NCBI GenBank assembly: GCA_030148605.1
Contig: JASBTD010000038.1
Span: forward strand, 1 to 64,000
From: Erythrobacter sp.
GTDB taxonomy: Bacteria > Pseudomonadota > Alphaproteobacteria > Sphingomonadales > Sphingomonadaceae
Length of the DNA: 64,000 bases
Direction: 5' to 3'
Part shown: in pieces, positions 1-64,000 of the stretch
How positions within the stretch are numbered: position 1 is the stretch's first letter
Layout of the letters: each line of letters begins with the position of its first letter
Translations under genes and position numbers: made by a program
The notes under the pieces: generated by a model
What the model saw: only the letters and a program-made list of their open reading frames with translations
Told to the model about the DNA's origin: nothing
Databases searched by the model: none

Positions 1-222
1 GCATCCAATGCCGCAGCAACATCAAAAATCCACCTTGCGCGGGAGGCGTCCATAGATTCGTTCCTTCGTCACTACGACGAAGCCCAAATCCTCCTTAAAT
101 CACAACCTCAAATCTGTGCCATAGGTGCTGACGGGGGACACCTGCCGCCATATGACCCACGATTGAGAACCAGCTGTCCCAGACGCGCAAAGTCTCTCGG
201 CGTCGCGTCAATGCAGCAGTAG
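1..222 (+). CDS. possible 3' end of an unknown CDS entering from the left
   Basis: Frame 1 is open from the first base to a TAG at 220-222 (73 codons seen). The first ~40 residues (e.g. HLAREASIDSFLRHYDEAQ) read like a helical protein C-terminus. The last part runs antisense to the serine hydrolase on the minus strand and looks less protein-like. I do not recognise the family. If real, the frame runs into hydrolase sequence at a recombination junction near 120-140, so its own natural end may also be lost. It could equally be a chance open frame. Confidence 0.25.
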   Translation, partial: ASNAAATSKIHLAREASIDSFLRHYDEAQILLKSQPQICAIGADGGHLPPYDPRLRTSCPRRAKSLGVASMQQ

Positions 223-1145
223 CTTAAAACGTTGCCTCCTCTAGCTTGAGAATTATCTCTCCACCATTCTGCGTCCATTCCAATTGGTGAGAATAGGTTA
301 CGCTCAGCCCATTCAGAAAGGTGATCGCTTTGCCCGCGCGAGAGGACTTCTCCTAATATCATGGTGTCACAATTTGAATAAACCCATGCTCCAGCTGGAT
401 AGGGAGCTGTACCGTTTTGCCACCATGGGTACTGGGTTCCAGACTGCGCCAAACCTCGGTTGAGGCATGGTGTCATTTGATCATTAACCCATATTATGTT
501 GCCGCCATTTGCATACTCTGAACCGCACTCCCTCGCCTCCCTGCTGGTAGGGTCAGAGCACATCGGAACCAGTCCAGAGCGCATATCAAGAACATCTCTC
601 AGAGTTATGCTTGATCTTGCATCCGTTGCTAACTCATTCAGATAGAGCCCAACGGTGTCTTGGGTAGATCGGACAATGCCCTTATCAATGCCAATTCCAA
701 AAAGTATCGAGGTGAAAGATTTTGCCACTGACCAGGATGTTGCAGTGCTATTTTTGTCGCGGACCCCATACCGATTCAGCAAATCAGCCGCCGAGAGGTC
801 GACAATCCTAGAAGCTGCGAAGTCTGCTTCCTGCTGTGAGATGCCGCGGTATTTTTCGAAGGCGATTTTGCCGTTTTTTACTACAACAAAGGCTTGTCCA
901 TAGGTTCCGTCTCGAAGCGCAAAACTTGCCGCCTCCTCTAATTTTTGTGAGGAAAGACCAACCTCTTCCGGAGTTGCCTCTTGCCATGCCAGTGGATCTG
1001 GAGACGGTGATGCAATTGGCGCTGGCTGAGTGCTAACCGGCTGTGGGCTTTCGGAGTTATCTTCTCCGCCACACGCAGACAGCGACAGGAAGGCGAGCGC
1101 TGGAAAAAAAAAGAGATTTCTGCAGCCTTGGTTCCTTAACATCAC
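108..1145 (-). pseudogene. serine hydrolase (class C beta-lactamase fold) lipoprotein, C-terminally truncated
   Basis: The protein has a lipoprotein signal peptide with lipobox LSAC (residues ~22-25). A beta-lactamase/penicillin-binding-protein fold follows, with the nucleophile motif SxxK in SWSVAKS and a second YSN motif in VYSNCDT. Such enzymes are periplasmic or membrane-tethered hydrolases of amides or esters; the substrate cannot be read from sequence. The family usually continues about 70-100 residues to an H/K-x-G box. Here the recognisable sequence stops at LGQLVLNRGSYGG, followed by ten unrelated residues and a stop, so the third active-site motif is missing. A second member of the family in this window (34033-35169) is intact. 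The gene is probably a remnant cut at the island edge, though an active short form cannot be excluded. Confidence 0.75.
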
Positions 1146-1326
1146 CCACTCCCTGATCGCACACCGCTCACCCGAAATATAAACTTAGCATGCTTCGCCA
1201 GGGAAGCAGTTTCAATCTCGAAGCGATGTTAAACGCCAAGAGCGGCGGCATCACAATCGTCATCCAAGTCCTTGCTTCAAGACAGATACCAGCTAGAAGC
1301 CCTTACAGCTAAGGTGGAGCTAGACC

Positions 1327-1500
1327 ATGGTAAATTGGCTGAGGGCACTCAAGGAGCGCAACGCAAAAAAGTTATGTCTCCAACCGACCAGTGACAATTC
1401 GATTTTAGACATTTGCGCGGGATGTGGCGTCAAGCTATTTCGCAACCAGCAAGGGCAATGGAAGCCCGCTCAATTACAAGTCTGCCCGTTTGGAGAGTGA
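1327..1500 (+). CDS. small Cys-rich protein (57 aa), below the ORF-track cutoff
   Basis: An ATG at 1327 follows a good ribosome-binding site (ggtggag) and opens 57 codons to the TGA at 1498-1500. The protein contains ICAGCG, a CxxC knuckle, plus two more cysteines, which suggests a small metal-binding or redox protein. The stop lies two bases before the preferred start of the next lipoprotein gene, so the two look like an operon. No family recognised. The start signal, spacing and Cys pattern support it, but conservation is untested. Confidence 0.5.
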   Translation: MVNWLRALKERNAKKLCLQPTSDNSILDICAGCGVKLFRNQQGQWKPAQLQVCPFGE

Positions 1501-1502
1501 CA

Positions 1503-2063
1503 TTGAAGATCCTTAAAGGTTCAGTTCTCGCAATAACCGCATGCATTTTAATCTCGGGGTGCGCAAGCGGCTCTGCTCTGCAGCCTGACCGTTCAATATT
1601 TAGCCTAGATAACAACTACCAGCGCCATTACTATGCGATGCCAATCGAAGAGACCTTTGAACATACAGTCTCGGTCTTTAAAGATGCGGGATACAAACTC
1701 GATGTAACAGATCGAGCCACAGGTCAGATCAGTGGTCGCCGAGGACCGAGTGGCGATAAAGGATCGGCAACCGACAAAGATCTCAAATTTTACGCTCTCG
1801 TTTTGCCGAAGGGGAGCAACAGCGAACTCAGTATGAAGATTGTACAAGTCATAAGGAGCGGAGCCTTGGGCACTTCCAAAGCCGAGCTGATCGTCAATGA
1901 CCCACAGATGTACCAGTATATTTTTAGACGCATCGAAAATTCTGCCACCGAGCCCTCGACCAAACCGACCAACTCCAACACCAATGCCGGTTATACCGAG
2001 CCACCTGCGACAAGCGGTTACATGTCTGAGCAAGGATCATATGAAAGATCACGGGATTGGTAA
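1503..2063 (+). CDS. predicted lipoprotein of unknown function
   Basis: The ORF track starts at 1413, but that would put 30 extra residues before the signal peptide and overlap the small upstream CDS. A TTG at 1503 with GGAGAG about six bases upstream gives LKILKGSVLAITACILISGC, a compact lipoprotein signal with lipobox LISGC. A GTG at 1497 is an alternative. The mature part (~165 aa) has an alpha/beta pattern (IEETFEHTVSVFKDAGYKLD...GQISGRRG), resembling small secreted domains of unknown function, then a Thr/Pro/Asn-rich tail. It is probably anchored in the inner or outer membrane and cotranscribed with the upstream small protein. Function unknown. Confidence 0.65.
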   Translation: MKILKGSVLAITACILISGCASGSALQPDRSIFSLDNNYQRHYYAMPIEETFEHTVSVFKDAGYKLDVTDRATGQISGRRGPSGDKGSATDKDLKFYALVLPKGSNSELSMKIVQVIRSGALGTSKAELIVNDPQMYQYIFRRIENSATEPSTKPTNSNTNAGYTEPPATSGYMSEQGSYERSRDW

Positions 2064-2189
2064 GTCACCCTGCCCCCGATCATTATAAAAATAGTCTTTC
2101 ATAATCACCCAAGCCGAACCCCTTGGGATCGTTAGGCTTTCGACCAACCAACGGATTTGGCTTTATTTTTTTTCATTATCTTATTTATC

Positions 2190-2225
2190 GAAAGGGCTCC
2201 TTTCTAATGAAGCAGGAGCCCTTTC
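2190..2225 (+). promoter_or_regulatory. perfect 11-bp hairpin covering the integrase ribosome-binding site
   Basis: GAAAGGGCTCC (2190-2200) and GGAGCCCTTTC (2215-2225) are perfect inverted repeats with a 14-base loop. The right arm contains the only Shine-Dalgarno-like AGGAG and ends directly at the ATG of the recombinase (2226). In mRNA the hairpin would hide the ribosome-binding site. It could also be a terminator-like stem, although no U-run follows, or a recombinase binding site. Confidence 0.6.
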
Positions 2226-2804
2226 ATGTCTCTGACCAAGCAAGCCAAGACCCTCACAGAAGTCCAGCAGCGTACAGTTCTTTCCTATGTGAAAGATACC
2301 CGGCACCCCTCCCGCAATGAGCTGATGTTCCTGCTTTCCGCGGATGCCGGTCTACGTGCCAAGGAGATTGCATCGCTCGAATGGTCGATGGTGACCGATG
2401 CCTCTGGTGAACTGACCGATACCATCCGCCTTCAGAACAAAGCCTCAAAGGGAAGCTCTGGCGGTGTGGTCTATATGTCTGCTCGATTGGCAAAGGTATT
2501 CGCTCGGTTTCAAGCAGACACCCCCCACGCCAGCGGCATCGTTATACGTTCACAGACCGGCAAGCCCATGTCAGCTCAGGTGGTGGTGAACTGGTTTTTT
2601 GATACTTATCGTGCCCTGGGCTTTGAGGGTTGTTCCTCGCACAGTGGCAGGCGCACTGCCATTACCCGTTGGGCACGTAAGATCAGTTCCGTAGGCGGAT
2701 CGCTTAGAGACGTTCAAGCCCTAGCCAGACATTCCTCACTCGCCATGACCCAAAGGTATATCGAGGTGAGCGAGGATGCCTGTCGTAGGGTTGTCGAGCG
2801 CTAG
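2226..2804 (+). CDS. short tyrosine recombinase / integrase catalytic domain
   Basis: This 192-residue protein is essentially the catalytic domain of a tyrosine recombinase. The first Arg is in AGLRAKEIASLEW, a possible Lys in the beta-hairpin NKASKG, the HxxR box is SHSGRR, the second His is in LARHSSLAMTQ and the nucleophile Tyr is in RYIEVSE. It lacks the ~90-residue N-terminal core-binding domain of XerC/D and phage integrases, like other short recombinases found on islands and plasmids. The start ATG abuts a strong hairpin. The gene converges with the clamp-loader-like ATPase and overlaps its 3' end by four bases. It probably mediates site-specific recombination of the island; the target site is unknown. 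Confidence 0.85.
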   Translation: MSLTKQAKTLTEVQQRTVLSYVKDTRHPSRNELMFLLSADAGLRAKEIASLEWSMVTDASGELTDTIRLQNKASKGSSGGVVYMSARLAKVFARFQADTPHASGIVIRSQTGKPMSAQVVVNWFFDTYRALGFEGCSSHSGRRTAITRWARKISSVGGSLRDVQALARHSSLAMTQRYIEVSEDACRRVVER

Positions 2805-3439
2805 TTTACCTCAAGCTCAAGGGCATTCGCGATAGACCGATAATCGGGGAAGTCTCTATCAACGATAGCTTCGAGCTTGGACTGCTGGTAGCTCAAGCCC
2901 AGCTCCTGCAATCGCAAGCCAAGGCTTTCCTTGAGCCGAGATTTCAACGGCTCAACCTCATCGCCAAGGTCATCAAAATCGATTTTGACGAACCGGGACT
3001 GGATAGCAGGGATAAGACGTTCAACCTCATTCGCGGTAAAGATGAACCGGACAAGGGCGGAATAGTCTTCCGTCACCGTACGCAAAGCAGCCTGAACGTC
3101 CTTGGACAGATAATCAGCCTCTTCAATCACGCAGATCTTAGGCTCTCCCGTCACAGCGATAGAGCTACAGAACGCATCGAGCTTTTTCAGGGCATCCTTG
3201 ACGTCTGGCTTGGACGATCCGTTCACTCTGATCGTCAGAGCGCCAAGGCGCTTCACGATGATCCGTGCCAAGGACGACTTACCCGTCCCAGGCGATCCAA
3301 AAAGCAGCAGGTTAGGAACCAAGCCGGCATTAAGCCACGCATCAACAGTGCTGAGCGTTGAGGCAGGCAGGATTACCTGATCAAGCTGGGTTGGACGAAG
3401 GCGCTCCGTGAGAAGCAAGCTGTAAGTTTCAATCTTCAT
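2801..3439 (-). CDS. AAA+ ATPase resembling a phage T4 gp44-type clamp-loader subunit
   Basis: The protein (212 aa) starts ERLRPTQLDQVILPAS, close to the RFC-box start of clamp-loader small subunits such as T4 gp44. A Walker A FGSPGTGKSS follows at ~50, Walker B VIEEADYL at ~103, a sensor-1-like FTANE at ~136 and the SRF arginine motif (IQSRFVKIDF) at ~147. Clamp loaders open sliding clamps on DNA. At 212 residues this lacks the C-terminal collar domain (T4 gp44 is ~319 aa), so it may work with a partner or have another remodelling role. It sits in a mobile island with no DNA polymerase in view. The next gene upstream (3460-3762, same strand) is probably cotranscribed. Confidence 0.75.
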   Translation of the reverse strand: MKIETYSLLLTERLRPTQLDQVILPASTLSTVDAWLNAGLVPNLLLFGSPGTGKSSLARIIVKRLGALTIRVNGSSKPDVKDALKKLDAFCSSIAVTGEPKICVIEEADYLSKDVQAALRTVTEDYSALVRFIFTANEVERLIPAIQSRFVKIDFDDLGDEVEPLKSRLKESLGLRLQELGLSYQQSKLEAIVDRDFPDYRSIANALELEVN

Positions 3440-3459
3440 GTCTATGACCTTTCTTAGGA

Positions 3460-3762
3460 TTACGAACCAAGCACGAGCGTGATGCCGTCTCGGGGTGAGT
3501 AGGCGATGTTTTCGAGGTAACAGGAGTGCGGGTCTTGCCGCAGAAGCTCGCCACAGACGGCAAGCAGATCATCCAAGACAATACTGCGATTGCGGACCTC
3601 AACCCTAGGCTGAGTGTCAGCTAAGTTCGTGACAGGATAAACCCCATCAGGAGCTTCGACTGAGAACGAACCTATATCGAGGTAGATGCGATATTCTCGC
3701 CCAGCCTTCGTTTCGTCAGCTTTGCCTATTGCGTTAAACGTCAGATATTTAGCAAATTTCAT
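3460..3762 (-). CDS. hypothetical protein, clamp-loader gene neighbour
   Basis: The ORF track begins at 3840, but a strong AAGGAG lies just before two consecutive ATGs (3765 and 3762); the second has better spacing and gives MKFAKYLTFNAIGK (100 aa). The protein is acidic, with predicted beta strands (REYRIYLDIGSFSVEAPDGVYPV, PRVEVRNRSIVL), and has no membrane segment or recognised motif. It is 20 bases upstream of the AAA+ ATPase on the same strand and probably in its operon. Its function, perhaps as a partner of the ATPase, is only inferred from position. Confidence 0.55.
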   Translation of the reverse strand: MKFAKYLTFNAIGKADETKAGREYRIYLDIGSFSVEAPDGVYPVTNLADTQPRVEVRNRSIVLDDLLAVCGELLRQDPHSCYLENIAYSPRDGITLVLGS

Positions 3763-3871
3763 CATATGCTCCTTAAAATCAAGAAAGCGGAATTGCCTCT
3801 TGATGTTTCCATTAGAAAGGAATTCTGATATTAACGGCATGGGATTCTTAATGGATGTTTAGGTCGTTAGC

Positions 3872-4606
3872 ATGAAGCGCGAGTTCGCACGCAATTTCGT
3901 CGGAAAGCATCCGCTATTCCGCAAGAGCCACTCCGAGAACGGCGTGCGCTGGCAGGACAATATCTATTACCTGTGGTGGGAGTACCTGAGGCGTCATGAG
4001 GGCTATAAAGCCTGCTGTGATCGTGGAGGCTCGGGACCCTACGCTCGGCTCTATGCAGACTTTGGAAACGTCCACTCCCAGGACTTCAAGACATGGTGGC
4101 GAGCTAATGGCGTCCACCTGTTTGCAGAGCCTCCTGCCCCTGTTGGGGTTTGGGCTTTATCTGATGAAGAGGTGCTGGATCTGGTTCAGGCAGGTCGTGA
4201 CGAGAACACTCTGATCGTTGCCATACCGCTCGACTTCAAACGCCGATCAATCACGGCAGGGATCAACAAAATCCTGAAAGAGAGCCAGACACGCCAGCGA
4301 GGCGAAAAACGCATCAAGACCAGCAAGGCACGCTACCCTCTGGCTCAGGCTTTTGATGTGATGGCGCTGAAGACGACGCTCGAGTGCTACGATCTCAAGC
4401 AAGCCAACCCCTCAATGCCGCTATGGCAAATCGCACAGGAGGTTGGGGTATCAACGCGACTGACAGCGGAAGAGCTTAGAACCAACGATGCCGCAGCCAA
4501 GGACAAGAAGCTCTCCATGACCGCTGGTGTCAGCCGTAAGCTTAAGCAAGCCAAGCGGCTGATCGAGAACGTAGGTCGAGGAAAGTTTCCTATTGCGAAT
4601 CAGTAA
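3872..4606 (+). CDS. hypothetical protein with aromatic-rich N-terminus
   Basis: A 244-residue soluble protein. The N-terminal half is rich in Trp and Tyr (IYYLWWEYLRRHEGYKACC, FKTWWRANG). The C-terminal half is basic and helical with an HTH-like stretch (PSMPLWQIAQEVGVSTRL), which suggests DNA binding. I believe similar proteins occur on mobile elements, but no function is known to me. The start at 3872 is divergent from the 3460-3762 gene, with a short shared intergenic region. Its end overlaps the converging 4600-5145 ORF by seven bases. Probably an island regulator or replication-related protein. Confidence 0.6.
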   Translation: MKREFARNFVGKHPLFRKSHSENGVRWQDNIYYLWWEYLRRHEGYKACCDRGGSGPYARLYADFGNVHSQDFKTWWRANGVHLFAEPPAPVGVWALSDEEVLDLVQAGRDENTLIVAIPLDFKRRSITAGINKILKESQTRQRGEKRIKTSKARYPLAQAFDVMALKTTLECYDLKQANPSMPLWQIAQEVGVSTRLTAEELRTNDAAAKDKKLSMTAGVSRKLKQAKRLIENVGRGKFPIANQ

Positions 4607-5145
4607 TCTGAAAAATTCATCCTCTGCCGCCAACGCAATCCTTGGACCCTACCCGGCTTATCAAAGTTACCTTCTTGCGCCATTATTGCGCATATGAAAC
4701 TTTGCAGTTTAGGCGATACATTAGCCACCGAGCAATTTTTTAGAGCGCCACCAGGAGATACCTCGCCGCTTATTATAAATTCGATATCCCCATCTCCTCT
4801 ACTCATATTTTTTAATTCTTTGAAAAACTGACCCCAACCACGTATAGAACTACCATTCACATTCATTTTTAAGCTTGGAGATGTATTATTGTATCTTTTT
4901 TCCAAATAAGCTTTTCTAAAACTTATCAATGGGTAGGTTTCCACAATCTCTTTGTCGCTTTTTGTGCAACTATTCATAAAACGATTATTATTATAATCTT
5001 TCAATTGTTCTATATTATCTAGAAAAATCTGCGTTTTAATATTGAAAACTTCTGTAGAATAAGCGGCTTTATATAAATTATTATTATCCACAACTTCAAA
5101 ACTGCTATCACTATATTTTAATGCCGAAATACTTATCAGGTTCAT
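4600..5145 (-). CDS. hypothetical protein, third gene of AT-rich operon
   Basis: A 181-residue protein rich in Asn, Ser and Lys, encoded by markedly AT-rich DNA unlike the rest of the window. Its ATG overlaps the upstream gene's stop (ATGA), indicating translational coupling. No signal peptide is evident (MNLISISALKYSDSS). A Cys near residue 60 and another near 140 may pair if it is exported by another route. No family recognised. Its place behind a lipoprotein and a secreted protein suggests a shared envelope function; this is inference from context. Confidence 0.55.
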   Translation of the reverse strand: MNLISISALKYSDSSFEVVDNNNLYKAAYSTEVFNIKTQIFLDNIEQLKDYNNNRFMNSCTKSDKEIVETYPLISFRKAYLEKRYNNTSPSLKMNVNGSSIRGWGQFFKELKNMSRGDGDIEFIISGEVSPGGALKNCSVANVSPKLQSFICAIMAQEGNFDKPGRVQGLRWRQRMNFSDY

Positions 5146-5924
5146 TTTGCGAAAACCGAACCACTCTGCACTATTTTTTTAGTTGATCCAAATTTATGAG
5201 AATTCCAATTTTTTGGATTAATATTATTTAACGAGAATATATAATTTTCTGGTACCTCAATATTCCAATCTCCCCCTTTTTCTGCATGACTTGAATTATT
5301 ATATATGTATATATTTAATGAGAATTTGGCAATTTCCAATGGGTACTTTTTGTTTTCGGCAATCGCATTTATTCTATTTTCCGAAGAATTAACTTTTTCG
5401 TATTGTTCTTGTATTCCATAAAAATATATCTTTCCCTCTCCCCTTGAGTCACCTATTCTATATCCGTTTATGGCGGCAAGTGCAGGAAGCCGACCCTTTG
5501 TGTTGCCATAGAACGAGGCGACCCTAGAAAACGTTATTGAGGCAGGGATATCATAAGGTAGTTTCATTAGGATATCTTCTAGCCCACTAAACACGTGCAA
5601 CTCTTCCATATCGCCGCATATGCTTGTCGAAGTGGAAGCCACAATGCCGAGACCCTCTGCAAGCCCAGGATATGTGTTGCGCATCCTTGTGCTGCCCATA
5701 CTCTTTAGCGCTGCCAGTGCCTGCATTCCTTCAGCCGTCTCTTGGGCTCGGTCCGCCTTCTCAGCGGCTACCCTTTCGGCTTCTTTTTGCTGTCGCTGAA
5801 CTTCCGCACGCTGCTGCTGCTGCCTCTTGATGGCGTCGTAGTCCTGCGCAAAGGCTGGAGGCGATACTAAGGCTACGACAATAAGTGCAGAGACAATACT
5901 CTTGGTGATAATTTTGCTAGCCAT
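5142..5924 (-). CDS. secreted protein with N-terminal coiled coil, unknown function
   Basis: A Sec signal peptide (SIVSALIVVALVSPPAFAQ, cleavage after AFA) leads to a Gln/Glu/Arg-rich helix (DYDAIKRQQQQRAEVQRQQKEA) likely to form a coiled coil to about residue 75. A 180-residue domain with a beta-rich, AT-rich-encoded second half follows. The start ATG shares one base with the lipoprotein stop (TGATG) and the stop overlaps the next ATG (ATGA), so the three genes form one coupled operon. Predicted periplasmic. The 5' third has core-like GC and the 3' part is AT-rich, hinting at a mosaic gene. Family not recognised. Confidence 0.6.
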   Translation of the reverse strand: MASKIITKSIVSALIVVALVSPPAFAQDYDAIKRQQQQRAEVQRQQKEAERVAAEKADRAQETAEGMQALAALKSMGSTRMRNTYPGLAEGLGIVASTSTSICGDMEELHVFSGLEDILMKLPYDIPASITFSRVASFYGNTKGRLPALAAINGYRIGDSRGEGKIYFYGIQEQYEKVNSSENRINAIAENKKYPLEIAKFSLNIYIYNNSSHAEKGGDWNIEVPENYIFSLNNINPKNWNSHKFGSTKKIVQSGSVFAK

Positions 5925-6418
5925 CAGAATTTCACCTCAAATTCCCTATCTACATCGCCCAATCTTAGATATACTATCCTGCCACAGCGCGAGGGAACAT
6001 CTAGGGTTATTCGCTGCCCAATGTTGATCGTTGCGGTATCCCAATAATCCACTTCGGGCTCATCAGTGATATTAAGCATCCCGCTACGTGAAGGGGCGAG
6101 AAGACATTCGCTTCGCTTATTCACGACAACCCACTTCAAAGTCAGAGGTCCAGAGGACACATTGTGCAACCAGTACCTCCGGGGAAATCCGCAGCATCCG
6201 TTGAATACATTATCTGGTCCTTCAAGTTCAATTTCTTTATAATTTTCTTCATAACCGTAGTCCATCGGAGCCTCGTCCTGCGCGTAGGCAGTTTCATCCG
6301 GAGAGCTTGATGCGGCAGCTGCATTAGAGTTGGTCTCCTTGCCCTCGCATCCAGCCAACGAGAAGCACGCTAAAACCAGCATGACGGATTTAATAAAGCT
6401 CTTACCCAAACCCCTCAC
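5924..6418 (-). CDS. predicted lipoprotein, first gene of coupled operon
   Basis: A GTG at 6418 opens MRGLGKSFIKSVMLVLACFSLAGC, a lipoprotein signal with lipobox LAGC. After an Ala/Ser-rich linker, a ~100-residue beta-rich domain follows (YWLHNVSSGPLTLKWVVVNKRSEC, QRITLDVPSRCGRIVYLRLG) with several cysteines (NGCCGF, SEC, SRCG) that could form disulfides in the periplasm. The start overlaps the stop of the integrase remnant upstream (GTGA), so the remnant's transcript may feed this operon. No family recognised. The start could also be a little downstream. Confidence 0.6.
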   Translation of the reverse strand: MRGLGKSFIKSVMLVLACFSLAGCEGKETNSNAAAASSSPDETAYAQDEAPMDYGYEENYKEIELEGPDNVFNGCCGFPRRYWLHNVSSGPLTLKWVVVNKRSECLLAPSRSGMLNITDEPEVDYWDTATINIGQRITLDVPSRCGRIVYLRLGDVDREFEVKF

Positions 6419-6570
6419 CTCATCTTCGTCAGCTCACTGGCAGAAGCCAGATTGCTGGTATGCCCGTAAAAGCTCTCGAGCATCGCCACTGACGTCCCCA
6501 TATTCCGTGCCAGAATATATTGGTTCACCCCATTCTCAAGACGGAACTTTACCGCGTAAAGTAAGCTAAA
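6415..6570 (-). pseudogene. 3' remnant of a second tyrosine integrase
   Basis: Directly after the stop of the intact integrase, the minus strand encodes FRLENGVNQYILARNMGTSV, then MLESFYGHTSNLASASELTK and a stop. This aligns residue by residue with the C-terminus of the neighbour (FRLQEGVNHYMLAQNMGTSV then MLEKFYGHTSNVTAAAELMK) but differs at many codons. It is therefore a diverged homologue, not a recent duplication. Only the last ~47 codons, including the catalytic-Tyr segment FYGH, remain, and there is no start. Likely the scar of an earlier integrase displaced by the present one at the same site. Confidence 0.8.
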
Positions 6571-7836
6571 TCAGCTCTCCAGCCAGCCCAAAGCGTCATC
6601 AGTCATAGCTAGCTTTCCACCCTTAGTCCGCGTGGTTTTCATAAGCTCAGCAGCCGCAGTCACGTTGGATGTATGACCGTAAAACTTTTCCAACATTTGG
6701 ACAGAGGTGCCCATGTTCTGAGCAAGCATGTAGTGATTGACGCCCTCCTGTAGACGGAACGTCGCGTAGGTGTGCCTCAAGCTGTAGATGCTTCGCTTCT
6801 GACCGAAGCTGTCAAACTCCACTCCGGCTTCAGAACACAATCGGTTGAAGGACTTTTTGAACGACCCAATCGGCTTGCCATTGTTGCCGCAGAACACGTA
6901 GCTGTCGGGTGGGACTAAGCTGTGGTTTTTGAGATCAGAGTTTGGCTGTCCGATATCCTGCTTCCTGTCTTCAAGAATGCGAGCCAGCCACTTTTTCACG
7001 TCGGCGGTTCTTGCAACCACCTCTCGCCTCCCTGTCTTTCCAGTCACCATCAAGGCAAGGGACTCAGTTCCATCGGATGCTTGGATTGGGCGAATATCGC
7101 GCCACTTGAGCTCCCGCGCCTCGCCCACGCGAATGCCCGTGTTTGCCAGGATCAAAACATAATAGACCAGCAAGTTTCTGTCGCGGCGAACGGAGGGGTG
7201 TTTCGCCTTGATCAAAAACGTTCGCATGTATCTGGTCAGTTTACCCCAGTCGGCTGGATCAAAGTGAGGTCTGCGGTTGTGCTTCTGTTTGACCGTCGGG
7301 AATTGCGGCAGCGAATCGGTGTAACCCCTCTCGATTGCCCATTTCAGAAAGTGCCGGAAATCCCCAAGCAACCGAATTAGGGAGTTGGGTGACAAAGTCG
7401 ATCGTTTGGATTGCTCGGAGACAGTTTCGATCATCTCTGAGATCAGCGCTGTGTCTAGATCGTCAAAGGTTTTCGCTTTGAAAATCGGCACCAACCGACG
7501 GGCGATCTGAACTTTGGTCCGGATCGTAAACTGGTCTATCTGCTTCTCGTGGTGGGCGATGTATGCCTTGAGCGCCTCAGCAATCCTGCGATTGTTGACC
7601 TTCACGCCGCTTAGAGCTTTGACGAGGTTCTCGTTATAGAGCTGCTCGGCACGGCTGAAGGCAAGGTGCTCGTCCGTCGTCTTGCTAGATTTCCAGACGT
7701 ACCCTTTGATGCCGGGCACCTTTAACCGGATGTACCACGTCGGCTTTTTATATTCTGCACGACGATACAGATAGATAGCGCCATCACGAAACGTGCGGCT
7801 GTCCAGTTCCTGCGGTTCCGTGCGAGTGCGTGCCAT
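6571..7836 (-). CDS. tyrosine-recombinase integrase of the tRNA-Thr island
   Basis: A full-length phage-type integrase (421 aa). It has an N-terminal arm-binding-like region (IYLYRRAEYKKPTWYIRLK), a core-binding domain (~residues 90-170) and a catalytic domain with Arg in NTGIRVGEARELKWRD, a Lys near MVTGKTGRR, box II as YSLRHTYATF and nucleophile Tyr in EKFYGHTSN. The usual first His of box II is Tyr and the second His position reads MGTSV, a variant I recall from related integrases. The gene starts 61 bp from the tRNA-Thr 3' end, the classical arrangement for an element using that tRNA as attB. A GTTTAT-rich inverted repeat overlaps its start, possibly for autoregulation. Confidence 0.9.
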   Translation of the reverse strand: MARTRTEPQELDSRTFRDGAIYLYRRAEYKKPTWYIRLKVPGIKGYVWKSSKTTDEHLAFSRAEQLYNENLVKALSGVKVNNRRIAEALKAYIAHHEKQIDQFTIRTKVQIARRLVPIFKAKTFDDLDTALISEMIETVSEQSKRSTLSPNSLIRLLGDFRHFLKWAIERGYTDSLPQFPTVKQKHNRRPHFDPADWGKLTRYMRTFLIKAKHPSVRRDRNLLVYYVLILANTGIRVGEARELKWRDIRPIQASDGTESLALMVTGKTGRREVVARTADVKKWLARILEDRKQDIGQPNSDLKNHSLVPPDSYVFCGNNGKPIGSFKKSFNRLCSEAGVEFDSFGQKRSIYSLRHTYATFRLQEGVNHYMLAQNMGTSVQMLEKFYGHTSNVTAAAELMKTTRTKGGKLAMTDDALGWLES

Positions 7837-7859
7837 AAACGTTTATAAACCGTTTATGG
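7833..7859. promoter_or_regulatory. inverted-repeat operator candidate at the integrase start
   Basis: CCATAAAC (7833-7840) is mirrored by GTTTATGG (7852-7859), and between them lies the perfect palindrome GTTTATAAAC (7841-7850). The left arm contains the integrase start codon. This spacing of GTTTAT units suggests a dimeric regulator, or the integrase itself, binding over its own translation start; it could also belong to the att region. Confidence 0.5.
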
Positions 7860-7897
7860 GGTTTTTTAAAAGCCCGAAGACCTAAGTCATTGAAAAA

Positions 7898-7972
7898 TGG
7901 TGCTGCTGGGGAGGATTGAACTCCCGACCTCACCCTTACCAAGGGTGCGCTCTACCACTGAGCTACAGCAGC
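7898..7972 (-). tRNA. tRNA-Thr (anticodon GGU)
   Basis: Read on the minus strand, a 75-nt cloverleaf is clear. The acceptor stem GCTGCTG pairs with CAGCAGC, the D-arm is GCTCAGTGGTAGAGC, the anticodon stem-loop CCCTTGGTAAGGG has anticodon GGT, the T-arm is GGGAGTTCAATCCTCCC, and A plus an encoded CCA close the 3' end. A T-run follows immediately. The 3' end faces the integrase, so it is the probable attachment site of the island to its left. I saw no second copy of the tRNA 3' end in 1-7897, so the far att site should lie outside the window. Confidence 0.97.
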
Positions 7973-8061
7973 GTTCCGAATGCCGCGCGCCTATTGTCGC
8001 GCACGCGCGGAAAGTCAAGCCAAGCTTGAAGTGACACGCGCTTAGATGCAATGCGTTTCGC

Positions 8062-8208
8062 ATGGGTGAAGATACGGACAAGAAAATGTCGCGCGAAGAG
8101 CGCCTGGCGGCCAAATTGCGCGAAAACCTGCGCCGCCGGAAGTCGCAAGCACGCGAAATGACCGAATCGAGTGCTGACAGGCTTTCCAATAGGCGCGACG
8201 ACAGCTAA
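8062..8208 (+). CDS. small conserved basic protein (48 aa), below the ORF-track cutoff
   Basis: ATG at 8062 to TAA at 8206-8208 encodes a 48-residue highly charged helix with core [21 protein letters not shown] recall short proteins with the core [10 protein letters not shown](A/S)QAR as conserved in sphingomonads. Codon use is core-like, with C/G third positions. It lies between tRNA-Thr and gpmA on the gpmA strand. No function is known; the basic amphipathic helix might bind nucleic acid. It was missed by the track because of its size. Confidence 0.65.
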
Positions 8209-8281
8209 CGCGTTTTGCTCGTTTGTTTGCCCGCTGACGCGGGGACGGCGCCAGCGCTCTCCCCCGCCCAATGGAGATAAA

Positions 8282-8968
8282 ATGCCCAAGCTTATTCTTG
8301 TTCGTCATGGCCAGAGCCAGTGGAACCTCGAAAACCGCTTTACCGGTTGGTGGGATGTGGACCTGACAGAGCAAGGTGTTGCAGAAGCCAAGGCCGCCGG
8401 CGCGCTGATGAAGGAAAAGGGCGTATTCCCGGACACTTGCTTCACTTCGGTCCAGACCCGCGCGATCAAGACACTCAATCTGGCGCTGGAGGAAATGGGG
8501 CGGCTGTGGCTGCCGGTAACCAAGGACTGGCGGCTGAACGAGCGGCATTATGGTGGGCTGACCGGCCTCAACAAGCAGGAAACGCGCGAGAAGCATGGGG
8601 ACGAGCAAGTCCATATCTGGCGCCGCAGCTTTGACGTGCCGCCGCCGCCGATGGAGCCGGGCAGCGAGTTCGATCCGGGCAATGATCCGCGTTATGAAGG
8701 GATCGATGTTCCCTACACAGAAAGCCTGAAGCTCACTATCGAGCGCGTGCTGCCCTATTGGGAAAGCGATATCCTACCTGTGCTGGCAAGCGGCAAGAAC
8801 GTGATCATTTCCGCACATGGCAACAGCTTGCGCGCGCTGGTGAAGCATCTGTCGCAAATCTCGGATGAGGACATCACGGGGCTGGAGATTCCCACCGGCC
8901 AACCGATCATCTATGACTTTGACGACAATATGGTGCCGGGCGAGCGCTATTACCTGAAAGACAGCTGA
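8282..8968 (+). CDS. gpmA: 2,3-bisphosphoglycerate-dependent phosphoglycerate mutase
   Basis: Interconverts 3- and 2-phosphoglycerate in glycolysis and gluconeogenesis, in the cytoplasm. The 228-residue protein begins [15 protein letters not shown] with the phosphohistidine motif RHGQS. It has the substrate loop [15 protein letters not shown], the family signature [12 protein letters not shown] and the second catalytic His in [15 protein letters not shown]. The track ORF starts at 8171; the ATG at 8282 has GGAGA just upstream and matches the family N-terminus. purE follows after 17 bp, so the genes may be cotranscribed. Confidence 0.96.
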
Positions 8969-8985
8969 GCAAAGCGAGACGGATT

Positions 8986-9468
8986 ATGGGGGGTAAGGTC
9001 GCAATCGTGATGGGCAGCCAGTCTGACTGGCCGACCATGAAGCGCGCCGCCGAAGTGCTGGAAGAGCTTGAAGTCGAGCACGAAGCACGGATCGTTTCCG
9101 CGCATCGCACGCCTGACCGGATGAGCGCCTTTGCCAAAGGTGCAGAGGGCGAAGGCTTTGATGTCATCATCGCGGGTGCGGGCGGCGCGGCGCATCTGCC
9201 CGGCATGATTGCCAGCATGACGCATTTGCCGGTGCTGGGCGTGCCGGTCCAGTCCAAGGCGCTGAACGGGCAGGACAGCCTGCTGTCGATCGTGCAGATG
9301 CCCGCCGGTGTCCCGGTTGGCACGCTGGCCATCGGGGAAGCAGGCGCGACCAACGCGGGCCTGATGGCAGCCGCGATCCTTGCCTTGAGCGATGAAGACC
9401 TGTCGGACCGCTTGCAGGATTGGCGAGCCGCGCGCAGCGCCGCCGTGGCGGAGCATCCGCAGGACTGA
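8986..9468 (+). CDS. purE: N5-carboxyaminoimidazole ribonucleotide mutase
   Basis: Class I PurE converts N5-CAIR, made by PurK, to CAIR in purine synthesis. The 160-residue protein shows the phosphate-binding start [17 protein letters not shown], the SAHRTPDRM loop with the catalytic His, [14 protein letters not shown] and the tail [20 protein letters not shown]. The length is normal for the family. Its stop overlaps the start of purK by one base (TGATG), so the two enzymes are translationally coupled, the usual purEK arrangement. Confidence 0.97.
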
Positions 9469-10550
9469 TGATCAAGCCATCCATGATCACACCGGGCAGC
9501 ACAATCGGCATTCTGGGCGGCGGCCAGCTGGGCCGGATGATGGCAGTTGCAGCCGCGCAGCTGGGCTATCACGTGATCGGCTATTCCCCGCCGGGTGACA
9601 ATGTTGCGGCGGAAGTCTGCCATGATTTCTTCGAAAAAGGCTGGGGTGACAAGGCGGCGCTCGCTGCCTTCGCGAGCAAATGCGATGTCGTGACCTGGGA
9701 ATTCGAGAATGTGCCATTGAGCGCGGTCGCGATGATCCCTGACAACTTGCTCGCGCCGCATCCGCGCGCGCTGGAAACCGCGCAGGACCGGCTGAAGGAA
9801 AAGCGCTTTGTCGAAGGGCTGGGTGGCAAGCCCGCCCCCTATATGGCAGTCGATTCGGATCAGGATCTGGCCCGCGCGGTCGAGCGGATCGGCGCACCCG
9901 GCATCCTCAAGACCGCGCGTGACGGCTATGACGGCAAGGGCCAATGGCGGATCGGTTCGGTTCGCGAAGCCGACAGCGTGCGCTTTCCCGGGCGGCCCTG
10001 CGTTTATGAAGGCATGGTCGATTTTCTGGCCGAGTTCTCCGTGATCCTGGCGCGCGGGCAGGATGGCGAAGTACGCTTCTGGGATTCCACCGCCAATGTG
10101 CATTCAGGCGGGATGCTGGAGGTTTCGACGCTGCCCGCCGGAGATGCCGTAGAGGCGCAAGTAGCAGAAGCACGCCCAATCGCCCGCCAGACCGCTGAAG
10201 CCTTGAACTATGTCGGCGTGCTGACGCTGGAATTCTTCGCCACGTCAGCAGGACCGGTGTTCAACGAAATGGCTCCGCGAGTGCACAATTCGGGCCACTG
10301 GACCATCGAAGGCGCGGCCACCAGCCAGTTTGAAAACCATATCCGCGCGATCTGCGGATTGCCGCTGGGCTCGACCGCGACCCGCTTCGAAACCATCGAG
10401 ATGCGCAATATCGTGGGCAGTGATGCACTTACCGCACATGAAGTGCTGGCAGAGGATACCGAGGCGCATCTGCATCTTTATGGCAAGGCCGAAGCGCGTG
10501 AAGGGCGCAAGATGGGCCATGTCACGCGGGTTGGCCGCGCCCGGGCTTGA
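9468..10550 (+). CDS. purK: N5-carboxyaminoimidazole ribonucleotide synthase
   Basis: ATP-grasp enzyme that carboxylates AIR with bicarbonate and ATP to N5-CAIR, the substrate of PurE. The N-terminal glycine loop TIGILGGGQLGRMMA, the ATP-grasp lid ILKTARDGYDGKGQW, EFSVILARG and the metal-binding end LEFFATSAGPVFNEMAPRVHNSGHWT are present. The track start at 9420 lies inside purE. The ATG at 9468, overlapping the purE stop, gives 360 residues; an ATG at 9483 is an alternative. Confidence 0.96.
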   Translation: MIKPSMITPGSTIGILGGGQLGRMMAVAAAQLGYHVIGYSPPGDNVAAEVCHDFFEKGWGDKAALAAFASKCDVVTWEFENVPLSAVAMIPDNLLAPHPRALETAQDRLKEKRFVEGLGGKPAPYMAVDSDQDLARAVERIGAPGILKTARDGYDGKGQWRIGSVREADSVRFPGRPCVYEGMVDFLAEFSVILARGQDGEVRFWDSTANVHSGGMLEVSTLPAGDAVEAQVAEARPIARQTAEALNYVGVLTLEFFATSAGPVFNEMAPRVHNSGHWTIEGAATSQFENHIRAICGLPLGSTATRFETIEMRNIVGSDALTAHEVLAEDTEAHLHLYGKAEAREGRKMGHVTRVGRARA

Positions 10551-10553
10551 AGC

Positions 10554-11054
10554 GTGAGCGACGGCCTGTTCCTGATCTATGCGCGCGCCAGCAATGGCGT
10601 GATCGGCAAGGACGGCAAACTGCCCTGGCATATCCCGGCTGATCTGAAGCGCTTCAAGGCGCTCACCATGGGCAAGCCGATGATCATGGGCCGCAAGACC
10701 TTTGACAGCTTTCCTTCGCCACTACCCGGCAGGCGCCATATCGTGCTGACCCGCGATCGCGACTGGCAGTCGGAAGGAGCGGAAGTGGCGCATTCGCGCG
10801 CTGAAGCGCTGCAGCTGGCAGGCCAAGGCCAAATCGCTGTGATCGGCGGCGCGGAAATCTATGCCCTGTTCGAACAGGAAGCCGAACGCGTCGAGCTGAC
10901 CGAAGTGCATAGCGAGTTCGAAGGCGATACATATATGCCTGCACTTGATGAAGCCGTGTGGCAGGAAGTCGCGCGCGAGGATCATCCGGCTGAAAATGAC
11001 AGGCCGGCATATTCCTTCGTGACGCTAGAACGGCGAAGGGAGAGCGCCAAATGA
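10554..11054 (+). CDS. folA: dihydrofolate reductase
   Basis: NADPH-dependent reduction of dihydrofolate to tetrahydrofolate. The 166-residue protein shows the family start NGVIGKDGKLPWHIPADLKR, with Trp and the acidic residue of the active site, the cofactor motif GKPMIMGRKTF and VIGGAEIYALF. The start is GTG at 10554, three bases after the purK stop; no upstream ATG fits. Its end overlaps the next gene by four bases (ATGA), so it lies in a tightly packed run with purEK and the M19 peptidase. Confidence 0.95.
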   Translation: MSDGLFLIYARASNGVIGKDGKLPWHIPADLKRFKALTMGKPMIMGRKTFDSFPSPLPGRRHIVLTRDRDWQSEGAEVAHSRAEALQLAGQGQIAVIGGAEIYALFEQEAERVELTEVHSEFEGDTYMPALDEAVWQEVAREDHPAENDRPAYSFVTLERRRESAK

Positions 11055-12259
11055 TCCGCAAGACTATCTATTCGCTGCTTGGCCTGATCGGCCTTGCGGC
11101 GATCGCATTCTTCATCTTCGCGCCAGGCTATATCGAAGAGCAGACCAATATGATCGATGGTCAGCCGCTGATCGAAGTGAGCGAGGAAGCAAAGGCGCTC
11201 CACGCCACACTGACCATCGTCGATCTGCATTCGGACACGCTGCTGTGGAAGCGCAACATGCTGGATCGGGCGGATCGCGGGCATATGGACCTGCCGCGCC
11301 TGCAAGATGGCAATGTCGCGCTGCAGATCTTCTCCAGCGTCACCAAATCGCCCGACAACCAGAATTACGATTCGAACCCGTCTGACACCGACCAGATCAC
11401 CGAGCTGGTGATCGGCCAGTTGCAACCGACCGAAACCTGGACTTCGCTGCTCGAGCGCTCGCTGTGGCATGCCAAGCGGCTGGAAAAGGCTGCCGCCGGA
11501 TCGGAAGGGCAATTGGTCACTGTCCGGTCCGCTCAGGATATCGATGCTTTGCTTGAAAACCGCCAGGCTGGCGAAGGCCCGGTTGGCGGGTTGTTCAGCG
11601 CCGAAGGCTTGCACAGCCTTGAAGGCGATATCGCCAATCTCGACAAGCTCTATGCCGCAGGCATGCGCATGGCGGGCCTTACGCATTTCTTCGACAACGA
11701 GCTGGCCGGTTCGATGCATGGGCTTGAGAAAGGCGGGCTGACTGACATGGGCCGCGATGTCGTGCGCAAGATGGAAGAGCTGGGCATGGTGGTCGATATC
11801 GCGCATTGCAGCCGCCAATGCGTGGCTGAAGTGCTCAGCCTGGCACGCCGCCCCGTGGTCTCCAGCCATGGCGGGGTGCAGGCCACTTGCGAGGTCAACC
11901 GCAACCTCACCGATGACGAGATTCGCGGCGTTGCCGCCACCGGCGGCGTGATCGGCGTGGGCTATTGGGAAGGCGCAATCTGCAGCACCGATCCGCGCGC
12001 TGCCGCAAAGGCGATGAAACATATTCGCGATTTGGTCGGCATCGCGCATGTCGCGCTGGGCAGCGATTATGACGGGGCGACCACGGTGCGCTTCGACACA
12101 TCCGAGCTGACTCAGGTCACGCAAGCGCTGATGGACGAAGGTTTCAGCGAAGCCGAAATCCGCGCGGCGATGGGCGAGAACGCACTGCGGGTGCTAAGCA
12201 CCGGCCTGATTCCACTGGCCGAGCTGCCTGCCACTGAAGCGAGCGAGCCCGCCGCATGA
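11051..12259 (+). CDS. M19 family membrane dipeptidase
   Basis: A zinc-dependent dipeptidase of the renal dipeptidase family. An N-terminal membrane segment (SLLGLIGLAAIAFFIFAPGY) anchors it with the catalytic domain probably periplasmic. Metal-site motifs are visible: the HxD in VDLHSDTLLWK, the bridging Glu in FSAEGLHSLEGD, and the His residues in VVDIAHCS and VVSSHGG; GSDYDGA closes the active site. Substrates of the family are dipeptides, sometimes D-amino-acid-containing. Overlaps folA upstream and ribF downstream by four bases each. Confidence 0.93.
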   Translation: MIRKTIYSLLGLIGLAAIAFFIFAPGYIEEQTNMIDGQPLIEVSEEAKALHATLTIVDLHSDTLLWKRNMLDRADRGHMDLPRLQDGNVALQIFSSVTKSPDNQNYDSNPSDTDQITELVIGQLQPTETWTSLLERSLWHAKRLEKAAAGSEGQLVTVRSAQDIDALLENRQAGEGPVGGLFSAEGLHSLEGDIANLDKLYAAGMRMAGLTHFFDNELAGSMHGLEKGGLTDMGRDVVRKMEELGMVVDIAHCSRQCVAEVLSLARRPVVSSHGGVQATCEVNRNLTDDEIRGVAATGGVIGVGYWEGAICSTDPRAAAKAMKHIRDLVGIAHVALGSDYDGATTVRFDTSELTQVTQALMDEGFSEAEIRAAMGENALRVLSTGLIPLAELPATEASEPAA

Positions 12260-13191
12260 GATGGCTCGACCATCGCGATTCTGTGCCGGAGGCGCTGCGC
12301 GGTGCGGTGATCGCGCTGGGCAATTTCGACGGCTTCCACAAGGGGCATCAGGCGGTTGCGGGCGAGGCAATCGAGTGGGCGCATGCCGAAGGTCGCCCTT
12401 CGATCATCGCGACCTTCGATCCGCATCCGGTGCGTTTCTTCCGCCCCGATGTGCCGCCGTTCAGGCTCACCACGCTGGAACAGCGGCAGGAGCTGTACCT
12501 CGCGGCAGGTGCTACCGCGATGCTGGTGTTCCATTTCGATCGCGAGCTCGCCAGCACCAGCGCGGAAGATTTCATAACCGAAATCCTTTGCCAGCGCTTC
12601 GGCGCGCATGGCGTAGTGACCGGGGGCGATTTCACCTTCGGCCAGGGCGCGAAGGGCAATGTCGATCTGCTGCGCGAGCTGGGCAGCCAGCAAGGCCTGC
12701 ACAGCCGCGTCGTCGAAGCAGTCGAAAGCGACGGAGTAATTTCCTCCAGCCGCATTCGCGAAGCGCTGCGAAATGGTGATCCGCAATTGGCCGCGCAGCT
12801 GCTCACCCGCCCCTTCGCGATCCGCGGGATCGTGGAGCATGGCGACAAGCGCGGGCGCGACATCGGCTATCCCACCGCCAACCTCGCAATCGATAAATAT
12901 CTGCGCCCCAAATATGGCGTTTATGCGGTGACCGGGCGCATACTCAGCACCGGCGAAGAGCTGAAAGGTGCGGCCAATATCGGCGTGCGCCCGCAGTTCG
13001 AGCCGCCCAAGGAATTGCTCGAACCCTATTTCTTCGACTTTTCAGGCGACCTTTACGGGCAGGAGATCGAAGTCGCCTTCCATCACTTCCTACGGCCTGA
13101 AGCGAAGTTCGACAGCCTGGATGATCTCATCACGCAGATGGAGAAGGATTGCGCCGAAGCTAAGCGGCTATTAGGGGACGTTTCAAATTGA
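12256..13191 (+). CDS. ribF: bifunctional riboflavin kinase / FAD synthetase
   Basis: Makes FMN from riboflavin and FAD from FMN. The N-terminal adenylyltransferase domain has the nucleotide motif GNFDGFHKGHQAV, ATFDPHPVRFF and the end signature SSSRIREALRNGD. The C-terminal flavokinase domain (from ~residue 190) has DIGYPTANLAIDKYLRPKYGVYAV and GAANIGVRP. The length, 311 aa, is typical. The ATG overlaps the M19 stop (ATGA). A palindromic repeat separates it from ileS. Confidence 0.96.
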   Translation: MRWLDHRDSVPEALRGAVIALGNFDGFHKGHQAVAGEAIEWAHAEGRPSIIATFDPHPVRFFRPDVPPFRLTTLEQRQELYLAAGATAMLVFHFDRELASTSAEDFITEILCQRFGAHGVVTGGDFTFGQGAKGNVDLLRELGSQQGLHSRVVEAVESDGVISSSRIREALRNGDPQLAAQLLTRPFAIRGIVEHGDKRGRDIGYPTANLAIDKYLRPKYGVYAVTGRILSTGEELKGAANIGVRPQFEPPKELLEPYFFDFSGDLYGQEIEVAFHHFLRPEAKFDSLDDLITQMEKDCAEAKRLLGDVSN

Positions 13192-13198
13192 GCCTCCC

Positions 13199-13314
13199 CC
13201 GTTCGCATCGAGCGGAGGTTCGAGCCCAGCCGAGAACCGAAGTCGAGAGACATACGCCTGCCGTGTCTCGACGGGCGCATCTCGCGATGGCTCGATGCTG
13301 CTCGACACGAACGG
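13199..13314. repeat. palindromic repeat element, copy 1 (outer arms CCGTTCG)
   Basis: Two arms face each other. The left arm runs CCGTTCGCATCGAGCGGAGG to GAGAGACA (13199-13252) and the right arm is the complement of CCGTTCGTGTCGAGCAGCAT to GTCGAGACA (13264-13314), around an 11-base centre. The right arm matches the right arm of the copy inside ileS at 45 of 51 positions, and the left arms also match. It fills the ribF-ileS gap and could fold as a long hairpin in RNA. I recall CGTTCGTGTCGAGC-type repeats as common between genes in sphingomonads; copy number was not checked. Confidence 0.85.
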
Positions 13315-13327
13315 AAATGCGATTGCA

Positions 13328-16282
13328 ATGAGCGACGAAACCAAGCGCGACTACAGAGACACGGTTTTCCTGCCGAAGACCGATTTTCCCATGAAAGCCG
13401 GCCTTCCGCAGAAGGAGCCGGGCATTCAGGCGCGCTGGCAGGACGAAGGCCTTTACAAGCAACTGCGCGAGAGCCGCGCGGGCCGCGAGAAATTCATCCT
13501 GCATGATGGCCCGCCTTACGCCAATGGCGACATGCATATCGGCCATGCATTGAACCATATCCTCAAAGACATGGTCTGCCGCACGCAGAATCTGATCGGC
13601 AAGGACGCGCCCTATGTGCCGGGCTGGGATTGCCACGGGCTGCCGATCGAATGGAAGATCGAAGAGCAGTACCGCAAGAAGAAGCTCGACAAGAATGCAG
13701 TCGACCCCAAGGAATTCCGCGCCGAATGCCGCGCCTATGCGCAGCATTGGGTCGATACGCAGCGTGAGCAGCTGAAGCGGCTCGGCATCATGGGCGATTG
13801 GGACAATCCCTATCTGACCATGGATTTCGCGGCCGAAGGCACGATTGTGTCAGAGTTGCTGAAATTTGCCGAAAGCGGCAACCTCTATCGCGGGTCAAAG
13901 CCGGTGATGTGGAGCCCGGTGGAGCAGACTGCGCTGGCCGAGGCCGAAGTCGAATATGAAGACCTGACCGACAGCCCGCAGATCGATGTGGCGTTCGAGA
14001 TTATCGAAAGCCCAATTGAGGAGCTGGTCGGCGCGCATGCAGTGATCTGGACAACCACGCCGTGGACGATCCCTGTGAACCAGGCTTTGGCTTACGGGCC
14101 CGATGTTGAGTATGTAGTCCTGGAATTTGAGGGGAAACGCCTTCTTATCTGTGCAGAGCAGGTAACTGAGACATTTTTCCGGATTGCTCACCAGAAAGAG
14201 GGCAATTTTCTTGGCGAGAAGCCCGGTGTCGATCCAGACAACTGGACCTGGGGCGACGACCCTAAGGTGTACAAAGGCTCCGATCTTGTTGGAACCTATG
14301 CACGCCACCCGATGCATCACCTCGGCGGGTTCTACGCGACGCCTCGTCCCTTCCTTGCGGGCGATTTTGTCACCACCGAGAGCGGCACAGGCCTCGTCCA
14401 TATGGCGCCCGATCATGGCGAAGACGATTTCGCGCTGTGCAAGGAACACGGGATCGAGCCGGTCTTCGCTGTAATGGACGACGGTCGTTATCGCGATGAT
14501 TGGCTGTGGCTGGGCGGGCATGACGAGCGCCGCCGCGCGGTGATCAACAAGCAATTCAATGCCCCCGATGGCCCGATCTGTTCGGACCTGCGCGAAGCAG
14601 GCGCACTGCTTTCGGCCTCCGCCGATTACGAGCACTCCTACCCGCACTCATGGCGCTCCAAAGCCAAGGTGATCTATCGCTGCACACCGCAATGGTTCGT
14701 GCCGATGGACAAGCCTCTCTCGACTTCGGATCTCGACACGCTCGATCCTGCGCTCGAGACGAACGGGGATATAGAAAATCCGTTCGTGTCGAGCAGCGTC
14801 GAGCAAGGTCGAGACGCGCCCGTCGAGACACAAGCTGACACGCTGCGCAGCCGCGCCATGTCGGAAATCGCCCGCGTCCGCTTTGTGCCGGAAAAGGGGC
14901 GCAACCGCATCGGCTCGATGGTCGAAGGTCGGCCCGACTGGGTCCTCTCCCGCCAGCGCGCCTGGGGCGTGCCGATTACGCTGTTCGTGAACCGCAAGAG
15001 CGGCGAATACCTCGTCGATGAAGCCGTGAACGCGCGGATCGTTGCCGCCGTGCACAAGGAAGGCGTCGATGCGTGGGAAGAAGCGCGCGCGCAGGAATTC
15101 CTCGGCCCGGACTACAAGGCCGAAGACTATGAAATGGTCACCGACATTCTTGACGTGTGGTTCGATTCGGGCTGCACGCACAGCTTCGTGCTGGAAAGCG
15201 GCAATTGGCCGGACCTGCGCTGGCCCGCCGATCTCTATCTAGAGGGCTCTGACCAGCACCGCGGCTGGTTCCAGTCGTCGCTGCTGCAAAGCTGCGCCAC
15301 GCGCGGCCGCGCGCCCTATGATCAGATCCTCACCCACGGCTTCACCATGGATGCCAAGGGCAAGAAGATGTCGAAGTCGCTCGGTAACACCATCGACCCC
15401 TTAAAGGTGATGGAGCAATATGGCGCGGATATCATCCGGCTGTGGGCGCTGTCGGTTGATTTCACCGAGGATCACCGCATCGGCGATGAAATCCTCAAAG
15501 GCGTAGGTGATCAATACCGCAAGCTGCGCAACACCTTCCGTTACCTGCTCGGCGCGCTCGACGGCTTCGTTGGCGATATGGGCGATGCCGGCGAAATCCC
15601 CGAGCTGGAGCGCTATGTTCTGGCACTGCTGGCGGATCTCGATGGCAAGCTGCGCAAGGCAGTCGATAATTACGACTACAATGCCTACACGCGGCATCTG
15701 GTCGATTTCTGCAACGAAGACCTCTCAGCCTTCTTCTTCGATATCCGCAAGGACAGCCTCTATTGCGACGGGCCGGACAGCAATACGCGCAACGCCTATC
15801 GCACCGTGCTCGACCTGCTGTTCCACGCGCTGGTGCGCTATGCCGCGCCGGTGCTGGTCTATACCGCGGAAGAAGTGTGGAGCACGCGCTACCCGGATGG
15901 CGGCAGTGTGCATTTGCTCGAATGGCCGAAGGTGCCGGGCGTTACCGCTGACGGCGCGAAGTGGGACAAGCTGCGCGATTTGCGCGAACGCGTGAACGAG
16001 GCGATCGAGCCCTTGCGCCGCGACAAAGTGATCCGTTCCAGCCTGGAGGCCGAAGTCACTGTGCCTGCTGATGCCGTGCCTGAAGGCTTCAGCGACGCAG
16101 ATCTGGCAGAGCTGTTCATCACCGCGTCAGTCACACGCGGGCAGAGCGACACGGTGACTGTGACCAAGACCGACCACCACAAATGCGGCCGTTGCTGGCG
16201 CCTGCTGCCCGAAGTTTCGGAAGATGGCGAGCTATGCGGCCGGTGCGAGGATGTTGTCAGCCAGATGGATGCAGCTGCATGA
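13328..16282 (+). CDS. ileS: isoleucyl-tRNA synthetase with a repeat-encoded insertion
   Basis: Charges tRNA-Ile. Class I signatures are present: GPPYANGDMHIGHALNH (HIGH) near residue 60 and GKKMSKSLGN (KMSKS). The editing domain contains WTTTPWTIP and the C-terminal zinc finger KCGRCWRLLPEVSEDGELCGRC. The track start 13295 lies in the repeat; ATG 13328 gives the normal N-terminus MSDETKRDYRDTVFLPKTD (984 aa). Between VPMDKP and DTLRSRAM, where homologues as I recall them have only a few residues, there are about 40, encoded by a palindromic repeat inserted in frame. The insertion is Ser/Asp/Glu-rich and probably a surface loop, since the gene must be functional. Overlaps lspA by four bases. 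Confidence 0.97.
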   Translation: MSDETKRDYRDTVFLPKTDFPMKAGLPQKEPGIQARWQDEGLYKQLRESRAGREKFILHDGPPYANGDMHIGHALNHILKDMVCRTQNLIGKDAPYVPGWDCHGLPIEWKIEEQYRKKKLDKNAVDPKEFRAECRAYAQHWVDTQREQLKRLGIMGDWDNPYLTMDFAAEGTIVSELLKFAESGNLYRGSKPVMWSPVEQTALAEAEVEYEDLTDSPQIDVAFEIIESPIEELVGAHAVIWTTTPWTIPVNQALAYGPDVEYVVLEFEGKRLLICAEQVTETFFRIAHQKEGNFLGEKPGVDPDNWTWGDDPKVYKGSDLVGTYARHPMHHLGGFYATPRPFLAGDFVTTESGTGLVHMAPDHGEDDFALCKEHGIEPVFAVMDDGRYRDDWLWLGGHDERRRAVINKQFNAPDGPICSDLREAGALLSASADYEHSYPHSWRSKAKVIYRCTPQWFVPMDKPLSTSDLDTLDPALETNGDIENPFVSSSVEQGRDAPVETQADTLRSRAMSEIARVRFVPEKGRNRIGSMVEGRPDWVLSRQRAWGVPITLFVNRKSGEYLVDEAVNARIVAAVHKEGVDAWEEARAQEFLGPDYKAEDYEMVTDILDVWFDSGCTHSFVLESGNWPDLRWPADLYLEGSDQHRGWFQSSLLQSCATRGRAPYDQILTHGFTMDAKGKKMSKSLGNTIDPLKVMEQYGADIIRLWALSVDFTEDHRIGDEILKGVGDQYRKLRNTFRYLLGALDGFVGDMGDAGEIPELERYVLALLADLDGKLRKAVDNYDYNAYTRHLVDFCNEDLSAFFFDIRKDSLYCDGPDSNTRNAYRTVLDLLFHALVRYAAPVLVYTAEEVWSTRYPDGGSVHLLEWPKVPGVTADGAKWDKLRDLRERVNEAIEPLRRDKVIRSSLEAEVTVPADAVPEGFSDADLAELFITASVTRGQSDTVTVTKTDHHKCGRCWRLLPEVSEDGELCGRCEDVVSQMDAAA
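14716..14830. repeat. palindromic repeat element, copy 2, inside ileS
   Basis: TCTCTCGACTTCGG to CGAACGG (14716-14766) and CCGTTCGTGTCGAGCAGCGT to GTCGAGACA (14780-14830) are imperfect inverted arms around a 13-base centre. Compared with copy 1 the arms point outward instead of inward: reverse-complemented, this copy reads right arm then left arm, a circular permutation of copy 1. It is read through as coding sequence in ileS without a stop or frameshift. Confidence 0.85.
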
Positions 16283-16800
16283 ACGCGCTGTTCACCCGCA
16301 ACCGCTTGATCGGGCTGGGTATTGCGGCATTCATCTTTGCCAGCGACCAGTTCGTGAAATGGCTGGTAATCGGGCCGCTTGAACTGCGCCAGCGCTTCAA
16401 TATCGAGCTGCTGCCGTTCTTTGACCTGACCTATGTCGAGAATCGCGGGGTTTCGCTGGGACTGTTCGAAGCGACCTCTGCCGAAATGCGCTGGATCCTG
16501 GTGGGCGTAACCGCGCTGATCGCGATTGTCGTGGCGGTGTGGATGATGCGCGAGCGGTTGCTCGGCGATATCGTGGGCCTGAGCCTGATCCTGGGCGGCG
16601 CGCTGGGCAATATCGTTGACCGTACCAAGCTGGGCTATGTCATCGACTATGCCGATCTTCATATCGGGGATTTCCGCCCCTTCCTTGTTTTCAATGTCGC
16701 CGATGCCGCTATCACCATCGGCGTGGTAATTATCCTTGTGCGCAGCTTCTTCGTCAGCGACAATGCGCGCGAAGCCGAAGATGCGCCGCAAGCGCTGTGA
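16279..16800 (+). CDS. lspA: lipoprotein signal peptidase (signal peptidase II)
   Basis: Inner-membrane aspartyl protease that cleaves prolipoprotein signal peptides before the lipidated Cys; several lipoproteins in this window are substrates. Four membrane segments are visible. The catalytic Asp motifs are GNIVDRTKLGYVIDY and FNVADAAITIGV, and the conserved ENRGVSLGLF is present. The track ORF begins at 16183 inside ileS; the ATG at 16279 overlapping the ileS stop (ATGA) gives the normal 173 residues. ileS-lspA is a widespread gene pair. Confidence 0.96.
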   Translation: MNALFTRNRLIGLGIAAFIFASDQFVKWLVIGPLELRQRFNIELLPFFDLTYVENRGVSLGLFEATSAEMRWILVGVTALIAIVVAVWMMRERLLGDIVGLSLILGGALGNIVDRTKLGYVIDYADLHIGDFRPFLVFNVADAAITIGVVIILVRSFFVSDNAREAEDAPQAL

Positions 16801-16815
16801 GTGGAGAATTTCGTA

Positions 16816-17226
16816 ATGCCTAGCCTCAAGACACCTGTGATCCTGATCGCGACCAGCGCCATGCTGGCCGGATGCGGCGGCGGCGGATTTCTCAATCGCG
16901 AGCGGCCCGATGAATTCGCTGTGCAGCGGCAAGCTCCGCTGGTGGTGCCGCCTGATTTCAACCTGGTGCCGCCCGCGCCCGGCGCGCCGCGCCCAAGCGA
17001 GAACACTGCGCAAGAACAAGCTCTCGAAGCGCTGTTCGGCGGCCCGGCGGCGCGTTCTGCGGTGGAAACCAGCGCGCTTGACCGTGCCGGCACAGCGGCA
17101 CCCGGCATCCGTTCTTCAGTCGGCGATCCTGAGACAAACACTGTCGCCAAAGGTCGCGTGACGCGCGACATCATCGCTGCGCCAGAGGGCGACGGAGCAT
17201 CGGCCCGAGCAGTTATTCCTGGCTAA
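16816..17226 (+). CDS. DUF3035-type lipoprotein
   Basis: Small lipoprotein (136 aa). Signal peptide MPSLKTPVILIATSAMLAGC has lipobox MLAGC, and the mature protein begins GGGGFLNRERPDEFAVQRQAPLVVPPDF, the Pro-rich pattern I associate with DUF3035. Function unknown; it follows lspA in many alphaproteobacteria as I recall. The ATG at 16816 has GGAG at good spacing, better than the GTG at 16801 used by the track. Its 3' end overlaps the converging CorC-type gene by 14 bases. Confidence 0.8.
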   Translation: MPSLKTPVILIATSAMLAGCGGGGFLNRERPDEFAVQRQAPLVVPPDFNLVPPAPGAPRPSENTAQEQALEALFGGPAARSAVETSALDRAGTAAPGIRSSVGDPETNTVAKGRVTRDIIAAPEGDGASARAVIPG

Positions 17227-18505
17227 CCAGCAGTTTGTCGATTCGGCGGCCGTCCATATCGACCACTTCGAAGCGCCAGCCCTTATCGTGGAAATGATCG
17301 CCCTCGACGGGCACCCGCTTGAGCACGGACAGCACGTAACCGGCCGCTGTGCCAAATTCGCGGTCATCTGCGTATTCGATGCCCAGCCGGTCAGCCAGCG
17401 CATCGGCAGAGAAAGCGCCTGATACCAGCAGCGAGCCATCCTCGCGCTCGGTCAGCAGCGGAGTGTCACCTTCGTCCTGGTCGCTGGCAAATTCGCCGAC
17501 GATCGCTGTCAGCAAATCGACCGGCGTGACGATCCCGTCCAAGTGGCCATATTCGTCATGCACCATCGCCATCGCGACTTCGGATTGCTGAAGCACGCGC
17601 AGCGCATCCATGGCATCGAGCTGGTCAGGCACCACTTCCGCCTTGCGCATCAACCGCTTGAGCGAGACTTTCCTGCCAGCAACCATCGCGCCCAATACTT
17701 CGCGCACTTTTACCACGCCCAGAATCGTGTCAGGCGAGCCGTCTGCAACAGGCAGCAGGGAATGCGGGCTGTCTTCGATTGCCTTGCGGATCGCATCTTC
17801 ATCAGAAGCAATATCGATCCAGTCGACTTCGGTGCGCGGTGTCATCACTTCGCGCACGGGGCGCTCGGCAAGCCGGACCACCCCCGCCAGAATCTGATGC
17901 TGATCGGCTTCGATCACGCCAGAGCGCGTGGCATCGGCAAAGATCATGTGCAGCTCTTCAGCAGTAACCGACGGCTGCCCGCCGGAACGAACCCCCAGCA
18001 AGCGAATTAGCAAGGCGGAAGACGTATCCAGCATCCAGACCAGCGGCGCAGCGAGCGTTGCCAACAGCGCCATCGGCCGCGCCATGACCAGTGCAATCGG
18101 TATGGCATGGCGCAGTGCCAATTGCTTCGGCACCAGCTCGCCCACTACCACGCTTAGGTAAGTCGTGATCGCGATGACGAGAATGAACGCAGCCTCGCCT
18201 GAGATATCGGCGGGCACGCCCAGCAGGGCCATGCGTTCTCCGACCGGGCCTTCGAGGCTGGCACCCGAGTAGGCACCGGTGATGATGGCAATCAGCGTGA
18301 TCCCGATCTGAACGGTCGACAGGAACTTGCCCGGGTCTGATGCCAGCCGAAGCGCGACCGCCGCACTGGCTGAACCCTTGTCGCGCTTGGAACGCAAGCG
18401 GGCAGTTTTAGCAGAGACGATCGCCAGCTCCGACATGGCGAATACGCCATTGAGCACGATCAGCCCGGCAATGATGAGCAAGTCGGTCCATGGAAAGGGT
18501 GTCAC
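17213..18505 (-). CDS. hemolysin/CorC-family membrane protein (DUF21-CBS-CorC_HlyC)
   Basis: Inner-membrane protein of the CNNM/CorC group, implicated in Mg2+ or Co2+ transport or efflux. Order: a DUF21 transmembrane domain (residues ~1-190, with NGVFAMSELAIVSAKTARLRS), two CBS domains (~205-330, e.g. REVMTPRTEVDWID and AMAMVHDEYGHLDGIVTPVDLL) and a C-terminal CorC_HlyC domain (~345-430, TAAGYVLSVLKRVPVEGDHF). The length of 430 is normal. It converges on the DUF3035 gene. Older hemolysin naming is not supported by evidence here. Confidence 0.92.
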   Translation of the reverse strand: MTPFPWTDLLIIAGLIVLNGVFAMSELAIVSAKTARLRSKRDKGSASAAVALRLASDPGKFLSTVQIGITLIAIITGAYSGASLEGPVGERMALLGVPADISGEAAFILVIAITTYLSVVVGELVPKQLALRHAIPIALVMARPMALLATLAAPLVWMLDTSSALLIRLLGVRSGGQPSVTAEELHMIFADATRSGVIEADQHQILAGVVRLAERPVREVMTPRTEVDWIDIASDEDAIRKAIEDSPHSLLPVADGSPDTILGVVKVREVLGAMVAGRKVSLKRLMRKAEVVPDQLDAMDALRVLQQSEVAMAMVHDEYGHLDGIVTPVDLLTAIVGEFASDQDEGDTPLLTEREDGSLLVSGAFSADALADRLGIEYADDREFGTAAGYVLSVLKRVPVEGDHFHDKGWRFEVVDMDGRRIDKLLVSQE

Positions 18506-18667
18506 GCCATCACCGCTAGCATAATTGGCCGATCATGCCAGCTTCATTGCACAGCAAGCCGTAAGCGCCTAGAAACGCTGGCATAGCGGTTGATGCCTGA
18601 GGGGAAAGGCAGATCGCGGGGGCGAGATGTGGCACGCTGCCACATCTGGACTGGAGGAGATTATCCA

Positions 18668-19366
18668 ATGAAGACATCCCGTGTAGTTCTTTCAAGCCTT
18701 GCGGCGGCATCGCTTCTGGGCACCAGCGCCTGCGTGACAGACCCCAATACCGGCGAACAGAAAGTCTCACGCACCGCAATTGGCGGTGTTGGCGGCGCGG
18801 TACTTGGCGGCCTGCTGGGCGGCGCAATTGGGGGCAAGACCGGCCGCATTGTCGGCGCAGTCGCGGGCGGCGCAGCTGGCGGCTATGTCGGTTATCGCAT
18901 GGACCAGCAGATCAAGGAGCTGAAGGAAGAAACAGAAGGCTCCGGCATTGATGTGACTGAAGTCGACAATGGCGAAGCGATCCTGCTGAACCTGCCAAAT
19001 GAAGTGACCTTCGATGTTGGCAGTGCCACGCTGAACCCGGGCTTCCGCAGCACGCTCGACACTGTGGCTGAGAATTTGGTCAAATATCCCAACAGCCTGG
19101 TCGATGTGTATGGCCACACCGATTCGACCGGTTCGGACGCGTTCAACCAGACACTGTCGGAACGGCGCGCGCAAACGGTTGCCAACTACCTGCAATCGCG
19201 CGGCGTGGCGCAAGCGCGCATCCGCTGGCAGGGCTTTGGCGAAACCCTGCCTGTTGCCAGCAATGACACAGAAGCCGGCCGGGCGGCGAACCGCCGGGTG
19301 GAAATCAAGATCATTCCGTTTGACGAACAGGATGTGCGCGAGGCTCAGTCCCAACAGGGTTACTGA
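18668..19366 (+). CDS. OmpA-family lipoprotein with glycine-zipper
   Basis: Signal peptide ending in LGTSAC suggests a lipoprotein. A glycine-zipper segment (GGVGGAVLGGLLGGAIGGKTG, then VGAVAGGAAGGYVGY) follows, then an OmpA C-terminal domain (~125-220) with the peptidoglycan-binding signature VYGHTDSTGSDAFNQTLSERRAQ and NRRVEI. It tethers the outer membrane to peptidoglycan. The track begins at 18590, but the ATG at 18668 has GGAGGAG upstream. An intrinsic terminator follows at 19386. Confidence 0.93.
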   Translation: MKTSRVVLSSLAAASLLGTSACVTDPNTGEQKVSRTAIGGVGGAVLGGLLGGAIGGKTGRIVGAVAGGAAGGYVGYRMDQQIKELKEETEGSGIDVTEVDNGEAILLNLPNEVTFDVGSATLNPGFRSTLDTVAENLVKYPNSLVDVYGHTDSTGSDAFNQTLSERRAQTVANYLQSRGVAQARIRWQGFGETLPVASNDTEAGRAANRRVEIKIIPFDEQDVREAQSQQGY

Positions 19367-19385
19367 GATCTCGACTTTCTGAAGT

Positions 19386-19419
19386 GAAGGGCTGGCCGCT
19401 TGGTCAGCCCTTCTTTTTT
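19386..19419 (+). terminator. intrinsic terminator after the OmpA-family gene
   Basis: GAAGGGCTGGCC (19386-19397) pairs with GGTCAGCCCTTC (19402-19413), loop GCTT, followed by six T. Its position 20 bases after the OmpA-family stop fits that transcript. The converging CysQ-like gene ends just beyond. Confidence 0.9.
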
Positions 19420-20210
19420 CAGCCCTTTGTTCTTGGGGCAAGCTCTGCGGCACGATCCGCCAGCCTTGCTACAGCTGCGCCGTGGATCTCAGGCGCGCAT
19501 ACCAGCACGCCGAACGCGCGCGGCTCGCGCTTGTTGTAAGCCAGCGGCTGGCCGAAAGTGTCACTCACTTCCGCCCCTGCTTCGCGCGCGATCAGCGTGG
19601 CGGCAGCAACATCCCACTCAAAACCCCAACGCAGCGTGGCCACCAGGTCGGCTTCATCGGCAGCGACCATGCCGATACGCAGTGCGATCGAATTGGGCTT
19701 TTCGACCATCACCAAGTCGCTGTCAGCACTAGGCAATTGATCGATCGGCACACGGGCACCAGAAAACTCGCGCCGCTGCGAGGCCTTGAGCGGGACTCTA
19801 TTGCGCCAAGCGCCTTGCCCCGCAATTGCCAGCCATTCCTCGCCGCGCGCAGGCGCGCCCATCATTCCGATCAGTGGCCGCCCGCGGCTGACCAGCGCCA
19901 CCGATACGCACCAGCCGCTGCGCCCGCGCAGGAAGTCTCGCGTGCCATCGATCGGATCGACCAGCCAGATCAGGTCGCGGTCGATCCGCTCCGGCGCATC
20001 AGCGGTTTCTTCCGAGAGCCACCCGGCTGACGGCAGCAGCGCGCCCAGCTCGCGCTTGAGGAAAGCATCAACCGCAAGATCAGCGGCGCATACCGGCGAG
20101 CCGGGCTCTTTCTCCCAACTTTCGACTTCATGCCCTGCACCCGGCCACAGGTCATGCGCGATCCGCCCCGCTTCGCGGACAATCGCTTCAAGGCGCGCAT
20201 GGTCGATCAC
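19419..20210 (-). CDS. cysQ: inositol-monophosphatase-family phosphatase, CysQ-like (3'(2'),5'-bisphosphate nucleotidase)
   Basis: Mg2+-dependent phosphatase of the FIG superfamily; CysQ members remove the 3'-phosphate of PAP from sulfate assimilation. Motifs: SEETADAPER (metal Glu), WLVDPIDGTRDFLRG (the DPIDGT core) and GFEWDVAAATLIAREAGAEV (the WD box). 263 residues. Substrate choice between PAP and inositol or fructose phosphates cannot be fixed from motifs, but the RSGWCVSVAL and NKREPRAFGVLV context fits CysQ. Ends against the OmpA terminator. Confidence 0.85.
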   Translation of the reverse strand: MIDHARLEAIVREAGRIAHDLWPGAGHEVESWEKEPGSPVCAADLAVDAFLKRELGALLPSAGWLSEETADAPERIDRDLIWLVDPIDGTRDFLRGRSGWCVSVALVSRGRPLIGMMGAPARGEEWLAIAGQGAWRNRVPLKASQRREFSGARVPIDQLPSADSDLVMVEKPNSIALRIGMVAADEADLVATLRWGFEWDVAAATLIAREAGAEVSDTFGQPLAYNKREPRAFGVLVCAPEIHGAAVARLADRAAELAPRTKG

Positions 20211-20345
20211 TGGCGGTTGTGCCCCTCAATTTGACAGTCCCGCACCTGCACGCCGAAAGTCTACTTTTCAAGCCGCGCAATCCATGCTTAGGCGCATCGC
20301 AAACGAATCCGGCACCAGTTGCAGAGATAAGGACACGTCCTCCCC

Positions 20346-21545
20346 ATGAATATTCACGAATACCAGGCCAAAGAACTGCTCGCGAAATATGGCATCGGCA
20401 TCCCTGCCGGTCATGCGGCATTGACGGTGGAAGAAGCGGTCGAAGGGGCGAAGAAACTGCCCGGGCCGCTCTATGTCGTGAAGGCACAGATCCACGCCGG
20501 CGGGCGCGGCAAGGGCAAGTTCAAGGAAGTGGGCCCTGATGCGAAGGGCGGCGTGCGGCTGGCCAAGAGCGTCGAGGAAGTCGAAGCCAATGCGAAGGAA
20601 ATGCTCGGTAACACGCTGGTGACGATCCAGACAGGCGATGCCGGCAAGCAGGTCAACCGCCTCTATGTCACTGACGGGGTGGACATCGCCAAGGAATACT
20701 ACCTTTCGATGCTGGTTGACCGTGCGTCAGGCCGCGTGGCGATGATCGTTTCGACCGAAGGCGGGATGGACATCGAGGAAGTCGCGCATTCGACCCCTGA
20801 GAAGATCACCACCATCACCATCGATCCGGCGCAGGGCTTTATGCCGCATCACGGCCGCGCGGCGGCCTTCGCGCTCAAGCTGACCGGCGATCTCAACAAG
20901 CAGGCGCAGAAGCTGACCAAGCAGCTTTACACCGCCTTCATGGACCTCGATTGCGAGATGCTGGAGATCAACCCGCTGGTCGAGACGGAAGACGGCCAGT
21001 TGCTGGTGCTCGACACCAAGATGAGCTTCGACGGCAATGCGCTGTTCCGGCACAAGGATGTAGAAGCATTGCGCGACGTGACCGAGGAAGATCCGGCCGA
21101 AGTCGAAGCGAGCGAATATGACCTCGCCTATATCAAGCTCGACGGGAATATCGGTTGCATGGTCAATGGCGCAGGCCTGGCCATGGCGACGATGGACATC
21201 ATCAAATTGAACGGCGCTTTTCCGGCGAACTTTCTGGATGTTGGCGGCGGCGCCACCACCGAGAAGGTCACTGCAGCGTTCAAGATCATCCTGAAAGACC
21301 CGGCGGTTGAAGGCATCCTCGTCAATATTTTCGGCGGGATCATGCGTTGTGACACGATTGCAGAGGGCATTGTCATCGCAGCGAAGGAAGTTGATCTCAG
21401 CGTACCGCTGGTGGTTCGCTTGGAAGGCACCAATGTCGAGAAGGGCAAGGAAATCCTCGCCAATTCAGGCCTGCCGATCGTTCCGGCAGACGATCTGGGC
21501 GACGCCGCGAAGAAGATCGTGGCCGAGGTCAAGCAGGCGGCGTAA
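20346..21545 (+). CDS. sucC: succinyl-CoA synthetase beta subunit
   Basis: Binds ADP/ATP and succinate in the TCA cycle step from succinyl-CoA to succinate. The 399-residue protein has the start [19 protein letters not shown]-grasp elements ([18 protein letters not shown]) and the C-terminal ligase domain [17 protein letters not shown] with [11 protein letters not shown]. It needs the alpha subunit SucD, which normally follows directly; here an intrinsic terminator and an opposite-strand gene follow, so sucD must be elsewhere. Confidence 0.97.
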
Positions 21546-21569
21546 ACCAGCTTCCAATGCTAACGGTTC

Positions 21570-21602
21570 AAGGCCCTGTCAGTGCAGACTGGCAGGGCCT
21601 TT
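21570..21602 (+). terminator. intrinsic terminator after sucC
   Basis: AAGGCCCTGTCAGT and ACTGGCAGGGCCTT form a 14-bp stem (one G-T pair) with a short loop, then a T-rich tract (TTGCTTT). It ends the sucC message 25 bases after its stop and may also serve the converging DUF6265 gene. Confidence 0.85.
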
Positions 21603-21614
21603 GCTTTGATCGCT

Positions 21615-22139
21615 TCAGTCCATCGCCTCAAACCGGAAAACCAGTTCGCCGCCCGATTGCATGCGCACGGCCGCAAGCAAGCCGCGCGTTCCGTCTTCCG
21701 CGTCATCGCACCTAAGAGTAAGTGCATGGAAATAGGCCGCACATTCCTCGACTGCGACGAGCCGGAAGGTAAGCATGTCATCCTTCTCTTCCCAGCCGGT
21801 CAAATCCGCGTTGAAATGCTTCAGCCGCAGCACCAGCGTGCCGTTCTCTTCCATCAGGTAGAGATGCTCGGTGAACATGATGGATTCGGCTCCATCCTCG
21901 CCTTTCGTGGTTTGCACGAATGTGCCCACCATGGTGCCGCCTGCAGGCGGCAGCCAGCTCTCCATCGCGGGCGCGCCCTGGATGCCCTCGCCCGCCCATT
22001 GGCCGACCAGCCAGTGCATCTGATCAAGGCTGGCAGGAGGCGATTCGAAACCATCCTCGCCCACGCGCGTTTCCTGAGCAGGCAATGGTGCTGCCGTCAG
22101 CGTTGCCGCTGTCAACGCAGCGAGTGCCAGCTTGTGCAT
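21615..22139 (-). CDS. secreted DUF6265-type protein
   Basis: A Sec signal peptide (MHKLALAALTAATLTAAPLPAQ) precedes a lipocalin-like beta domain with MHWLVGQWAGEGIQG, ESWLPPAGGTMVGTFVQ and the strand LVLRLKHFNADLTGW, the pattern of the DUF6265 family. 174 residues, predicted periplasmic. No enzymatic function is established. It converges with sucC and is probably a single-gene unit. Confidence 0.75.
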   Translation of the reverse strand: MHKLALAALTAATLTAAPLPAQETRVGEDGFESPPASLDQMHWLVGQWAGEGIQGAPAMESWLPPAGGTMVGTFVQTTKGEDGAESIMFTEHLYLMEENGTLVLRLKHFNADLTGWEEKDDMLTFRLVAVEECAAYFHALTLRCDDAEDGTRGLLAAVRMQSGGELVFRFEAMD

Positions 22140-22279
22140 TGATTCCTCCCATGGATCACCCGCACGCTAAGCCTCACGAAAAGGCTAGTCCAGCCAATGC
22201 GCGCAAACCCTTGACCTGAAGCCCCGCGAGCGCGAGGGACGTTGACGCAGTTTGAGAGATTCTCGCGGGCTTGCCTCAC

Positions 22280-22308
22280 TTGACGTTTACGTAAACGCAA
22301 GCTAGGTG
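22280..22308 (+). promoter_or_regulatory. promoter/operator of etfB with 14-bp perfect palindrome
   Basis: CGTTTACGTAAACG (22284-22297) is a perfect palindrome overlapping a -35-like TTGACG (22280-22285), with a weak -10-like TAGGTG 16-18 bases on. It resembles motifs reported for LiuR/FadP-type MerR or TetR regulators of fatty-acid and branched-chain amino-acid breakdown, whose electrons enter ETF. The identity of the regulator is inferred. Confidence 0.55.
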
Positions 22309-22340
22309 GGCGCCACGTTTATTGAGAGGAAGGATATCCC

Positions 22341-23093
22341 ATGAAAATCCTCGTGCCCGTCAAACGGGTGATCGATTATAATGTTAAGCCGCGCGTCAAG
22401 GCGGATGGTTCGGGCGTTGACCTGGCCAATGTCAAGATGAGCATGAACCCGTTTGACGAGATCGCTGTCGAAGAGGCGATCCGAATCAAGGAAGCGGGCA
22501 AGGCCGAAGAAATCATCGCGGTTTCTGTCGGCCCTGCGAAAGCGCAGGAAACGCTGCGTACTGCGCTGGCCATGGGTGCAGACCGCGCGATCCTTGTCGA
22601 AGTGGATGATGGCGTCGATGTAGAGCCGCTCGCGGTCGCCAAGATCCTGAAAGCCATTGCCGAGGAAGAGGGCCCGGGCATCGTGATGCTGGGTAAGCAG
22701 TCGATCTCTGACGACAGCAACCAGACCGGCCAGATGCTGGCTGCCCTCATGGGCCGCCCGCAAGGCACCTTCGCCAACACCGTAGACGTCGATGGCGACA
22801 GCGTGACTGTGAAGCGCGAAGTCGATGGCGGTCTGGAAACGGTCAAGCTTTCGCTGCCCGCGATCATCACCACTGACTTGCGCCTCAACGAGCCGCGCTA
22901 TGCTTCGCTGCCCAACATCATGAAGGCAAAGAAGAAGCCGCTCGATGCGAAGTCGCCGGGTGACTACGGCGTGGACATCACACCGCGCCTTACCACCACC
23001 AATGTCTCCGAACCGCCGGTTCGCCAGGCCGGTGAGAAGGTCGAAGATGTCGATGCACTAGTCGCCAAGATCAAAGCGCTCGGCATCGCTTAA
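22341..23093 (+). CDS. etfB: electron transfer flavoprotein beta subunit
   Basis: ETF carries electrons from acyl-CoA and other dehydrogenases to ETF-quinone oxidoreductase; the beta subunit binds AMP. The 250-residue protein shows [36 protein letters not shown], the ETF-beta signature region [44 protein letters not shown] and a normal C-terminus. RBS GGAAGGATATCCC precedes the ATG. A palindromic repeat lies between it and etfA. Confidence 0.97.
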
Positions 23094-23107
23094 GGATTTC
23101 CCCTCTG

Positions 23108-23174
23108 CCGTTCGTGTCGAGCATAGTCGAGACACGACCAGGCCAGCGGTTCTCGACGTGCTCGAACCGAACGG
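23108..23174. repeat. palindromic repeat element, copy 3, between etfB and etfA
   Basis: CCGTTCGTGTCGAGCATAGT to GACACG (23108-23136) faces TTCTCGAC to CGAACCGAACGG (ending 23174) around a 13-base centre. The first 16 bases CCGTTCGTGTCGAGCA are identical to the right arms of copies 1 and 2. It is shorter (67 bp) and oriented like copy 1. In the etfBA transcript it could form a hairpin affecting etfA expression or stability. Confidence 0.8.
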
Positions 23175-23198
23175 GGTTTAGGATTGAAGGGAAATGAG

Positions 23199-24128
23199 AT
23201 GAAGACACTAGTTTGGGTCGAACACGACAATTCATCGGTGAAGGACGCTACACTGGCTGTAGTGACCGCAGCATCGAAGCTGGGCGAAGTGCACTTGCTC
23301 GTCGCCGGTTCAGGCTGCGCAGGCGCGGCCGATGAAGCGGCCAAGATCGCGGGTGTGGGCAAGGTCCACCTGGCGGATGACGCGGCTTACGAGCACGCGC
23401 TGGCTGAAAACGTTGCGCCGCTGGTGGCCGGGCTGATGGACAACCATGACGCGTTCCTCGCGCCGGCGACCACTACCGGCAAGAATATCGCGCCGCGCGT
23501 CGCAGCACTGCTCGATGTGATGCAGATTTCGGACATTCTGTCGGTTGAAGGCGAGAAGACCTTCACCCGCCCGATCTATGCCGGAAACGCGATTGCAACG
23601 GTTGAAAGCTCGGACGCAAAGCTCGTCATCACTGTACGCGGCACTGCGTTTGAAAAGGCCGCCGCGGAAGGTGGCAGCGGCGCGGTTGAAGCCGTATCCG
23701 GCCCGGGCGATGCTGGCACGTCCAGCTTCGTCGGCGCGGAGATCGCGGAAAGCGAGCGTCCGGAACTGACCAGCGCCAAGGTGATCGTATCGGGTGGCCG
23801 CGCGCTGAAGGATGCAGAGACTTTCGAACAGGTCATCACCCCGCTCGCTGACAAGCTGGGCGCAGGCATCGGCGCATCGCGCGCTGCGGTGGACGCCGGC
23901 TATGTTCCGAACGATTACCAGGTCGGCCAGACCGGCAAGATCGTGGCGCCTGAAGTTTACATCGCAATCGGTATCTCCGGCGCGATCCAGCACCTGGCGG
24001 GCATGAAGGACTCGAAGACCATCATCGCCATCAACAAGGACGAGGACGCCCCGATCTTCCAGGTTGCGGACATCGGCCTTGTGGCAGACCTGTTCAAGGC
24101 TGTGCCGGAACTGACAGAGAAGCTGTAG
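23199..24128 (+). CDS. etfA: electron transfer flavoprotein alpha subunit
   Basis: FAD-binding subunit of ETF. Start [21 protein letters not shown] at the ATG 23199; the track's TTG at 23184 is less likely. The C-terminal FAD domain shows [58 protein letters not shown] and [22 protein letters not shown]. 309 residues, normal length. Same strand as etfB with a palindromic repeat in the ~105-bp gap, so coexpression is expected. Confidence 0.97.
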
Positions 24129-24156
24129 GCTACAGAATTTCTGAAGCTTGAATGAG

Positions 24157-24196
24157 ACCTCCGATGGGCTATCCAGCCTGTCGGAGGTTTTCTTTT
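24157..24196 (+). terminator. intrinsic terminator after etfA, sharing bases with the next gene's ribosome-binding site
   Basis: ACCTCCGA (24157-24164) pairs with TCGGAGGT (24181-24188), followed by TTTTCTTTT and then the ATG at 24197. The right arm contains GGAGG, the only good Shine-Dalgarno for the next gene. Confidence 0.75.
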
Positions 24197-25087
24197 ATGC
24201 GTGCATTGGGACTTGTCCTAGCAGCTGGGTCAATCAGTATCGCTGCGCCTGCGATAGCTGATGTCGACACCGTGATCCTTGAGCCCACCTCGCCGTGGCA
24301 CGCTTCATACAATGACGGCTTGTGCAGACTGGGGCGAATGTTTGACCTTGATGGTCAAGAACATTTGCTGGTCATAGACCAACGATGGCCGAGCGAAGAA
24401 TTTGACATAACGGCGGCGGGGCCAAGCCTTTCCGAACTCAAGACGAACAGCGACACACAGCTCATATTCGCCGATGACACGCAACTCCGTTCGAATGCCC
24501 CTGCGGTAAGACAGCAAATCGACAAATGGGGCGCGGCCATTGTGCTACTCGATGCGAGAATTCGGAACCCGGCAGCGGCGTCGCAAGCTGACAAGAACCT
24601 CACTGAGATTAGAGCGACAGATGGCAGGCTAGATATCGAAGCCGCAAGACAGACTCGGTATATTGCTATCGGGCAAGAGAACATGCGCGTCCTGTTTGCC
24701 ACCGGAAGTCTTGCAGACCCATTCTCTGTGCTGAACGATTGTACGTCACACGTTCTGAGCACCTGGGGGCTCGACGCGGAAAAACATAGGTCAGCTAAAA
24801 GCTTGCCCCGATTGGAGAACGCCAAGGCGACCTCCAGTAGGATGACGGAATACTATCCATCAAGCGCACTTCGAAATGAGGAAGAGGGAAGAGTGGAACT
24901 CAACGTGATCGTTGAGATTGACGGAACAGTCAGTGAGTGTCTGATTCTTGCCAGCTCGGGGTCCGAGGCCCTTGATCAAGCCGCCTGTTCGGGCTTTCGA
25001 CGCGCAAGATTCAGTCCCGCGTTGGACGCGGAGGGCCAGCCAATGCGGTCATATCTAAGCACCGCCATAACGTATCGGTTGAATTAG
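24197..25087 (+). CDS. secreted protein with C-terminal TonB-like domain
   Basis: Signal peptide [21 protein letters not shown], a ~190-residue domain I do not recognise, then a TonB C-terminal-type domain (~215-296): [54 protein letters not shown]. There is no N-terminal anchor or Pro-rich linker of classical TonB, so it is not an obvious energy transducer. Such stand-alone domains are common in sphingomonads as I recall. The track start 24152 lies within the terminator stem; the ATG at 24197 gives the signal peptide directly and GGAGG lies upstream. Confidence 0.75.
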
Positions 25088-25094
25088 CTCCGCG

Positions 25095-26387
25095 TCACAT
25101 CCACCCGACGATAAAGTGCAGCGTCATTCCCACAAGGCCGCCCACAAGCGTGCCATTGATGCGGATGAATTGCAGGTCGCGGCCCACCGCGCTTTCAATC
25201 CGCCCGGTGATAGTGACAGCATCCCAGCGCTTCACAGTCTCTGAAACCAGCTGAACGATCTCCCCGCCGTAACGCGTCGCAACGCCCACCATGGTTCGCC
25301 GCGCAAGCCGGTTGATCTGTAGCTGCAGTCGCTCATCCTGCTGCAAGGCGCCGCCCATTTCGACCAGCAGCTTGCGCATTTCCTCGCCCAGCGCATTTTC
25401 CGGATCGCGCGCACGCCGGATCAGCGACTGGCGAATGCGCTCCCACACGCCCATCCACCATTCGGCAACCGCCGGGTTCTCGATCAGGTCGCGCTTCATG
25501 CTTTCGATCCGCTCGCGCGTAACGGGATCATGCTGCAGATCATGCGCGAGCTTATCCAGCCCTTCCTCGATTTTGCTGCGGATGGGGTGTTCGGGATCAA
25601 CCAGCACTTCGGCCAACAGCTTGTAGAGCCCGTCGAGCACCGAAGTGGAAATCCGCTCATCGAGCCCGGTCCAGCGCATCACCGCATTGGCGCGCGATTC
25701 GATGATGTCACGCACTGTGTCTTCATTGTCTTCCAGCGTCAGGCCCGCCCAGCGGATGAAGCCATCCATCAGCGGCATGTGCCGCCCGTCGGCAATCGCG
25801 CCTTCGAGCATGCGGCCCAGCAGTGGTGAAACATCGATCTTGGCGAACTGGTTGCCTAGCCCGGTGCGCACCTGATTGCCCAGCCGGTCAGGATCGAGCG
25901 ATTCCAGCACTTCGGCGAGCATTTCGGACACGCCGCCGGTCAACCGTGCGGCCCCGTCCTTGTCGCTGGTCGTGCGCGCCGGATCGGTCAGGAACTCGCC
26001 AATAGCCCTGGCGACATTCATCCCTGCCATGCGCCGCGCGACGACAGCCGGAGTGAGGAAATTCTCGCGCAGGAATTGCGCCATCGTGTCAGCGATCCGG
26101 TCCTTGTTTTCCGGAATGATCGCAGTGTGCGGGATCGGAATGCCTAGCGGGTGGCGGAACAGCGCGGTCACGGCAAACCAGTCTGCCAGCCCGCCCACCA
26201 TCGCCGCTTCGGCAAAGGCGTTGACATAGCCCCAGGCCGGATGGGTGCCGACAAGGCCGTGCGTGGTGAAGAACAGCACCGCCATCGCGCCCAGCAAGCC
26301 GGTGGCGGTCCAGCGCATGCGCCGGGCGCGATCCGCCGTCAGCGGTTCGCCGCCGAATCTGTAGGGAGCAGGTGCGCTGGTCGCCAT
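25095..26387 (-). CDS. DUF445 family membrane protein
   Basis: 430 residues with an N-terminal membrane helix (GLLGAMAVLFFTTHGLVG) and a C-terminal one (GTLVGGLVGMTLHFIVGWM). Family motifs: NAFAEAAMVGGLADWFAVTALFRHPLGIPIPHTAIIPENKDRI, as in the YjiN/DUF445 family. The region between is helical and probably periplasmic or coiled. No function is established for the family. It is upstream of nothing in its own direction and probably a single gene. Confidence 0.88.
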   Translation of the reverse strand: MATSAPAPYRFGGEPLTADRARRMRWTATGLLGAMAVLFFTTHGLVGTHPAWGYVNAFAEAAMVGGLADWFAVTALFRHPLGIPIPHTAIIPENKDRIADTMAQFLRENFLTPAVVARRMAGMNVARAIGEFLTDPARTTSDKDGAARLTGGVSEMLAEVLESLDPDRLGNQVRTGLGNQFAKIDVSPLLGRMLEGAIADGRHMPLMDGFIRWAGLTLEDNEDTVRDIIESRANAVMRWTGLDERISTSVLDGLYKLLAEVLVDPEHPIRSKIEEGLDKLAHDLQHDPVTRERIESMKRDLIENPAVAEWWMGVWERIRQSLIRRARDPENALGEEMRKLLVEMGGALQQDERLQLQINRLARRTMVGVATRYGGEIVQLVSETVKRWDAVTITGRIESAVGRDLQFIRINGTLVGGLVGMTLHFIVGWM

Positions 26388-26417
26388 ACTCAGCCGCCTA
26401 GCACATTGTGCCTGGCA

Positions 26418-29400
26418 TTACTCGGCAGGAGTCGCCTCCGGTCCGCTTTGCGCGCCATGGCCGCGTTCGCTCTCGCCCGGGCGGTAGGTAAGGAAGCGCT
26501 CGCGCATCCATGGGCCGACACGTTTTTCAAGACCGTCTGCCAGGCTGAAGCCAGCCGGCACGATCAGCAGCGTGAGCAGCGTCGACAGGATCAGCCCGCC
26601 TATCACCACCGTGCCCATCGGTGCGCGCCATGCGCCATCGCCGGTGAGCGAAATCGCGGTTGGCACCATGCCCGCAGTCATCGCGACTGTCGTCATCACG
26701 ATCGGTTGCGCACGCTTGTGGCCAGCTTCCATGATCGCATCGAGCTTGCGTGTGCCCCTGGCCATCTCTTCGATCGCAAAGTCAATGAGCAGGATCGAGT
26801 TCTTGGAAACGATACCCAGCAACAGCAATGTCCCGATCAGAACCGGCATCGACAGCGGCTGACCCACCAGCCAGACGAGGAATATCCCGCCCAGTGGCGC
26901 AAGTGCGAGCGAGGTCATATTGACCAATGGGCTCATCAACCGCTTGTAGAGCAAGACCAGCACCGCAAAGACCAACAGGATGCCGGCAACCAGCGCGACC
27001 GAGAAGTTCTCAAGCAGTTCCTGTTGCAGCTCGTCTTCACCCACTGCATCGCGGATTACCCCTTGCGGGAGATCGCGCAAGGTTGGCAGCGCATTGACCT
27101 GTTCCATCGCATTGCCGCGCAGCACGCCTGTGGCCAGGTCTGCGCCGACAAACACGCGGCGGTTCTGGTTATAGCGCTGGATACGCGTCGGCCCGGAACC
27201 AAAGGAGATATCGGCCACAGAGCCAAGCGGCACTGAAGCGCCCGACTGAGTCGGAACCGGCAGGTTCTGCAGCGTGGTGAGGTCGCGCCGATCGCCTTCT
27301 GGCAAACGCACGCGGATCGGGATCTGGCGATCAGAGAGCGAGAACTTGGCAACGTTCTGCTCGATCTCTCCCATAGTGGCGATGCGGATCGTCTGGCTCA
27401 ACGCCACCGTCGAGACACCAAGCTCTGCCAGCAAATCGGTGCGCGGGCGGATGATGATCTCTGGCCGCGGAATATCCGCGCTGATCCGCGGAGCAACGAC
27501 GGAGCTCAGACCCTTCATCTCTTCAACCAATTGCGCGGCGGTGCTGTTAAGCAAGTCCGGATCGGAACCCGCCAGCATGATCGTCAAATCGCGGCCACTG
27601 CCACCGCCGCCGGGGCCGTTCTGGTTCTGGAACCGCACGCGCGCGTCAGGGATCCGGCCAAGCACAGGTGCGAGCTCGCGCTGGAATTCGATCGAGCTAC
27701 GCTCGCGGTCATCCCGCAGCGTGATGTAGATTGTCGCCTGGCCTTCGCGCACACGCTCCAGCGCACGCAGCACTTCCTGCTGCTCATAAAGCAGGTCGGC
27801 AACCTGCTCCGTCACGCGTTCGGTTGTTTCAAGCGTGGTGCCCGGCACCATCTCGATTTCAACCTGCGCGTTCTCATCATCAATCTCCGGATTGAACTGG
27901 AACGGGGTTTGCCCGAACAGCAGGATGGTGAGCAGGAAAGAGAAATAGCCCAGGCACAGCATCCACACGCGATGGTCGAAGAAACGGGCGTAGAGATACT
28001 GCCAGCTTTGCGCCAGCCGCGTGCCGAACATCCGCGTCACAAAGCCAAGCAGCGCAAACAGCAGCAATATGGCGATGAAGCCAAGTGCGGTTGCGATCAC
28101 GAGCTGCAGCAGCAGGATCGGCTTTTCAATCACGTCATAGAAGAAGGAGTGTTCGCTCGGAGCAATCCCACCAGCGATTGTGCTCGCCACGCCAAGCCCG
28201 TCGAGCGCATTAAACGACATGAAGACGGCTGCTCCGGACAAGATCAGCGCCAGAAGCATGACGAAGAATAGCGAAATGACGTAAAGCCAGCGATGCTTCG
28301 GTCCTGGCAGCCCTTCGCGGCGCGCATTCATCTTGCCGCGATTGAGCGACCAGCGCAGGACTTGCATATAGCGGTCCATCCACTTGCCTTCGCCATGCGC
28401 GGCGTGGCCCTTGGCTTCGAGGAAGTAAGCAGCCAGCATCGGCGTGATCATACGCGCGACAGCCAGGCTCATCAGCACGGCGATCACCACGGTCAGGCCG
28501 AAGTTCTTGAAGAACTGCCCCGTCACACCCGGCATCAAGCCCACGGGCAGGAACACTGCAACGATGCAGAAGCTCGTCGCCACCACCGGCAGGCCGATCT
28601 CGTCTGCCGCATCGATCGAGGCCTGATAGGCCGATTTGCCCATGCGCATGTGGCGCACGATATTCTCGATCTCCACGATCGCGTCATCGACCAGCACGCC
28701 TGCGACCAGCCCCAGCGCCAATAGCGAGAGGAAGTTCAGGTTGAACCCCAGCAGATCCATGAACCAGAAAGTCGGGATCGCGGAAAGAGGGATGGCGACG
28801 GCGGAAATCATCGTTGCCCGCCAATCGCGCAGAAAGAAGAACACCACGATCACAGCCAGGATCGCGCCTTCGACCATCGCAGCGATCGAGCTTTCATACT
28901 GGCTTTCAGTGTATTTGACGGTGTTGAAAAGCGGTATGAACTTTACGTTCGGATTGGCTTCCTGGATTTCCGCGATGATCTCTTTCGCTTCATCGAACAC
29001 GGTAACGTCCGAAGCGCCTTTTGCGCGCGACATGAAGAAGTTCACCACTTCCTTGCCGCGCACCTTGCTGATCGAAGTGCGCTCGCTGTAGCCATCGCGC
29101 ACGCGTGCGACATCGGCCAGTTTTACAGAGCTGCCGTTGCCTAGGCGGATCTGGCGCTGTGACAGCTCATAGGCGCTTTCGGTATTGCCGAGCACGCGCA
29201 CCGATTGGCGCGTCCCGCCAACTTCCGCCATGCCGCCCGCGGCATCGATATTGTCAGCACGCAACACCTGATTGATCTGGCTTGCGGTCACGCCGAGCGA
29301 CTGCATTTTCTGCAGGTCCAGCGTTACTTCGATCTCGCGATCAACCCCGCCAAACCGGCCCGCTTCCGCCATGCCGGGGATCGACAGCAGTCGCTTGGCC

Positions 29401-29891
29401 ACAGTGTCATCGATGAACCAGCTAAGCTGTTCGATCGTCATGTCGTCAGCTTCGACGGCATAGATGCCCAGGAAGCCGCCGGCGATGTCCACCCGGCTTA
29501 CGCGCGGCTCCAGAATCCCGTCAGGCAAGCTGCCACGCACTGTGTCGACCGCGTTCTTCACGTCAGCCACGGCAACATTGGGATCAATTCCGATCTCGAA
29601 TTCGACAAAGGTGCTCGAATTGCCTTCGCTGGCAGTCGAGCTGATATTGCGCACGCCATTGAGCGAGCGGACCGCGGATTCAACCTGCTGCGTGATCTGG
29701 TTCTCGATCTCGGTCGGCGCAGCCCCCGGTTGCGAGATGTTCACCTGTACGCCCGGGAATTCGACATCCGGGTTGTTGACCACATCCATCCGCGCAAAGC
29801 TCAGCATGCCGGCGAGCAAGAGCGAAACGAAGATGACCAGCGGTATCGTGGGGTTGCGGATCGACCAGGCTGAAATATTGCGGAAGTTCAC
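26418..29891 (-). CDS. RND efflux transporter permease (AcrB/MdtB type)
   Basis: Proton-driven inner-membrane pump of a tripartite efflux system. 1157 residues, with twelve predicted membrane helices in two halves, periplasmic porter domains and the proton-relay Asp pair in GLVAGVLVDDAIVEIENI. The start NFRNISAWSIRNPTIPLVIF is typical of the HAE-1-like group. It is somewhat longer than AcrB (1049), with an enlarged segment between halves (residues ~500-640) carrying extra membrane helices. The adaptor is encoded 14 bp upstream on the same strand; no outer-membrane TolC partner is nearby. Substrates unknown. Confidence 0.95.
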   Translation of the reverse strand: MNFRNISAWSIRNPTIPLVIFVSLLLAGMLSFARMDVVNNPDVEFPGVQVNISQPGAAPTEIENQITQQVESAVRSLNGVRNISSTASEGNSSTFVEFEIGIDPNVAVADVKNAVDTVRGSLPDGILEPRVSRVDIAGGFLGIYAVEADDMTIEQLSWFIDDTVAKRLLSIPGMAEAGRFGGVDREIEVTLDLQKMQSLGVTASQINQVLRADNIDAAGGMAEVGGTRQSVRVLGNTESAYELSQRQIRLGNGSSVKLADVARVRDGYSERTSISKVRGKEVVNFFMSRAKGASDVTVFDEAKEIIAEIQEANPNVKFIPLFNTVKYTESQYESSIAAMVEGAILAVIVVFFFLRDWRATMISAVAIPLSAIPTFWFMDLLGFNLNFLSLLALGLVAGVLVDDAIVEIENIVRHMRMGKSAYQASIDAADEIGLPVVATSFCIVAVFLPVGLMPGVTGQFFKNFGLTVVIAVLMSLAVARMITPMLAAYFLEAKGHAAHGEGKWMDRYMQVLRWSLNRGKMNARREGLPGPKHRWLYVISLFFVMLLALILSGAAVFMSFNALDGLGVASTIAGGIAPSEHSFFYDVIEKPILLLQLVIATALGFIAILLLFALLGFVTRMFGTRLAQSWQYLYARFFDHRVWMLCLGYFSFLLTILLFGQTPFQFNPEIDDENAQVEIEMVPGTTLETTERVTEQVADLLYEQQEVLRALERVREGQATIYITLRDDRERSSIEFQRELAPVLGRIPDARVRFQNQNGPGGGGSGRDLTIMLAGSDPDLLNSTAAQLVEEMKGLSSVVAPRISADIPRPEIIIRPRTDLLAELGVSTVALSQTIRIATMGEIEQNVAKFSLSDRQIPIRVRLPEGDRRDLTTLQNLPVPTQSGASVPLGSVADISFGSGPTRIQRYNQNRRVFVGADLATGVLRGNAMEQVNALPTLRDLPQGVIRDAVGEDELQQELLENFSVALVAGILLVFAVLVLLYKRLMSPLVNMTSLALAPLGGIFLVWLVGQPLSMPVLIGTLLLLGIVSKNSILLIDFAIEEMARGTRKLDAIMEAGHKRAQPIVMTTVAMTAGMVPTAISLTGDGAWRAPMGTVVIGGLILSTLLTLLIVPAGFSLADGLEKRVGPWMRERFLTYRPGESERGHGAQSGPEATPAE

Positions 29892-29905
29892 TAGGCCTCT
29901 CCGGT

Positions 29906-31093
29906 TTATTCTTGCAGCTGCGGCGCGACCGTTTCGCCATCGGACAGGAACCCGCCAGCGCGCAGCACCACTTGCTCGGTGCCATCAAGCCCGCTGACGA
30001 CAGCAATCCCGCTGTCGGTTACCAGCCCGGTCTCGACACTGCGGCGGCGCGCTTTCTTCTCTTCATCGACTATATAGACGAAGCTGCCCTCCTCGTCAGA
30101 CAGGATCGCGGATTCAGGCAGCATAGGTGCGTTCACGACCCCGCTGCTGATCTCGGCAGTGGCAAAGCCGCCCGGGCGAAGCGCCGGGGAATAGGCGAGC
30201 GCGATACGCACAGTGCCCTGGCGTGTGCGCTCATCGATAAAGGGTTCGATCTGCCAGATTTGCCCTGTGAAGCTCTCATCCGAACCGACCGGCCGGATTG
30301 TCGCTTCGCGGCCAACGTTAAGCCGCGCCAGCTCCGCATCACCAACCTGTGCAAGCACTTCCATTTCGCCGCCCTGGGCAATGCGGAACAAGGGGCCAGA
30401 GCCGGCCCCAACCGTCTGGCCCGGTTCGACGCTGCGTTCGAGCAGCAAGCCGGCCGCCGGTGCGACGATATTCAGCCGCGCATTCCGTGCGAGCAGCTCG
30501 TTATACTGCGCCTCTGCAACAGAAACCCGCGCGCGCGCCGCATCGCGCGTTGCAGTTAGCCGGTCGACATCGGCTTGCGACACAAAGCCACGCTCGACCA
30601 GCTGCAAAGCGCGGTCAAGGTTTGCTTGCGCCAGATTTGCATCCGCCTTTGCCACTTCGATCTGAGCAGCCGCACTGCGTGCCTGTTGCGACTGGACTGA
30701 ACGATCGATCGATGCAAGCACTTGGCCTGCACGGACCCATTGGCCTTGCTCGACCGGCACAAAAACCACCCGCCCGCCTTCGCCGACCACGCCAACCGGC
30801 ATTTCGCGCCGCGCAGCGAGAGTTCCGGTAGCGATCAGCGATCCATCGATCTGCGTGCGCCCCGGCGTGATCACTGTCACACTGGGGGCTTGCGAGCGAT
30901 CATCACCTGCGCCTGCACCCGCAGTTTCGCCGTTGGACAGGAAGAAATAGAGCGCCGCCAAGATTGCCACGATCAAAAGCACCCCAGCAACGAGCCATTT
31001 CAGGCGCGCGGGGCGACGGACTTCGCCGGACAGGTCATAATCCGACTGGATGGATTCTGCGGTCTCGGACCGAATGGTTGATTCGTAATTCAT
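29906..31093 (-). CDS. RND efflux periplasmic adaptor (HlyD/AcrA type)
   Basis: Links the permease to an outer-membrane channel. After a short cytoplasmic tail, a membrane helix (LKWLVAGVLLIVAILAALYFFL) leads to barrel-sandwich (GEGGRVVFVPVEQGQWVRAGQVLASID), alpha-hairpin (~residues 140-200) and beta-barrel domains. The track starts at 31144; the ATG at 31093 (MNYESTIRSETAESIQ) has AAGGAAG upstream, giving 395 residues. First gene of a two-gene operon with the permease. Confidence 0.93.
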   Translation of the reverse strand: MNYESTIRSETAESIQSDYDLSGEVRRPARLKWLVAGVLLIVAILAALYFFLSNGETAGAGAGDDRSQAPSVTVITPGRTQIDGSLIATGTLAARREMPVGVVGEGGRVVFVPVEQGQWVRAGQVLASIDRSVQSQQARSAAAQIEVAKADANLAQANLDRALQLVERGFVSQADVDRLTATRDAARARVSVAEAQYNELLARNARLNIVAPAAGLLLERSVEPGQTVGAGSGPLFRIAQGGEMEVLAQVGDAELARLNVGREATIRPVGSDESFTGQIWQIEPFIDERTRQGTVRIALAYSPALRPGGFATAEISSGVVNAPMLPESAILSDEEGSFVYIVDEEKKARRRSVETGLVTDSGIAVVSGLDGTEQVVLRAGGFLSDGETVAPQLQE

Positions 31094-31301
31094 CGCGCTT
31101 CCTTCTGCGCGCAGTGTGTTATACACATAAGTCACCGCACGCAACTGTTCTTAGTCCCAGCTTTCCGAAGCGACAATGCGCAAGTCGACCAGCGACTTAC
31201 TCTAACGACGAGGGGCTTTGCATCTGGTTCCCCCGATCCTGACAAAAAAGCGGAGCGGCTTTCACCGCCCCGCTTCTGATTTAGCGAATATTTGCCGTGG
31301 T

Positions 31302-31562
31302 TTAGCGCATGCGGCCGCGCTGGACCATATTCACGATACCGAGCAGCACGACAGCGCCGATCGTTGCAGTGATCAGATACATCACCCATCCGGCGTCGGT
31401 TGTGAGGAATCCCGTCACATTGCCGATGCCGCTGCCGATCATGCCGCCGACGATGCCGACGACAATGTTCCAGAAGATGCCCATCGAGGCATCGCGGTTC
31501 ATCACCAGGCTCGCGAGCCATCCTGCGATGCCGCCAAGAATAATCGTTGCAATCCAACCCAT
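31302..31562 (-). CDS. GlsB/YeaQ/YmgE-family small membrane protein
   Basis: 86 residues, three membrane helices: MGWIATIILGGIAGWLASLV, IFWNIVVGIVGGMIGSGIGN, GWVMYLITATIGAVVLLGIVNMV. The glycine-rich pattern and length match the transglycosylase-associated/GlsB family, linked to general stress response. The track begins at 31619, but GAGGAGG lies just before the ATG at 31562. Monocistronic, with the sciP terminator upstream. Confidence 0.9.
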   Translation of the reverse strand: MGWIATIILGGIAGWLASLVMNRDASMGIFWNIVVGIVGGMIGSGIGNVTGFLTTDAGWVMYLITATIGAVVLLGIVNMVQRGRMR

Positions 31563-31666
31563 ATTGAAATCCTCCTCTTCCTGCGCGCCCTTATGCCCCT
31601 GCATCAGGTCAGGATGCAAGTCTGGCTCGGGCGGCAGGGGTGCAGGCCATTGAAACTCGCACGAAA

Positions 31667-31698
31667 AAGGCGCGGGAAGGCCACCCCTCCCGCGCCTT
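31667..31698 (-). terminator. intrinsic terminator after the sciP-like gene
   Basis: AAGGCGCGGGA (31667-31677) and TCCCGCGCCTT (31688-31698) form an 11-bp perfect stem. On the minus strand it is followed by TTTTT, so it terminates the DUF1153 gene that ends at 31724. Confidence 0.88.
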
Positions 31699-31723
31699 GC
31701 GCGTAACTTTATGCTGTCTCAGC

Positions 31724-32023
31724 CTAGTATTTGAGCTGGCGCTCGTAGAGATCGCGATAATGCTGGATGCGCGTGACACGCAGGCCCTGCATGCCGGACC
31801 GGTCGACCGCACGCTGCCACGAAGCAAATTCTTCCAGCGTCAGATTATAGCGCTCAAGCACTTCGTCGATAGTCAGCAGCCCGCCATTGACGGCGGCCAC
31901 GACTTCAGCCTTGCGGCGCACGACCCAACGCTTGGTCTCAGGCGACGGCAAGTCCTCGATCGTCAAGGGCTCACCGAGCGGGCCGATGACCTGTGCAGGA
32001 CGGATATCTTGGTTTTCAATCAT
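31724..32023 (-). CDS. sciP: DUF1153 protein, SciP-like CtrA inhibitor
   Basis: A 99-residue HTH-type protein. QVIGPLGEPLTIEDLPSPETKRWVVRRKAEVVAAVNGGLL, then LERYNLTLEEFASWQRAVDRSGMQGLRVTRIQHYR, match the DUF1153 family. In Caulobacter the member SciP binds the cell-cycle regulator CtrA and blocks transcription of CtrA-dependent genes. This is a strong marker for an alphaproteobacterium. It follows a small unknown gene directly and ends at an intrinsic terminator. Confidence 0.9.
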   Translation of the reverse strand: MIENQDIRPAQVIGPLGEPLTIEDLPSPETKRWVVRRKAEVVAAVNGGLLTIDEVLERYNLTLEEFASWQRAVDRSGMQGLRVTRIQHYRDLYERQLKY

Positions 32024-32326
32024 CTAAATCTCTCGGTCGCCTTCATTCGCGTCACTCTCGGCGAAAATCTCCGTGCCATGACAAGATTTTCGTCCCTCTA
32101 AAGCATCAGGGTTAACAGGCCGTTTGCCTTCTTCGCCTTTCGAAAAATAACCCGCAGCCGCGTCGCCAAAGCTCGCATTGAGCAAGCAGCTGTCCTGCCG
32201 CAAAACCTCGCGCAAATCGCGCGCGGCATTGATCCGCGCGGTCAGCTCGTGCCAGCCGAACGCACGCAAAGCCTTGCCGCGTGGGCGGCCTGAAGCTTCA
32301 ATCGGAGTGACTCGTGTCTCAAACAT
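32024..32326 (-). CDS. hypothetical protein upstream of sciP
   Basis: 100 residues. The N-terminal half (GKALRAFGWHELTARINAARDLREVLRQ) is basic and helical and the C-terminal half is acidic and probably disordered (EGKRPVNPDALEGRKSCHG). No signal peptide. Its stop directly abuts the sciP start, so the two are probably cotranscribed, with the promoter in the divergent 150-bp gap to mnmA. I do not recognise the family. A role near the CtrA circuit is only a guess from position. Confidence 0.6.
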   Translation of the reverse strand: MFETRVTPIEASGRPRGKALRAFGWHELTARINAARDLREVLRQDSCLLNASFGDAAAGYFSKGEEGKRPVNPDALEGRKSCHGTEIFAESDANEGDREI

Positions 32327-32477
32327 CGTGCATGCTGTTTAGCGCACGCCGGTCAAGAACAGGTAAAGCCCGCCTTTACCGAACATTAGGAATGGATAAC
32401 GGGGTCTTGCGCCGCAGAAGGCGGCCGATGTCACGCTGGATTCCGCGCCAGCCAATGTGTATGGGCGCTCCTCAATC

Positions 32478-33632
32478 ATGAGTATCGCGATCGATCTTGC
32501 ACCCGGGCTGACGCCTGAGGCCCTGTTCGACTTGCCTAAGCCGGCGAGCGAAAGCCGCATTGTCGTGGCGATGAGCGGCGGGGTCGATTCGTCAGTCGTG
32601 GCCGCGCTGGCAGCCGCCAGCGGGGCAGAAGTGATCGGGATCACGCTGCAGCTGTATGATTATGGCGCGGCAACAGGGCGCAAGGGTGCATGCTGTGCGG
32701 GTGATGACATCTCGGACGCGCGCAATGTCGCAGACCGACTGGGCATCGCGCATTATGTGTTCGACCATGAAAGTGCGTTCCGCGAAGACGTGGTCGAGCA
32801 GTTTGCAGACGAGTATATGGCAGGCCGCACGCCAGTACCCTGCATCCGCTGCAATATGGGGCCCAAGTTTACGGACCTTTTCACTATGGCGCGCGAGCTG
32901 GGCGCGGATTGCCTCGCAACCGGCCATTACGTGCGCCGGGTAATGGGCGCTGCCGGGCCTGAATTGCACCGCGCGCTCGATCCGGCGCGGGACCAGTCTT
33001 ATTTCTTATACGCCACGACCGAGGACCAGCTTGATTACCTGCGCTTCCCCTTGGGCGGATTGCCTAAAGCGCAGGTGCGCGAACTGGCGGAGCAAGCCGG
33101 TCTGCGCAACGCCGCCAAGCCGGACAGCCAGGACATCTGCTTCGTGCCGGATGGCGACTATGCGAAGATCGTCAAGGCAATGCGGCCTGAAGGCGGGATT
33201 TCCGGCCCGATCGTGCATGCGCAGACCGGCGAAACGCTGGGCGAGCATAAAGGCATCGTGCATTATACTGTCGGCCAGCGCCGCGGGCTTGAGATCGGCG
33301 GACAGGCAGAGCCGCTCTACGTGGTCGGCCTTGACGCCAATGCGCGTGCCGTGATGGTGGGGCCCAAGCGCATGCTGGCCGTCTCCGCAGCCACCATCAT
33401 CGAAACCAACCGCATTGGTCCGCTGCCCGATGCTCCGCTGTCAGCCAAGGTCCGCAGCCTGGCCAAGCCGGTGCCGGTCACGCTCGACGAGCCGCTGGGC
33501 GATGGCGCGACGACAACCATCCGCTTTGCCGAGCCGGAATTCGGCGTGGCGCCGGGGCAGGCCGCAGTGATTTATGCTGGCGAGCGTGTGGTCGGCGGCG
33601 GCTGGATCGAGGAAACGACTAGAGCAGCCTGA
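32478..33632 (+). CDS. mnmA: tRNA-specific 2-thiouridylase
   Basis: Thiolates U34 of tRNAs for Lys, Glu and Gln using ATP and a relayed persulfide. PP-loop [18 protein letters not shown] near residue 30, catalytic Cys in PVPCIRCN, tRNA-recognition GHYVRR and ARDQSYFLY, second Cys in [12 protein letters not shown], and C-terminal beta domain [17 protein letters not shown]. The ATG at 32478 gives 384 residues; the track's 32457 start is also possible. Divergent from the sciP pair. Confidence 0.96.
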
Positions 33633-33635
33633 TCG

Positions 33636-33983
33636 TCACTCATCCCATTTCTGCAGCACGCAGCCATAGCCTTCGCGATAGAAAGCCGTGTCTTCGGCGA
33701 TCAGCGGGAAGCGTGCCGTGACAGACCTGGCTTCGGCATCTTCCACCAGCGTCACCAGCTCCATTCCTCCGATCTTGTCCTTCGCGCAGTCTTCCAGGCT
33801 GCGCCCAGCCACGAATCGGCACGAGCATGCCACGCGCGCGGAATAGGCCGTTGCAGCCTGAGTGTAGCCTTGCGCCGGCGCGCGATAGTGCCATGCCAGC
33901 GCCCCAATAAGCGCGAGCAACAAAAGCAAGAGCCACATTCCGCGACTAGTCCCGCCAGTTGATCCTGCTTTCGACTTTACCAT
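33636..33983 (-). CDS. small membrane-anchored hypothetical protein
   Basis: Starting at ATG 33983 (MVKSKAGSTGGTSRGMWLLLLLLALIGALAWHY) gives 115 residues: a short cytoplasmic tail, one membrane helix, then a periplasmic domain with three cysteines (VACSCRFVAGRSLEDCAKD) and a fourth near the end (GYGCVLQ). The AxACSCRFVAGR-x-LEDC pattern lies before a class C beta-lactamase-like gene on the other strand. I recall similar proteins next to such hydrolases in sphingomonads. The start is uncertain; the track's longer start would overlap the divergent gene. Confidence 0.6.
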   Translation of the reverse strand: MVKSKAGSTGGTSRGMWLLLLLLALIGALAWHYRAPAQGYTQAATAYSARVACSCRFVAGRSLEDCAKDKIGGMELVTLVEDAEARSVTARFPLIAEDTAFYREGYGCVLQKWDE

Positions 33984-34032
33984 TGCCAATCCCGCCATTG
34001 CCATCCGAAGGTTTCTGCGCAAGTGAAGCTCC

Positions 34033-35169
34033 ATGAATATGAAGCGGTCGCTGCTCACTATCGCCACTCTCGCTGCACTGCCAGCCCTCTGGTCCTGCGG
34101 CGAGGTGCCACAAGCCCCGCCGCCGCTGACGGAGGCCGCGCTGGCAGCGGTTACTGAAGAGGCTGGCGCGCCGAAGCGCGAGCTGGCGCGCGAGGTTGAC
34201 GATATCTTCCGGCTCGGCGGCCTGGGAGAGACCCGCGCCTTCCTCGTCATGCAGAATGGTTCGATCGCAGCAGAGCGTTATGGCGAAGGTTATGGGCCTG
34301 ACACGCGCTTTGTCAGCTGGTCGATGGCGAAGACTGTCACCGCAGTGATGATCGGCATGCTGGTGGCGGATGGCCGCTTGCGGCTTGATGAGAGCGCGCC
34401 GGTTGAATTGTGGCAGCGCCCGGGCGATCCGCGCGGCGAGATCACCTTGCGCCAGCTGCTGCAGATGCGCAGCGGATTGCGGCACACGGAATCGGGTGAG
34501 CCTCCCTACGAATCGAGCGAAGTGCGCATGCTGTTCCTAGATGGTCGCGACGATATGGCGCGTTGGGCGAAAGAGCAGCCGCTTGAAGCCGAGCCAGGCG
34601 CGAAGTTCGAATATTCGTCCAGCACCAGCGTGATCCTGGCCGATATTGCCGCGCGTGCGCTGACCGATAGCGAAGACCCTGATACGCGCCGCGAGGCGGT
34701 GACAGATTTCCTTGAAGCGCGGCTGTTCGGCCCGCTCGGCATGACAAGCATGGTGCCTGAGTTTGACGCAGCGGGCACGCTGATCGGCGGTTCGCTGATC
34801 CATGGCACTGCCCGCGATTGGGCCAAACTGGGCGAGTTCCTGCGCCGCAAGGGTGAAGGGCCGGGGGGCGAGCAATTGGTGCCCAGCCGCTGGATCGACC
34901 GGATGGTCGCGCCCAGCCCGCGCAGCCCGCACTATGGCCTGCAGACCTGGCTCAACCGTCCGATGAATGATCCGGAGGAAGAGCATCCGCTGTTTCCCGA
35001 TCGTGCGCCGCATTCCATGTTCTCGCTGATCGGACATATGGGGCAGTATGTCCTTGTCTCGCCCGAGCAGCGGCTGACAGTGGTGCGGCTGGGGCATTCG
35101 AACCGCGAAGAGCGCATCGCCATGCTCCAGCAAGTGGCCGATGTGATGGAGCTTTATCCGGTCAGGTGA
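34033..35169 (+). CDS. serine hydrolase, class C beta-lactamase-like lipoprotein
   Basis: Lipoprotein signal with LWSC, then a complete beta-lactamase/DD-peptidase fold: nucleophile SxxK in VSWSMAKT, second motif YSS in FEYSSSTSV, third-motif equivalent HMG in IGHMGQYVLV. 378 residues. Likely periplasmic and membrane-tethered. It may act on peptidoglycan, esters or 6-aminohexanoate-like amides; true beta-lactamase activity is not implied. An intact relative of the truncated gene at 108-1145. Overlaps the converging phzF-like gene by eight bases. Confidence 0.9.
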   Translation: MNMKRSLLTIATLAALPALWSCGEVPQAPPPLTEAALAAVTEEAGAPKRELAREVDDIFRLGGLGETRAFLVMQNGSIAAERYGEGYGPDTRFVSWSMAKTVTAVMIGMLVADGRLRLDESAPVELWQRPGDPRGEITLRQLLQMRSGLRHTESGEPPYESSEVRMLFLDGRDDMARWAKEQPLEAEPGAKFEYSSSTSVILADIAARALTDSEDPDTRREAVTDFLEARLFGPLGMTSMVPEFDAAGTLIGGSLIHGTARDWAKLGEFLRRKGEGPGGEQLVPSRWIDRMVAPSPRSPHYGLQTWLNRPMNDPEEEHPLFPDRAPHSMFSLIGHMGQYVLVSPEQRLTVVRLGHSNREERIAMLQQVADVMELYPVR

Positions 35170-35929
35170 CCGCTCGGCATTCTCCGCCCAGCCAGAGCCT
35201 GTCACCATCGATCCGGCATTCGAACCTGCCACCCAGTATGCTGGCCTGAAATGCAGAGAGCTGTTCGCGACCGAACCGCGCGCACCAATAGGGTGCAAGC
35301 GCGGCGTGGGCCGAGCCGGTGGCGGCATCCTCGCGCCCGCTGGAGAACACCCGGCTGATGATGTCGGCGTCTGCGCCACCCGGCGCGGTTGCGCTCACTT
35401 GCAGGTTTCCGAGCGGGCTGATTGCGGCAAGGTCCGGCCTTAGTGCACGCACAGCAGCGGCAGTATCGAACACCGCCAGCGCATAGCCCGCCGCGTTCCA
35501 GCGGATCTCGCCAGGTGCCGCGCCCAGCGCCGCCGCCAGCTCCGGCCAATCGCGCCGCTCCGTCATGATCGCAGGCAAGCACAGCTCGTAACGGTTGGCA
35601 CCTTCCGCTTTGCGGACCGTCACTTCGCGACCGTCTGCCGTGCGCAGCTGTGCCGCATCCTTGCCCGACCGGGTCAACAGCACATGGCCTGCCGCCAGCG
35701 CACCGTGCCCGCATAGTGCAATCTCGCGCTTGGCATCGAACCAGCGGATTGAATGCATTGCCGTTGCTTCCTCGCGCTCGACAAACGCCGTGGCAGGGGC
35801 ACCAATCTCAGTCGCGCGGGCCTGCATTTCGACATCGGGCGGCAACTCATCGCACAGCACCACAGCCGCGCGATTGCCGCGCACGCCTCGGCCCGTGAAC
35901 GCGTCGATCGATACCGGCTGAGAGATCAC
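35162..35929 (-). CDS. PhzF-family isomerase
   Basis: Diaminopimelate-epimerase-like fold. Start SQPVSIDAFTGRGVRGNRAAVVL, RWFDAKREIALCGHGALAAGHVLL and the C-terminal RVFSSGREDAATGSAHAALAPYW are family landmarks. The catalytic Glu of characterised members (in an S-E-T-x-F-V context) is replaced: here the segment reads GAPATAFVERE. So this may be an altered or non-isomerase member. 255 residues. Its start overlaps the end of the CDF gene by four bases (ATGA), giving an operon pdxH-CDF-PhzF. Confidence 0.88.
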   Translation of the reverse strand: MISQPVSIDAFTGRGVRGNRAAVVLCDELPPDVEMQARATEIGAPATAFVEREEATAMHSIRWFDAKREIALCGHGALAAGHVLLTRSGKDAAQLRTADGREVTVRKAEGANRYELCLPAIMTERRDWPELAAALGAAPGEIRWNAAGYALAVFDTAAAVRALRPDLAAISPLGNLQVSATAPGGADADIISRVFSSGREDAATGSAHAALAPYWCARFGREQLSAFQASILGGRFECRIDGDRLWLGGECRAVT

Positions 35930-36843
35930 GAGGGTCTGTCTGGCAACAATTCTTCCGCCGCTACGCCTTCTTCATTGACCAGTCCCTTGGGATCGGGGTG
36001 GATCAACACTTCCACCCCCGGGAAGTCACGCGAAATGCGCGCTTCGACCTCGTCCATCAGATCGTGCACTTCGACGATATTGAGATGCGGGTCGACCGCC
36101 ATGTGGAATTGCACGAAGTCATCCGCGCCGCTGGTGCGGGTGCGCAGATCATGCACGCCGCGAATATCGGGATGCCTGGCCAGCACCGCGAGGAATTCCT
36201 CGCGCCGTTCCTCCGGCCATTCGTGGTCCATCAAATGGTCGATCGCTTCGCCGCCTGCGCGCCACGCCCCCCATGCCAGCCATGCTGCAATGCCCAGCCC
36301 GAACAGCGGATCTGCCGCGCTGAACCCCATGAACTGATCCAGCACCAGCGCCGCGATCACCGCGAGATTGAGAAGCAGGTCAGACTGGTAGTGCAAGTGA
36401 TCGTTCTTGATCGCGAGCGAGCTTGTCTTGCGGATCACATGGCGCTGCCATGCGAGCAGCGCGAAAGTGGCAATGATCGCGATCATGGACACAGCAATGC
36501 CTTCTTCCGCCGCCGCGGTTTCGCCGCCGTCGATCAGCCGGGTGATCGCACGCAGCGCAATGCCGCCCGCAGACAGCGTGATCAGCATGACCTGGAATAT
36601 TGCCGCCAGCGCTTCAGCCTTGCCATGGCCGAAACGGTGGTTCTTGTCTGCCGGTTGCGCGGCGACCCACACGCCGACGAGCGTCGCAATGCTCGCGACA
36701 AGATCCAGCGCGGTATCGGCAAGGCTGCCGAGCATGGCAGTCGAATCGGTGCGCCAGGTGGCCCATAGCTTCAAGCCGACCAGAAACAGCGCGGTCGCGA
36801 TCGACGCGTAAGCTGCGCTGCGGGTAAGCGAACCTCTGCTCAT
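35926..36843 (-). CDS. cation diffusion facilitator transporter (FieF-like)
   Basis: Six membrane helices and a C-terminal cytoplasmic domain (~210-290). Metal-site residues are present as in FieF/YiiP: DxxxD in GSLADTALDLVAS and HxxxD in HLHYQSDLLLN. Also the family signature HRFGHGKAEALAAIFQ. Exports divalent cations such as Zn2+ or Fe2+ by proton antiport. 305 residues. The start overlaps the pdxH stop (ATGA) and the stop overlaps the PhzF start. Confidence 0.94.
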   Translation of the reverse strand: MSRGSLTRSAAYASIATALFLVGLKLWATWRTDSTAMLGSLADTALDLVASIATLVGVWVAAQPADKNHRFGHGKAEALAAIFQVMLITLSAGGIALRAITRLIDGGETAAAEEGIAVSMIAIIATFALLAWQRHVIRKTSSLAIKNDHLHYQSDLLLNLAVIAALVLDQFMGFSAADPLFGLGIAAWLAWGAWRAGGEAIDHLMDHEWPEERREEFLAVLARHPDIRGVHDLRTRTSGADDFVQFHMAVDPHLNIVEVHDLMDEVEARISRDFPGVEVLIHPDPKGLVNEEGVAAEELLPDRPS

Positions 36844-37475
36844 GGGTAAAGCAACGTGCTGGACCAGCTGCCGTCCGCACTGCGGTTGAACTGGCGCCGG
36901 TCATGCAGGCGGTTGGCGCGATCGAGCCAGAACTCGATCCGCTGCGGGTTGAGCGTGAAGCCGGTCCAATGCGGCGGGCGGGGAACCTCGCCAGCCGATT
37001 TGCACGCATCTTCCATATCCTCGACCCGCTTCACATAGGTTGCGCGGCTATCAAGCGGGCGCGACTGGTCGCTGGCGGCGGAACCGACCTGGCTGACGAA
37101 GGGGCGCGAGTGGAAATAGGCATCAGCCATCTCGCTCGACACCTCTGCCAGCGGGCCTTCGATCCGGATTTGGCGGCGCAGGCTCTTCCAGTGGAACAGC
37201 AGGGCCGCCTGCATGTTGCTGCGGATCTCTGCACCCTTGCGGCTCTGCGCATTGGTGTAGAAGGTGAAGCCGTCCGGCCCGTGACCTTTCAACAGCACCA
37301 TGCGCACCGACGGCGCGCCATCGGGCGTGGCGGTGGCGAGCGCCATGGCATTGGCATCATTGGGCTCGGCCTCCCGCGCCTCGGCAAACCACGCGCTGAA
37401 CAGCGCCAGTGGATCGCTGTCCGGGATCTCGCTTTCGCTCAAGCGGGCGAGCTGGTCTGGAGATGGCTCTGGCAC
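36840..37475 (-). CDS. pdxH: pyridoxamine/pyridoxine 5'-phosphate oxidase
   Basis: FMN oxidase forming pyridoxal 5'-phosphate. Motifs: NAMALATATPDGAPSVRMVLLKGHGPDGFTFYTNAQSRKG, FHWKSLRRQIRIEGPLAEV, SRPFVSQVGSAASDQSRPL and the C-terminal signature IEFWLDRANRLHDRRQF. No ATG start exists; GTG at 37475 with AGGA upstream is preferred, while the track uses TTG at 37481. About 211 residues, normal. First of three overlapping genes with CDF and PhzF. Confidence 0.95.
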   Translation of the reverse strand: MPEPSPDQLARLSESEIPDSDPLALFSAWFAEAREAEPNDANAMALATATPDGAPSVRMVLLKGHGPDGFTFYTNAQSRKGAEIRSNMQAALLFHWKSLRRQIRIEGPLAEVSSEMADAYFHSRPFVSQVGSAASDQSRPLDSRATYVKRVEDMEDACKSAGEVPRPPHWTGFTLNPQRIEFWLDRANRLHDRRQFNRSADGSWSSTLLYP

Positions 37476-37677
37476 GTTCAAATCCTACAGCATGGAACAC
37501 ATGGAACACAGTCCTATAGCGAAAAATCCGGCCCGTTCACCCCGTGAGATCGGGCAAACTTGCGAACGGTTCGCAAAGGGAAGATTCTGGTCCATATCGA
37601 TTGACAGTTAGCCGCTTGAGCGGGCGTAGGAAAGCTTGGCGCTTGCCACTCGGCGCTGTCATAACTAGCTAACACGC

Positions 37678-38652
37678 ATGAGCGATCCTTATTCAACCCT
37701 TGGCGTGGCACGCACCGCTTCCGAAGCGGAGATCAAGAGTGCGTATCGCAAGCTCGCCAAGGAGCTGCATCCGGATCGCAACAAGGACAATCCCAAGGCG
37801 GCCGAGCGCTTTTCCGACGCGACCAAGGCCTATGACCTGTTGAGCGACAAGGAAAAGCGCGCGCAGTTCGACCGCGGCGAAATCGACGCCGAAGGCAATC
37901 CCGCCAATCCCTTTGCCGGAATGGGCGGTGGATTTGGCGGAGGGGGTTTCCGCGGCGGTGGCGGCGGGCAACAGGGTTTCCGCCCGGAAGACTTCCAGGG
38001 TTTCAGCAATGACGGGCTGGATTTGGGCGATTTGTTCGAAGGCCTGTTCGGTGGCGGTGGCGGCGGCCAGCGCCGCACATCCGGCATGGGCGGCGGCTTT
38101 GGCAGCCAAAGGCGCCCTCCACCCCCGCCGCAGAAGGGCCCCGATGTGCATTACCGGCTGGCGGTGCCGTTTGTTGATGCGGCATCGCGCGCCGATCAGC
38201 GCATTACGCTGGCAGACGGCAAGACGATCAGCCTGAAATTGCCCGCCGGTGTCGAAGACGGCACGCAAATGCGGCTTAAAGGCAAGGGCAAGCCCGGCCC
38301 CGGCGGCAATGGCGACGGGCTGGTGATGGTCGAAGTCGGCTCGCACCCCTTCTACAAGCGCGATGGTGACAATATCCGCATGGACTTGCCGATCACGCTT
38401 GATGAAGCGTTGAACGGTGCGAAGGTCAAATGCCCCACCGTCGATGGCCCGGTCATGCTGACGATCAAGCCCGGCACCAATGGCGGCACTGTGATGCGGC
38501 TTAAAGGCAAGGGCTGGAACACCAAATCGGGCGGGCGCGGTGACCAGTTGGTGACGCTGGAAATCCAGATGCCGGACCAGCCCGAGGAGCTTGCCAAGCG
38601 GCTCGAAGGCTGGAAAGACGAAAGCAATCCGCGCGCCAAGCTGGGTATGTAA
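37678..38652 (+). CDS. DnaJ-class co-chaperone (CbpA-like, J domain plus C-terminal domains)
   Basis: J domain at residues ~3-68 with the HPD motif in KELHPDRN. A long Gly/Phe-rich linker follows (GGGFGGGGFRGGGGG and more), then two substrate-binding C-terminal beta domains (~155-320). The Cys-rich zinc domain of DnaJ is absent, so it is type II like CbpA. Stimulates DnaK ATPase and binds unfolded protein. The 180-bp region upstream presumably holds its promoter. The downstream YihY gene starts two bases after its stop. Confidence 0.93.
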   Translation: MSDPYSTLGVARTASEAEIKSAYRKLAKELHPDRNKDNPKAAERFSDATKAYDLLSDKEKRAQFDRGEIDAEGNPANPFAGMGGGFGGGGFRGGGGGQQGFRPEDFQGFSNDGLDLGDLFEGLFGGGGGGQRRTSGMGGGFGSQRRPPPPPQKGPDVHYRLAVPFVDAASRADQRITLADGKTISLKLPAGVEDGTQMRLKGKGKPGPGGNGDGLVMVEVGSHPFYKRDGDNIRMDLPITLDEALNGAKVKCPTVDGPVMLTIKPGTNGGTVMRLKGKGWNTKSGGRGDQLVTLEIQMPDQPEELAKRLEGWKDESNPRAKLGM

Positions 38653-38654
38653 CA

Positions 38655-39641
38655 TTGAGCCTGGGTAACCTGCCCGATCCCATTGAACGCGAAGTGCACT
38701 CGCTGTCGCCGGAAACACGGCGGCACGAAGCAGAGACATTGCGCGCCCGGATGATCGACCGGCTCGGCCCGGGAACGCGCATTTTCGAAGTCGTCAAACG
38801 GACGGCGCTTGGCACATTCAATGATGGCTTCATCCACGCCGGCAACCTTGCCTATCTGGCGATGCTGGCGATCTTTCCCTTTTTCATCCTGGGTGCCGCG
38901 CTGTTCGCGCTGATCGGTGGCGCGGGCGAGCAGACCGCCTTGATCGACACTATCGTCAACGCATTCCCGCCAACTGTTGCGCGCACGATCGAGCCGGTCG
39001 CGCGTGACGTGATGGAGGCCCGCCACGGCTGGCTGTTGTGGGTCGGCGCATTGGTTGCGCTGTGGACTGTGTCGAGCCTGGTGGAAACCATTCGAGATAT
39101 CCTGCGCCGCGCCTATGGTACCCAGCCAACCCGCGCTTTCTGGAAATATCGCCTGATCTCCGCCGGGTTCACGCTCGGCGCGGTCGTATTGCTGGTGCTG
39201 TCGCTTTTCGCCCAGGTCGCGATCGGCACTGCCGAGCATCTGATCGAACTGCGTTTCCCGGAACTTGCCGGATCGCTGGCAGAATTGCGCCTTTCGCGCG
39301 CAGTGACAGCGGCCGGCCTGTTCGGTTCGCTATACCTGCTGTTCTACACGCTGACCCCCATGGCATATCGCAGCCGCCGCTATCCCAAATGGCCTGGCGT
39401 CGCCTTTGTCACTGTGTGGTGGCTGCTGGTTTCCACGGCACTGCCGCATGTCTTGCGCAGCTTTTTCACATACAGCCTGACTTACGGCAGTCTGGCCGGG
39501 ATCATGATCGCGCTGTTCTTTTTCTGGCTGATTGGGCTAGGGATGGTTATCGGCGCTGAGCTGAACGCGGCCCTGGCAGTAACGCCGGAAGAGGAAGAGG
39601 CGGCGAAAGCGCTGCAAACGGACGAGGAGGACACCGAATGA
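38655..39641 (+). CDS. YihY/BrkB-family inner-membrane protein
   Basis: 328 residues with about six membrane helices. Motifs: FNDGFIHAGNLAYLAMLAIFPFFILGAALFAL, then DILRRAYGTQPTRAFWKYRLISAGFTLGAVVLLVLSL and YGSLAGIMIALFFFWLIGLGMVIGAELNAAL, as in the YihY/virulence factor BrkB family, formerly called RNase BN. Function unsettled, perhaps lipid or solute movement. TTG start at 38655; an ATG at 38751 is a shorter option. Overlaps fabI by four bases (ATGA). Confidence 0.9.
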   Translation: MSLGNLPDPIEREVHSLSPETRRHEAETLRARMIDRLGPGTRIFEVVKRTALGTFNDGFIHAGNLAYLAMLAIFPFFILGAALFALIGGAGEQTALIDTIVNAFPPTVARTIEPVARDVMEARHGWLLWVGALVALWTVSSLVETIRDILRRAYGTQPTRAFWKYRLISAGFTLGAVVLLVLSLFAQVAIGTAEHLIELRFPELAGSLAELRLSRAVTAAGLFGSLYLLFYTLTPMAYRSRRYPKWPGVAFVTVWWLLVSTALPHVLRSFFTYSLTYGSLAGIMIALFFFWLIGLGMVIGAELNAALAVTPEEEEAAKALQTDEEDTE

Positions 39642-40462
39642 CAGGCTTGATGGCGGGAAAGCGCGGGCTCATCATGGGGCTTGCCAACAACAAGTCATTG
39701 GCGTGGGGGATCGCGCGCAAGCTGCATGAAGCAGGCGCCGAACTGGCCTTTTCCTATCAGGGTGAAGCACTCAGGAAACGTGTCGAACCTTTGGCGGCAG
39801 AGCTTGGCAGTGACTTCCTGATTGATTGCGATGTTTCAGACATGGCCGCGCTTGATGCCGCCTTTGCCACGCTCAAATCGCGCTGGGAAACGATCGACTT
39901 CGTGGTCCATGCGATCGGCTATTCGGACAAGAACGAGCTGCGCGGGAAGTATCTCGATACCTCGCTCGACAATTTCCTCATGACCATGAACATCTCGGCC
40001 TATTCACTGGTCGCGGTGGCGCAGCGCGCCTCTGAAATGATGCCACCGCTCGATGAAGAGGGCAATGGGGGCGGATCGATTGTGACGCTGACCTATTACG
40101 GCGCGGAAAAGGTGATGCCGCATTACAATGTGATGGGGGTTGCCAAGGCAGCGCTGGAAACCAGCGTCAAATATCTTGCCAATGACCTTGGCCCCAAGAA
40201 CATCCGTGTAAATGCGATCAGCGCGGGACCGATCAAGACTCTGGCCGCGAGCGGGATCGGCGATTTCCGCTATATCCTCAAATGGAATGAACTGAACTCG
40301 CCGCTGCGGCGCAATGTGACGATCGACGATGTCGGCGGTGCAGGGCTCTATTTCCTGTCCGACCTGTCATCAGGCGTAACCGGTGAAACGCATCACGTGG
40401 ATGCAGGGTATCACCTTGTCGGCATGAAGCAGGAAGACGCGCCGGACATCGCGCTGGGGTGA
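39638..40462 (+). CDS. fabI: enoyl-[acyl-carrier-protein] reductase (NADH), FabI
   Basis: Last reduction of each fatty-acid elongation cycle. Divergent SDR fold: cofactor loop KRGLIMGLANNKSLAWGIARKL, catalytic Tyr/Lys in YYGAEKVMPHYNVMGVAKAALE, and the FabI-type IKTLAASGIGDFRYILKWNE. 274 residues. Triclosan-sensitive family by type. Last gene of a dnaJ-like-yihY-fabI run; the insertion module starts after it. Confidence 0.97.
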   Translation: MTGLMAGKRGLIMGLANNKSLAWGIARKLHEAGAELAFSYQGEALRKRVEPLAAELGSDFLIDCDVSDMAALDAAFATLKSRWETIDFVVHAIGYSDKNELRGKYLDTSLDNFLMTMNISAYSLVAVAQRASEMMPPLDEEGNGGGSIVTLTYYGAEKVMPHYNVMGVAKAALETSVKYLANDLGPKNIRVNAISAGPIKTLAASGIGDFRYILKWNELNSPLRRNVTIDDVGGAGLYFLSDLSSGVTGETHHVDAGYHLVGMKQEDAPDIALG

Positions 40463-40885
40463 AGGATGGTAAGGGGCATTATCGGCTTTTTTTGATCTCA
40501 TGATGCACGTTATCGGGCATTTACCGATTTTGCTGAGATTCTCTATTTTCGTAGCATTGCGTGCGTGCGTGCGCGTGCGCGAAAGTTGGGTCTTCCGTCG
40601 ATTTTTCGCCCTGCATACTATTGAAATAAAATGATAAATTGGCAAATTCCCTGAAGCTTGTTCTCAGGAAATTTGCGACCCGACTTCAGGGAATTTCTTC
40701 GCACCGCTCAGGGAATGGGGCGCCCTGTCGTTGGGACCCGCCGGCGGCGCCCACGCGCGGCGCATTGCCTCTCGCGCGAATTGGTGCTATCTAGGCCTCA
40801 CTACGCAAGGTTTGCGCCGCCACGGTGACGTGGAGAGTGTTCGCGAGCCGGCTGGCATCCCCACAACTTGTATGGAGAGCCTCTC
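40463..40885. repeat. non-coding stretch with 22-bp-phased direct repeats and a hairpin
   Basis: No gene seen. TCAGGAAAT (40664), TCAGGGAAT (40686) and TCAGGGAAT (40708) recur exactly every 22 bp. An inverted copy (ATTCCCTGA, 40646-40654) makes a 13-bp stem, with one mismatch, with the first direct copy (40642-40676). Also present is a GCGT-rich short tandem run at ~40559-40577 and an AT-rich pocket. The pattern looks like iterons or a multi-site operator at the edge of the inserted module. I recall CAGGGAATTTGC-type repeats from other alphaproteobacteria. Confidence 0.65.
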
Positions 40886-41812
40886 ATGGCCGGCAAGAAA
40901 CGCGCGCCCGTTGGTCGCGGAAATTACGAAGTTGGATATTGCCGGCCGCCGGTCGACACGCGCTGGCAGAAGGGCCAGTCGGGCAACCCGGGCAGACAGT
41001 CCAAGTCTCCTCCTCCGCCTGACCCCGGGCCGCCGCTTGGCGACCCCATGAAAGACGCCGTCCTGAAGGTCATGGGCGAGACGGTCTCCCACGAGGTGAG
41101 GCCAGGCAAGCGGATGCGTATGCCCCGCGCCGAGGCGCTGGTGCGCGAGTTGGCCAGTCGCGCGGAATACGACCCGCGCGCCTTCAAGCAAATCACCGAA
41201 ATGTACGCCGAGGCGCACCGTATGCAGACGGCGCTTCGCAGGGAGATCGAGCAGGAGGAGGAGCTCCGCCGGCAGCGCGAAGTTGATGAGGAAATGCGCC
41301 GAGAGGCGGCTCAGCTACGCCTTGAGGAAGAGAAACGATATATGCGCGCCCTAAAGCGCGAGGAGAAAATGGCCAGGGAGAGGGCCGCCGCCGAGGCCGC
41401 GCAGGTGGCCCAGGCGGCCGAGTTGGAGAGGCTCTGCCTAGCCGCCAAAATCGAGGCGGCGCGAAAGACTGTCGTGGGTGAGGGCGGCGGCGCGGGCGTT
41501 GGGGAGACGCAGGCAGACGCTGTCGGCGCGCGCGAGGCCGGGGGGGATGACCACACCTATGAAGATGCTCGTCTCTGCGAGACTTCCGACGCGCGCCCGC
41601 GCGCCAGGCCTGCGGCGCCGCGTGTGCCGGGGGACGCGCCTACAGTGGCGGTGTCGGACGGCGCGGGCATGGAGACTGTGCCTGCCGAGCCCACTGGCCC
41701 CGTGAGGCGCCGCCATTCACGCGAGCCGATGATACCGGCCGCGAGGCCGTGTGCGGGCCACGGCTATGGCATCGCCGGGCAAGCGTCGCCACCGCCGCCG
41801 AGGTTCAGCTGA
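40886..41812 (+). CDS. DUF5681-type protein with coiled coil
   Basis: The N-terminus has the DUF5681-like pattern EVGYCRPPVDTRWQKGQSGNPGRQSK, typical of phage or mobile-element proteins of unknown role, to ~residue 105. A long charged coiled coil (~110-200; EEELRRQREVDEEMRREAAQ) and a low-complexity Ala/Gly/Pro tail follow. ATG 40886 has GGAGAG upstream. 308 residues. The tail is compositionally odd and may be degenerate. Placed between iteron-like repeats and higBA, it belongs to the inserted module. Confidence 0.7.
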   Translation: MAGKKRAPVGRGNYEVGYCRPPVDTRWQKGQSGNPGRQSKSPPPPDPGPPLGDPMKDAVLKVMGETVSHEVRPGKRMRMPRAEALVRELASRAEYDPRAFKQITEMYAEAHRMQTALRREIEQEEELRRQREVDEEMRREAAQLRLEEEKRYMRALKREEKMARERAAAEAAQVAQAAELERLCLAAKIEAARKTVVGEGGGAGVGETQADAVGAREAGGDDHTYEDARLCETSDARPRARPAAPRVPGDAPTVAVSDGAGMETVPAEPTGPVRRRHSREPMIPAARPCAGHGYGIAGQASPPPPRFS

Positions 41813-41880
41813 GTTTGCCGCCCGGCTGCGGGCCAAGGTCAAAGTTGCCTTGCCCATTGCCGTCGGTCGGGAAGGGGGTG

Positions 41881-41920
41881 TCAAGCATCACTTGACATGC
41901 CAAGCGATGCTTGATATATG
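41881..41920 (+). promoter_or_regulatory. higBA promoter with inverted-repeat operator, apparently leaderless
   Basis: TTGACA (41892-41897), a 17-bp spacer and TATATG (41915-41920) form a near-consensus sigma-70 promoter. The perfect 9-bp inverted repeat TCAAGCATC/GATGCTTGA (41881-41889, 41906-41914) brackets the -35 element and abuts the -10, as expected for HigA autorepression. The toxin ATG is only six bases after the -10 box, so transcription should start at or next to it. Confidence 0.75.
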
Positions 41921-41925
41921 GGCGC

Positions 41926-42210
41926 ATGGATATCGAAAGCATTTCCCACAAGGGCCTGCGCCGGTTTTTCGAGACTGGGAACGCCAAGGGCCTGGTTGGC
42001 GATGTGCACCGTCTCCGCAAAATGCTGGCGTTTATCGATGCTGCCGCCAGCTTTGATGAACTCGCTGTCCCGCCCAATTACGGGTTACACGAGCTGGTTG
42101 GCGACAAAGCTGGGCGTTGGGCAATGACCGTTACCCGAAACTGGCGACTGACCTTCATCAAGCTCGATGAGCACAGCGTCGCTGAACTTGACCTAGAGGA
42201 CTACCACTGA
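41926..42210 (+). CDS. higB: HigB-family toxin (RelE superfamily mRNA interferase)
   Basis: 94 residues in the HigB/RelE fold: GLRRFFETGNAKGLVGDVHRLRKMLAFIDAAAS, the core LHELVGDKAGRWAMTVTRNWRLTFIKLDE and the end ELDLEDYH. HigB cleaves mRNA on translating ribosomes. The toxin precedes the antitoxin, as usual in hig loci, and the genes share one base (TGATG). ATG 41926 lacks a ribosome-binding site, consistent with a leaderless message. Part of the inserted module, where it would stabilise the element. Confidence 0.93.
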   Translation: MDIESISHKGLRRFFETGNAKGLVGDVHRLRKMLAFIDAAASFDELAVPPNYGLHELVGDKAGRWAMTVTRNWRLTFIKLDEHSVAELDLEDYH

Positions 42211-42512
42211 TGGCCCTGACCATGCACCCCTCGCTGGCGGTTCATCCGGGCGACTGGCTGAAGAGCGAAGTTGTCGAGCCGCATGGCGTCAGCATCAACC
42301 GGCTAGCGGCCAGCTTCCACGTGTCTCGGCAGGCTCTCAGCAACCTGTTCAACGGGCGCGCGGCCCTGTCTGCCGAGATGGCCATCCGGTTCGAGAAGGC
42401 CTTCGGCATCAAGGCTGATACGCTGATGCGGATGCAGACCGCCTATGACATGGCCCTGGCCCGGGCTCATGCCGACGACATCGTCGTCGATGAGGTTCTG
42501 GCGGCGGCCTGA
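42210..42512 (+). CDS. higA: HigA-family antitoxin (XRE HTH)
   Basis: 100 residues: HPGDWLKSEVVEPHGVSINRLAASFHVSRQALSNLFNGRAALSAEMAIRFEKAFGIKADTLMRMQ is the HigA addiction-module antidote pattern with a helix-turn-helix. It neutralises HigB and represses the operon, probably through the inverted repeat at 41881-41914. Translationally coupled to higB. Followed by 228 bp without a gene. Confidence 0.95.
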   Translation: MALTMHPSLAVHPGDWLKSEVVEPHGVSINRLAASFHVSRQALSNLFNGRAALSAEMAIRFEKAFGIKADTLMRMQTAYDMALARAHADDIVVDEVLAAA

Positions 42513-42740
42513 TCGCATCAAGTCGCAGCCTGAACCTCATCCGGTTGGGCTGCTCAAAAACCCCCGCCCTTTGGTGCGCTGATCCTACTGTCCAAAACCG
42601 CAAACGAGTGGATAGACGTCAGACGCACTTCACGGCGTTGCGGGGTGCGGCTCTGCGATTTCAACCAAGAAAGCGGAGACGTTGACCTATTACGCTGCGC
42701 GTTTTCGTTCGGAGCGTGAAAACGCCATACGCTTGCTGCG

Positions 42741-43001
42741 TCAGCGTTCCTTGTCTCGATCGCCGCCCTGAGCGTGAATGCGAATGCCTGGTGCGTCGTT
42801 GGGAGCCCCAATGAACTCGATGCCTGCAGCCTCGAGGGCGGACTTAAGGCGGTAGATGGTGTTGAGGTTTGCAGCTTCGACTTGGTCGACCGCCTCTATG
42901 CGTTTGATTGTGCGATCGCCCACATCAGCTTTGAACGCCAGCTCTTGGATTGTCCAACGCAGTGCTGCGCGCGCCATCCGAATCTGCCGGCCATCAATCA
43001 T
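42741..43001 (-). CDS. XRE-type HTH transcriptional regulator
   Basis: 86 residues: MIDGRQIRMARAALRWTIQELAFKADVGDRTIKRIEAVDQ is a Cro/CI-type helix-turn-helix, followed by a short tail typical of stand-alone phage-like repressors (IYRLKSALEAAGIEFIGA). The ATG at 43001 has GGAG upstream, better than the TTG at 43013 used by the track. Divergent from the recombinase; the 35-bp gap contains CCCTAAAGGG, a possible shared operator. Confidence 0.82.
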   Translation of the reverse strand: MIDGRQIRMARAALRWTIQELAFKADVGDRTIKRIEAVDQVEAANLNTIYRLKSALEAAGIEFIGAPNDAPGIRIHAQGGDRDKER

Positions 43002-43036
43002 TGACAGCTCCAATAATGACCCCTAAAGGGCCATTT

Positions 43037-43951
43037 ATGATCTCAAACAGGCAATATTTATCACTCAACTGGCGCTCCGAATTCCAAAGCCTTGAAGGCG
43101 CATATTCGCCGGCGACAATGCGCAGTTACCGCGCCGATGTCGAGGCCTTCGAGGATTGGTGCGCCGGTCAAGGCATCGATCAGTCCTTCCCCGCCAGCGT
43201 CGAAACCGTGTGCCGGTTTCTCGAGGATCAGGGCGCATGCAGGGCGCCGTCGACTGTTCGGCGGCGCCTCTATGCCATTCGCAAGGTCCACAGGCTCTTG
43301 CGTCTACCGGACCCCACGCATGACGAAGACATAAACCTAACGTTCAGGCGCGTCCGGCGCGCGAATGCGGTGAGGCCGCGCCAAGCCAAGGGCCTGACAC
43401 GGCAATATCTCGACAAGTTTTTGGAGAGTGAGCCCGACAGCCCATGGGGGCTGCGCAACCGCGCGATGCTGTCGCTCGGCTACGAATTGCTGACTAGGCG
43501 CTCGGAACTCGTTGCACTGCGCAACTCCGAAGTCACCTTGCGCGCGGATGGCACGATGCGCGTTCTTATCCGGCGTAGCAAGGCAGATCCGTTTGGAGAG
43601 GGGCGGGTGGCCTTTACGTCCGTGCGGACAGCTGACTTGCTGAGGGAGTGGCTTGTATATCGCGGGCCGCACATCGAGTGGCTGTTCTGCCCGATCTACA
43701 AGGGTAAGGTTGTCAACCGCTGCCTTGAGACCACCACGGTCAAGCGTATTGTCAAAGGCGCAGCGGAGCGCACTGGCTTGAGCCCGGACCACGTCGCGGC
43801 ATTTAGTGGGCACTCGATGCGTGTTGGTGCGGCGCAGGATCTGTTAGGGCGCGGCTTCGACACCGCCGCGATTATGCGCGCGGGCGGCTGGAAGTCTGTT
43901 AATGTGCTCGCGCGGTACTTGGAGAAAGCGGAGCAGAATGTTTGGGCATGA
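43037..43951 (+). CDS. tyrosine recombinase / integrase (XerC/D-like)
   Basis: 304 residues. N-terminal SAM-like core-binding domain (~20-100), catalytic domain with Arg in YELLTRRSELVALRN, Lys in RRSKADPF, box II HSMR in FSGHSMRVGAAQDLL, Trp/His position AGGWKS and Tyr in VLARYLEKAE. The ATG at 43037 follows AAAGGG; an ATG at 43016 is an alternative. It ends four bases before the converging glycosyltransferase, so integration was probably at that gene's 3' end. Likely the recombinase of the inserted module. Confidence 0.9.
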   Translation: MISNRQYLSLNWRSEFQSLEGAYSPATMRSYRADVEAFEDWCAGQGIDQSFPASVETVCRFLEDQGACRAPSTVRRRLYAIRKVHRLLRLPDPTHDEDINLTFRRVRRANAVRPRQAKGLTRQYLDKFLESEPDSPWGLRNRAMLSLGYELLTRRSELVALRNSEVTLRADGTMRVLIRRSKADPFGEGRVAFTSVRTADLLREWLVYRGPHIEWLFCPIYKGKVVNRCLETTTVKRIVKGAAERTGLSPDHVAAFSGHSMRVGAAQDLLGRGFDTAAIMRAGGWKSVNVLARYLEKAEQNVWA

Positions 43952-43955
43952 GATG

Positions 43956-45701
43956 CTAAAGCTGCACAGATTTCAAGTAGCAGGACGCCCATATTGAGCC
44001 GGTTGGGCTACGGGAGCAAGCCTTGGTGGCTTTCTGCTCAAGAGGCCTCAATTCCCCATGGGGGAAGCGCAGGATCACCACCGGCCAGCCGCCGGCCACG
44101 CCCCGCTTGGGGAGGAACTCGGCGACCTGCTCGCCTCGCGCGATGAGTTTCTCGTATTGTGCCCATTCCTGCGGGAACCGCTCCTTCTCCGCAGCATAGC
44201 GGGCCTGCTGGCTGAGCACTGCATAATCGGCACGGCAGGTGTCGATCCTATCGGGCGCGACGGTCCCGAAATCGATGTTCGTGCGCCCGCTGCGCGCAGA
44301 TTCAACCAACGAGTTGTCGATCCGCCCATCAAGCAACTCGCGTGCATCCCTGCAGCCGAGCACGCCGAGCGGGAAGACGAAGTCAAACGGACTATCGACA
44401 AGGTCGAAGGCGAAATGCTCGATGAAAATCGTGCTGTCCGGTGCGGCATTGGCGCGCAGCCAGGCCGTTGCCATCAGCCGCGTGTCGTTCATCCGCTCGC
44501 GCCCGTCGGCAAGCGAGGCGAGTACCAGCGGCACAAACACCGCGGCCAGTAGCGCGCCCGCGGCAAGCGGCGCGGCGGCGGGGCGCAGCGCGGTGCCAGC
44601 CCATGCCGCGATCCGCACCAGCGCAAGCCCCGTCAGCATAGCCAGCAGCGGCACCACCGCGAGGATCCAGCGTTCCCACACGATGTTCTGGCTGCTGGCG
44701 AGCACGAACATGGCGACACCCGGGACCAGCGCGACGGCAACGAATTCGCGGTGCCGTGCCGCCAGCCCGGCGCCGATCGGTGCCAGCGTCAGCCCGGCGA
44801 GGCCGAGCCCGCGTGGAAATGGCCCGCTCGCGTACCACCATGCATTGTCGAGCAGCCCGCCACCGGTCGCGCCGAGGTGGTAGGGCTGTACCTCGCCGTA
44901 GAGATTGGCGATGACCGTGTTCCACTCGATCAGCAGGAAGGGCGAGATCGCGACCATCGCAGCTAGCGTGCCGACCGCTGCAGCCACCATCAGAATCAAC
45001 GTGCGCCGGCCGGTCTCCACTCCGCTCCGCCAGCGCAGCACCAGTGCACCGGCGAGCGACAGGAAGGCGAGCGCGAAGGGCCACTTGGTGGTGATCGCCA
45101 GGGCCACGCACAGCACCCCGCCCGCTAGCGAACGCAGGGTGCCGCGGCGCCCATAAGCAAGCGCGCAGAGCATCGCCGCCAGCATGAAGACGGTCGCCAT
45201 CATGTCCGAGCGCACCACCTGCGAATAGGCGATATGCACCGGGCTCGCTGCAAGGATCGCTGCCGTCGCCAGCCCCGTCGGGCGGTCGAACAGGCGGCTC
45301 GCAAGGCGGCAGGCGAGCGCGATTCCCGCCACCGCGACCAGCACGATGGCGATGCGGTGCGGCAGCACGAGGATGCCTGGATCAGCATAGATCGCCGTGG
45401 CGAATCCCTCGATGCTCTCAAAGCGCCCGGTGGCGAGGCCTAGCCCCAGCACCGCGACATCGATCAGCGCGAGCAGATACATGGTAGTGGTCGCCGGATG
45501 GCCGAACCATTGCGGGTTGAGCTGCCCGCCCTCGATCATCCGGTAGGCGCCCAGTTCGAACATAAGCTCGTCCTGGTCGGTCAGCGCCGGCAGGCCGAAA
45601 GCGACCGTATCGAGCCGGACTACCAGCGCCGCAAGCAGGATTGCAGCGAGCAGGATGCGATGGAGCGAAGGAGTGGGGAAGCGAAGGGCGGTGGGGGCCA
45701 T
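43956..45701 (-). CDS. membrane glycosyltransferase, GT39/ArnT-like (DUF2723-type GT-C fold)
   Basis: 581 residues with about eleven membrane helices. The first periplasmic loop has acidic residues (GLPALTDQDELMFELGAYRMIEGG), the hallmark of GT-C enzymes that use a polyprenyl-phosphate sugar. A soluble C-terminal domain follows (~430-560). Probably transfers a sugar in cell-surface polysaccharide or glycolipid synthesis. The last ~25 residues (ATKACSRSPTGSIWASCYL) lie in DNA next to the integrase and may be a replacement tail. Divergent from the FkbM gene. Confidence 0.8.
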   Translation of the reverse strand: MAPTALRFPTPSLHRILLAAILLAALVVRLDTVAFGLPALTDQDELMFELGAYRMIEGGQLNPQWFGHPATTTMYLLALIDVAVLGLGLATGRFESIEGFATAIYADPGILVLPHRIAIVLVAVAGIALACRLASRLFDRPTGLATAAILAASPVHIAYSQVVRSDMMATVFMLAAMLCALAYGRRGTLRSLAGGVLCVALAITTKWPFALAFLSLAGALVLRWRSGVETGRRTLILMVAAAVGTLAAMVAISPFLLIEWNTVIANLYGEVQPYHLGATGGGLLDNAWWYASGPFPRGLGLAGLTLAPIGAGLAARHREFVAVALVPGVAMFVLASSQNIVWERWILAVVPLLAMLTGLALVRIAAWAGTALRPAAAPLAAGALLAAVFVPLVLASLADGRERMNDTRLMATAWLRANAAPDSTIFIEHFAFDLVDSPFDFVFPLGVLGCRDARELLDGRIDNSLVESARSGRTNIDFGTVAPDRIDTCRADYAVLSQQARYAAEKERFPQEWAQYEKLIARGEQVAEFLPKRGVAGGWPVVILRFPHGELRPLEQKATKACSRSPTGSIWASCYLKSVQL

Positions 45702-45850
45702 CGGGAGCGCATAAGCCTTGACCTAGCCTGGCACAAGAAGCAATCGAACCGGCGATGCAGTTGACTGGCTGGACAGGTACGCCGCCATCGCATAGGGCAT
45801 GATGCGCACTTACAGCCGGGCAACAATCGCCCGCACTTTAAGGATTAAGC

Positions 45851-46984
45851 ATGGGTTCGCAGCTTGTCGCACAGATCGAAGAAGCCGCGGCTTGGGTGGC
45901 ACGGAACCGCTCGTCCGAAGCTCTATTCGAACGGCTGACGCAAGGCGGGTGCATGATCTGTGGGGCAGGCGGCTATGGCCGCCAGGTCGCCGCGGCTCTG
46001 CACGAAAGGGGCATCGCCGTTCATGGCTTCATCGACCGCAATGCCACGCCGGGCGCCACACTCGACGGCGTGCCCCTAATAACGCGCGGCGATGTAGTCG
46101 CTGCCGAGGCTTCAAAGCGGACGGCGATCATCGCGATCAACAATTTCCATACCCCGATCGAGGAGGTGGTCGTCTGGGCTGGCAGCCTGTTCGGCGACAC
46201 GCTCTTCGTCCCCGAACTGCCTGATGTGATCGGCCCGGCTCTGGGCAATTATTGGCAGGGTGCGCGGGATCTCGTGACCCGCAATGCCGACAGCATCTCA
46301 CGTCTTCACGAACGGCTTGCCGATGAGACCTCGCGCAACATTCTCGCCTGTCTGGTTGCCTATCGCCAGAAAGCGGCGCCGCAGTTCCATCCGCCGGTGG
46401 ACCGCGAGAACCAGTACTTCGCCCGCGACCTGCTCCTGCCCCTGGAGGAGCCTCAAGTGATCGATTGCGGTGCTTGGCCAGGGGACATGGTCGGCTTGGC
46501 CCGCGCTGCCGGTCAGCGCATCGCCGGCTGGTATGCCTTCGAACCCGATCCGCAGAACCATGTCGCGCTCGCCACGGTCGCGCGTGAGGCGGGGATCGAG
46601 TTTGCAGCCTTGTTCCCCTGCGCTGTCGGCGAAAGCCCCGGCATGGTTTCCTTCGCGGCCGGGTCTGCCGACGCCTCGCACGCGGTTGACCTGGCGACGG
46701 CGGCTGCCAGCCTGGTGCCGATCGTGCGGGTCGACGACGTGGTCGAGGCCCAGCGTATCGACATGGTCAAGCTCGACATCGAAGGCTTCGAGGCCCAAGC
46801 GCTGAAGGGCATGGCGCGCACGCTGGAGAAGCACCGGCCACGCCTCTGCATGGCGATCTATCACAAGCCGGCCGACTTGTGGGAGCTGCCGCTCGCGATC
46901 GCCGAGCAGTTCCCTGAGGCCCGGCTGGCCATTCGCCAGCACGGCTACAACGGCTACGACACGGTGCTCTACGTGGACCTCTAG
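45851..46984 (+). CDS. FkbM-family methyltransferase with N-terminal Rossmann-like domain
   Basis: 377 residues. N-terminal nucleotide-binding-like domain CMICGAGGYGRQVAAALHERG...GFIDRN (~30-110), as in PglD-like or NAD-binding modules. The C-terminal FkbM methyltransferase (~195-375) has the SAM loop VIDCGAWPGDMVG and the family signature VKLDIEGFEAQALKGM. Such proteins O-methylate sugars of polysaccharides. Its stop codon TAG is formed at the TA target of the IS630-like element; without the insertion it would be TAA, so the protein length is unchanged. Confidence 0.9.
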   Translation: MGSQLVAQIEEAAAWVARNRSSEALFERLTQGGCMICGAGGYGRQVAAALHERGIAVHGFIDRNATPGATLDGVPLITRGDVVAAEASKRTAIIAINNFHTPIEEVVVWAGSLFGDTLFVPELPDVIGPALGNYWQGARDLVTRNADSISRLHERLADETSRNILACLVAYRQKAAPQFHPPVDRENQYFARDLLLPLEEPQVIDCGAWPGDMVGLARAAGQRIAGWYAFEPDPQNHVALATVAREAGIEFAALFPCAVGESPGMVSFAAGSADASHAVDLATAAASLVPIVRVDDVVEAQRIDMVKLDIEGFEAQALKGMARTLEKHRPRLCMAIYHKPADLWELPLAIAEQFPEARLAIRQHGYNGYDTVLYVDL

Positions 46985-48025
46985 AGCGGTTTCCGCTCAC
47001 TCCGGTTCATATCCGCATGATCTGAAGCAATTGGCGCACTCGTCTGGCTGGACGATGTTGACGAGCCTTCCGATCAGGTCCCACAGGCCGCGGAAGGTGC
47101 GTTCGCCCGCCTTGCGCAGTATGGCCTTGAGCCGTGATAACGCCTTCTCAATCGGGTTGAAGTCAGGGCTGTAGCGCGGGAGGAAGCGCAGGGTGGCGCC
47201 GACTGCTTCGGTCTTCTCCTTCACGGCCAGGCGCTTATGGCTGGAGAGATTGTCCATGATGACGATGTCACCGGGTTGGAGCTCGGGCACCAGCACCTTG
47301 GTGACGTGGGCTTCGAACCAGTCCCGTTGATCGGTCCGTCGAGCACCATGGGCGCGCGACCATGCCAGTCATGCGCAGGCCTGCGCCCAGCGTAGTGGTC
47401 TTGCGGGGACCATGCGAGAAGCCCATGCGCAGCCGCTCGCCTCTCTTGGAGCGGCCATGGCTGCCGGTCATGTTCGTTGCAGTCCACGTCTCATCTATGA
47501 AGACCAGACGCTCAGGGTCAAGATCGAGTTGGCCCTCGAACCAGCGCTGGCGCTACCTCAGGACTCTTGCTCGATCGCATGCCTGGTCTTTTTCTGCGCG
47601 TGATCCCGTGACGCGCGAAGAAGCGATGCACGGTGCCGATGCCCACCGGCACACCGCGCTCGATCAGTCGCGCCTGGATCTCGGTCAGGGTAATGTCCTC
47701 CTACTCCGCGAGCAGCGCCCTGATAAAGTCCCCGTGTGCCTCGATCCTACCTGAGTGCCGGTCACCACTGCGAGGCTTGGCGACCGCCCTGCCATACCGA
47801 AGTGCAAGGCGCCTCCAGCGAATAGCGCTCGAAATGCTTACATCAAAATGGGCTGCAGCCGCTCGGCAACTCATGTCGCCATCAATCGCCGCAACGACTC
47901 GATCCCGAAGGCCCTGTGAAAGCGTCCGCGCCATCCATGTTGGCCTCCCTCGTCCAGCAAAAAGGATGAATCAGAACCGCGCTCGCAAGGGATCCCCGCC
48001 GGGTCAGAACGTGGGGAAAACGCTC
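46984..48025. mobile_element. IS630-family insertion sequence, decayed
   Basis: Ends GAGCGGTTTCC (46984-46994) and GGAAAACGCTC (48015-48025) are inverted repeats matching at 10 of 11 positions. They are flanked by TA on both sides (46982-46983, 48026-48027), the target duplication typical of IS630/Tc1-mariner elements. Length 1042 bp. It sits between the 3' ends of the FkbM gene and the GT87-like gene and breaks neither. Confidence 0.88.
46997..47934 (-). pseudogene. IS630-family transposase, broken
   Basis: N-terminal HTH fragment MARTLSQGLRDRVVAAIDGDMSCRAAA (from 47934) ends at an in-frame amber (LLAE-stop-EDITLTEIQARL). Further on the DDE parts FIDETW and MDNLSSHK...LPRYSPDFNPIE are in different frames: at least two shifts lie around 47550-47610 and two around 47320-47350. 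All catalytic segments are recognisable, but no single frame encodes them, so the element cannot transpose by itself. Confidence 0.88.
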
Positions 48026-48035
48026 TAATCAGGCA

Positions 48036-49385
48036 TCAGGCTTCGGTCTGGGGTCGGGGCGTAAACAGCGGCGTATGGTTGCGCAAGCCGCGCAGATCGA
48101 TTTCGCGCCACACGTCGCCGATCGTCCCCAGCGACAGACCGATGCCGATAAGGATCAGTAGCCCCGGGCGCAGGAAGAAGCCGACGCCCACACCGACCTG
48201 CAGCTCGACGAGCTGCCCGGACAGCCAGGACTCGCGCCAGATCGTTGGGATCAGCCCAAGCACGATCTCTCCTGGCAGGCACAGCAGATAGCAGGCGACG
48301 AGCGCGATCGGGCGGGCGATGCCTTTCCACGGTTCCATGAACACCAGCAGGATCACCATGATCTGGGTGTAGCCGCCCGCCTCGGAGGAAATCAGCGCCA
48401 GACAGATCCCGAGCGCCGCGAGGCGGTGAGGGGACACCGCCTCGGGCCGGAGGTAAGCCGCGAAAAGCGCCGCAAGCAGGAGGGCCTGTCCGCTCCGCAT
48501 TAGGATCGTGATCACCACTAATCCGGTTTCGGCAAGATCCGAGCCGACCACGCGCATGATTGGGAACACCTCGCCCGAAAGCAGCGAGCTTAGCGGCTGA
48601 TAAGTCACTGAATAGTAAATGTCGAGCACCTGCGAGGCGACGAAGCCGCTCGAGTAATTATATATGTTTGTGTAGATTTCGATCGGCGACCCCGATCCGT
48701 GCAGCAGGTAGGATACGAGGTAGACTAGCAAGGTCGCAATCGCCACCCCCTCGGTCCAGCGCCAGCGCCGTTTGAGCACCTGTACCGCGAAACCTGCCAC
48801 CAGGTAGACCTTGAAATTGATCGCCAGCCCCGCCGCCAGCCAGCGCAGTCGGGCCGAGGCGAGCAGCGGCCCGAGGGCGAGCAGCATGCAGGTGAAGGTC
48901 AGCAGCAGCACATTGCCGCGTTCCAGCGCGAAGAGCATCGGCATGCCCATGCCCAGCGCGATGGTGCGCGGCAGCACGGTGCGCCGGTCGATCTTGCGGA
49001 AGGTCAGCCAGCAAAGCACGGCATTGAGCACGAACACCGCCAGGATCACGGTGATCCCCAGCCAGTCGCAATCGCGCGAGGGCAGGCCCTCATTGGAGAC
49101 ATAGCAGTGATCGAGGCCGAAGAAGCGCAACACCACGAAAGTCAGCGGCGGATAGATTGTCCGCCACGAATCATAGGAGCCCGGATCGCGCGCCCAGTAG
49201 GCGGTGTTGAACCAGTCCATGAAGGTGTCGCTGGGTTCGTAGAAGAACGGCTGGGGCAGGTAGCCGTTCTGGTCGAACAGGTAGGCGACCCGCACCAGCA
49301 GCCCGAGAATGGCGAGGGCGAACAGCATCTCCGTCCACCAGCCCAGCCGCGAAGGTGCAGCGCCGCCGGCGCGCGCCTCGCTCAT
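48036..49385 (-). CDS. membrane glycosyltransferase, GT87-like (DUF2029)
   Basis: 449 residues with ~10-12 membrane helices. Pattern YDSWRTIYPPLTFVVLRFFGL, GMGMPMLFALERGNVLLLTFTCMLLAL and AAGLAINFKVYLVAGFAVQ resembles GT87 polyprenyl-phosphate-mannose-dependent transferases, with acidic residues in the first loop (FYEPSDTFMDWF). Last gene of the polysaccharide operon; it overlaps gtrA by four bases (ATGA). Donor and acceptor unknown. Confidence 0.78.
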   Translation of the reverse strand: MSEARAGGAAPSRLGWWTEMLFALAILGLLVRVAYLFDQNGYLPQPFFYEPSDTFMDWFNTAYWARDPGSYDSWRTIYPPLTFVVLRFFGLDHCYVSNEGLPSRDCDWLGITVILAVFVLNAVLCWLTFRKIDRRTVLPRTIALGMGMPMLFALERGNVLLLTFTCMLLALGPLLASARLRWLAAGLAINFKVYLVAGFAVQVLKRRWRWTEGVAIATLLVYLVSYLLHGSGSPIEIYTNIYNYSSGFVASQVLDIYYSVTYQPLSSLLSGEVFPIMRVVGSDLAETGLVVITILMRSGQALLLAALFAAYLRPEAVSPHRLAALGICLALISSEAGGYTQIMVILLVFMEPWKGIARPIALVACYLLCLPGEIVLGLIPTIWRESWLSGQLVELQVGVGVGFFLRPGLLILIGIGLSLGTIGDVWREIDLRGLRNHTPLFTPRPQTEA

Positions 49386-49792
49386 CGGGAGCCGACCTGA
49401 AAGACGAGGTGGCGCAGCACGAAGTAATTGACCACCGACACCGCCACCGCCGCCGCGATCCCGGCGACATAAGGATTGGCGATGAACTGCGCGATCCCCG
49501 CCAGCGCGCCGAGGCCGAGCAGGTAATGCCCGCCATAGGACAGCACGAAGCGCAGCTTGGCCGGGCTGCTCCCGCGAAAGACGTGGCGCGAATAGGTGAC
49601 ATAGTTGAAGGCCATGCCCATTACGTGCGCTGTCGCCTGGGCGAGATACATGTTCATCCCCAGCGCCACCAGCAGCAGGTAGGCGCCGATCCCGAAGGCG
49701 GTGTTGAGCGCCGCGGCCTGGTAGAATCGCACCAGCTCGCGAATCCGCGCCCAGTGGGGAGCAGCCCCGATCTTACTGATCTTCTGGAGCAA
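49382..49792 (-). CDS. GtrA-family membrane protein
   Basis: 136 residues, four membrane helices, with FYQAAALNTAFGIGAYLLLVALGM and FNYVTYSRHVFRG, the GtrA signature. GtrA proteins are thought to flip undecaprenyl-phosphate sugars made by a GtrB-type transferase, here the adjacent GT2, so that a GT-C enzyme can use them in the periplasm. Overlaps the GT2 gene by 20 bases and the GT87-like gene by four. Confidence 0.9.
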   Translation of the reverse strand: MLQKISKIGAAPHWARIRELVRFYQAAALNTAFGIGAYLLLVALGMNMYLAQATAHVMGMAFNYVTYSRHVFRGSSPAKLRFVLSYGGHYLLGLGALAGIAQFIANPYVAGIAAAVAVSVVNYFVLRHLVFQVGSR

Positions 49793-50768
49793 AATTGATC
49801 CGTTCTTTCTCGATCACCAGCGGCGTGCGGCGGGTGCGTTCCGAGACGATCCGCAGATTGTCGCCGAGCAGGCCGAGAAAGCCGAACAGCAGCGCAAATT
49901 CGAACTGCACCACCGCCCCGATCAGCCAGCCGGCGATCGGGCGTCCGGCGAAGAAGGCCAGCAGCGCGCCCAGCAGCATCAGCCCGGCCATCAGCATCCC
50001 GAACACGCCGATATAGATCGGCGCGCGCAGCAGCCGCTTGGACGAGCCCGACAGCGCCGACATGGCGAAATCGAACAGCGCGAAGAAATTGTTCTTCGAT
50101 GCCCCGGCGGCGCGCGGCGGGCGGGCATAGGGGATGGCCTTGATCGCAAAGCCGGTTTCCACCAGCATGCCGCGAAAGAACGGCTCGGGCTCGGCAAGCT
50201 CGCGGGTGTAATCGACCACCCGCCGGGTGTAGAGCCCGAAGCCGGTCGCCTGCGGCACCACCGGGTAATCGCCGAAGGTCTGCGCCAGCCAGTAGGACAG
50301 GGCCCGGAACTGGCGGTGGAGAAAGCCGACCTTCTCCTCGCGCCGCACCCCCAGCACGATGTCATAGCCCTCGCGCCAGCCCGCGATCAGCTCGGGGATC
50401 AGTTCGGGCGGGTCCTGGAAATCGGCGCACAGGCCGATCACCGCCTTGCCCGATGTCTGGAAAATCGCGTGGGTGGGCGAGCGCATCTGGCCGAAATTGC
50501 GGCTGTTGACGATCAGCTTCACCCGCCGGTCGCGCGCGCAGACCTCGCGGATCAGCTCCACCGTGCGGTCGGTCGAGGCATTGTCGATCAGCACGATCTC
50601 GAAATCGTGGATGCCCAGCGCCTCGAGCTGTCCGCTCGCCGCGGCGATGATCGCCTGGGCGCTCTCTTCCTCGTTGTAGCAGGGGATGACCACCGAGATC
50701 TCCGGCGGGCTGGCGGGCCGCGGGTGGCCGGTCTCGAGCGTGCGGGCCATGGCGCTGTCCTGTTTCAT
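49773..50768 (-). CDS. GT2 family glycosyltransferase, GtrB/DPM1-like
   Basis: 331 residues. GT-A domain with ISVVIPCYNEEESAQAIIAAA, IDNASTDRT, the metal-binding DFQDPPELI, and two C-terminal membrane helices (~245-315), the architecture of bactoprenol glucosyltransferases. Makes a polyprenyl-phosphate-linked sugar from an NDP-sugar at the inner membrane. Paired with GtrA and the GT-C enzymes of this locus. Start overlaps the Wzz-like stop (ATGA). Confidence 0.92.
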   Translation of the reverse strand: MKQDSAMARTLETGHPRPASPPEISVVIPCYNEEESAQAIIAAASGQLEALGIHDFEIVLIDNASTDRTVELIREVCARDRRVKLIVNSRNFGQMRSPTHAIFQTSGKAVIGLCADFQDPPELIPELIAGWREGYDIVLGVRREEKVGFLHRQFRALSYWLAQTFGDYPVVPQATGFGLYTRRVVDYTRELAEPEPFFRGMLVETGFAIKAIPYARPPRAAGASKNNFFALFDFAMSALSGSSKRLLRAPIYIGVFGMLMAGLMLLGALLAFFAGRPIAGWLIGAVVQFEFALLFGFLGLLGDNLRIVSERTRRTPLVIEKERINFAPEDQ

Positions 50769-51874
50769 GCCGCCTCCGCCTCGCCCGCGGCCCGGCCGGT
50801 GCCGATCGGCATGCGCCAGGCGTAGAACTCGATCCCCAGCCCCAGCAGCAGCACCAGCACGGCGAGCACGCCAAAGGCGATGTTGAACTGGCGCGAGGTG
50901 TCAATGTAGGCGCTCTCGAGGATGCGGATATTGGCGGTGGAGGTCAGCTCCTCGACCGCGGCGCCTTCGAGCAGGCGCTTGTAGCTCTCGTAGAGCGACA
51001 GCGACAGGTCGAGCTCGCGGCGCAGGCGGTCCACCTCGGTGGATTCGCGCACCACCCGGCCGACCGAGTTCTCGTTGTCGGGCGAGAGCGAGCGGGCCTC
51101 GGCAAGCTGCTTGCGCAGGGCATCGATCTCGGCCTTGATCTGGCGGACGTTGAGGTGATCGTCGCTGTAGAACTCGCGCGCCGCGTTGAGCTGGGTTTCC
51201 TTGCCGATGATCATGTCTTCAAGCTGCGGCACCCGCGCGCCGATCGCGCCGATGGCGGATTCGGGCGAGCTGTAGCGGGTCCGCATCCGGAAGGTGTCGT
51301 AGCGGGCCTGCGCCTTGGCGAGCCGGTCGCTGGCATCCTCGACCAGCTCCTCGAGCACGCGGCGCTTGTAGGCGGTCTGCTCGCGCGAGACCTCGGCCAG
51401 CTCGTCGCGGATCGCCACCGCATAGGCGGCGACGATGTCATGGGCGAGATCGGCATCCTCGTTGAGCAGTTCGACCTGCACGATGCCGCCGCGCAGCGCC
51501 CGCAGATCGACTTCGCGCTCCAGCCAGCGGGTCGTGGCGACCGCGTTCATGTCGAGCCGCTCGGTGAGCTTGGCCTCCGCGATCACCTTTTCGCGCACCG
51601 CATCGCTGCGCCCGATCAGCAGGCTCACCTCGACGGCGGTCTGCTGGCCGAACACGTTCTGCACCGCGCCCAGCTGCGTGAGCGCGCTGGCGAGGCCGAG
51701 GCTGCCCGGATCGGTCGGGGTGAGGGTCACCGCCGCCCGGTATTTCTCCGGGAACAGGGTGAGCGCGACGAGGATCGCCACCAGCACCGCAAACAGCGTG
51801 CGGCGCCACAGCGGCCTGCGGATCACCGGCGCCCGGGCGAAGCTGTCGAACAGCGAAGGCGGGGGCTTGACCAT
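50765..51874 (-). CDS. GumC/Wzz-like polysaccharide copolymerase (chain-length determinant)
   Basis: 369 residues. First membrane helix (TLFAVLVAILVALTLFPEKY), a periplasmic Wzz domain, a long coiled coil (~160-300; ELAEVSREQTAYKRRVLEELVED, VDRLRRELDLSLSLYESYKRLLEG) and a second helix (IAFGVLAVLVLLLGLGIEFY). There is no fused tyrosine kinase domain. Controls chain length and couples to the export channel encoded next to it; the genes share one base (TGATG). Confidence 0.92.
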   Translation of the reverse strand: MVKPPPSLFDSFARAPVIRRPLWRRTLFAVLVAILVALTLFPEKYRAAVTLTPTDPGSLGLASALTQLGAVQNVFGQQTAVEVSLLIGRSDAVREKVIAEAKLTERLDMNAVATTRWLEREVDLRALRGGIVQVELLNEDADLAHDIVAAYAVAIRDELAEVSREQTAYKRRVLEELVEDASDRLAKAQARYDTFRMRTRYSSPESAIGAIGARVPQLEDMIIGKETQLNAAREFYSDDHLNVRQIKAEIDALRKQLAEARSLSPDNENSVGRVVRESTEVDRLRRELDLSLSLYESYKRLLEGAAVEELTSTANIRILESAYIDTSRQFNIAFGVLAVLVLLLGLGIEFYAWRMPIGTGRAAGEAEAA

Positions 51875-53748
51875 CAGTTCACCGCCAGCACCGTTGCCGC
51901 CGCGATGCCGAGCTGGAACAGCACGGTGCTGATCTGGGCGATCTTGGCGAGAATGTCGGTCTCGCGGGTCTTGACCGGCACGAACACCACGTCGCCCGGC
52001 AGGGCCGGGGCGGACAGGGCGCCGCGATCCTTGGTCAGCACCGCGCCATTGGCGCGCACCACGAAGATGTCGCCCTTGTCGGCGGCGTCGATGGTGCCGC
52101 CCGACAGGTCGATATATTCGCGGATGCGGCGCGGCTTGGCGCCGATCATGAACGAGCCGGGGCGATAGACCGCGCCGAACACGCCGATGCTCGACGGGCG
52201 GGGGGGAATGTAGATGCGGTCGTTGTTTTCCAGCACCAGGTTGCCCGGCGGCATGGTGTCGCTCGGGCTGATGTCGAGCACCAGGCGGCCATCGGGCTCG
52301 GTGTCGCGCAGGTTGGCAAGGAAGCTGCGCGCGGCGGTCATCTGGCGTTGCTGCTGGTCGGGCGAGACGCTGTTGTCGATGGTGACGGGCGAGGCGGCGA
52401 GGGTCAGTTCGACTTGGTCGATTGCGTAGTTGAAGCTTTCGCGCTGCTGGACGCGCACCGAGTTGCGCACCAGCTGGGTGCCATAGGGGAACGCCCGCGA
52501 GGTCAGGCCGCCGGCCTGTGCGATCACTTCGGAAAGCGGGGTCTGCGGGGGGACGTAGTAATTGCCGGGCCGTGCCACTTCGCCCTCGATCCGCACGATG
52601 ATCGATTGCCCCGCGACCGGCTGGCGCAGGCTGCCCAGTTCGAGGATCTGGACGATGTCGCCTTCCACCGCTGGAACGCGCGGGGCCTCGCCCATGGCGA
52701 TCTCGCGCGGGCCGGGCTCACCCTCGGGCACGGCGCGGTAGAGTAGCAGACGCGCCGGATCGCCGAGGCTGCTCACCCCGCCGGCCAGCGCCACCATGTC
52801 GGCGAGCGTCTCGCCCGCGCGCAGTTCGAAGATCGCCTCGTTGTTGGCGCTGCCGAAAACCGCCACCTGCCGCCCCACCGGGGGGATAAGCAGGACGTCC
52901 TCGTTCTCGAGCACGAAATCGTTGAGCCGGTTGCCGCCGAGCAGCAGTTCGTAAAGGTCGAAGGTGCCGAATTCGCGCCCGTCGCGGATCAGCTTGACCG
53001 AGCGCATCGAGCCCCCCGCGCTGGGCCCGCCGGCCTGCAGCACGGCATTGGCGAGGCTCGAGAGGCTCGAGACGGTGTAGGCCCCGGGATTGTTCGCGAA
53101 ACCTGTGACATAGACGCGGATGCCGCGCAGTTCCTCCACCCGCACGCCGACGCGGAAATTGCGGTACTGCGTGCCGATCGCCCGCATCATGAAGTCCTTG
53201 AGATCGCCGGTGCGTACCCCGGCGAGCTTGATCATGCCGACGCTGGGCAGGTAGATCTCGCCATTGGTGTCGATCGTCCGCTCGACGCTGCCTTCGACCG
53301 AGCCCGACAGCGAGATGTCGATCATGTCGCCCACGTTGAGGCGGTAGTCGGGCGGGACGGTGGCCGTGGCGGGCACCGCGAAATCGCGGTTCTCGGGCAG
53401 GATCAGATCGGCCCCGAAGACCGGCAGGCTGCGCCCGAGGACGCGCTGGACATATTTCTCGAACTCGCTCGGCTCGGCCTTTTCGAGCATGCGCCGGCTG
53501 CGATCGAGCAGGCTGTCCTCGCCAGCTTCCTCCTTGCCGGACTGGACGATGATCGAGGGATTGGCCCCGGCATCCTCGATCTCGGTCGGGCCGATGCCGG
53601 TGGAGCGTTCCGCCGGCGGGCTGTTGGATTGCCCTTCCGGGCTTTCTTCGCGCACCTGCGCGGCGGCAGGGCCGCCCGCCAGCGCCAGACCGAGCGCGCC
53701 TGCGAGCGCCAGGCTTGTGGTGAATTTCACGAAATCAGACAGGTTCAT
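51874..53748 (-). CDS. outer-membrane polysaccharide export protein (OPX/Wza type, SLBB domains)
   Basis: Starting at ATG 53748 gives a Sec signal peptide (TTSLALAGALGLALAGGPAAAQ), an acidic linker, the Poly_export domain (YRLNVGDMIDISLSGSVEGSVERTIDTNGEIYLPSVGMIKLAG, ~150-230) and several SLBB repeats (RGIRVYVTGFANNPGAYTVSS; VFGSANNEAIFELRAGETLADMVALAGG; VRIEGEVARPGNYYVPPQTPLSEVIAQAGG; IGVFGAVYRPGSFMI). There is no lipobox Cys. A hydrophobic helix ends the protein. 624 residues. The same frame stays open upstream into the HAD gene, giving the 897-residue ORF of the track. The internal signal peptide argues that the export protein is made separately. Confidence 0.88.
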   Translation of the reverse strand: MNLSDFVKFTTSLALAGALGLALAGGPAAAQVREESPEGQSNSPPAERSTGIGPTEIEDAGANPSIIVQSGKEEAGEDSLLDRSRRMLEKAEPSEFEKYVQRVLGRSLPVFGADLILPENRDFAVPATATVPPDYRLNVGDMIDISLSGSVEGSVERTIDTNGEIYLPSVGMIKLAGVRTGDLKDFMMRAIGTQYRNFRVGVRVEELRGIRVYVTGFANNPGAYTVSSLSSLANAVLQAGGPSAGGSMRSVKLIRDGREFGTFDLYELLLGGNRLNDFVLENEDVLLIPPVGRQVAVFGSANNEAIFELRAGETLADMVALAGGVSSLGDPARLLLYRAVPEGEPGPREIAMGEAPRVPAVEGDIVQILELGSLRQPVAGQSIIVRIEGEVARPGNYYVPPQTPLSEVIAQAGGLTSRAFPYGTQLVRNSVRVQQRESFNYAIDQVELTLAASPVTIDNSVSPDQQQRQMTAARSFLANLRDTEPDGRLVLDISPSDTMPPGNLVLENNDRIYIPPRPSSIGVFGAVYRPGSFMIGAKPRRIREYIDLSGGTIDAADKGDIFVVRANGAVLTKDRGALSAPALPGDVVFVPVKTRETDILAKIAQISTVLFQLGIAAATVLAVN

Positions 53749-54567
53749 TTCAAAATCCGCAGTTGTGGCTTTGCCGGGCCCACTAGCCCGACCGAAGTTG
53801 CAAGCCTGATAGCAGCCATCGCCGTCAAAACCAGCACCCCGTACGCCTATCGTCCCGCCGCCGCGATCCGCCGCGGCGGCTGGGCGAGGGGTGGGGGCGG
53901 CCGCCAGCCGCGCGTGGAGCGCCCGGGCGAGCGCCGAGCAATCGGCGAAGCGGTGCGCGGCCGGCACGCCGGCATCCGCATTGCCATAGCCATATTCGAC
54001 GAACAGGCACTCCATCCCGAGGCTGCGGGCGAGCGCGATGTCGACCTCGCTGTCGCCGACCATCACGCAGGTCTCGGCGGCAAGGCCGATCTGCCGCACC
54101 GCTTCGGCCAGCATGTCGGGCTCGGGCTTGGGCGGCAGGCGCTCCGAACTGCCGACGATGGCGGCGAAGTGATGAGCAATGCCCAGTTCGCCCAGCACCT
54201 TTTCGCACAGGTGCTGCGGCTTGTTCGAGCAGATCGCCAGCCGCAGCCCGGCCGCGCCGAGCCCGGCGAGCATCTCGGCCACCCCGGGATAGATGCTTTC
54301 CGCCGGGGTGCGGGTCGCCGCGTAGCGCTGGCGGAAGGTGGCAAGATCCGCATCGAGATCGTCGCAATCCGCGCCCAGCAACCCGCGCACCAGCGCCGCC
54401 CCGCCGAAGCTGGCGAAGGGCAGCGCCTCGGCATAGGCCATCCGCCGCGGCGAGCCGCGCTCGGCGAGCATCGCGTTGGTGATCGACAGCGACATCGGCA
54501 CACTGTCCACCAGCGTGCCGTCGAGGTCGAAGATCACTCCGGCCAGGGGTGCGCCAAGCCCGCTCAT
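53749..54567 (-). CDS. HAD-family phosphatase, reading frame open into the export gene
   Basis: HAD hydrolase of the Gph/PGMB type: motif I GVIFDLDGTLVDSVPMSL, motif II ICSNKP, motif III Lys in LPPKPEPDM, motif IV VMVGDSEVDIALARSLG. The domain ends near residue 218 (ARALHARLAAAP). No stop follows: about 55 codons of non-domain sequence continue in frame into the OPX gene. It could dephosphorylate a sugar phosphate in the deoxysugar or NeuB-like pathway. Start overlaps the TPP-enzyme stop (ATGA). The true C-terminus is unclear. Confidence 0.75.
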
Positions 54568-56417
54568 TCCTGCAGCGGGATCAGCATGTTCTCGAGCAGT
54601 TCCTCGTGCGGGAGGAACGGCGAGAGATCTTCGAGTGGCGCGGTCACCATCGTCCCGTCGGGCAAGCGCTTGGAGGACAGCTTGGGGGCGAAGTTTTGCT
54701 CCTTGTCGACCATCACCTCGCAGATTGCCGGGCCAGGCGCGGAGAGCGTCTCGGCGATGGCGGCGGCGATGTCAGAATGGTCGCTGGTGCGGCGATAGGC
54801 AAAGCCGAAGGCGGCCGCGACCTTGCCGAAATCGGGGAAGGTCACGCCCGAATCCGGCCCGCAGCCGACCGAGAAGCCGTTGAAATGGGCCTGCTGCGAC
54901 TGGCGGATCGAGTGGTAGCCGGAATTGTTGTAGAGGAAGATCTTGGCCGGGATGTTCTGCCCGACGATGGTCTGCAATTCCTGCAGGTTCTGCATGATCG
55001 AACCATCGCCGGCCATGCAGATGATCCGCTGCGAGCCTTCCGGCATGGCATGCCAGGCGCCGATCGTGGCGGGCAGGTCATAGCCCATCGAGGCCGCGCC
55101 CGAGTTCGAATAGAGCCGCTGCCCGCGCTTCAGCCGCGCGGCCTGCACCGTTACCACCGCGGCGGTGGCATCGGCCATGACGATCACCTCGTTTTCTGCC
55201 AGTTGTTCGAACAGCACCTCGGTGAAGCAATAGGGGTTCACCACGCAGGTGGTCTGCCAGTATTCGGGCAGCACCGGGTAGTAGCGCCGTCGCCGCTCCA
55301 TCGCCCAGGCGAGGTATTCGCCATGCGCGGCCGGGGCCTGGTAGCCGTCTAGCGCCCGTTCGAGCGCGGGCAGGAAATCCCTGAGGTCGGCATGCACCGG
55401 CATGTCGATCGACAGGGTCGGCTTGGCGAGTTCGGCGGCATCGACATCGACCATGATCTTCTTCGCCGCGCGCGCGAAGGCGGCGAAATTGTAGCTGATC
55501 TGGCGGATGTTGAGGCGGCAGCCGAGCACCAGCACGCAGTCGGCGTTCTGCACCGCGAAATTGCCCCCCCGGTCGCCCACCGTGCCGGGGCGGCCTACAT
55601 AGAGCGGGTGGTCGTCCTCGACGACGTCCTGCGCGTTCCAGGCCGGGGCGATCGGGATGCCAAGCTTTTCGACGATCCGGCGGAAAGTTTCATATTCCCC
55701 GCTGATCCGCACCCCCGTGCCGGGTAGCAGCACCGGACGCTCGGCCGCGGCGATCGCCGCGACCACCCCGCGCGCCGCCGCATCGAGCGCTTCGCCGCGC
55801 AGCCAGCCATATTCGGCCGGCAGGGCGAAGGGCCGGCCATAGCCCTCGCGCACCGGGTCGAAGCCGTGCAGCGTGTCGGGATCGATCGGCGCGGCCTGGA
55901 TGTCGATCGGGATGTCGAGCCACACCGGGCCGGGCCGCCCGGTCTCGGCCAGCCACAGCGCCTTTTCCAGGAGGTAGCGGATGTCCGCCGGGTCCATCAC
56001 CGTCACCGCGAACTTGGTGATCGGCGTGACCATGGCGACGATGTCGACCTCCTGGTCGCCGAGTTGGCGCAGCCGGGTGGGCGCGCGGTGCGCCATGGTC
56101 TCGCGCTTGACCTGTCCGGAGACGACCAGCATCGGGATCGAGTCGGTATAGGCGCCGTGCACGCCATTCAGGGCATTGATCCCGCCCGGGCCGGTGGTGA
56201 CATTGACCACCGGCAGCCGGCCCGACAGGCGGGCATAGCTTTCTGCCGCCATGGCGAGCGCCTGTTCGTGATGGCAGCACACATAGCGCAGCCGGTCGAC
56301 CCGGCCCAGCGCATCGTTGAGATGCATCGCGCCGCCGCCGGTTAGCATGAAGACGTGGCGTACTCCGTGATCGGCCAACCGCAGGGCAACGTAATCGGAC
56401 AGGCGCACCTTGGCCAT
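54564..56417 (-). CDS. thiamine-diphosphate-dependent enzyme, acetolactate-synthase-like, sugar locus
   Basis: 617 residues in the usual three domains. N-terminal PYR domain with the catalytic Glu in CCHHEQALAMAAESYARLSG and TTGPGGINALNGV; central domain (~200-340) with GTGVRISG; C-terminal PP domain with SNSGAASMGYDLPATIGAW and the ThDP/Mg motif GDGSIMQNLQEL...NNSGY. Acetolactate synthases act on pyruvate, but within an rfbFGH cluster the better analogy is YerE, which adds a two-carbon unit to a CDP-3,6-dideoxy-4-keto sugar. The FAD site was not assessed. ATG 56417 is preferred to the GTG 56423. Confidence 0.88.
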   Translation of the reverse strand: MAKVRLSDYVALRLADHGVRHVFMLTGGGAMHLNDALGRVDRLRYVCCHHEQALAMAAESYARLSGRLPVVNVTTGPGGINALNGVHGAYTDSIPMLVVSGQVKRETMAHRAPTRLRQLGDQEVDIVAMVTPITKFAVTVMDPADIRYLLEKALWLAETGRPGPVWLDIPIDIQAAPIDPDTLHGFDPVREGYGRPFALPAEYGWLRGEALDAAARGVVAAIAAAERPVLLPGTGVRISGEYETFRRIVEKLGIPIAPAWNAQDVVEDDHPLYVGRPGTVGDRGGNFAVQNADCVLVLGCRLNIRQISYNFAAFARAAKKIMVDVDAAELAKPTLSIDMPVHADLRDFLPALERALDGYQAPAAHGEYLAWAMERRRRYYPVLPEYWQTTCVVNPYCFTEVLFEQLAENEVIVMADATAAVVTVQAARLKRGQRLYSNSGAASMGYDLPATIGAWHAMPEGSQRIICMAGDGSIMQNLQELQTIVGQNIPAKIFLYNNSGYHSIRQSQQAHFNGFSVGCGPDSGVTFPDFGKVAAAFGFAYRRTSDHSDIAAAIAETLSAPGPAICEVMVDKEQNFAPKLSSKRLPDGTMVTAPLEDLSPFLPHEELLENMLIPLQE

Positions 56418-56486
56418 TCTCACCGCATTCCTTCAATAATCGGGCTCGCGCACCCGCCGGGCGCGCGAGCCCTGCAAGCCGCTCGG

Positions 56487-57614
56487 TCAGCCGGCCGCGC
56501 CGGCCTTGACCATTTCCAGTTCGGGCAGATCGCGGGCGAGGCCGCGGGTCGGCACCAGCGCGACCACCTCGGGATCGTTGCTGTAGCTGGCCGAGATGTC
56601 CTCGAGCAGCACCGGGGCATGGGCCGGCAGCGGCGCCTGGAGCGCTTCGCCGGTCTCGAACTCGCGGGTCGAGATCTGGCCCTGCAGCAGCGGGATCGCG
56701 AAATAGACGTCATCGGCGGTCAGCACCTGGCCGGCCGGCAGGTCGCGCTTGGCATAGACGCCGCGCACCAGCGCATCGAGATATTCGCGCTCGCCCTTGG
56801 GCACCTCGCGCCGCACCGTCGCCTGGCCGCCGCACATTTCCTTGGCCTTGTGGAAGGCCTTGAACCACACGTCGGCCTGTTCGGGACGGGTGCAGTAGGG
56901 GCTGACCGGCACGCCTTCGTAGTCGATGTCGATGTGCCGCTCGAAGGTGCGCGCGCCCTTGCCGTAGGCGATCAGGATCGAATCGTGCCAGTCGCGCTGT
57001 TCGTGGGTCGACAGGCCGATGGTGATGCCTGGGTAGCGCGCCTTCAGGTAATCGATCTGGTTGAGCTCGAGATCGCTGTCTTCCGACGGGTAGAGCGACA
57101 CGCAGTGGTTGAGCGCGAAGGGGATGTTGCGCGAGGTAAAGAACTCCACCAGGTTGTCGAGGTGATGCTCGCCCGCGCCGCCCGAGGAGGCGATCACCGG
57201 CTTACCAGTCGAGGCCATCTTGCGCAGCAGGGTCTTGTCGCGGATGTCGGAGCTCGCAATCTTGAGGATGTCGACGCCGAATTCGACGCACTTGTCGACC
57301 GAGACCTCGTCGAAAGGGGTTGCCATCGTGAGCATCCCCTTGGCCCGGGTCGCCTCGACCATCTTGCGCAGCTGCTCCCACGGCATCTGGGTCGCCAGCG
57401 TCTTCTTGATGTAGCGCACATCCGAGCTGTCCCGGTAATCTTTGTGGACGAAATTGTCGACGTCGCGGAACTGCAGCTTGATCGAAGCCTTCACCCCATT
57501 GCGCGCAACGACTTCGGCAAAGTCATCGATTATCTTCATGCCACGCTCGATCTTGCCCCAATGATTATTGGCAAGCTCAAGCACGAAAAGATCATCAAAA
57601 ATCGCATTTGTCAT
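56487..57614 (-). CDS. NeuB-family sugar-acid synthase with SAF domain
   Basis: 375 residues. N-terminal TIM barrel with LELANNHWGKIERGMKIIDDF, ASIKLQFRDVDNF, MATPFDEVSVD, DILKIASSDIRD, IASSGGA and ALNHCVSLYPSEDSDLELN, followed by a C-terminal SAF/antifreeze-like domain (VYAKRDLPAGQVLTADDVYFAIPL). NeuB enzymes join phosphoenolpyruvate to an aldose (e.g. ManNAc) to make nonulosonic acids. The acceptor here is unknown; no CMP-sugar synthetase or N-acetylhexosamine epimerase is visible in the window. 5' end is AT-richer than the rest. Confidence 0.87.
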   Translation of the reverse strand: MTNAIFDDLFVLELANNHWGKIERGMKIIDDFAEVVARNGVKASIKLQFRDVDNFVHKDYRDSSDVRYIKKTLATQMPWEQLRKMVEATRAKGMLTMATPFDEVSVDKCVEFGVDILKIASSDIRDKTLLRKMASTGKPVIASSGGAGEHHLDNLVEFFTSRNIPFALNHCVSLYPSEDSDLELNQIDYLKARYPGITIGLSTHEQRDWHDSILIAYGKGARTFERHIDIDYEGVPVSPYCTRPEQADVWFKAFHKAKEMCGGQATVRREVPKGEREYLDALVRGVYAKRDLPAGQVLTADDVYFAIPLLQGQISTREFETGEALQAPLPAHAPVLLEDISASYSNDPEVVALVPTRGLARDLPELEMVKAGAAG

Positions 57615-57661
57615 AAATTTTCCTTCTATAAAATCCCACTAGTTTCCGTGGATTTAAGAAA

Positions 57662-58561
57662 TCAGTGGCTTGTCTGCCTAAGCCATGCCACGGTGTCTGA
57701 TACGCATTGATCGGCACAGCGAAGCTCGGTCGCTGTCTGGATGGCGAGAGTTTTCGTATCGGGAAAATGGCCGAGATAGGCGCTCGGGCGCTCCACGTTC
57801 ACATCACCCCGTTCGATTGCAATGTCCTCCCCGAGCGCATCACGAACCTTGCGCGCTATATCCTCCATCTCGAGCACTTCTGCACCGCACAAATCGATCG
57901 CGCGGCTCCGTCCGATTAACGCCAGTCCCGCATTTAGCACCAGCCGGCACAGATCGTCCACATGGATAAGGGAACGGAAAACAGGAATTTGCGCGCTAAT
58001 CGAAATCCGCCGCGAGCGCAAAGCCTGCTGAATAAAATTCGAAACCGCGTAGGACTCCAGCTTGTTTACATAGGGGCCGGCGATGTTGAAAATCCGCCCT
58101 GTGAGCACCGGAAACCCAGCTGCCTCGCCCCGGGCCAGAAAGCGCGCCTCCTGCCGTAGCTTGGCTATGCCGTAGGGATGAAGATCAACCCCCTCGGCCG
58201 CCAGCTTGGCCGCGCCCGAAGAGGCGACGAAGACGCTCGCCGGACGGCCTTCGCAGGCGGCCAGCACCGTGTCATCAATGGCAAGGTTGGTATCGAAAAA
58301 GACCCGCTCGCCAAGCTTTTCGGCCTTTTCCTTGGTGAGGTAGGCAAGGTGCACAAGGTGGGCGCCCGCCACATCGTCCGGCCGGATCGCGTCAAGCTCA
58401 CGCACAGGCAAGGTGCCGCCTCCGGGCAGGGCCAGCGCACGCGCGGTCGAGCCGAAGAGCGCCACACGGTCAGCAAGACCTTCGCCCCAACGCGCCGCGG
58501 CATGCGCCAGCAGCGCCTGTCCGATCCAGCCGGTCGGCCCGGTGATGACAAGGCGCTGCAT
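57662..58561 (-). CDS. NAD(P)-dependent epimerase/dehydratase (extended SDR)
   Basis: 299 residues. Rossmann start LVITGPTGWIGQALLAHAA (GxxGxxG), Ser in FVASSGAAKL, YxxxK in HPYGIAKLRQEARFL, and substrate-domain RIFNIAGPYVNKLESYAVSNFIQQAL. Probably reduces or epimerises the keto sugar made by RfbGH and perhaps branched by the ThDP enzyme, a role like YerF or Abe/Prt/Tyv; the exact reaction cannot be read. Between the NeuB-like and rfbH genes on the same strand. Confidence 0.88.
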   Translation of the reverse strand: MQRLVITGPTGWIGQALLAHAAARWGEGLADRVALFGSTARALALPGGGTLPVRELDAIRPDDVAGAHLVHLAYLTKEKAEKLGERVFFDTNLAIDDTVLAACEGRPASVFVASSGAAKLAAEGVDLHPYGIAKLRQEARFLARGEAAGFPVLTGRIFNIAGPYVNKLESYAVSNFIQQALRSRRISISAQIPVFRSLIHVDDLCRLVLNAGLALIGRSRAIDLCGAEVLEMEDIARKVRDALGEDIAIERGDVNVERPSAYLGHFPDTKTLAIQTATELRCADQCVSDTVAWLRQTSH

Positions 58562-58589
58562 CGCTTACATTCCCTGCTTCTGCAGTCTC

Positions 58590-59939
58590 TTACCGGCGAA
58601 CGTACTTCGTGAGAGTGTCGACCATGTAGCCAATCTCGCTTTCGCCGAGGCCCGGATAGACGCCCATCCAGAAGGTGTTTTCGGTAACGATGTCCGAATT
58701 GGTTAGATCCCCCACCACACGGTAATCGCGTCCCTTCATATAGGGCTGACGGGTGATGTTGCCACCGAAAAGCAGGCGGGTTCCGATCTTCATGTCATTA
58801 AGGTGCTTGACGATATCATCACGCGTGCAGGGCGTGCCTTCGCGCACCGTCAGCGGATAGCCGAACCAACTTGGGTTCGAACGCGGCGTCGTCTCGGGCA
58901 GGATCAGCACGTCTTCCAACGGGCGCAGAAGTTCACTCAGCAGCGCGAAGTTGCGGCGGCGTGCGGCGACGAATTCATCGACCCGGTCCATCTGCGCTAA
59001 CCCGACCGCAGCCTGCATGTCGGTGATCTTCAAGTTGTAGCCGCAGTGACTGTATGTGTACTTGTGGTCGTAGCCGAACGGCAGATCTCCCAACCGACGG
59101 CAGAAGCGCTTGCCGCAGGTGTTGTCGACGCCCGGCGCGCACCAGCAGTCGCGGCCCCAGTCGCGCATTGACTCCATCACGCGTTTGAGCCGTGGCTTGT
59201 CGGTGAACACCGCGCCGCCTTCCCCCATGGTGATGTGGTGCGCGGGATAGAAGCTCAGCGTGCCCATGTGACCGAAGGTGCCGACATGCTGATCGTCATA
59301 GGTCGCGCCCAGCGCGTCGCAGCAATCTTCGACCACAAAAAGGTTGTACTTCTCCGCCACGCGCATCACTTCGGCCACGTTAAACGGGTTGCCAAGCGTA
59401 TGCGCAAGCATAATAACCTTGGTCTTTTCGGTGATCGCCTCTTCGATCCTTTCCGCCTTAATGTTGTAAGTCGGGATGTCGACGTCGAGGAACACCGGCA
59501 CTACGCCGTACTGGAGCGCCGGGTTGATGGTGGTGGGGAAGCCGGTCGCGACAGTGATCATCTCGTCACCCGCCTTGACCGCGTCATTGCGCAGATAATG
59601 ACTGGTCAGCGTCGAAAATGCTACGAGGTTTGCCGACGAACCCGAGTTCACCGTCAGCGCGTGTTCGACGCCAATGTATTTCGAGAGCCGCGCTTCGAAT
59701 TCGGTATTGAACCGACCCGTTGTCAGCCAGAAATCAAGCGCGCTTTCCGCCAACAGTTGCATATCCTTGGCGCCATAAACCTTGCCCGAAACCGGCACCG
59801 GGCTTTCGCCGGGCACAAAAGGTCTGGGCACGTGGTGCACTTCGGCATACTGGCCGACTAGGTCGACGATCAGCTTGCGGAACTGGGGCTCGTCAAGAGC
59901 AAGTAGCTGTTCGGGGGTGCTGGGAAGGGGACTGTTCAT
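58590..59939 (-). CDS. rfbH: CDP-4-dehydro-6-deoxyglucose 3-dehydratase (E1)
   Basis: PLP/PMP and [2Fe-2S] enzyme that removes the 3-OH of CDP-4-keto-6-deoxyglucose. DegT/DnrJ fold in which the Schiff-base Lys is replaced by His (SFYPAHHITMGEGGAVF), the hallmark of E1. The iron-sulfur ligands lie in WGRDCWCAPGVDNTCGKRF. 449 residues, typical. Needs a reductase partner (E3/DdhD), not seen in the window. Start overlaps the rfbG stop (TAATG). Confidence 0.95.
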   Translation of the reverse strand: MNSPLPSTPEQLLALDEPQFRKLIVDLVGQYAEVHHVPRPFVPGESPVPVSGKVYGAKDMQLLAESALDFWLTTGRFNTEFEARLSKYIGVEHALTVNSGSSANLVAFSTLTSHYLRNDAVKAGDEMITVATGFPTTINPALQYGVVPVFLDVDIPTYNIKAERIEEAITEKTKVIMLAHTLGNPFNVAEVMRVAEKYNLFVVEDCCDALGATYDDQHVGTFGHMGTLSFYPAHHITMGEGGAVFTDKPRLKRVMESMRDWGRDCWCAPGVDNTCGKRFCRRLGDLPFGYDHKYTYSHCGYNLKITDMQAAVGLAQMDRVDEFVAARRRNFALLSELLRPLEDVLILPETTPRSNPSWFGYPLTVREGTPCTRDDIVKHLNDMKIGTRLLFGGNITRQPYMKGRDYRVVGDLTNSDIVTENTFWMGVYPGLGESEIGYMVDTLTKYVRR

Positions 59940-61024
59940 TATTTATCACTTTCTTGCAGAACGGCATTCATCCTCACTTGATAATTCGCCAAGTGCCGAC
60001 GCGAAACAGCAGCAACATCCTCGCCAGCGACTTGAGCCTTATGCCATTCAATTATTTGATCAATAGTTTTGTCGAGATCAAGCGCTGGCCGCCAATTAAG
60101 TTCCCGTTGCGCCTTCGAACAATCGAGTTTCAAAACCCCGGCCTCGTGCCGCCCTCCGTCGCCGGTCAGCTCGAAACTCCCGCTGCCCCAGCGCTCCAGC
60201 ATCCTCTCAACTATCCACGAAACCGGTCTGGCATCGGCCGGTGAGGGGCCGAAGTTCCAGGCATCAGCAAAGCGTGTATCGCCGAAGGCTAGGCGCTGGG
60301 CGATCAAAAGGTAGCCGCCTAACGCCTCGAAGACGTGCTGCCATGGTCGGATCGCGTGGGGTGATCGGATCGATACTCGCTCGCCGGCGATGATCGCGCG
60401 CATGATATCGGGAACAAGGCGGTCCTTCGCCCAGTCGCCACCGCCGATCACGTTGCCGGCCCGAACAGAGGCAAGCAGTGCCGCGCCAGGCGCGGAAAAG
60501 AACGACTGGCGATAGGAGGCGATCACGATCTCTGCTGCCGCCTTGCTAGCACTATAGGGGTCGTGTCCGCCGAGATGATCTGTCTCGCGATAGGGCCAAG
60601 CCCACTCGTTGTTGCGGTAGCACTTGTCGCTGGTCACCGCGACGATCGCCGCAAGCCCCTCCACCCGACGACAGGCATCCAGTACGTTGGCGGTCCCTTG
60701 TACATTAGCGGCGAAGGTTTCGCGCGGTTCTTCGTAGGACAGGCGCACAAGCGGTTGCGCAGCGAGGTGGAACACCACCTGCGGCGCTGATTCGGCCACC
60801 ACCGAATCAACGATTGCGGGATCGCGGATGTCGCCCTCGACGTGGCGCAAGAAGCTCGTCGCACCGATCTGGTTGTAGAGGCTAACCTCATCGGCGGACA
60901 ACGCAAGGCCGGTGACGTCCGCTCCCATCTCAGAAAGCCACAGGGCCAACCAGGTCCCCTTGAAGCCGGTATGGCCTGTCACCATTACCCGGCGGCCGGA
61001 CCAGAATTTTGGGTCTACCAGCAT
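59939..61024 (-). CDS. rfbG: CDP-glucose 4,6-dehydratase
   Basis: Extended SDR converting CDP-glucose to CDP-4-keto-6-deoxyglucose. Start MLVDPKFWSGRRVMVTGHTGFKGTWLALWLSEMGADVTG, YxxxK in HDPYSASKAAAEIV, ASVRAGNVIGGGDWAKDRLVPD and HAIRPWQHVFEALGGYL fit the RfbG/DdhB family. ATG 61024 gives 361 residues; the track's 61165 start overlaps rfbF too far. It overlaps the rfbF 3' end by ten bases and rfbH downstream. Confidence 0.96.
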   Translation of the reverse strand: MLVDPKFWSGRRVMVTGHTGFKGTWLALWLSEMGADVTGLALSADEVSLYNQIGATSFLRHVEGDIRDPAIVDSVVAESAPQVVFHLAAQPLVRLSYEEPRETFAANVQGTANVLDACRRVEGLAAIVAVTSDKCYRNNEWAWPYRETDHLGGHDPYSASKAAAEIVIASYRQSFFSAPGAALLASVRAGNVIGGGDWAKDRLVPDIMRAIIAGERVSIRSPHAIRPWQHVFEALGGYLLIAQRLAFGDTRFADAWNFGPSPADARPVSWIVERMLERWGSGSFELTGDGGRHEAGVLKLDCSKAQRELNWRPALDLDKTIDQIIEWHKAQVAGEDVAAVSRRHLANYQVRMNAVLQESDK

Positions 61025-61785
61025 TTCCAGGGGGCACCTTTGGTCCAGAGTTCCTCGAGATAGATTTTGTCTCGCAAGGTATCCATTGGGTGCCAAAAGC
61101 CTTCGTGCCGATAGCCCCGCAGTTCGCCGTCGGCCGCCAACCGCTCCATCGGTTCGCGCTCCCAAGTCGAATTCGGGCCCTCAACATAGTCGTCCAGAAC
61201 CGACGGGTCGCCGACGAAGAAGCCACCATTGATCAACCCGCCGTCGCCAGCCGGCTTCTCGCAGAACCCGGTTACCCTGTCGCCCGCGAATTCGAGCGCT
61301 CCGAAGCGGCCTGGAGGGGCCACCGCGGTGACCGTCAACTTGGCGCCGTGTGCCTTGTGGAAGGCCAGCAGCGCGGTAATGTCGATATCGGCCAGCCCGT
61401 CGCCATAGGTGAAGCAGAACGGCTCTCCGTCTGGAATATAGGGGCGCACAGCCTTCAACCGACCGCCAGTCATAGTATCCGCACCAGTATCGACCAGCGT
61501 AATCCTCCAGCCTTCGTTGCGGTTACGATGTACATCAATCCCGTTCGTTTTGAGATCGATCGTGACATCGGCGAGATGCAGAAAGTAGTTCGCAAAATAC
61601 TCTTTAATCAGGTAGCCTTTGTACCCGAGGCAAATTACGAAATCCTTCACGCCATGGAAGGAATAGATCTTCATGATGTGCCAAATAATCGGCATTCCGC
61701 CGATCTCTACCATAGGCTTCGGACGAACGGACGTCTCCTCCCCAAGCCGGGTTCCGAGCCCTCCGGCTAAAATTACTGCTCTCAT
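61015..61785 (-). CDS. rfbF: glucose-1-phosphate cytidylyltransferase
   Basis: First enzyme of CDP-deoxysugar synthesis: CTP plus glucose-1-phosphate to CDP-glucose. Start [30 protein letters not shown], then [45 protein letters not shown] and the tail [29 protein letters not shown] are characteristic. ATG 61785 with AGGA upstream gives 256 residues. First gene of the long minus-strand operon. Confidence 0.96.
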   Translation of the reverse strand: [256 protein letters not shown]

Positions 61786-61840
61786 TTCATTATTCCTAGG
61801 GGCACTCAGTTCAAAGGACAAGACTGCTCTGTTGCTAATA

Positions 61841-61856
61841 AGGTACGATCTTACCT
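61841..61856. promoter_or_regulatory. palindromic operator candidate upstream of rfbF
   Basis: AGGTACGATCTTACCT is a 16-bp palindrome with one mismatched pair, 56 bases upstream of the rfbF start in an AT-rich gap between the divergent rfbF and 61978 genes. It could bind a dimeric regulator of the polysaccharide operon. Confidence 0.4.
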
Positions 61857-61977
61857 ATAATTGACGAACATAAGTTGCAACACTTATTTCAAAAATGACA
61901 TGGTTTCTTGGAAGCGTTTCCAGCGGCTATGGCTATGGCAAGCGATACGGAGAAGATTATGAGGAGGCGCGCGGATA

Positions 61978-63195
61978 GTGGCTGCGTCGCCTTCTAAGAC
62001 AGTCAAAATCCAAGTTATCGCGCTTGTCGCGCTCATTGCCGCCTGGCAATCCTATCAGTTTGCTGTCACTGTCAATCTCAGGGTAGCTGATCCTGAAGCT
62101 GCTCTTCAGCGCCAACCCGACGACGCTTTCGCACTTGCCAAGGTTGTTAAAAACAAAAGCAGAGCCGCAGAAGAGTATGTGTCCGATGCGGCAGACACAA
62201 GCGCGGCAATCCAAAGCCTAGTCAAGACCCCGCTAAGCCGGTCATCGCTGAGAATTATCGGCATGAACTCTGCAGCGGCGGGGGAAGCGCAGACGGCTTT
62301 TGCAGCCATGTCGCTTGCAGACAGGGTCTCGCGGCGTGATACGACGGCTCAGATCTGGTTGCTTGAGCGCGCAGCCGCGAGCGACAACTTCGATGCCATC
62401 CTGCGTCACTATGATGCGGCCATGTCGGTCTCACCTGAACTTGGCCCCATATTGCTGCCAATAATGGTCGACGCCCTGCAGTATAGGCAAGTCAGAGAGG
62501 GAATGCGGACTTACGTTTTACGGCAAGCCCGCTGGATGCCCGGCTTTCTCAGTCTTGCTGCACGTGATGCATCGTTAGATAATTTGGTTGATCTGATGAG
62601 GCCGGTCGCAGGAGCATTGTCCGGCGAAGAATATGAGCCGAGCGTCGCACAGATTATTTATCGCCTTGCAGCAAACTCAGGCGAGGATGCAGCTATGGAG
62701 CTGGCAGAGGCGGTGTGGGGCGATTTTGATGCTGAGAAATTTTCTGACAGCTCGCCAAGTGAAGCGAACCTCGACAGAAGGCTAGGGCTGCTAGCGTGGG
62801 AACTCGGTGAAGACAGCGGCATACAAAGCCGGCTCAACGTCAACGGCGCAATTGAAGTTACGATGCGGCCCCTGTCTCGCGGCGTTGTAGTGCGGCGACA
62901 TTTTCCAGTTGAGGGGGGGCAGACTTACAATTTGATGCAAAGGGTGAATTTCAAGGGTGAAGGCGGTGCGCGCCTCGCGTGGCGCGGGGACTGCGTGACA
63001 AATTCTGGGAGCGAGCGCATCTGGGAGCAGGCCCTACCCACCTCTATGGATGCAGTGACATATCAATCTGAAATTGCCATCCCATCCCAATGCAACATTT
63101 TAGCACTCTCGCTCACAGGTAATGGCGCAGATGGCCAGCTACCCACAGATGCCAGTATAAGTGAATTCTCTTTTTCGAATAACTCGGCGGGCTGA
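61978..63195 (+). CDS. membrane-anchored hypothetical protein
   Basis: 405 residues from a GTG start with GGAGG upstream. One N-terminal membrane helix (IQVIALVALIAAWQSYQFAVTV). A helical, TPR-like region follows (~35-270; AFALAKVVKNKSRAAEEYV, AQIWLLERAAASDNFDAILRHYDAAM). The C-terminal beta-rich domain (~285-400; GVVVRRHFPVEGGQTYNLMQRV, CVTNSGSERIWEQ, QCNILALSLTGN) resembles carbohydrate-binding sandwiches. Probably periplasmic. No family recognised. GC is lower than in the core. Divergent from rfbF; perhaps part of the polysaccharide system. Confidence 0.65.
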   Translation: MAASPSKTVKIQVIALVALIAAWQSYQFAVTVNLRVADPEAALQRQPDDAFALAKVVKNKSRAAEEYVSDAADTSAAIQSLVKTPLSRSSLRIIGMNSAAAGEAQTAFAAMSLADRVSRRDTTAQIWLLERAAASDNFDAILRHYDAAMSVSPELGPILLPIMVDALQYRQVREGMRTYVLRQARWMPGFLSLAARDASLDNLVDLMRPVAGALSGEEYEPSVAQIIYRLAANSGEDAAMELAEAVWGDFDAEKFSDSSPSEANLDRRLGLLAWELGEDSGIQSRLNVNGAIEVTMRPLSRGVVVRRHFPVEGGQTYNLMQRVNFKGEGGARLAWRGDCVTNSGSERIWEQALPTSMDAVTYQSEIAIPSQCNILALSLTGNGADGQLPTDASISEFSFSNNSAG

Positions 63196-63250
63196 TCGAT
63201 TAGAGGGCTGCGCTCTTGTATCTCTTAAATAAGAGGAGTAACTCTTTGTG

Positions 63251-63559
63251 ATGCAAAATTTTGTAAATCTTCTTGTGGCCTTGCGCCGGCTTCCCCCGCT
63301 GGGGGACTTGACCGGCGATGAAGAGCGGCTTCTTTTCGAGATCAAGGCGCTATGCGCAAAAAAAGATGAGCTCTTTCTCAAGGACATTTACACTTTGCTA
63401 GCGAACAAATCCGCGTCAACGACATACCGAAACTTTAAGGGTCTTGAGCGCAAGGGTTTCATCGAGATTGCAGTCGATGATGCTGATGGACGTATGCGTC
63501 GAGTTACTCTGACGGCCCCGGCTGAAACTTTATTTGCAAAACTCAAAGCCCAATCGTGA
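63251..63559 (+). CDS. small winged-helix (MarR-like) protein
   Basis: 102 residues: TGDEERLLFEIKALCAKKDELFLKDIYTLLANKSASTTYRNFKGLERKGFIEIAVDDADGRMRRVTLT has the helix-turn-helix plus beta-wing pattern of MarR-type domains, without the usual dimerisation helices. Likely a transcription regulator. ATG 63251 has AGGAG upstream; GTG 63248 is the track start. A short hairpin (CTCTT/AAGAG, 63222-63235) lies in its leader. Followed after 13 bases by a membrane protein gene. Confidence 0.75.
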   Translation: MQNFVNLLVALRRLPPLGDLTGDEERLLFEIKALCAKKDELFLKDIYTLLANKSASTTYRNFKGLERKGFIEIAVDDADGRMRRVTLTAPAETLFAKLKAQS

Positions 63560-63572
63560 TTGTAGACCGTTG

Positions 63573-64000
63573 ATGTTTAACTTAGCGAATTATTGGTGGA
63601 CCCCAGACACAACATCACTCGGGCTAAGGAAAATCATCTTAATCGGGTTATCATTCTCAGCACTTTACATAGGTATGGTTTTCCTGCTCACCCAGTCAGA
63701 GCAATACGTTTTCGAATTGCAGGGAAACACCTGGTTTTTTTATCCCCCCGCCTTTGTTCGATTGGCCGCATTCTTAATTTTGGGGTTCTGGTCTGTCCCC
63801 TTCATTTTTTTTTCTCAGTTGATCTTAAATCCGTTTGGCTTTGAATGGCTCCAGCATGCTTTTCTTGCCTTGACTACAGCGGGCGGGGCGCCTCTTGGCG
63901 CCGCATTAGCGGCAAGGGCGCTCGGACTTACGCAAAATTTGTCAAACCTTAACGGCGTGAGACTTTTGCTCATTTCGTTATTCGCAGGCTTGTTCAACGC
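63573..64000 (+). CDS. multi-spanning membrane protein, 5' part only (runs out of window)
   Basis: Not in the ORF track, since it has no stop in the window. ATG 63573 opens an uninterrupted frame to the last base (142 codons). Hydrophobic stretches: KIILIGLSFSALYIGMVFLL, FVRLAAFLILGFWSVPFIFF, HAFLALTTAGGAPLGAALAA, GVRLLLISLFAGLFNA. The short PP-containing loop (TWFFYPPAF) and helix pattern resemble MASE1-type sensory membrane domains, so an output domain may follow; this is a tentative comparison. It lies 13 bp after the MarR-like gene and is probably cotranscribed. Confidence 0.7.
   Translation, partial: MFNLANYWWTPDTTSLGLRKIILIGLSFSALYIGMVFLLTQSEQYVFELQGNTWFFYPPAFVRLAAFLILGFWSVPFIFFSQLILNPFGFEWLQHAFLALTTAGGAPLGAALAARALGLTQNLSNLNGVRLLLISLFAGLFN

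Follow-up and report, generated by a model that had tools for sequence, protein, structure and literature searches.

A HAD phosphatase gene and a polysaccharide export gene in one open frame of Erythrobacter sp. are very probably two neighbouring genes with a lost stop codon

In the 64,000-nucleotide stretch of Erythrobacter sp. DNA analysed here (contig JASBTD010000038.1 of assembly GCA_030148605.1; hereafter the window), a HAD-family phosphatase and an outer-membrane polysaccharide export (OPX) protein are encoded in a single open frame, raising the question of whether the organism has a new fused protein or two ordinary genes from which the intervening stop codon has disappeared. The frame itself is as a sequence-only reading had described it, a single open reading frame (ORF) of 897 codons at 51874-54567 on the minus strand, and the deposited sequence bears out its remark that the HAD protein can end only as part of the export protein. 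The minus-strand frame carrying both parts is stop-free over 965 codons, and no stop codon is present in it between residues 190 and 300. In a Pfam scan of the 897-codon ORF, HAD_2 spans residues 11-190 and Poly_export 403-477, and several SLBB domains follow from 484 onwards. The features of the locus are collected in Table 1.

Table 1. Features of the HAD-OPX locus (positions are those of the window)
Feature	Position	Strand	Basis or remark
HAD, linker and OPX as one open frame, 897 codons	51874..54567	-	ORF listing
HAD-family hydrolase, phosphoglycolate-phosphatase-like	53905..54567	-	residues 1-221; profile matches, alignment to relatives
Linker, residues 222-273; very GC-rich at its start	53749..53904	-	no clear coding signal in any frame
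Outer-membrane polysaccharide export protein (Poly_export + SLBB), 624 aa	51874..53748	-	profile matches; signal peptide, AxAQ-type cleavage site
Acetolactate-synthase-like TPP enzyme, upstream operon gene	54564..56423	-	stop overlaps HAD start
Chain-length determinant (Wzz/BexC-like), downstream operon gene	50765..51874	-	start overlaps OPX stop

The first part of the ORF contains a complete HAD hydrolase domain (residues ~10-200; HAD_2 E=6e-32), and its closest structures in the PDB are HAD phosphatases. All four HAD-IA motifs (I-IV; DxDGT, S/T, K and GDxxxD) are present, and in the alignment with relatives they are conserved as DLDGT, SNK, KP and GDSEVD. The best NCBIfam models are PGP_bact and HAD-IA, and the scores against the broad HAD-IA subfamily models exceed their cut-offs. 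The protein thus shares the complete HAD_2 domain and all four motifs with the phosphoglycolate phosphatase/HAD-IA group, but differs from it in lacking a stop codon of its own and in scoring below the phosphoglycolate phosphatase equivalog cut-off (TIGR01449; 140 bits against 180). Its most likely role is that of a cytoplasmic phosphatase in the polysaccharide pathway.

The second part is a complete OPX protein, in which Poly_export is followed by SLBB and SLBB_2 domains. Its PDB relatives are Wza/PslD-type export proteins, including a sequence match to Wza (2j58), and an EpsE-like equivalog model of NCBIfam matches it below the cut-off. The ATG at 53748 corresponds to residue 274 of the ORF and opens MNLSDFVKFTTSLALAGALGLALAGGPAAAQV, a typical signal peptide. 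Poly_export, multiple SLBB domains, an N-terminal signal peptide and an adjoining chain-length determinant gene are all shared with OPX proteins of the Wza/EpsE type, whereas in the window the frame stays open upstream into the HAD gene. By inspection there is no Cys at the cleavage site, and the protein is therefore not a lipoprotein of the Wza type. By published criteria a Wza_C segment denotes Class 1 and a GfcC domain Class 2 (PMC9603273); the Pfam scan of the OPX part returns neither, yet a hydrophobic C-terminal helix is visible, and fold recognition is reported to have shifted several sequence-only Class 3 matches to Class 1 or 2 (PMC9603273). Translation of the OPX protein most likely begins at a start of its own, and its export most likely proceeds through Sec.

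Both genes lie in an operon. The TPP-enzyme ORF ends at 54564 and overlaps the HAD gene beginning at 54567, the OPX stop and the Wzz-like start have one base (51874) in common, and the Wzz-like gene in turn overlaps a glycosyltransferase gene (50765/50768). Because the gene ends overlap, the genes are very probably co-transcribed and translationally coupled. A consensus scan of 53600-54100 found no promoter- or terminator-like site between HAD and OPX. A NeuB/SAF-type synthase, the acetolactate-synthase-like TPP enzyme and the HAD phosphatase stand side by side (54564-57614), a cluster that suggests an unusual sugar or nonulosonate-like pathway.

The same locus was sought in relatives by tblastn of the window proteins on regions fetched from their genomes. 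Eleven relatives have both genes together, seven with HAD and OPX directly adjacent (G376, G381, G149, G172, G167, G638 and G668) and four with an epimerase gene between them (Sphingomonas sp. IC081, Novosphingobium clariflavum, G197 and G610). In every one of the eleven the HAD gene ends with its own stop codon (TGA or TAG), and the OPX gene lies in a frame offset by 1 or 2 from HAD and has its own start and signal peptide. The N-termini of these OPX proteins are ordinary signal peptides that end in A-Q as in the window (TAAAQ, PLAAQ, VFAQ, PAAAQ). The HAD ends of the directly adjacent relatives usually align with window residues 222-231; the value of 276 obtained for G381 results from a misplaced last residue in the alignment. 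Gene order and strand are as in the TPP enzyme - HAD - (epimerase) - OPX - Wzz - GT2 loci of the sphingomonads IC081 and N. clariflavum, which differ from the window in the epimerase between HAD and OPX and in a HAD gene that ends with its own stop. The sequence-only reading had proposed comparing the same gene pair in relatives, and a stop codon between the domains, which the relatives have, is half of the condition that it had set for refuting its observation.

Two further features of the locus vary among these genomes. In a comparison of 54564-57614 with L069 and L070, the TPP and NeuB-like proteins are 79-84% identical to those of G172 and G167, whereas the window HAD shares only 34-36% identity with its counterpart in the same place there, and 43-50% with the HAD of genomes in which the TPP enzyme matches at only ~60% identity. 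The locus looks mosaic, and these identities suggest that the HAD segment, perhaps also OPX, may have been replaced at the TPP/HAD boundary. The epimerase/SDR gene changes place as well, lying upstream of NeuB/TPP in the window (57662-58561) and between HAD and OPX in IC081, N. clariflavum, G197 and G610 (L005 4656-5717); the two versions are only ~34-38% identical.

Since relatives with the same operon keep separate genes, the locus very probably consists of two ordinary exopolysaccharide-operon genes, a cytoplasmic HAD phosphatase and, next to it, an exported Wza-type OPX protein, rather than of a new fused protein; the stop between them would have been lost in the organism itself or only in its assembly. 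On this explanation the most likely reason for the missing HAD stop is a small indel in the very GC-rich 3' end of the gene, whether a real recent mutation or a draft error, and translation of OPX, signal peptide included, would start internally at the ATG at 53748. Should the loss be real, ribosomes that reach the end of HAD would continue into the OPX frame and yield some HAD-OPX fusion as a by-product. What points the other way is the variable length of the HAD tail. In G149 the tail exceeds that of relatives by about 22 residues, with a stop only a few bases short of the OPX ATG (L064 4843-5005), so that HAD tails can drift towards the OPX start, and a gradual, real extension of the HAD gene is possible. 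In the same genome the OPX frame is open well into HAD.

The composition of the junction is consistent with two genes. Measured in the ORF frame, codon log-odds stand at about 1.0 for residues 171-201, fade at about 219 and reach about 0.1 by 219-233; over residues 227-273 they are around or below zero, with GC3 of 0.40-0.73, before returning to about 0.6-0.7 at the OPX start. Neither of the other frames has a clear coding signal across the linker. We reject a coding linker on these log-odds and GC3 values, and residues ~222-273 are probably the former HAD tail and an intergenic leader. The openness of the linker needs no special explanation and is no evidence of coding, because 55 codons of its dinucleotide composition are stop-free with a probability of about 0.37, and across all frames of the window a fraction of about 0.32 of stretches of that length is open. 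Entry into the OPX frame after loss of the stop, 0.37 x 1/3 for the frame, would occur about one time in eight. The only unusual feature is the missing HAD stop.

How the stop was lost is constrained by the codons around its usual place. Between 212 and 251 no codon of the frame lies a single substitution away from a stop, which disfavours a point mutation there, whereas the other two minus-strand frames run into stops, at codons 240 and 247 and again further on; we infer that the cause is probably a small indel near residues 218-240. The HAD 3' end near 53845-53905 is a tract of 82-91% GC (~90%) with C runs, and such tracts are prone to real slippage and sequencing error alike. The stop may therefore be absent purely through a base-calling or assembly error near 53845-53905, the organism having two genes; the GC-rich tract, the indel-like change needed, the 66-contig draft state of the genome and the stop in all relatives with both genes favour this, and we regard its chances as even. 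That the loss is instead a real recent mutation of the lineage, with OPX starting internally and a read-through product tolerated, agrees with a frame intact in both domains, with the HAD motifs kept in alignment with relatives, and with the G149 tail that extends to the OPX start; however, it is seen in no other genome searched and an error accounts for the open frame equally well, and we consider it possible but lean slightly against it. Of the three options offered by the sequence-only reading (internal start, lost stop, sequencing error), the relatives add weight to an internal OPX start at 53748 and to an absent HAD stop, while real loss and assembly error are not distinguishable from the assembly. 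Nor do the relatives date the loss, as the nearest are only about 43-60% identical.

A functional, lineage-specific fusion, in which the OPX signal sequence would tether HAD at the inner membrane, either as an anchored enzyme or with signal peptidase releasing OPX, would make use of the fully open frame, the intact internal signal sequence and the cleavage motif, which is kept as in relatives. A true gene fusion would be conserved in relatives and have a coding linker, but the linker lacks a clear coding signal, and no match contains both domains among those listed for the whole protein against 114 genus, 301 family and 401 order genomes. Among plasmid records none spans 80% of the whole protein, the matches listed there being to OPX only, and none of the papers listed in literature searches describes a HAD-OPX fusion in its title or abstract. 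As the two genes are separate, and in different frames, in every relative found to have both, we reject a functional fusion, which we consider very improbable. The sequence-only reading held that a fusion would be mislocalised, but this does not necessarily follow: an internal signal sequence could still enter the Sec pathway and undergo cleavage by signal peptidase, and such a sequence can act as a signal-anchor. Nothing indicates that the fusion is functional.

The two-gene reading has its most direct bearing on annotation. An automatic gene caller would give a spurious 897-residue HAD-OPX fusion at this locus and miss the OPX signal peptide. Nothing points to a new mechanism. If the loss of the stop is real, the locus would be a small natural example of a gene fusion in an early state.
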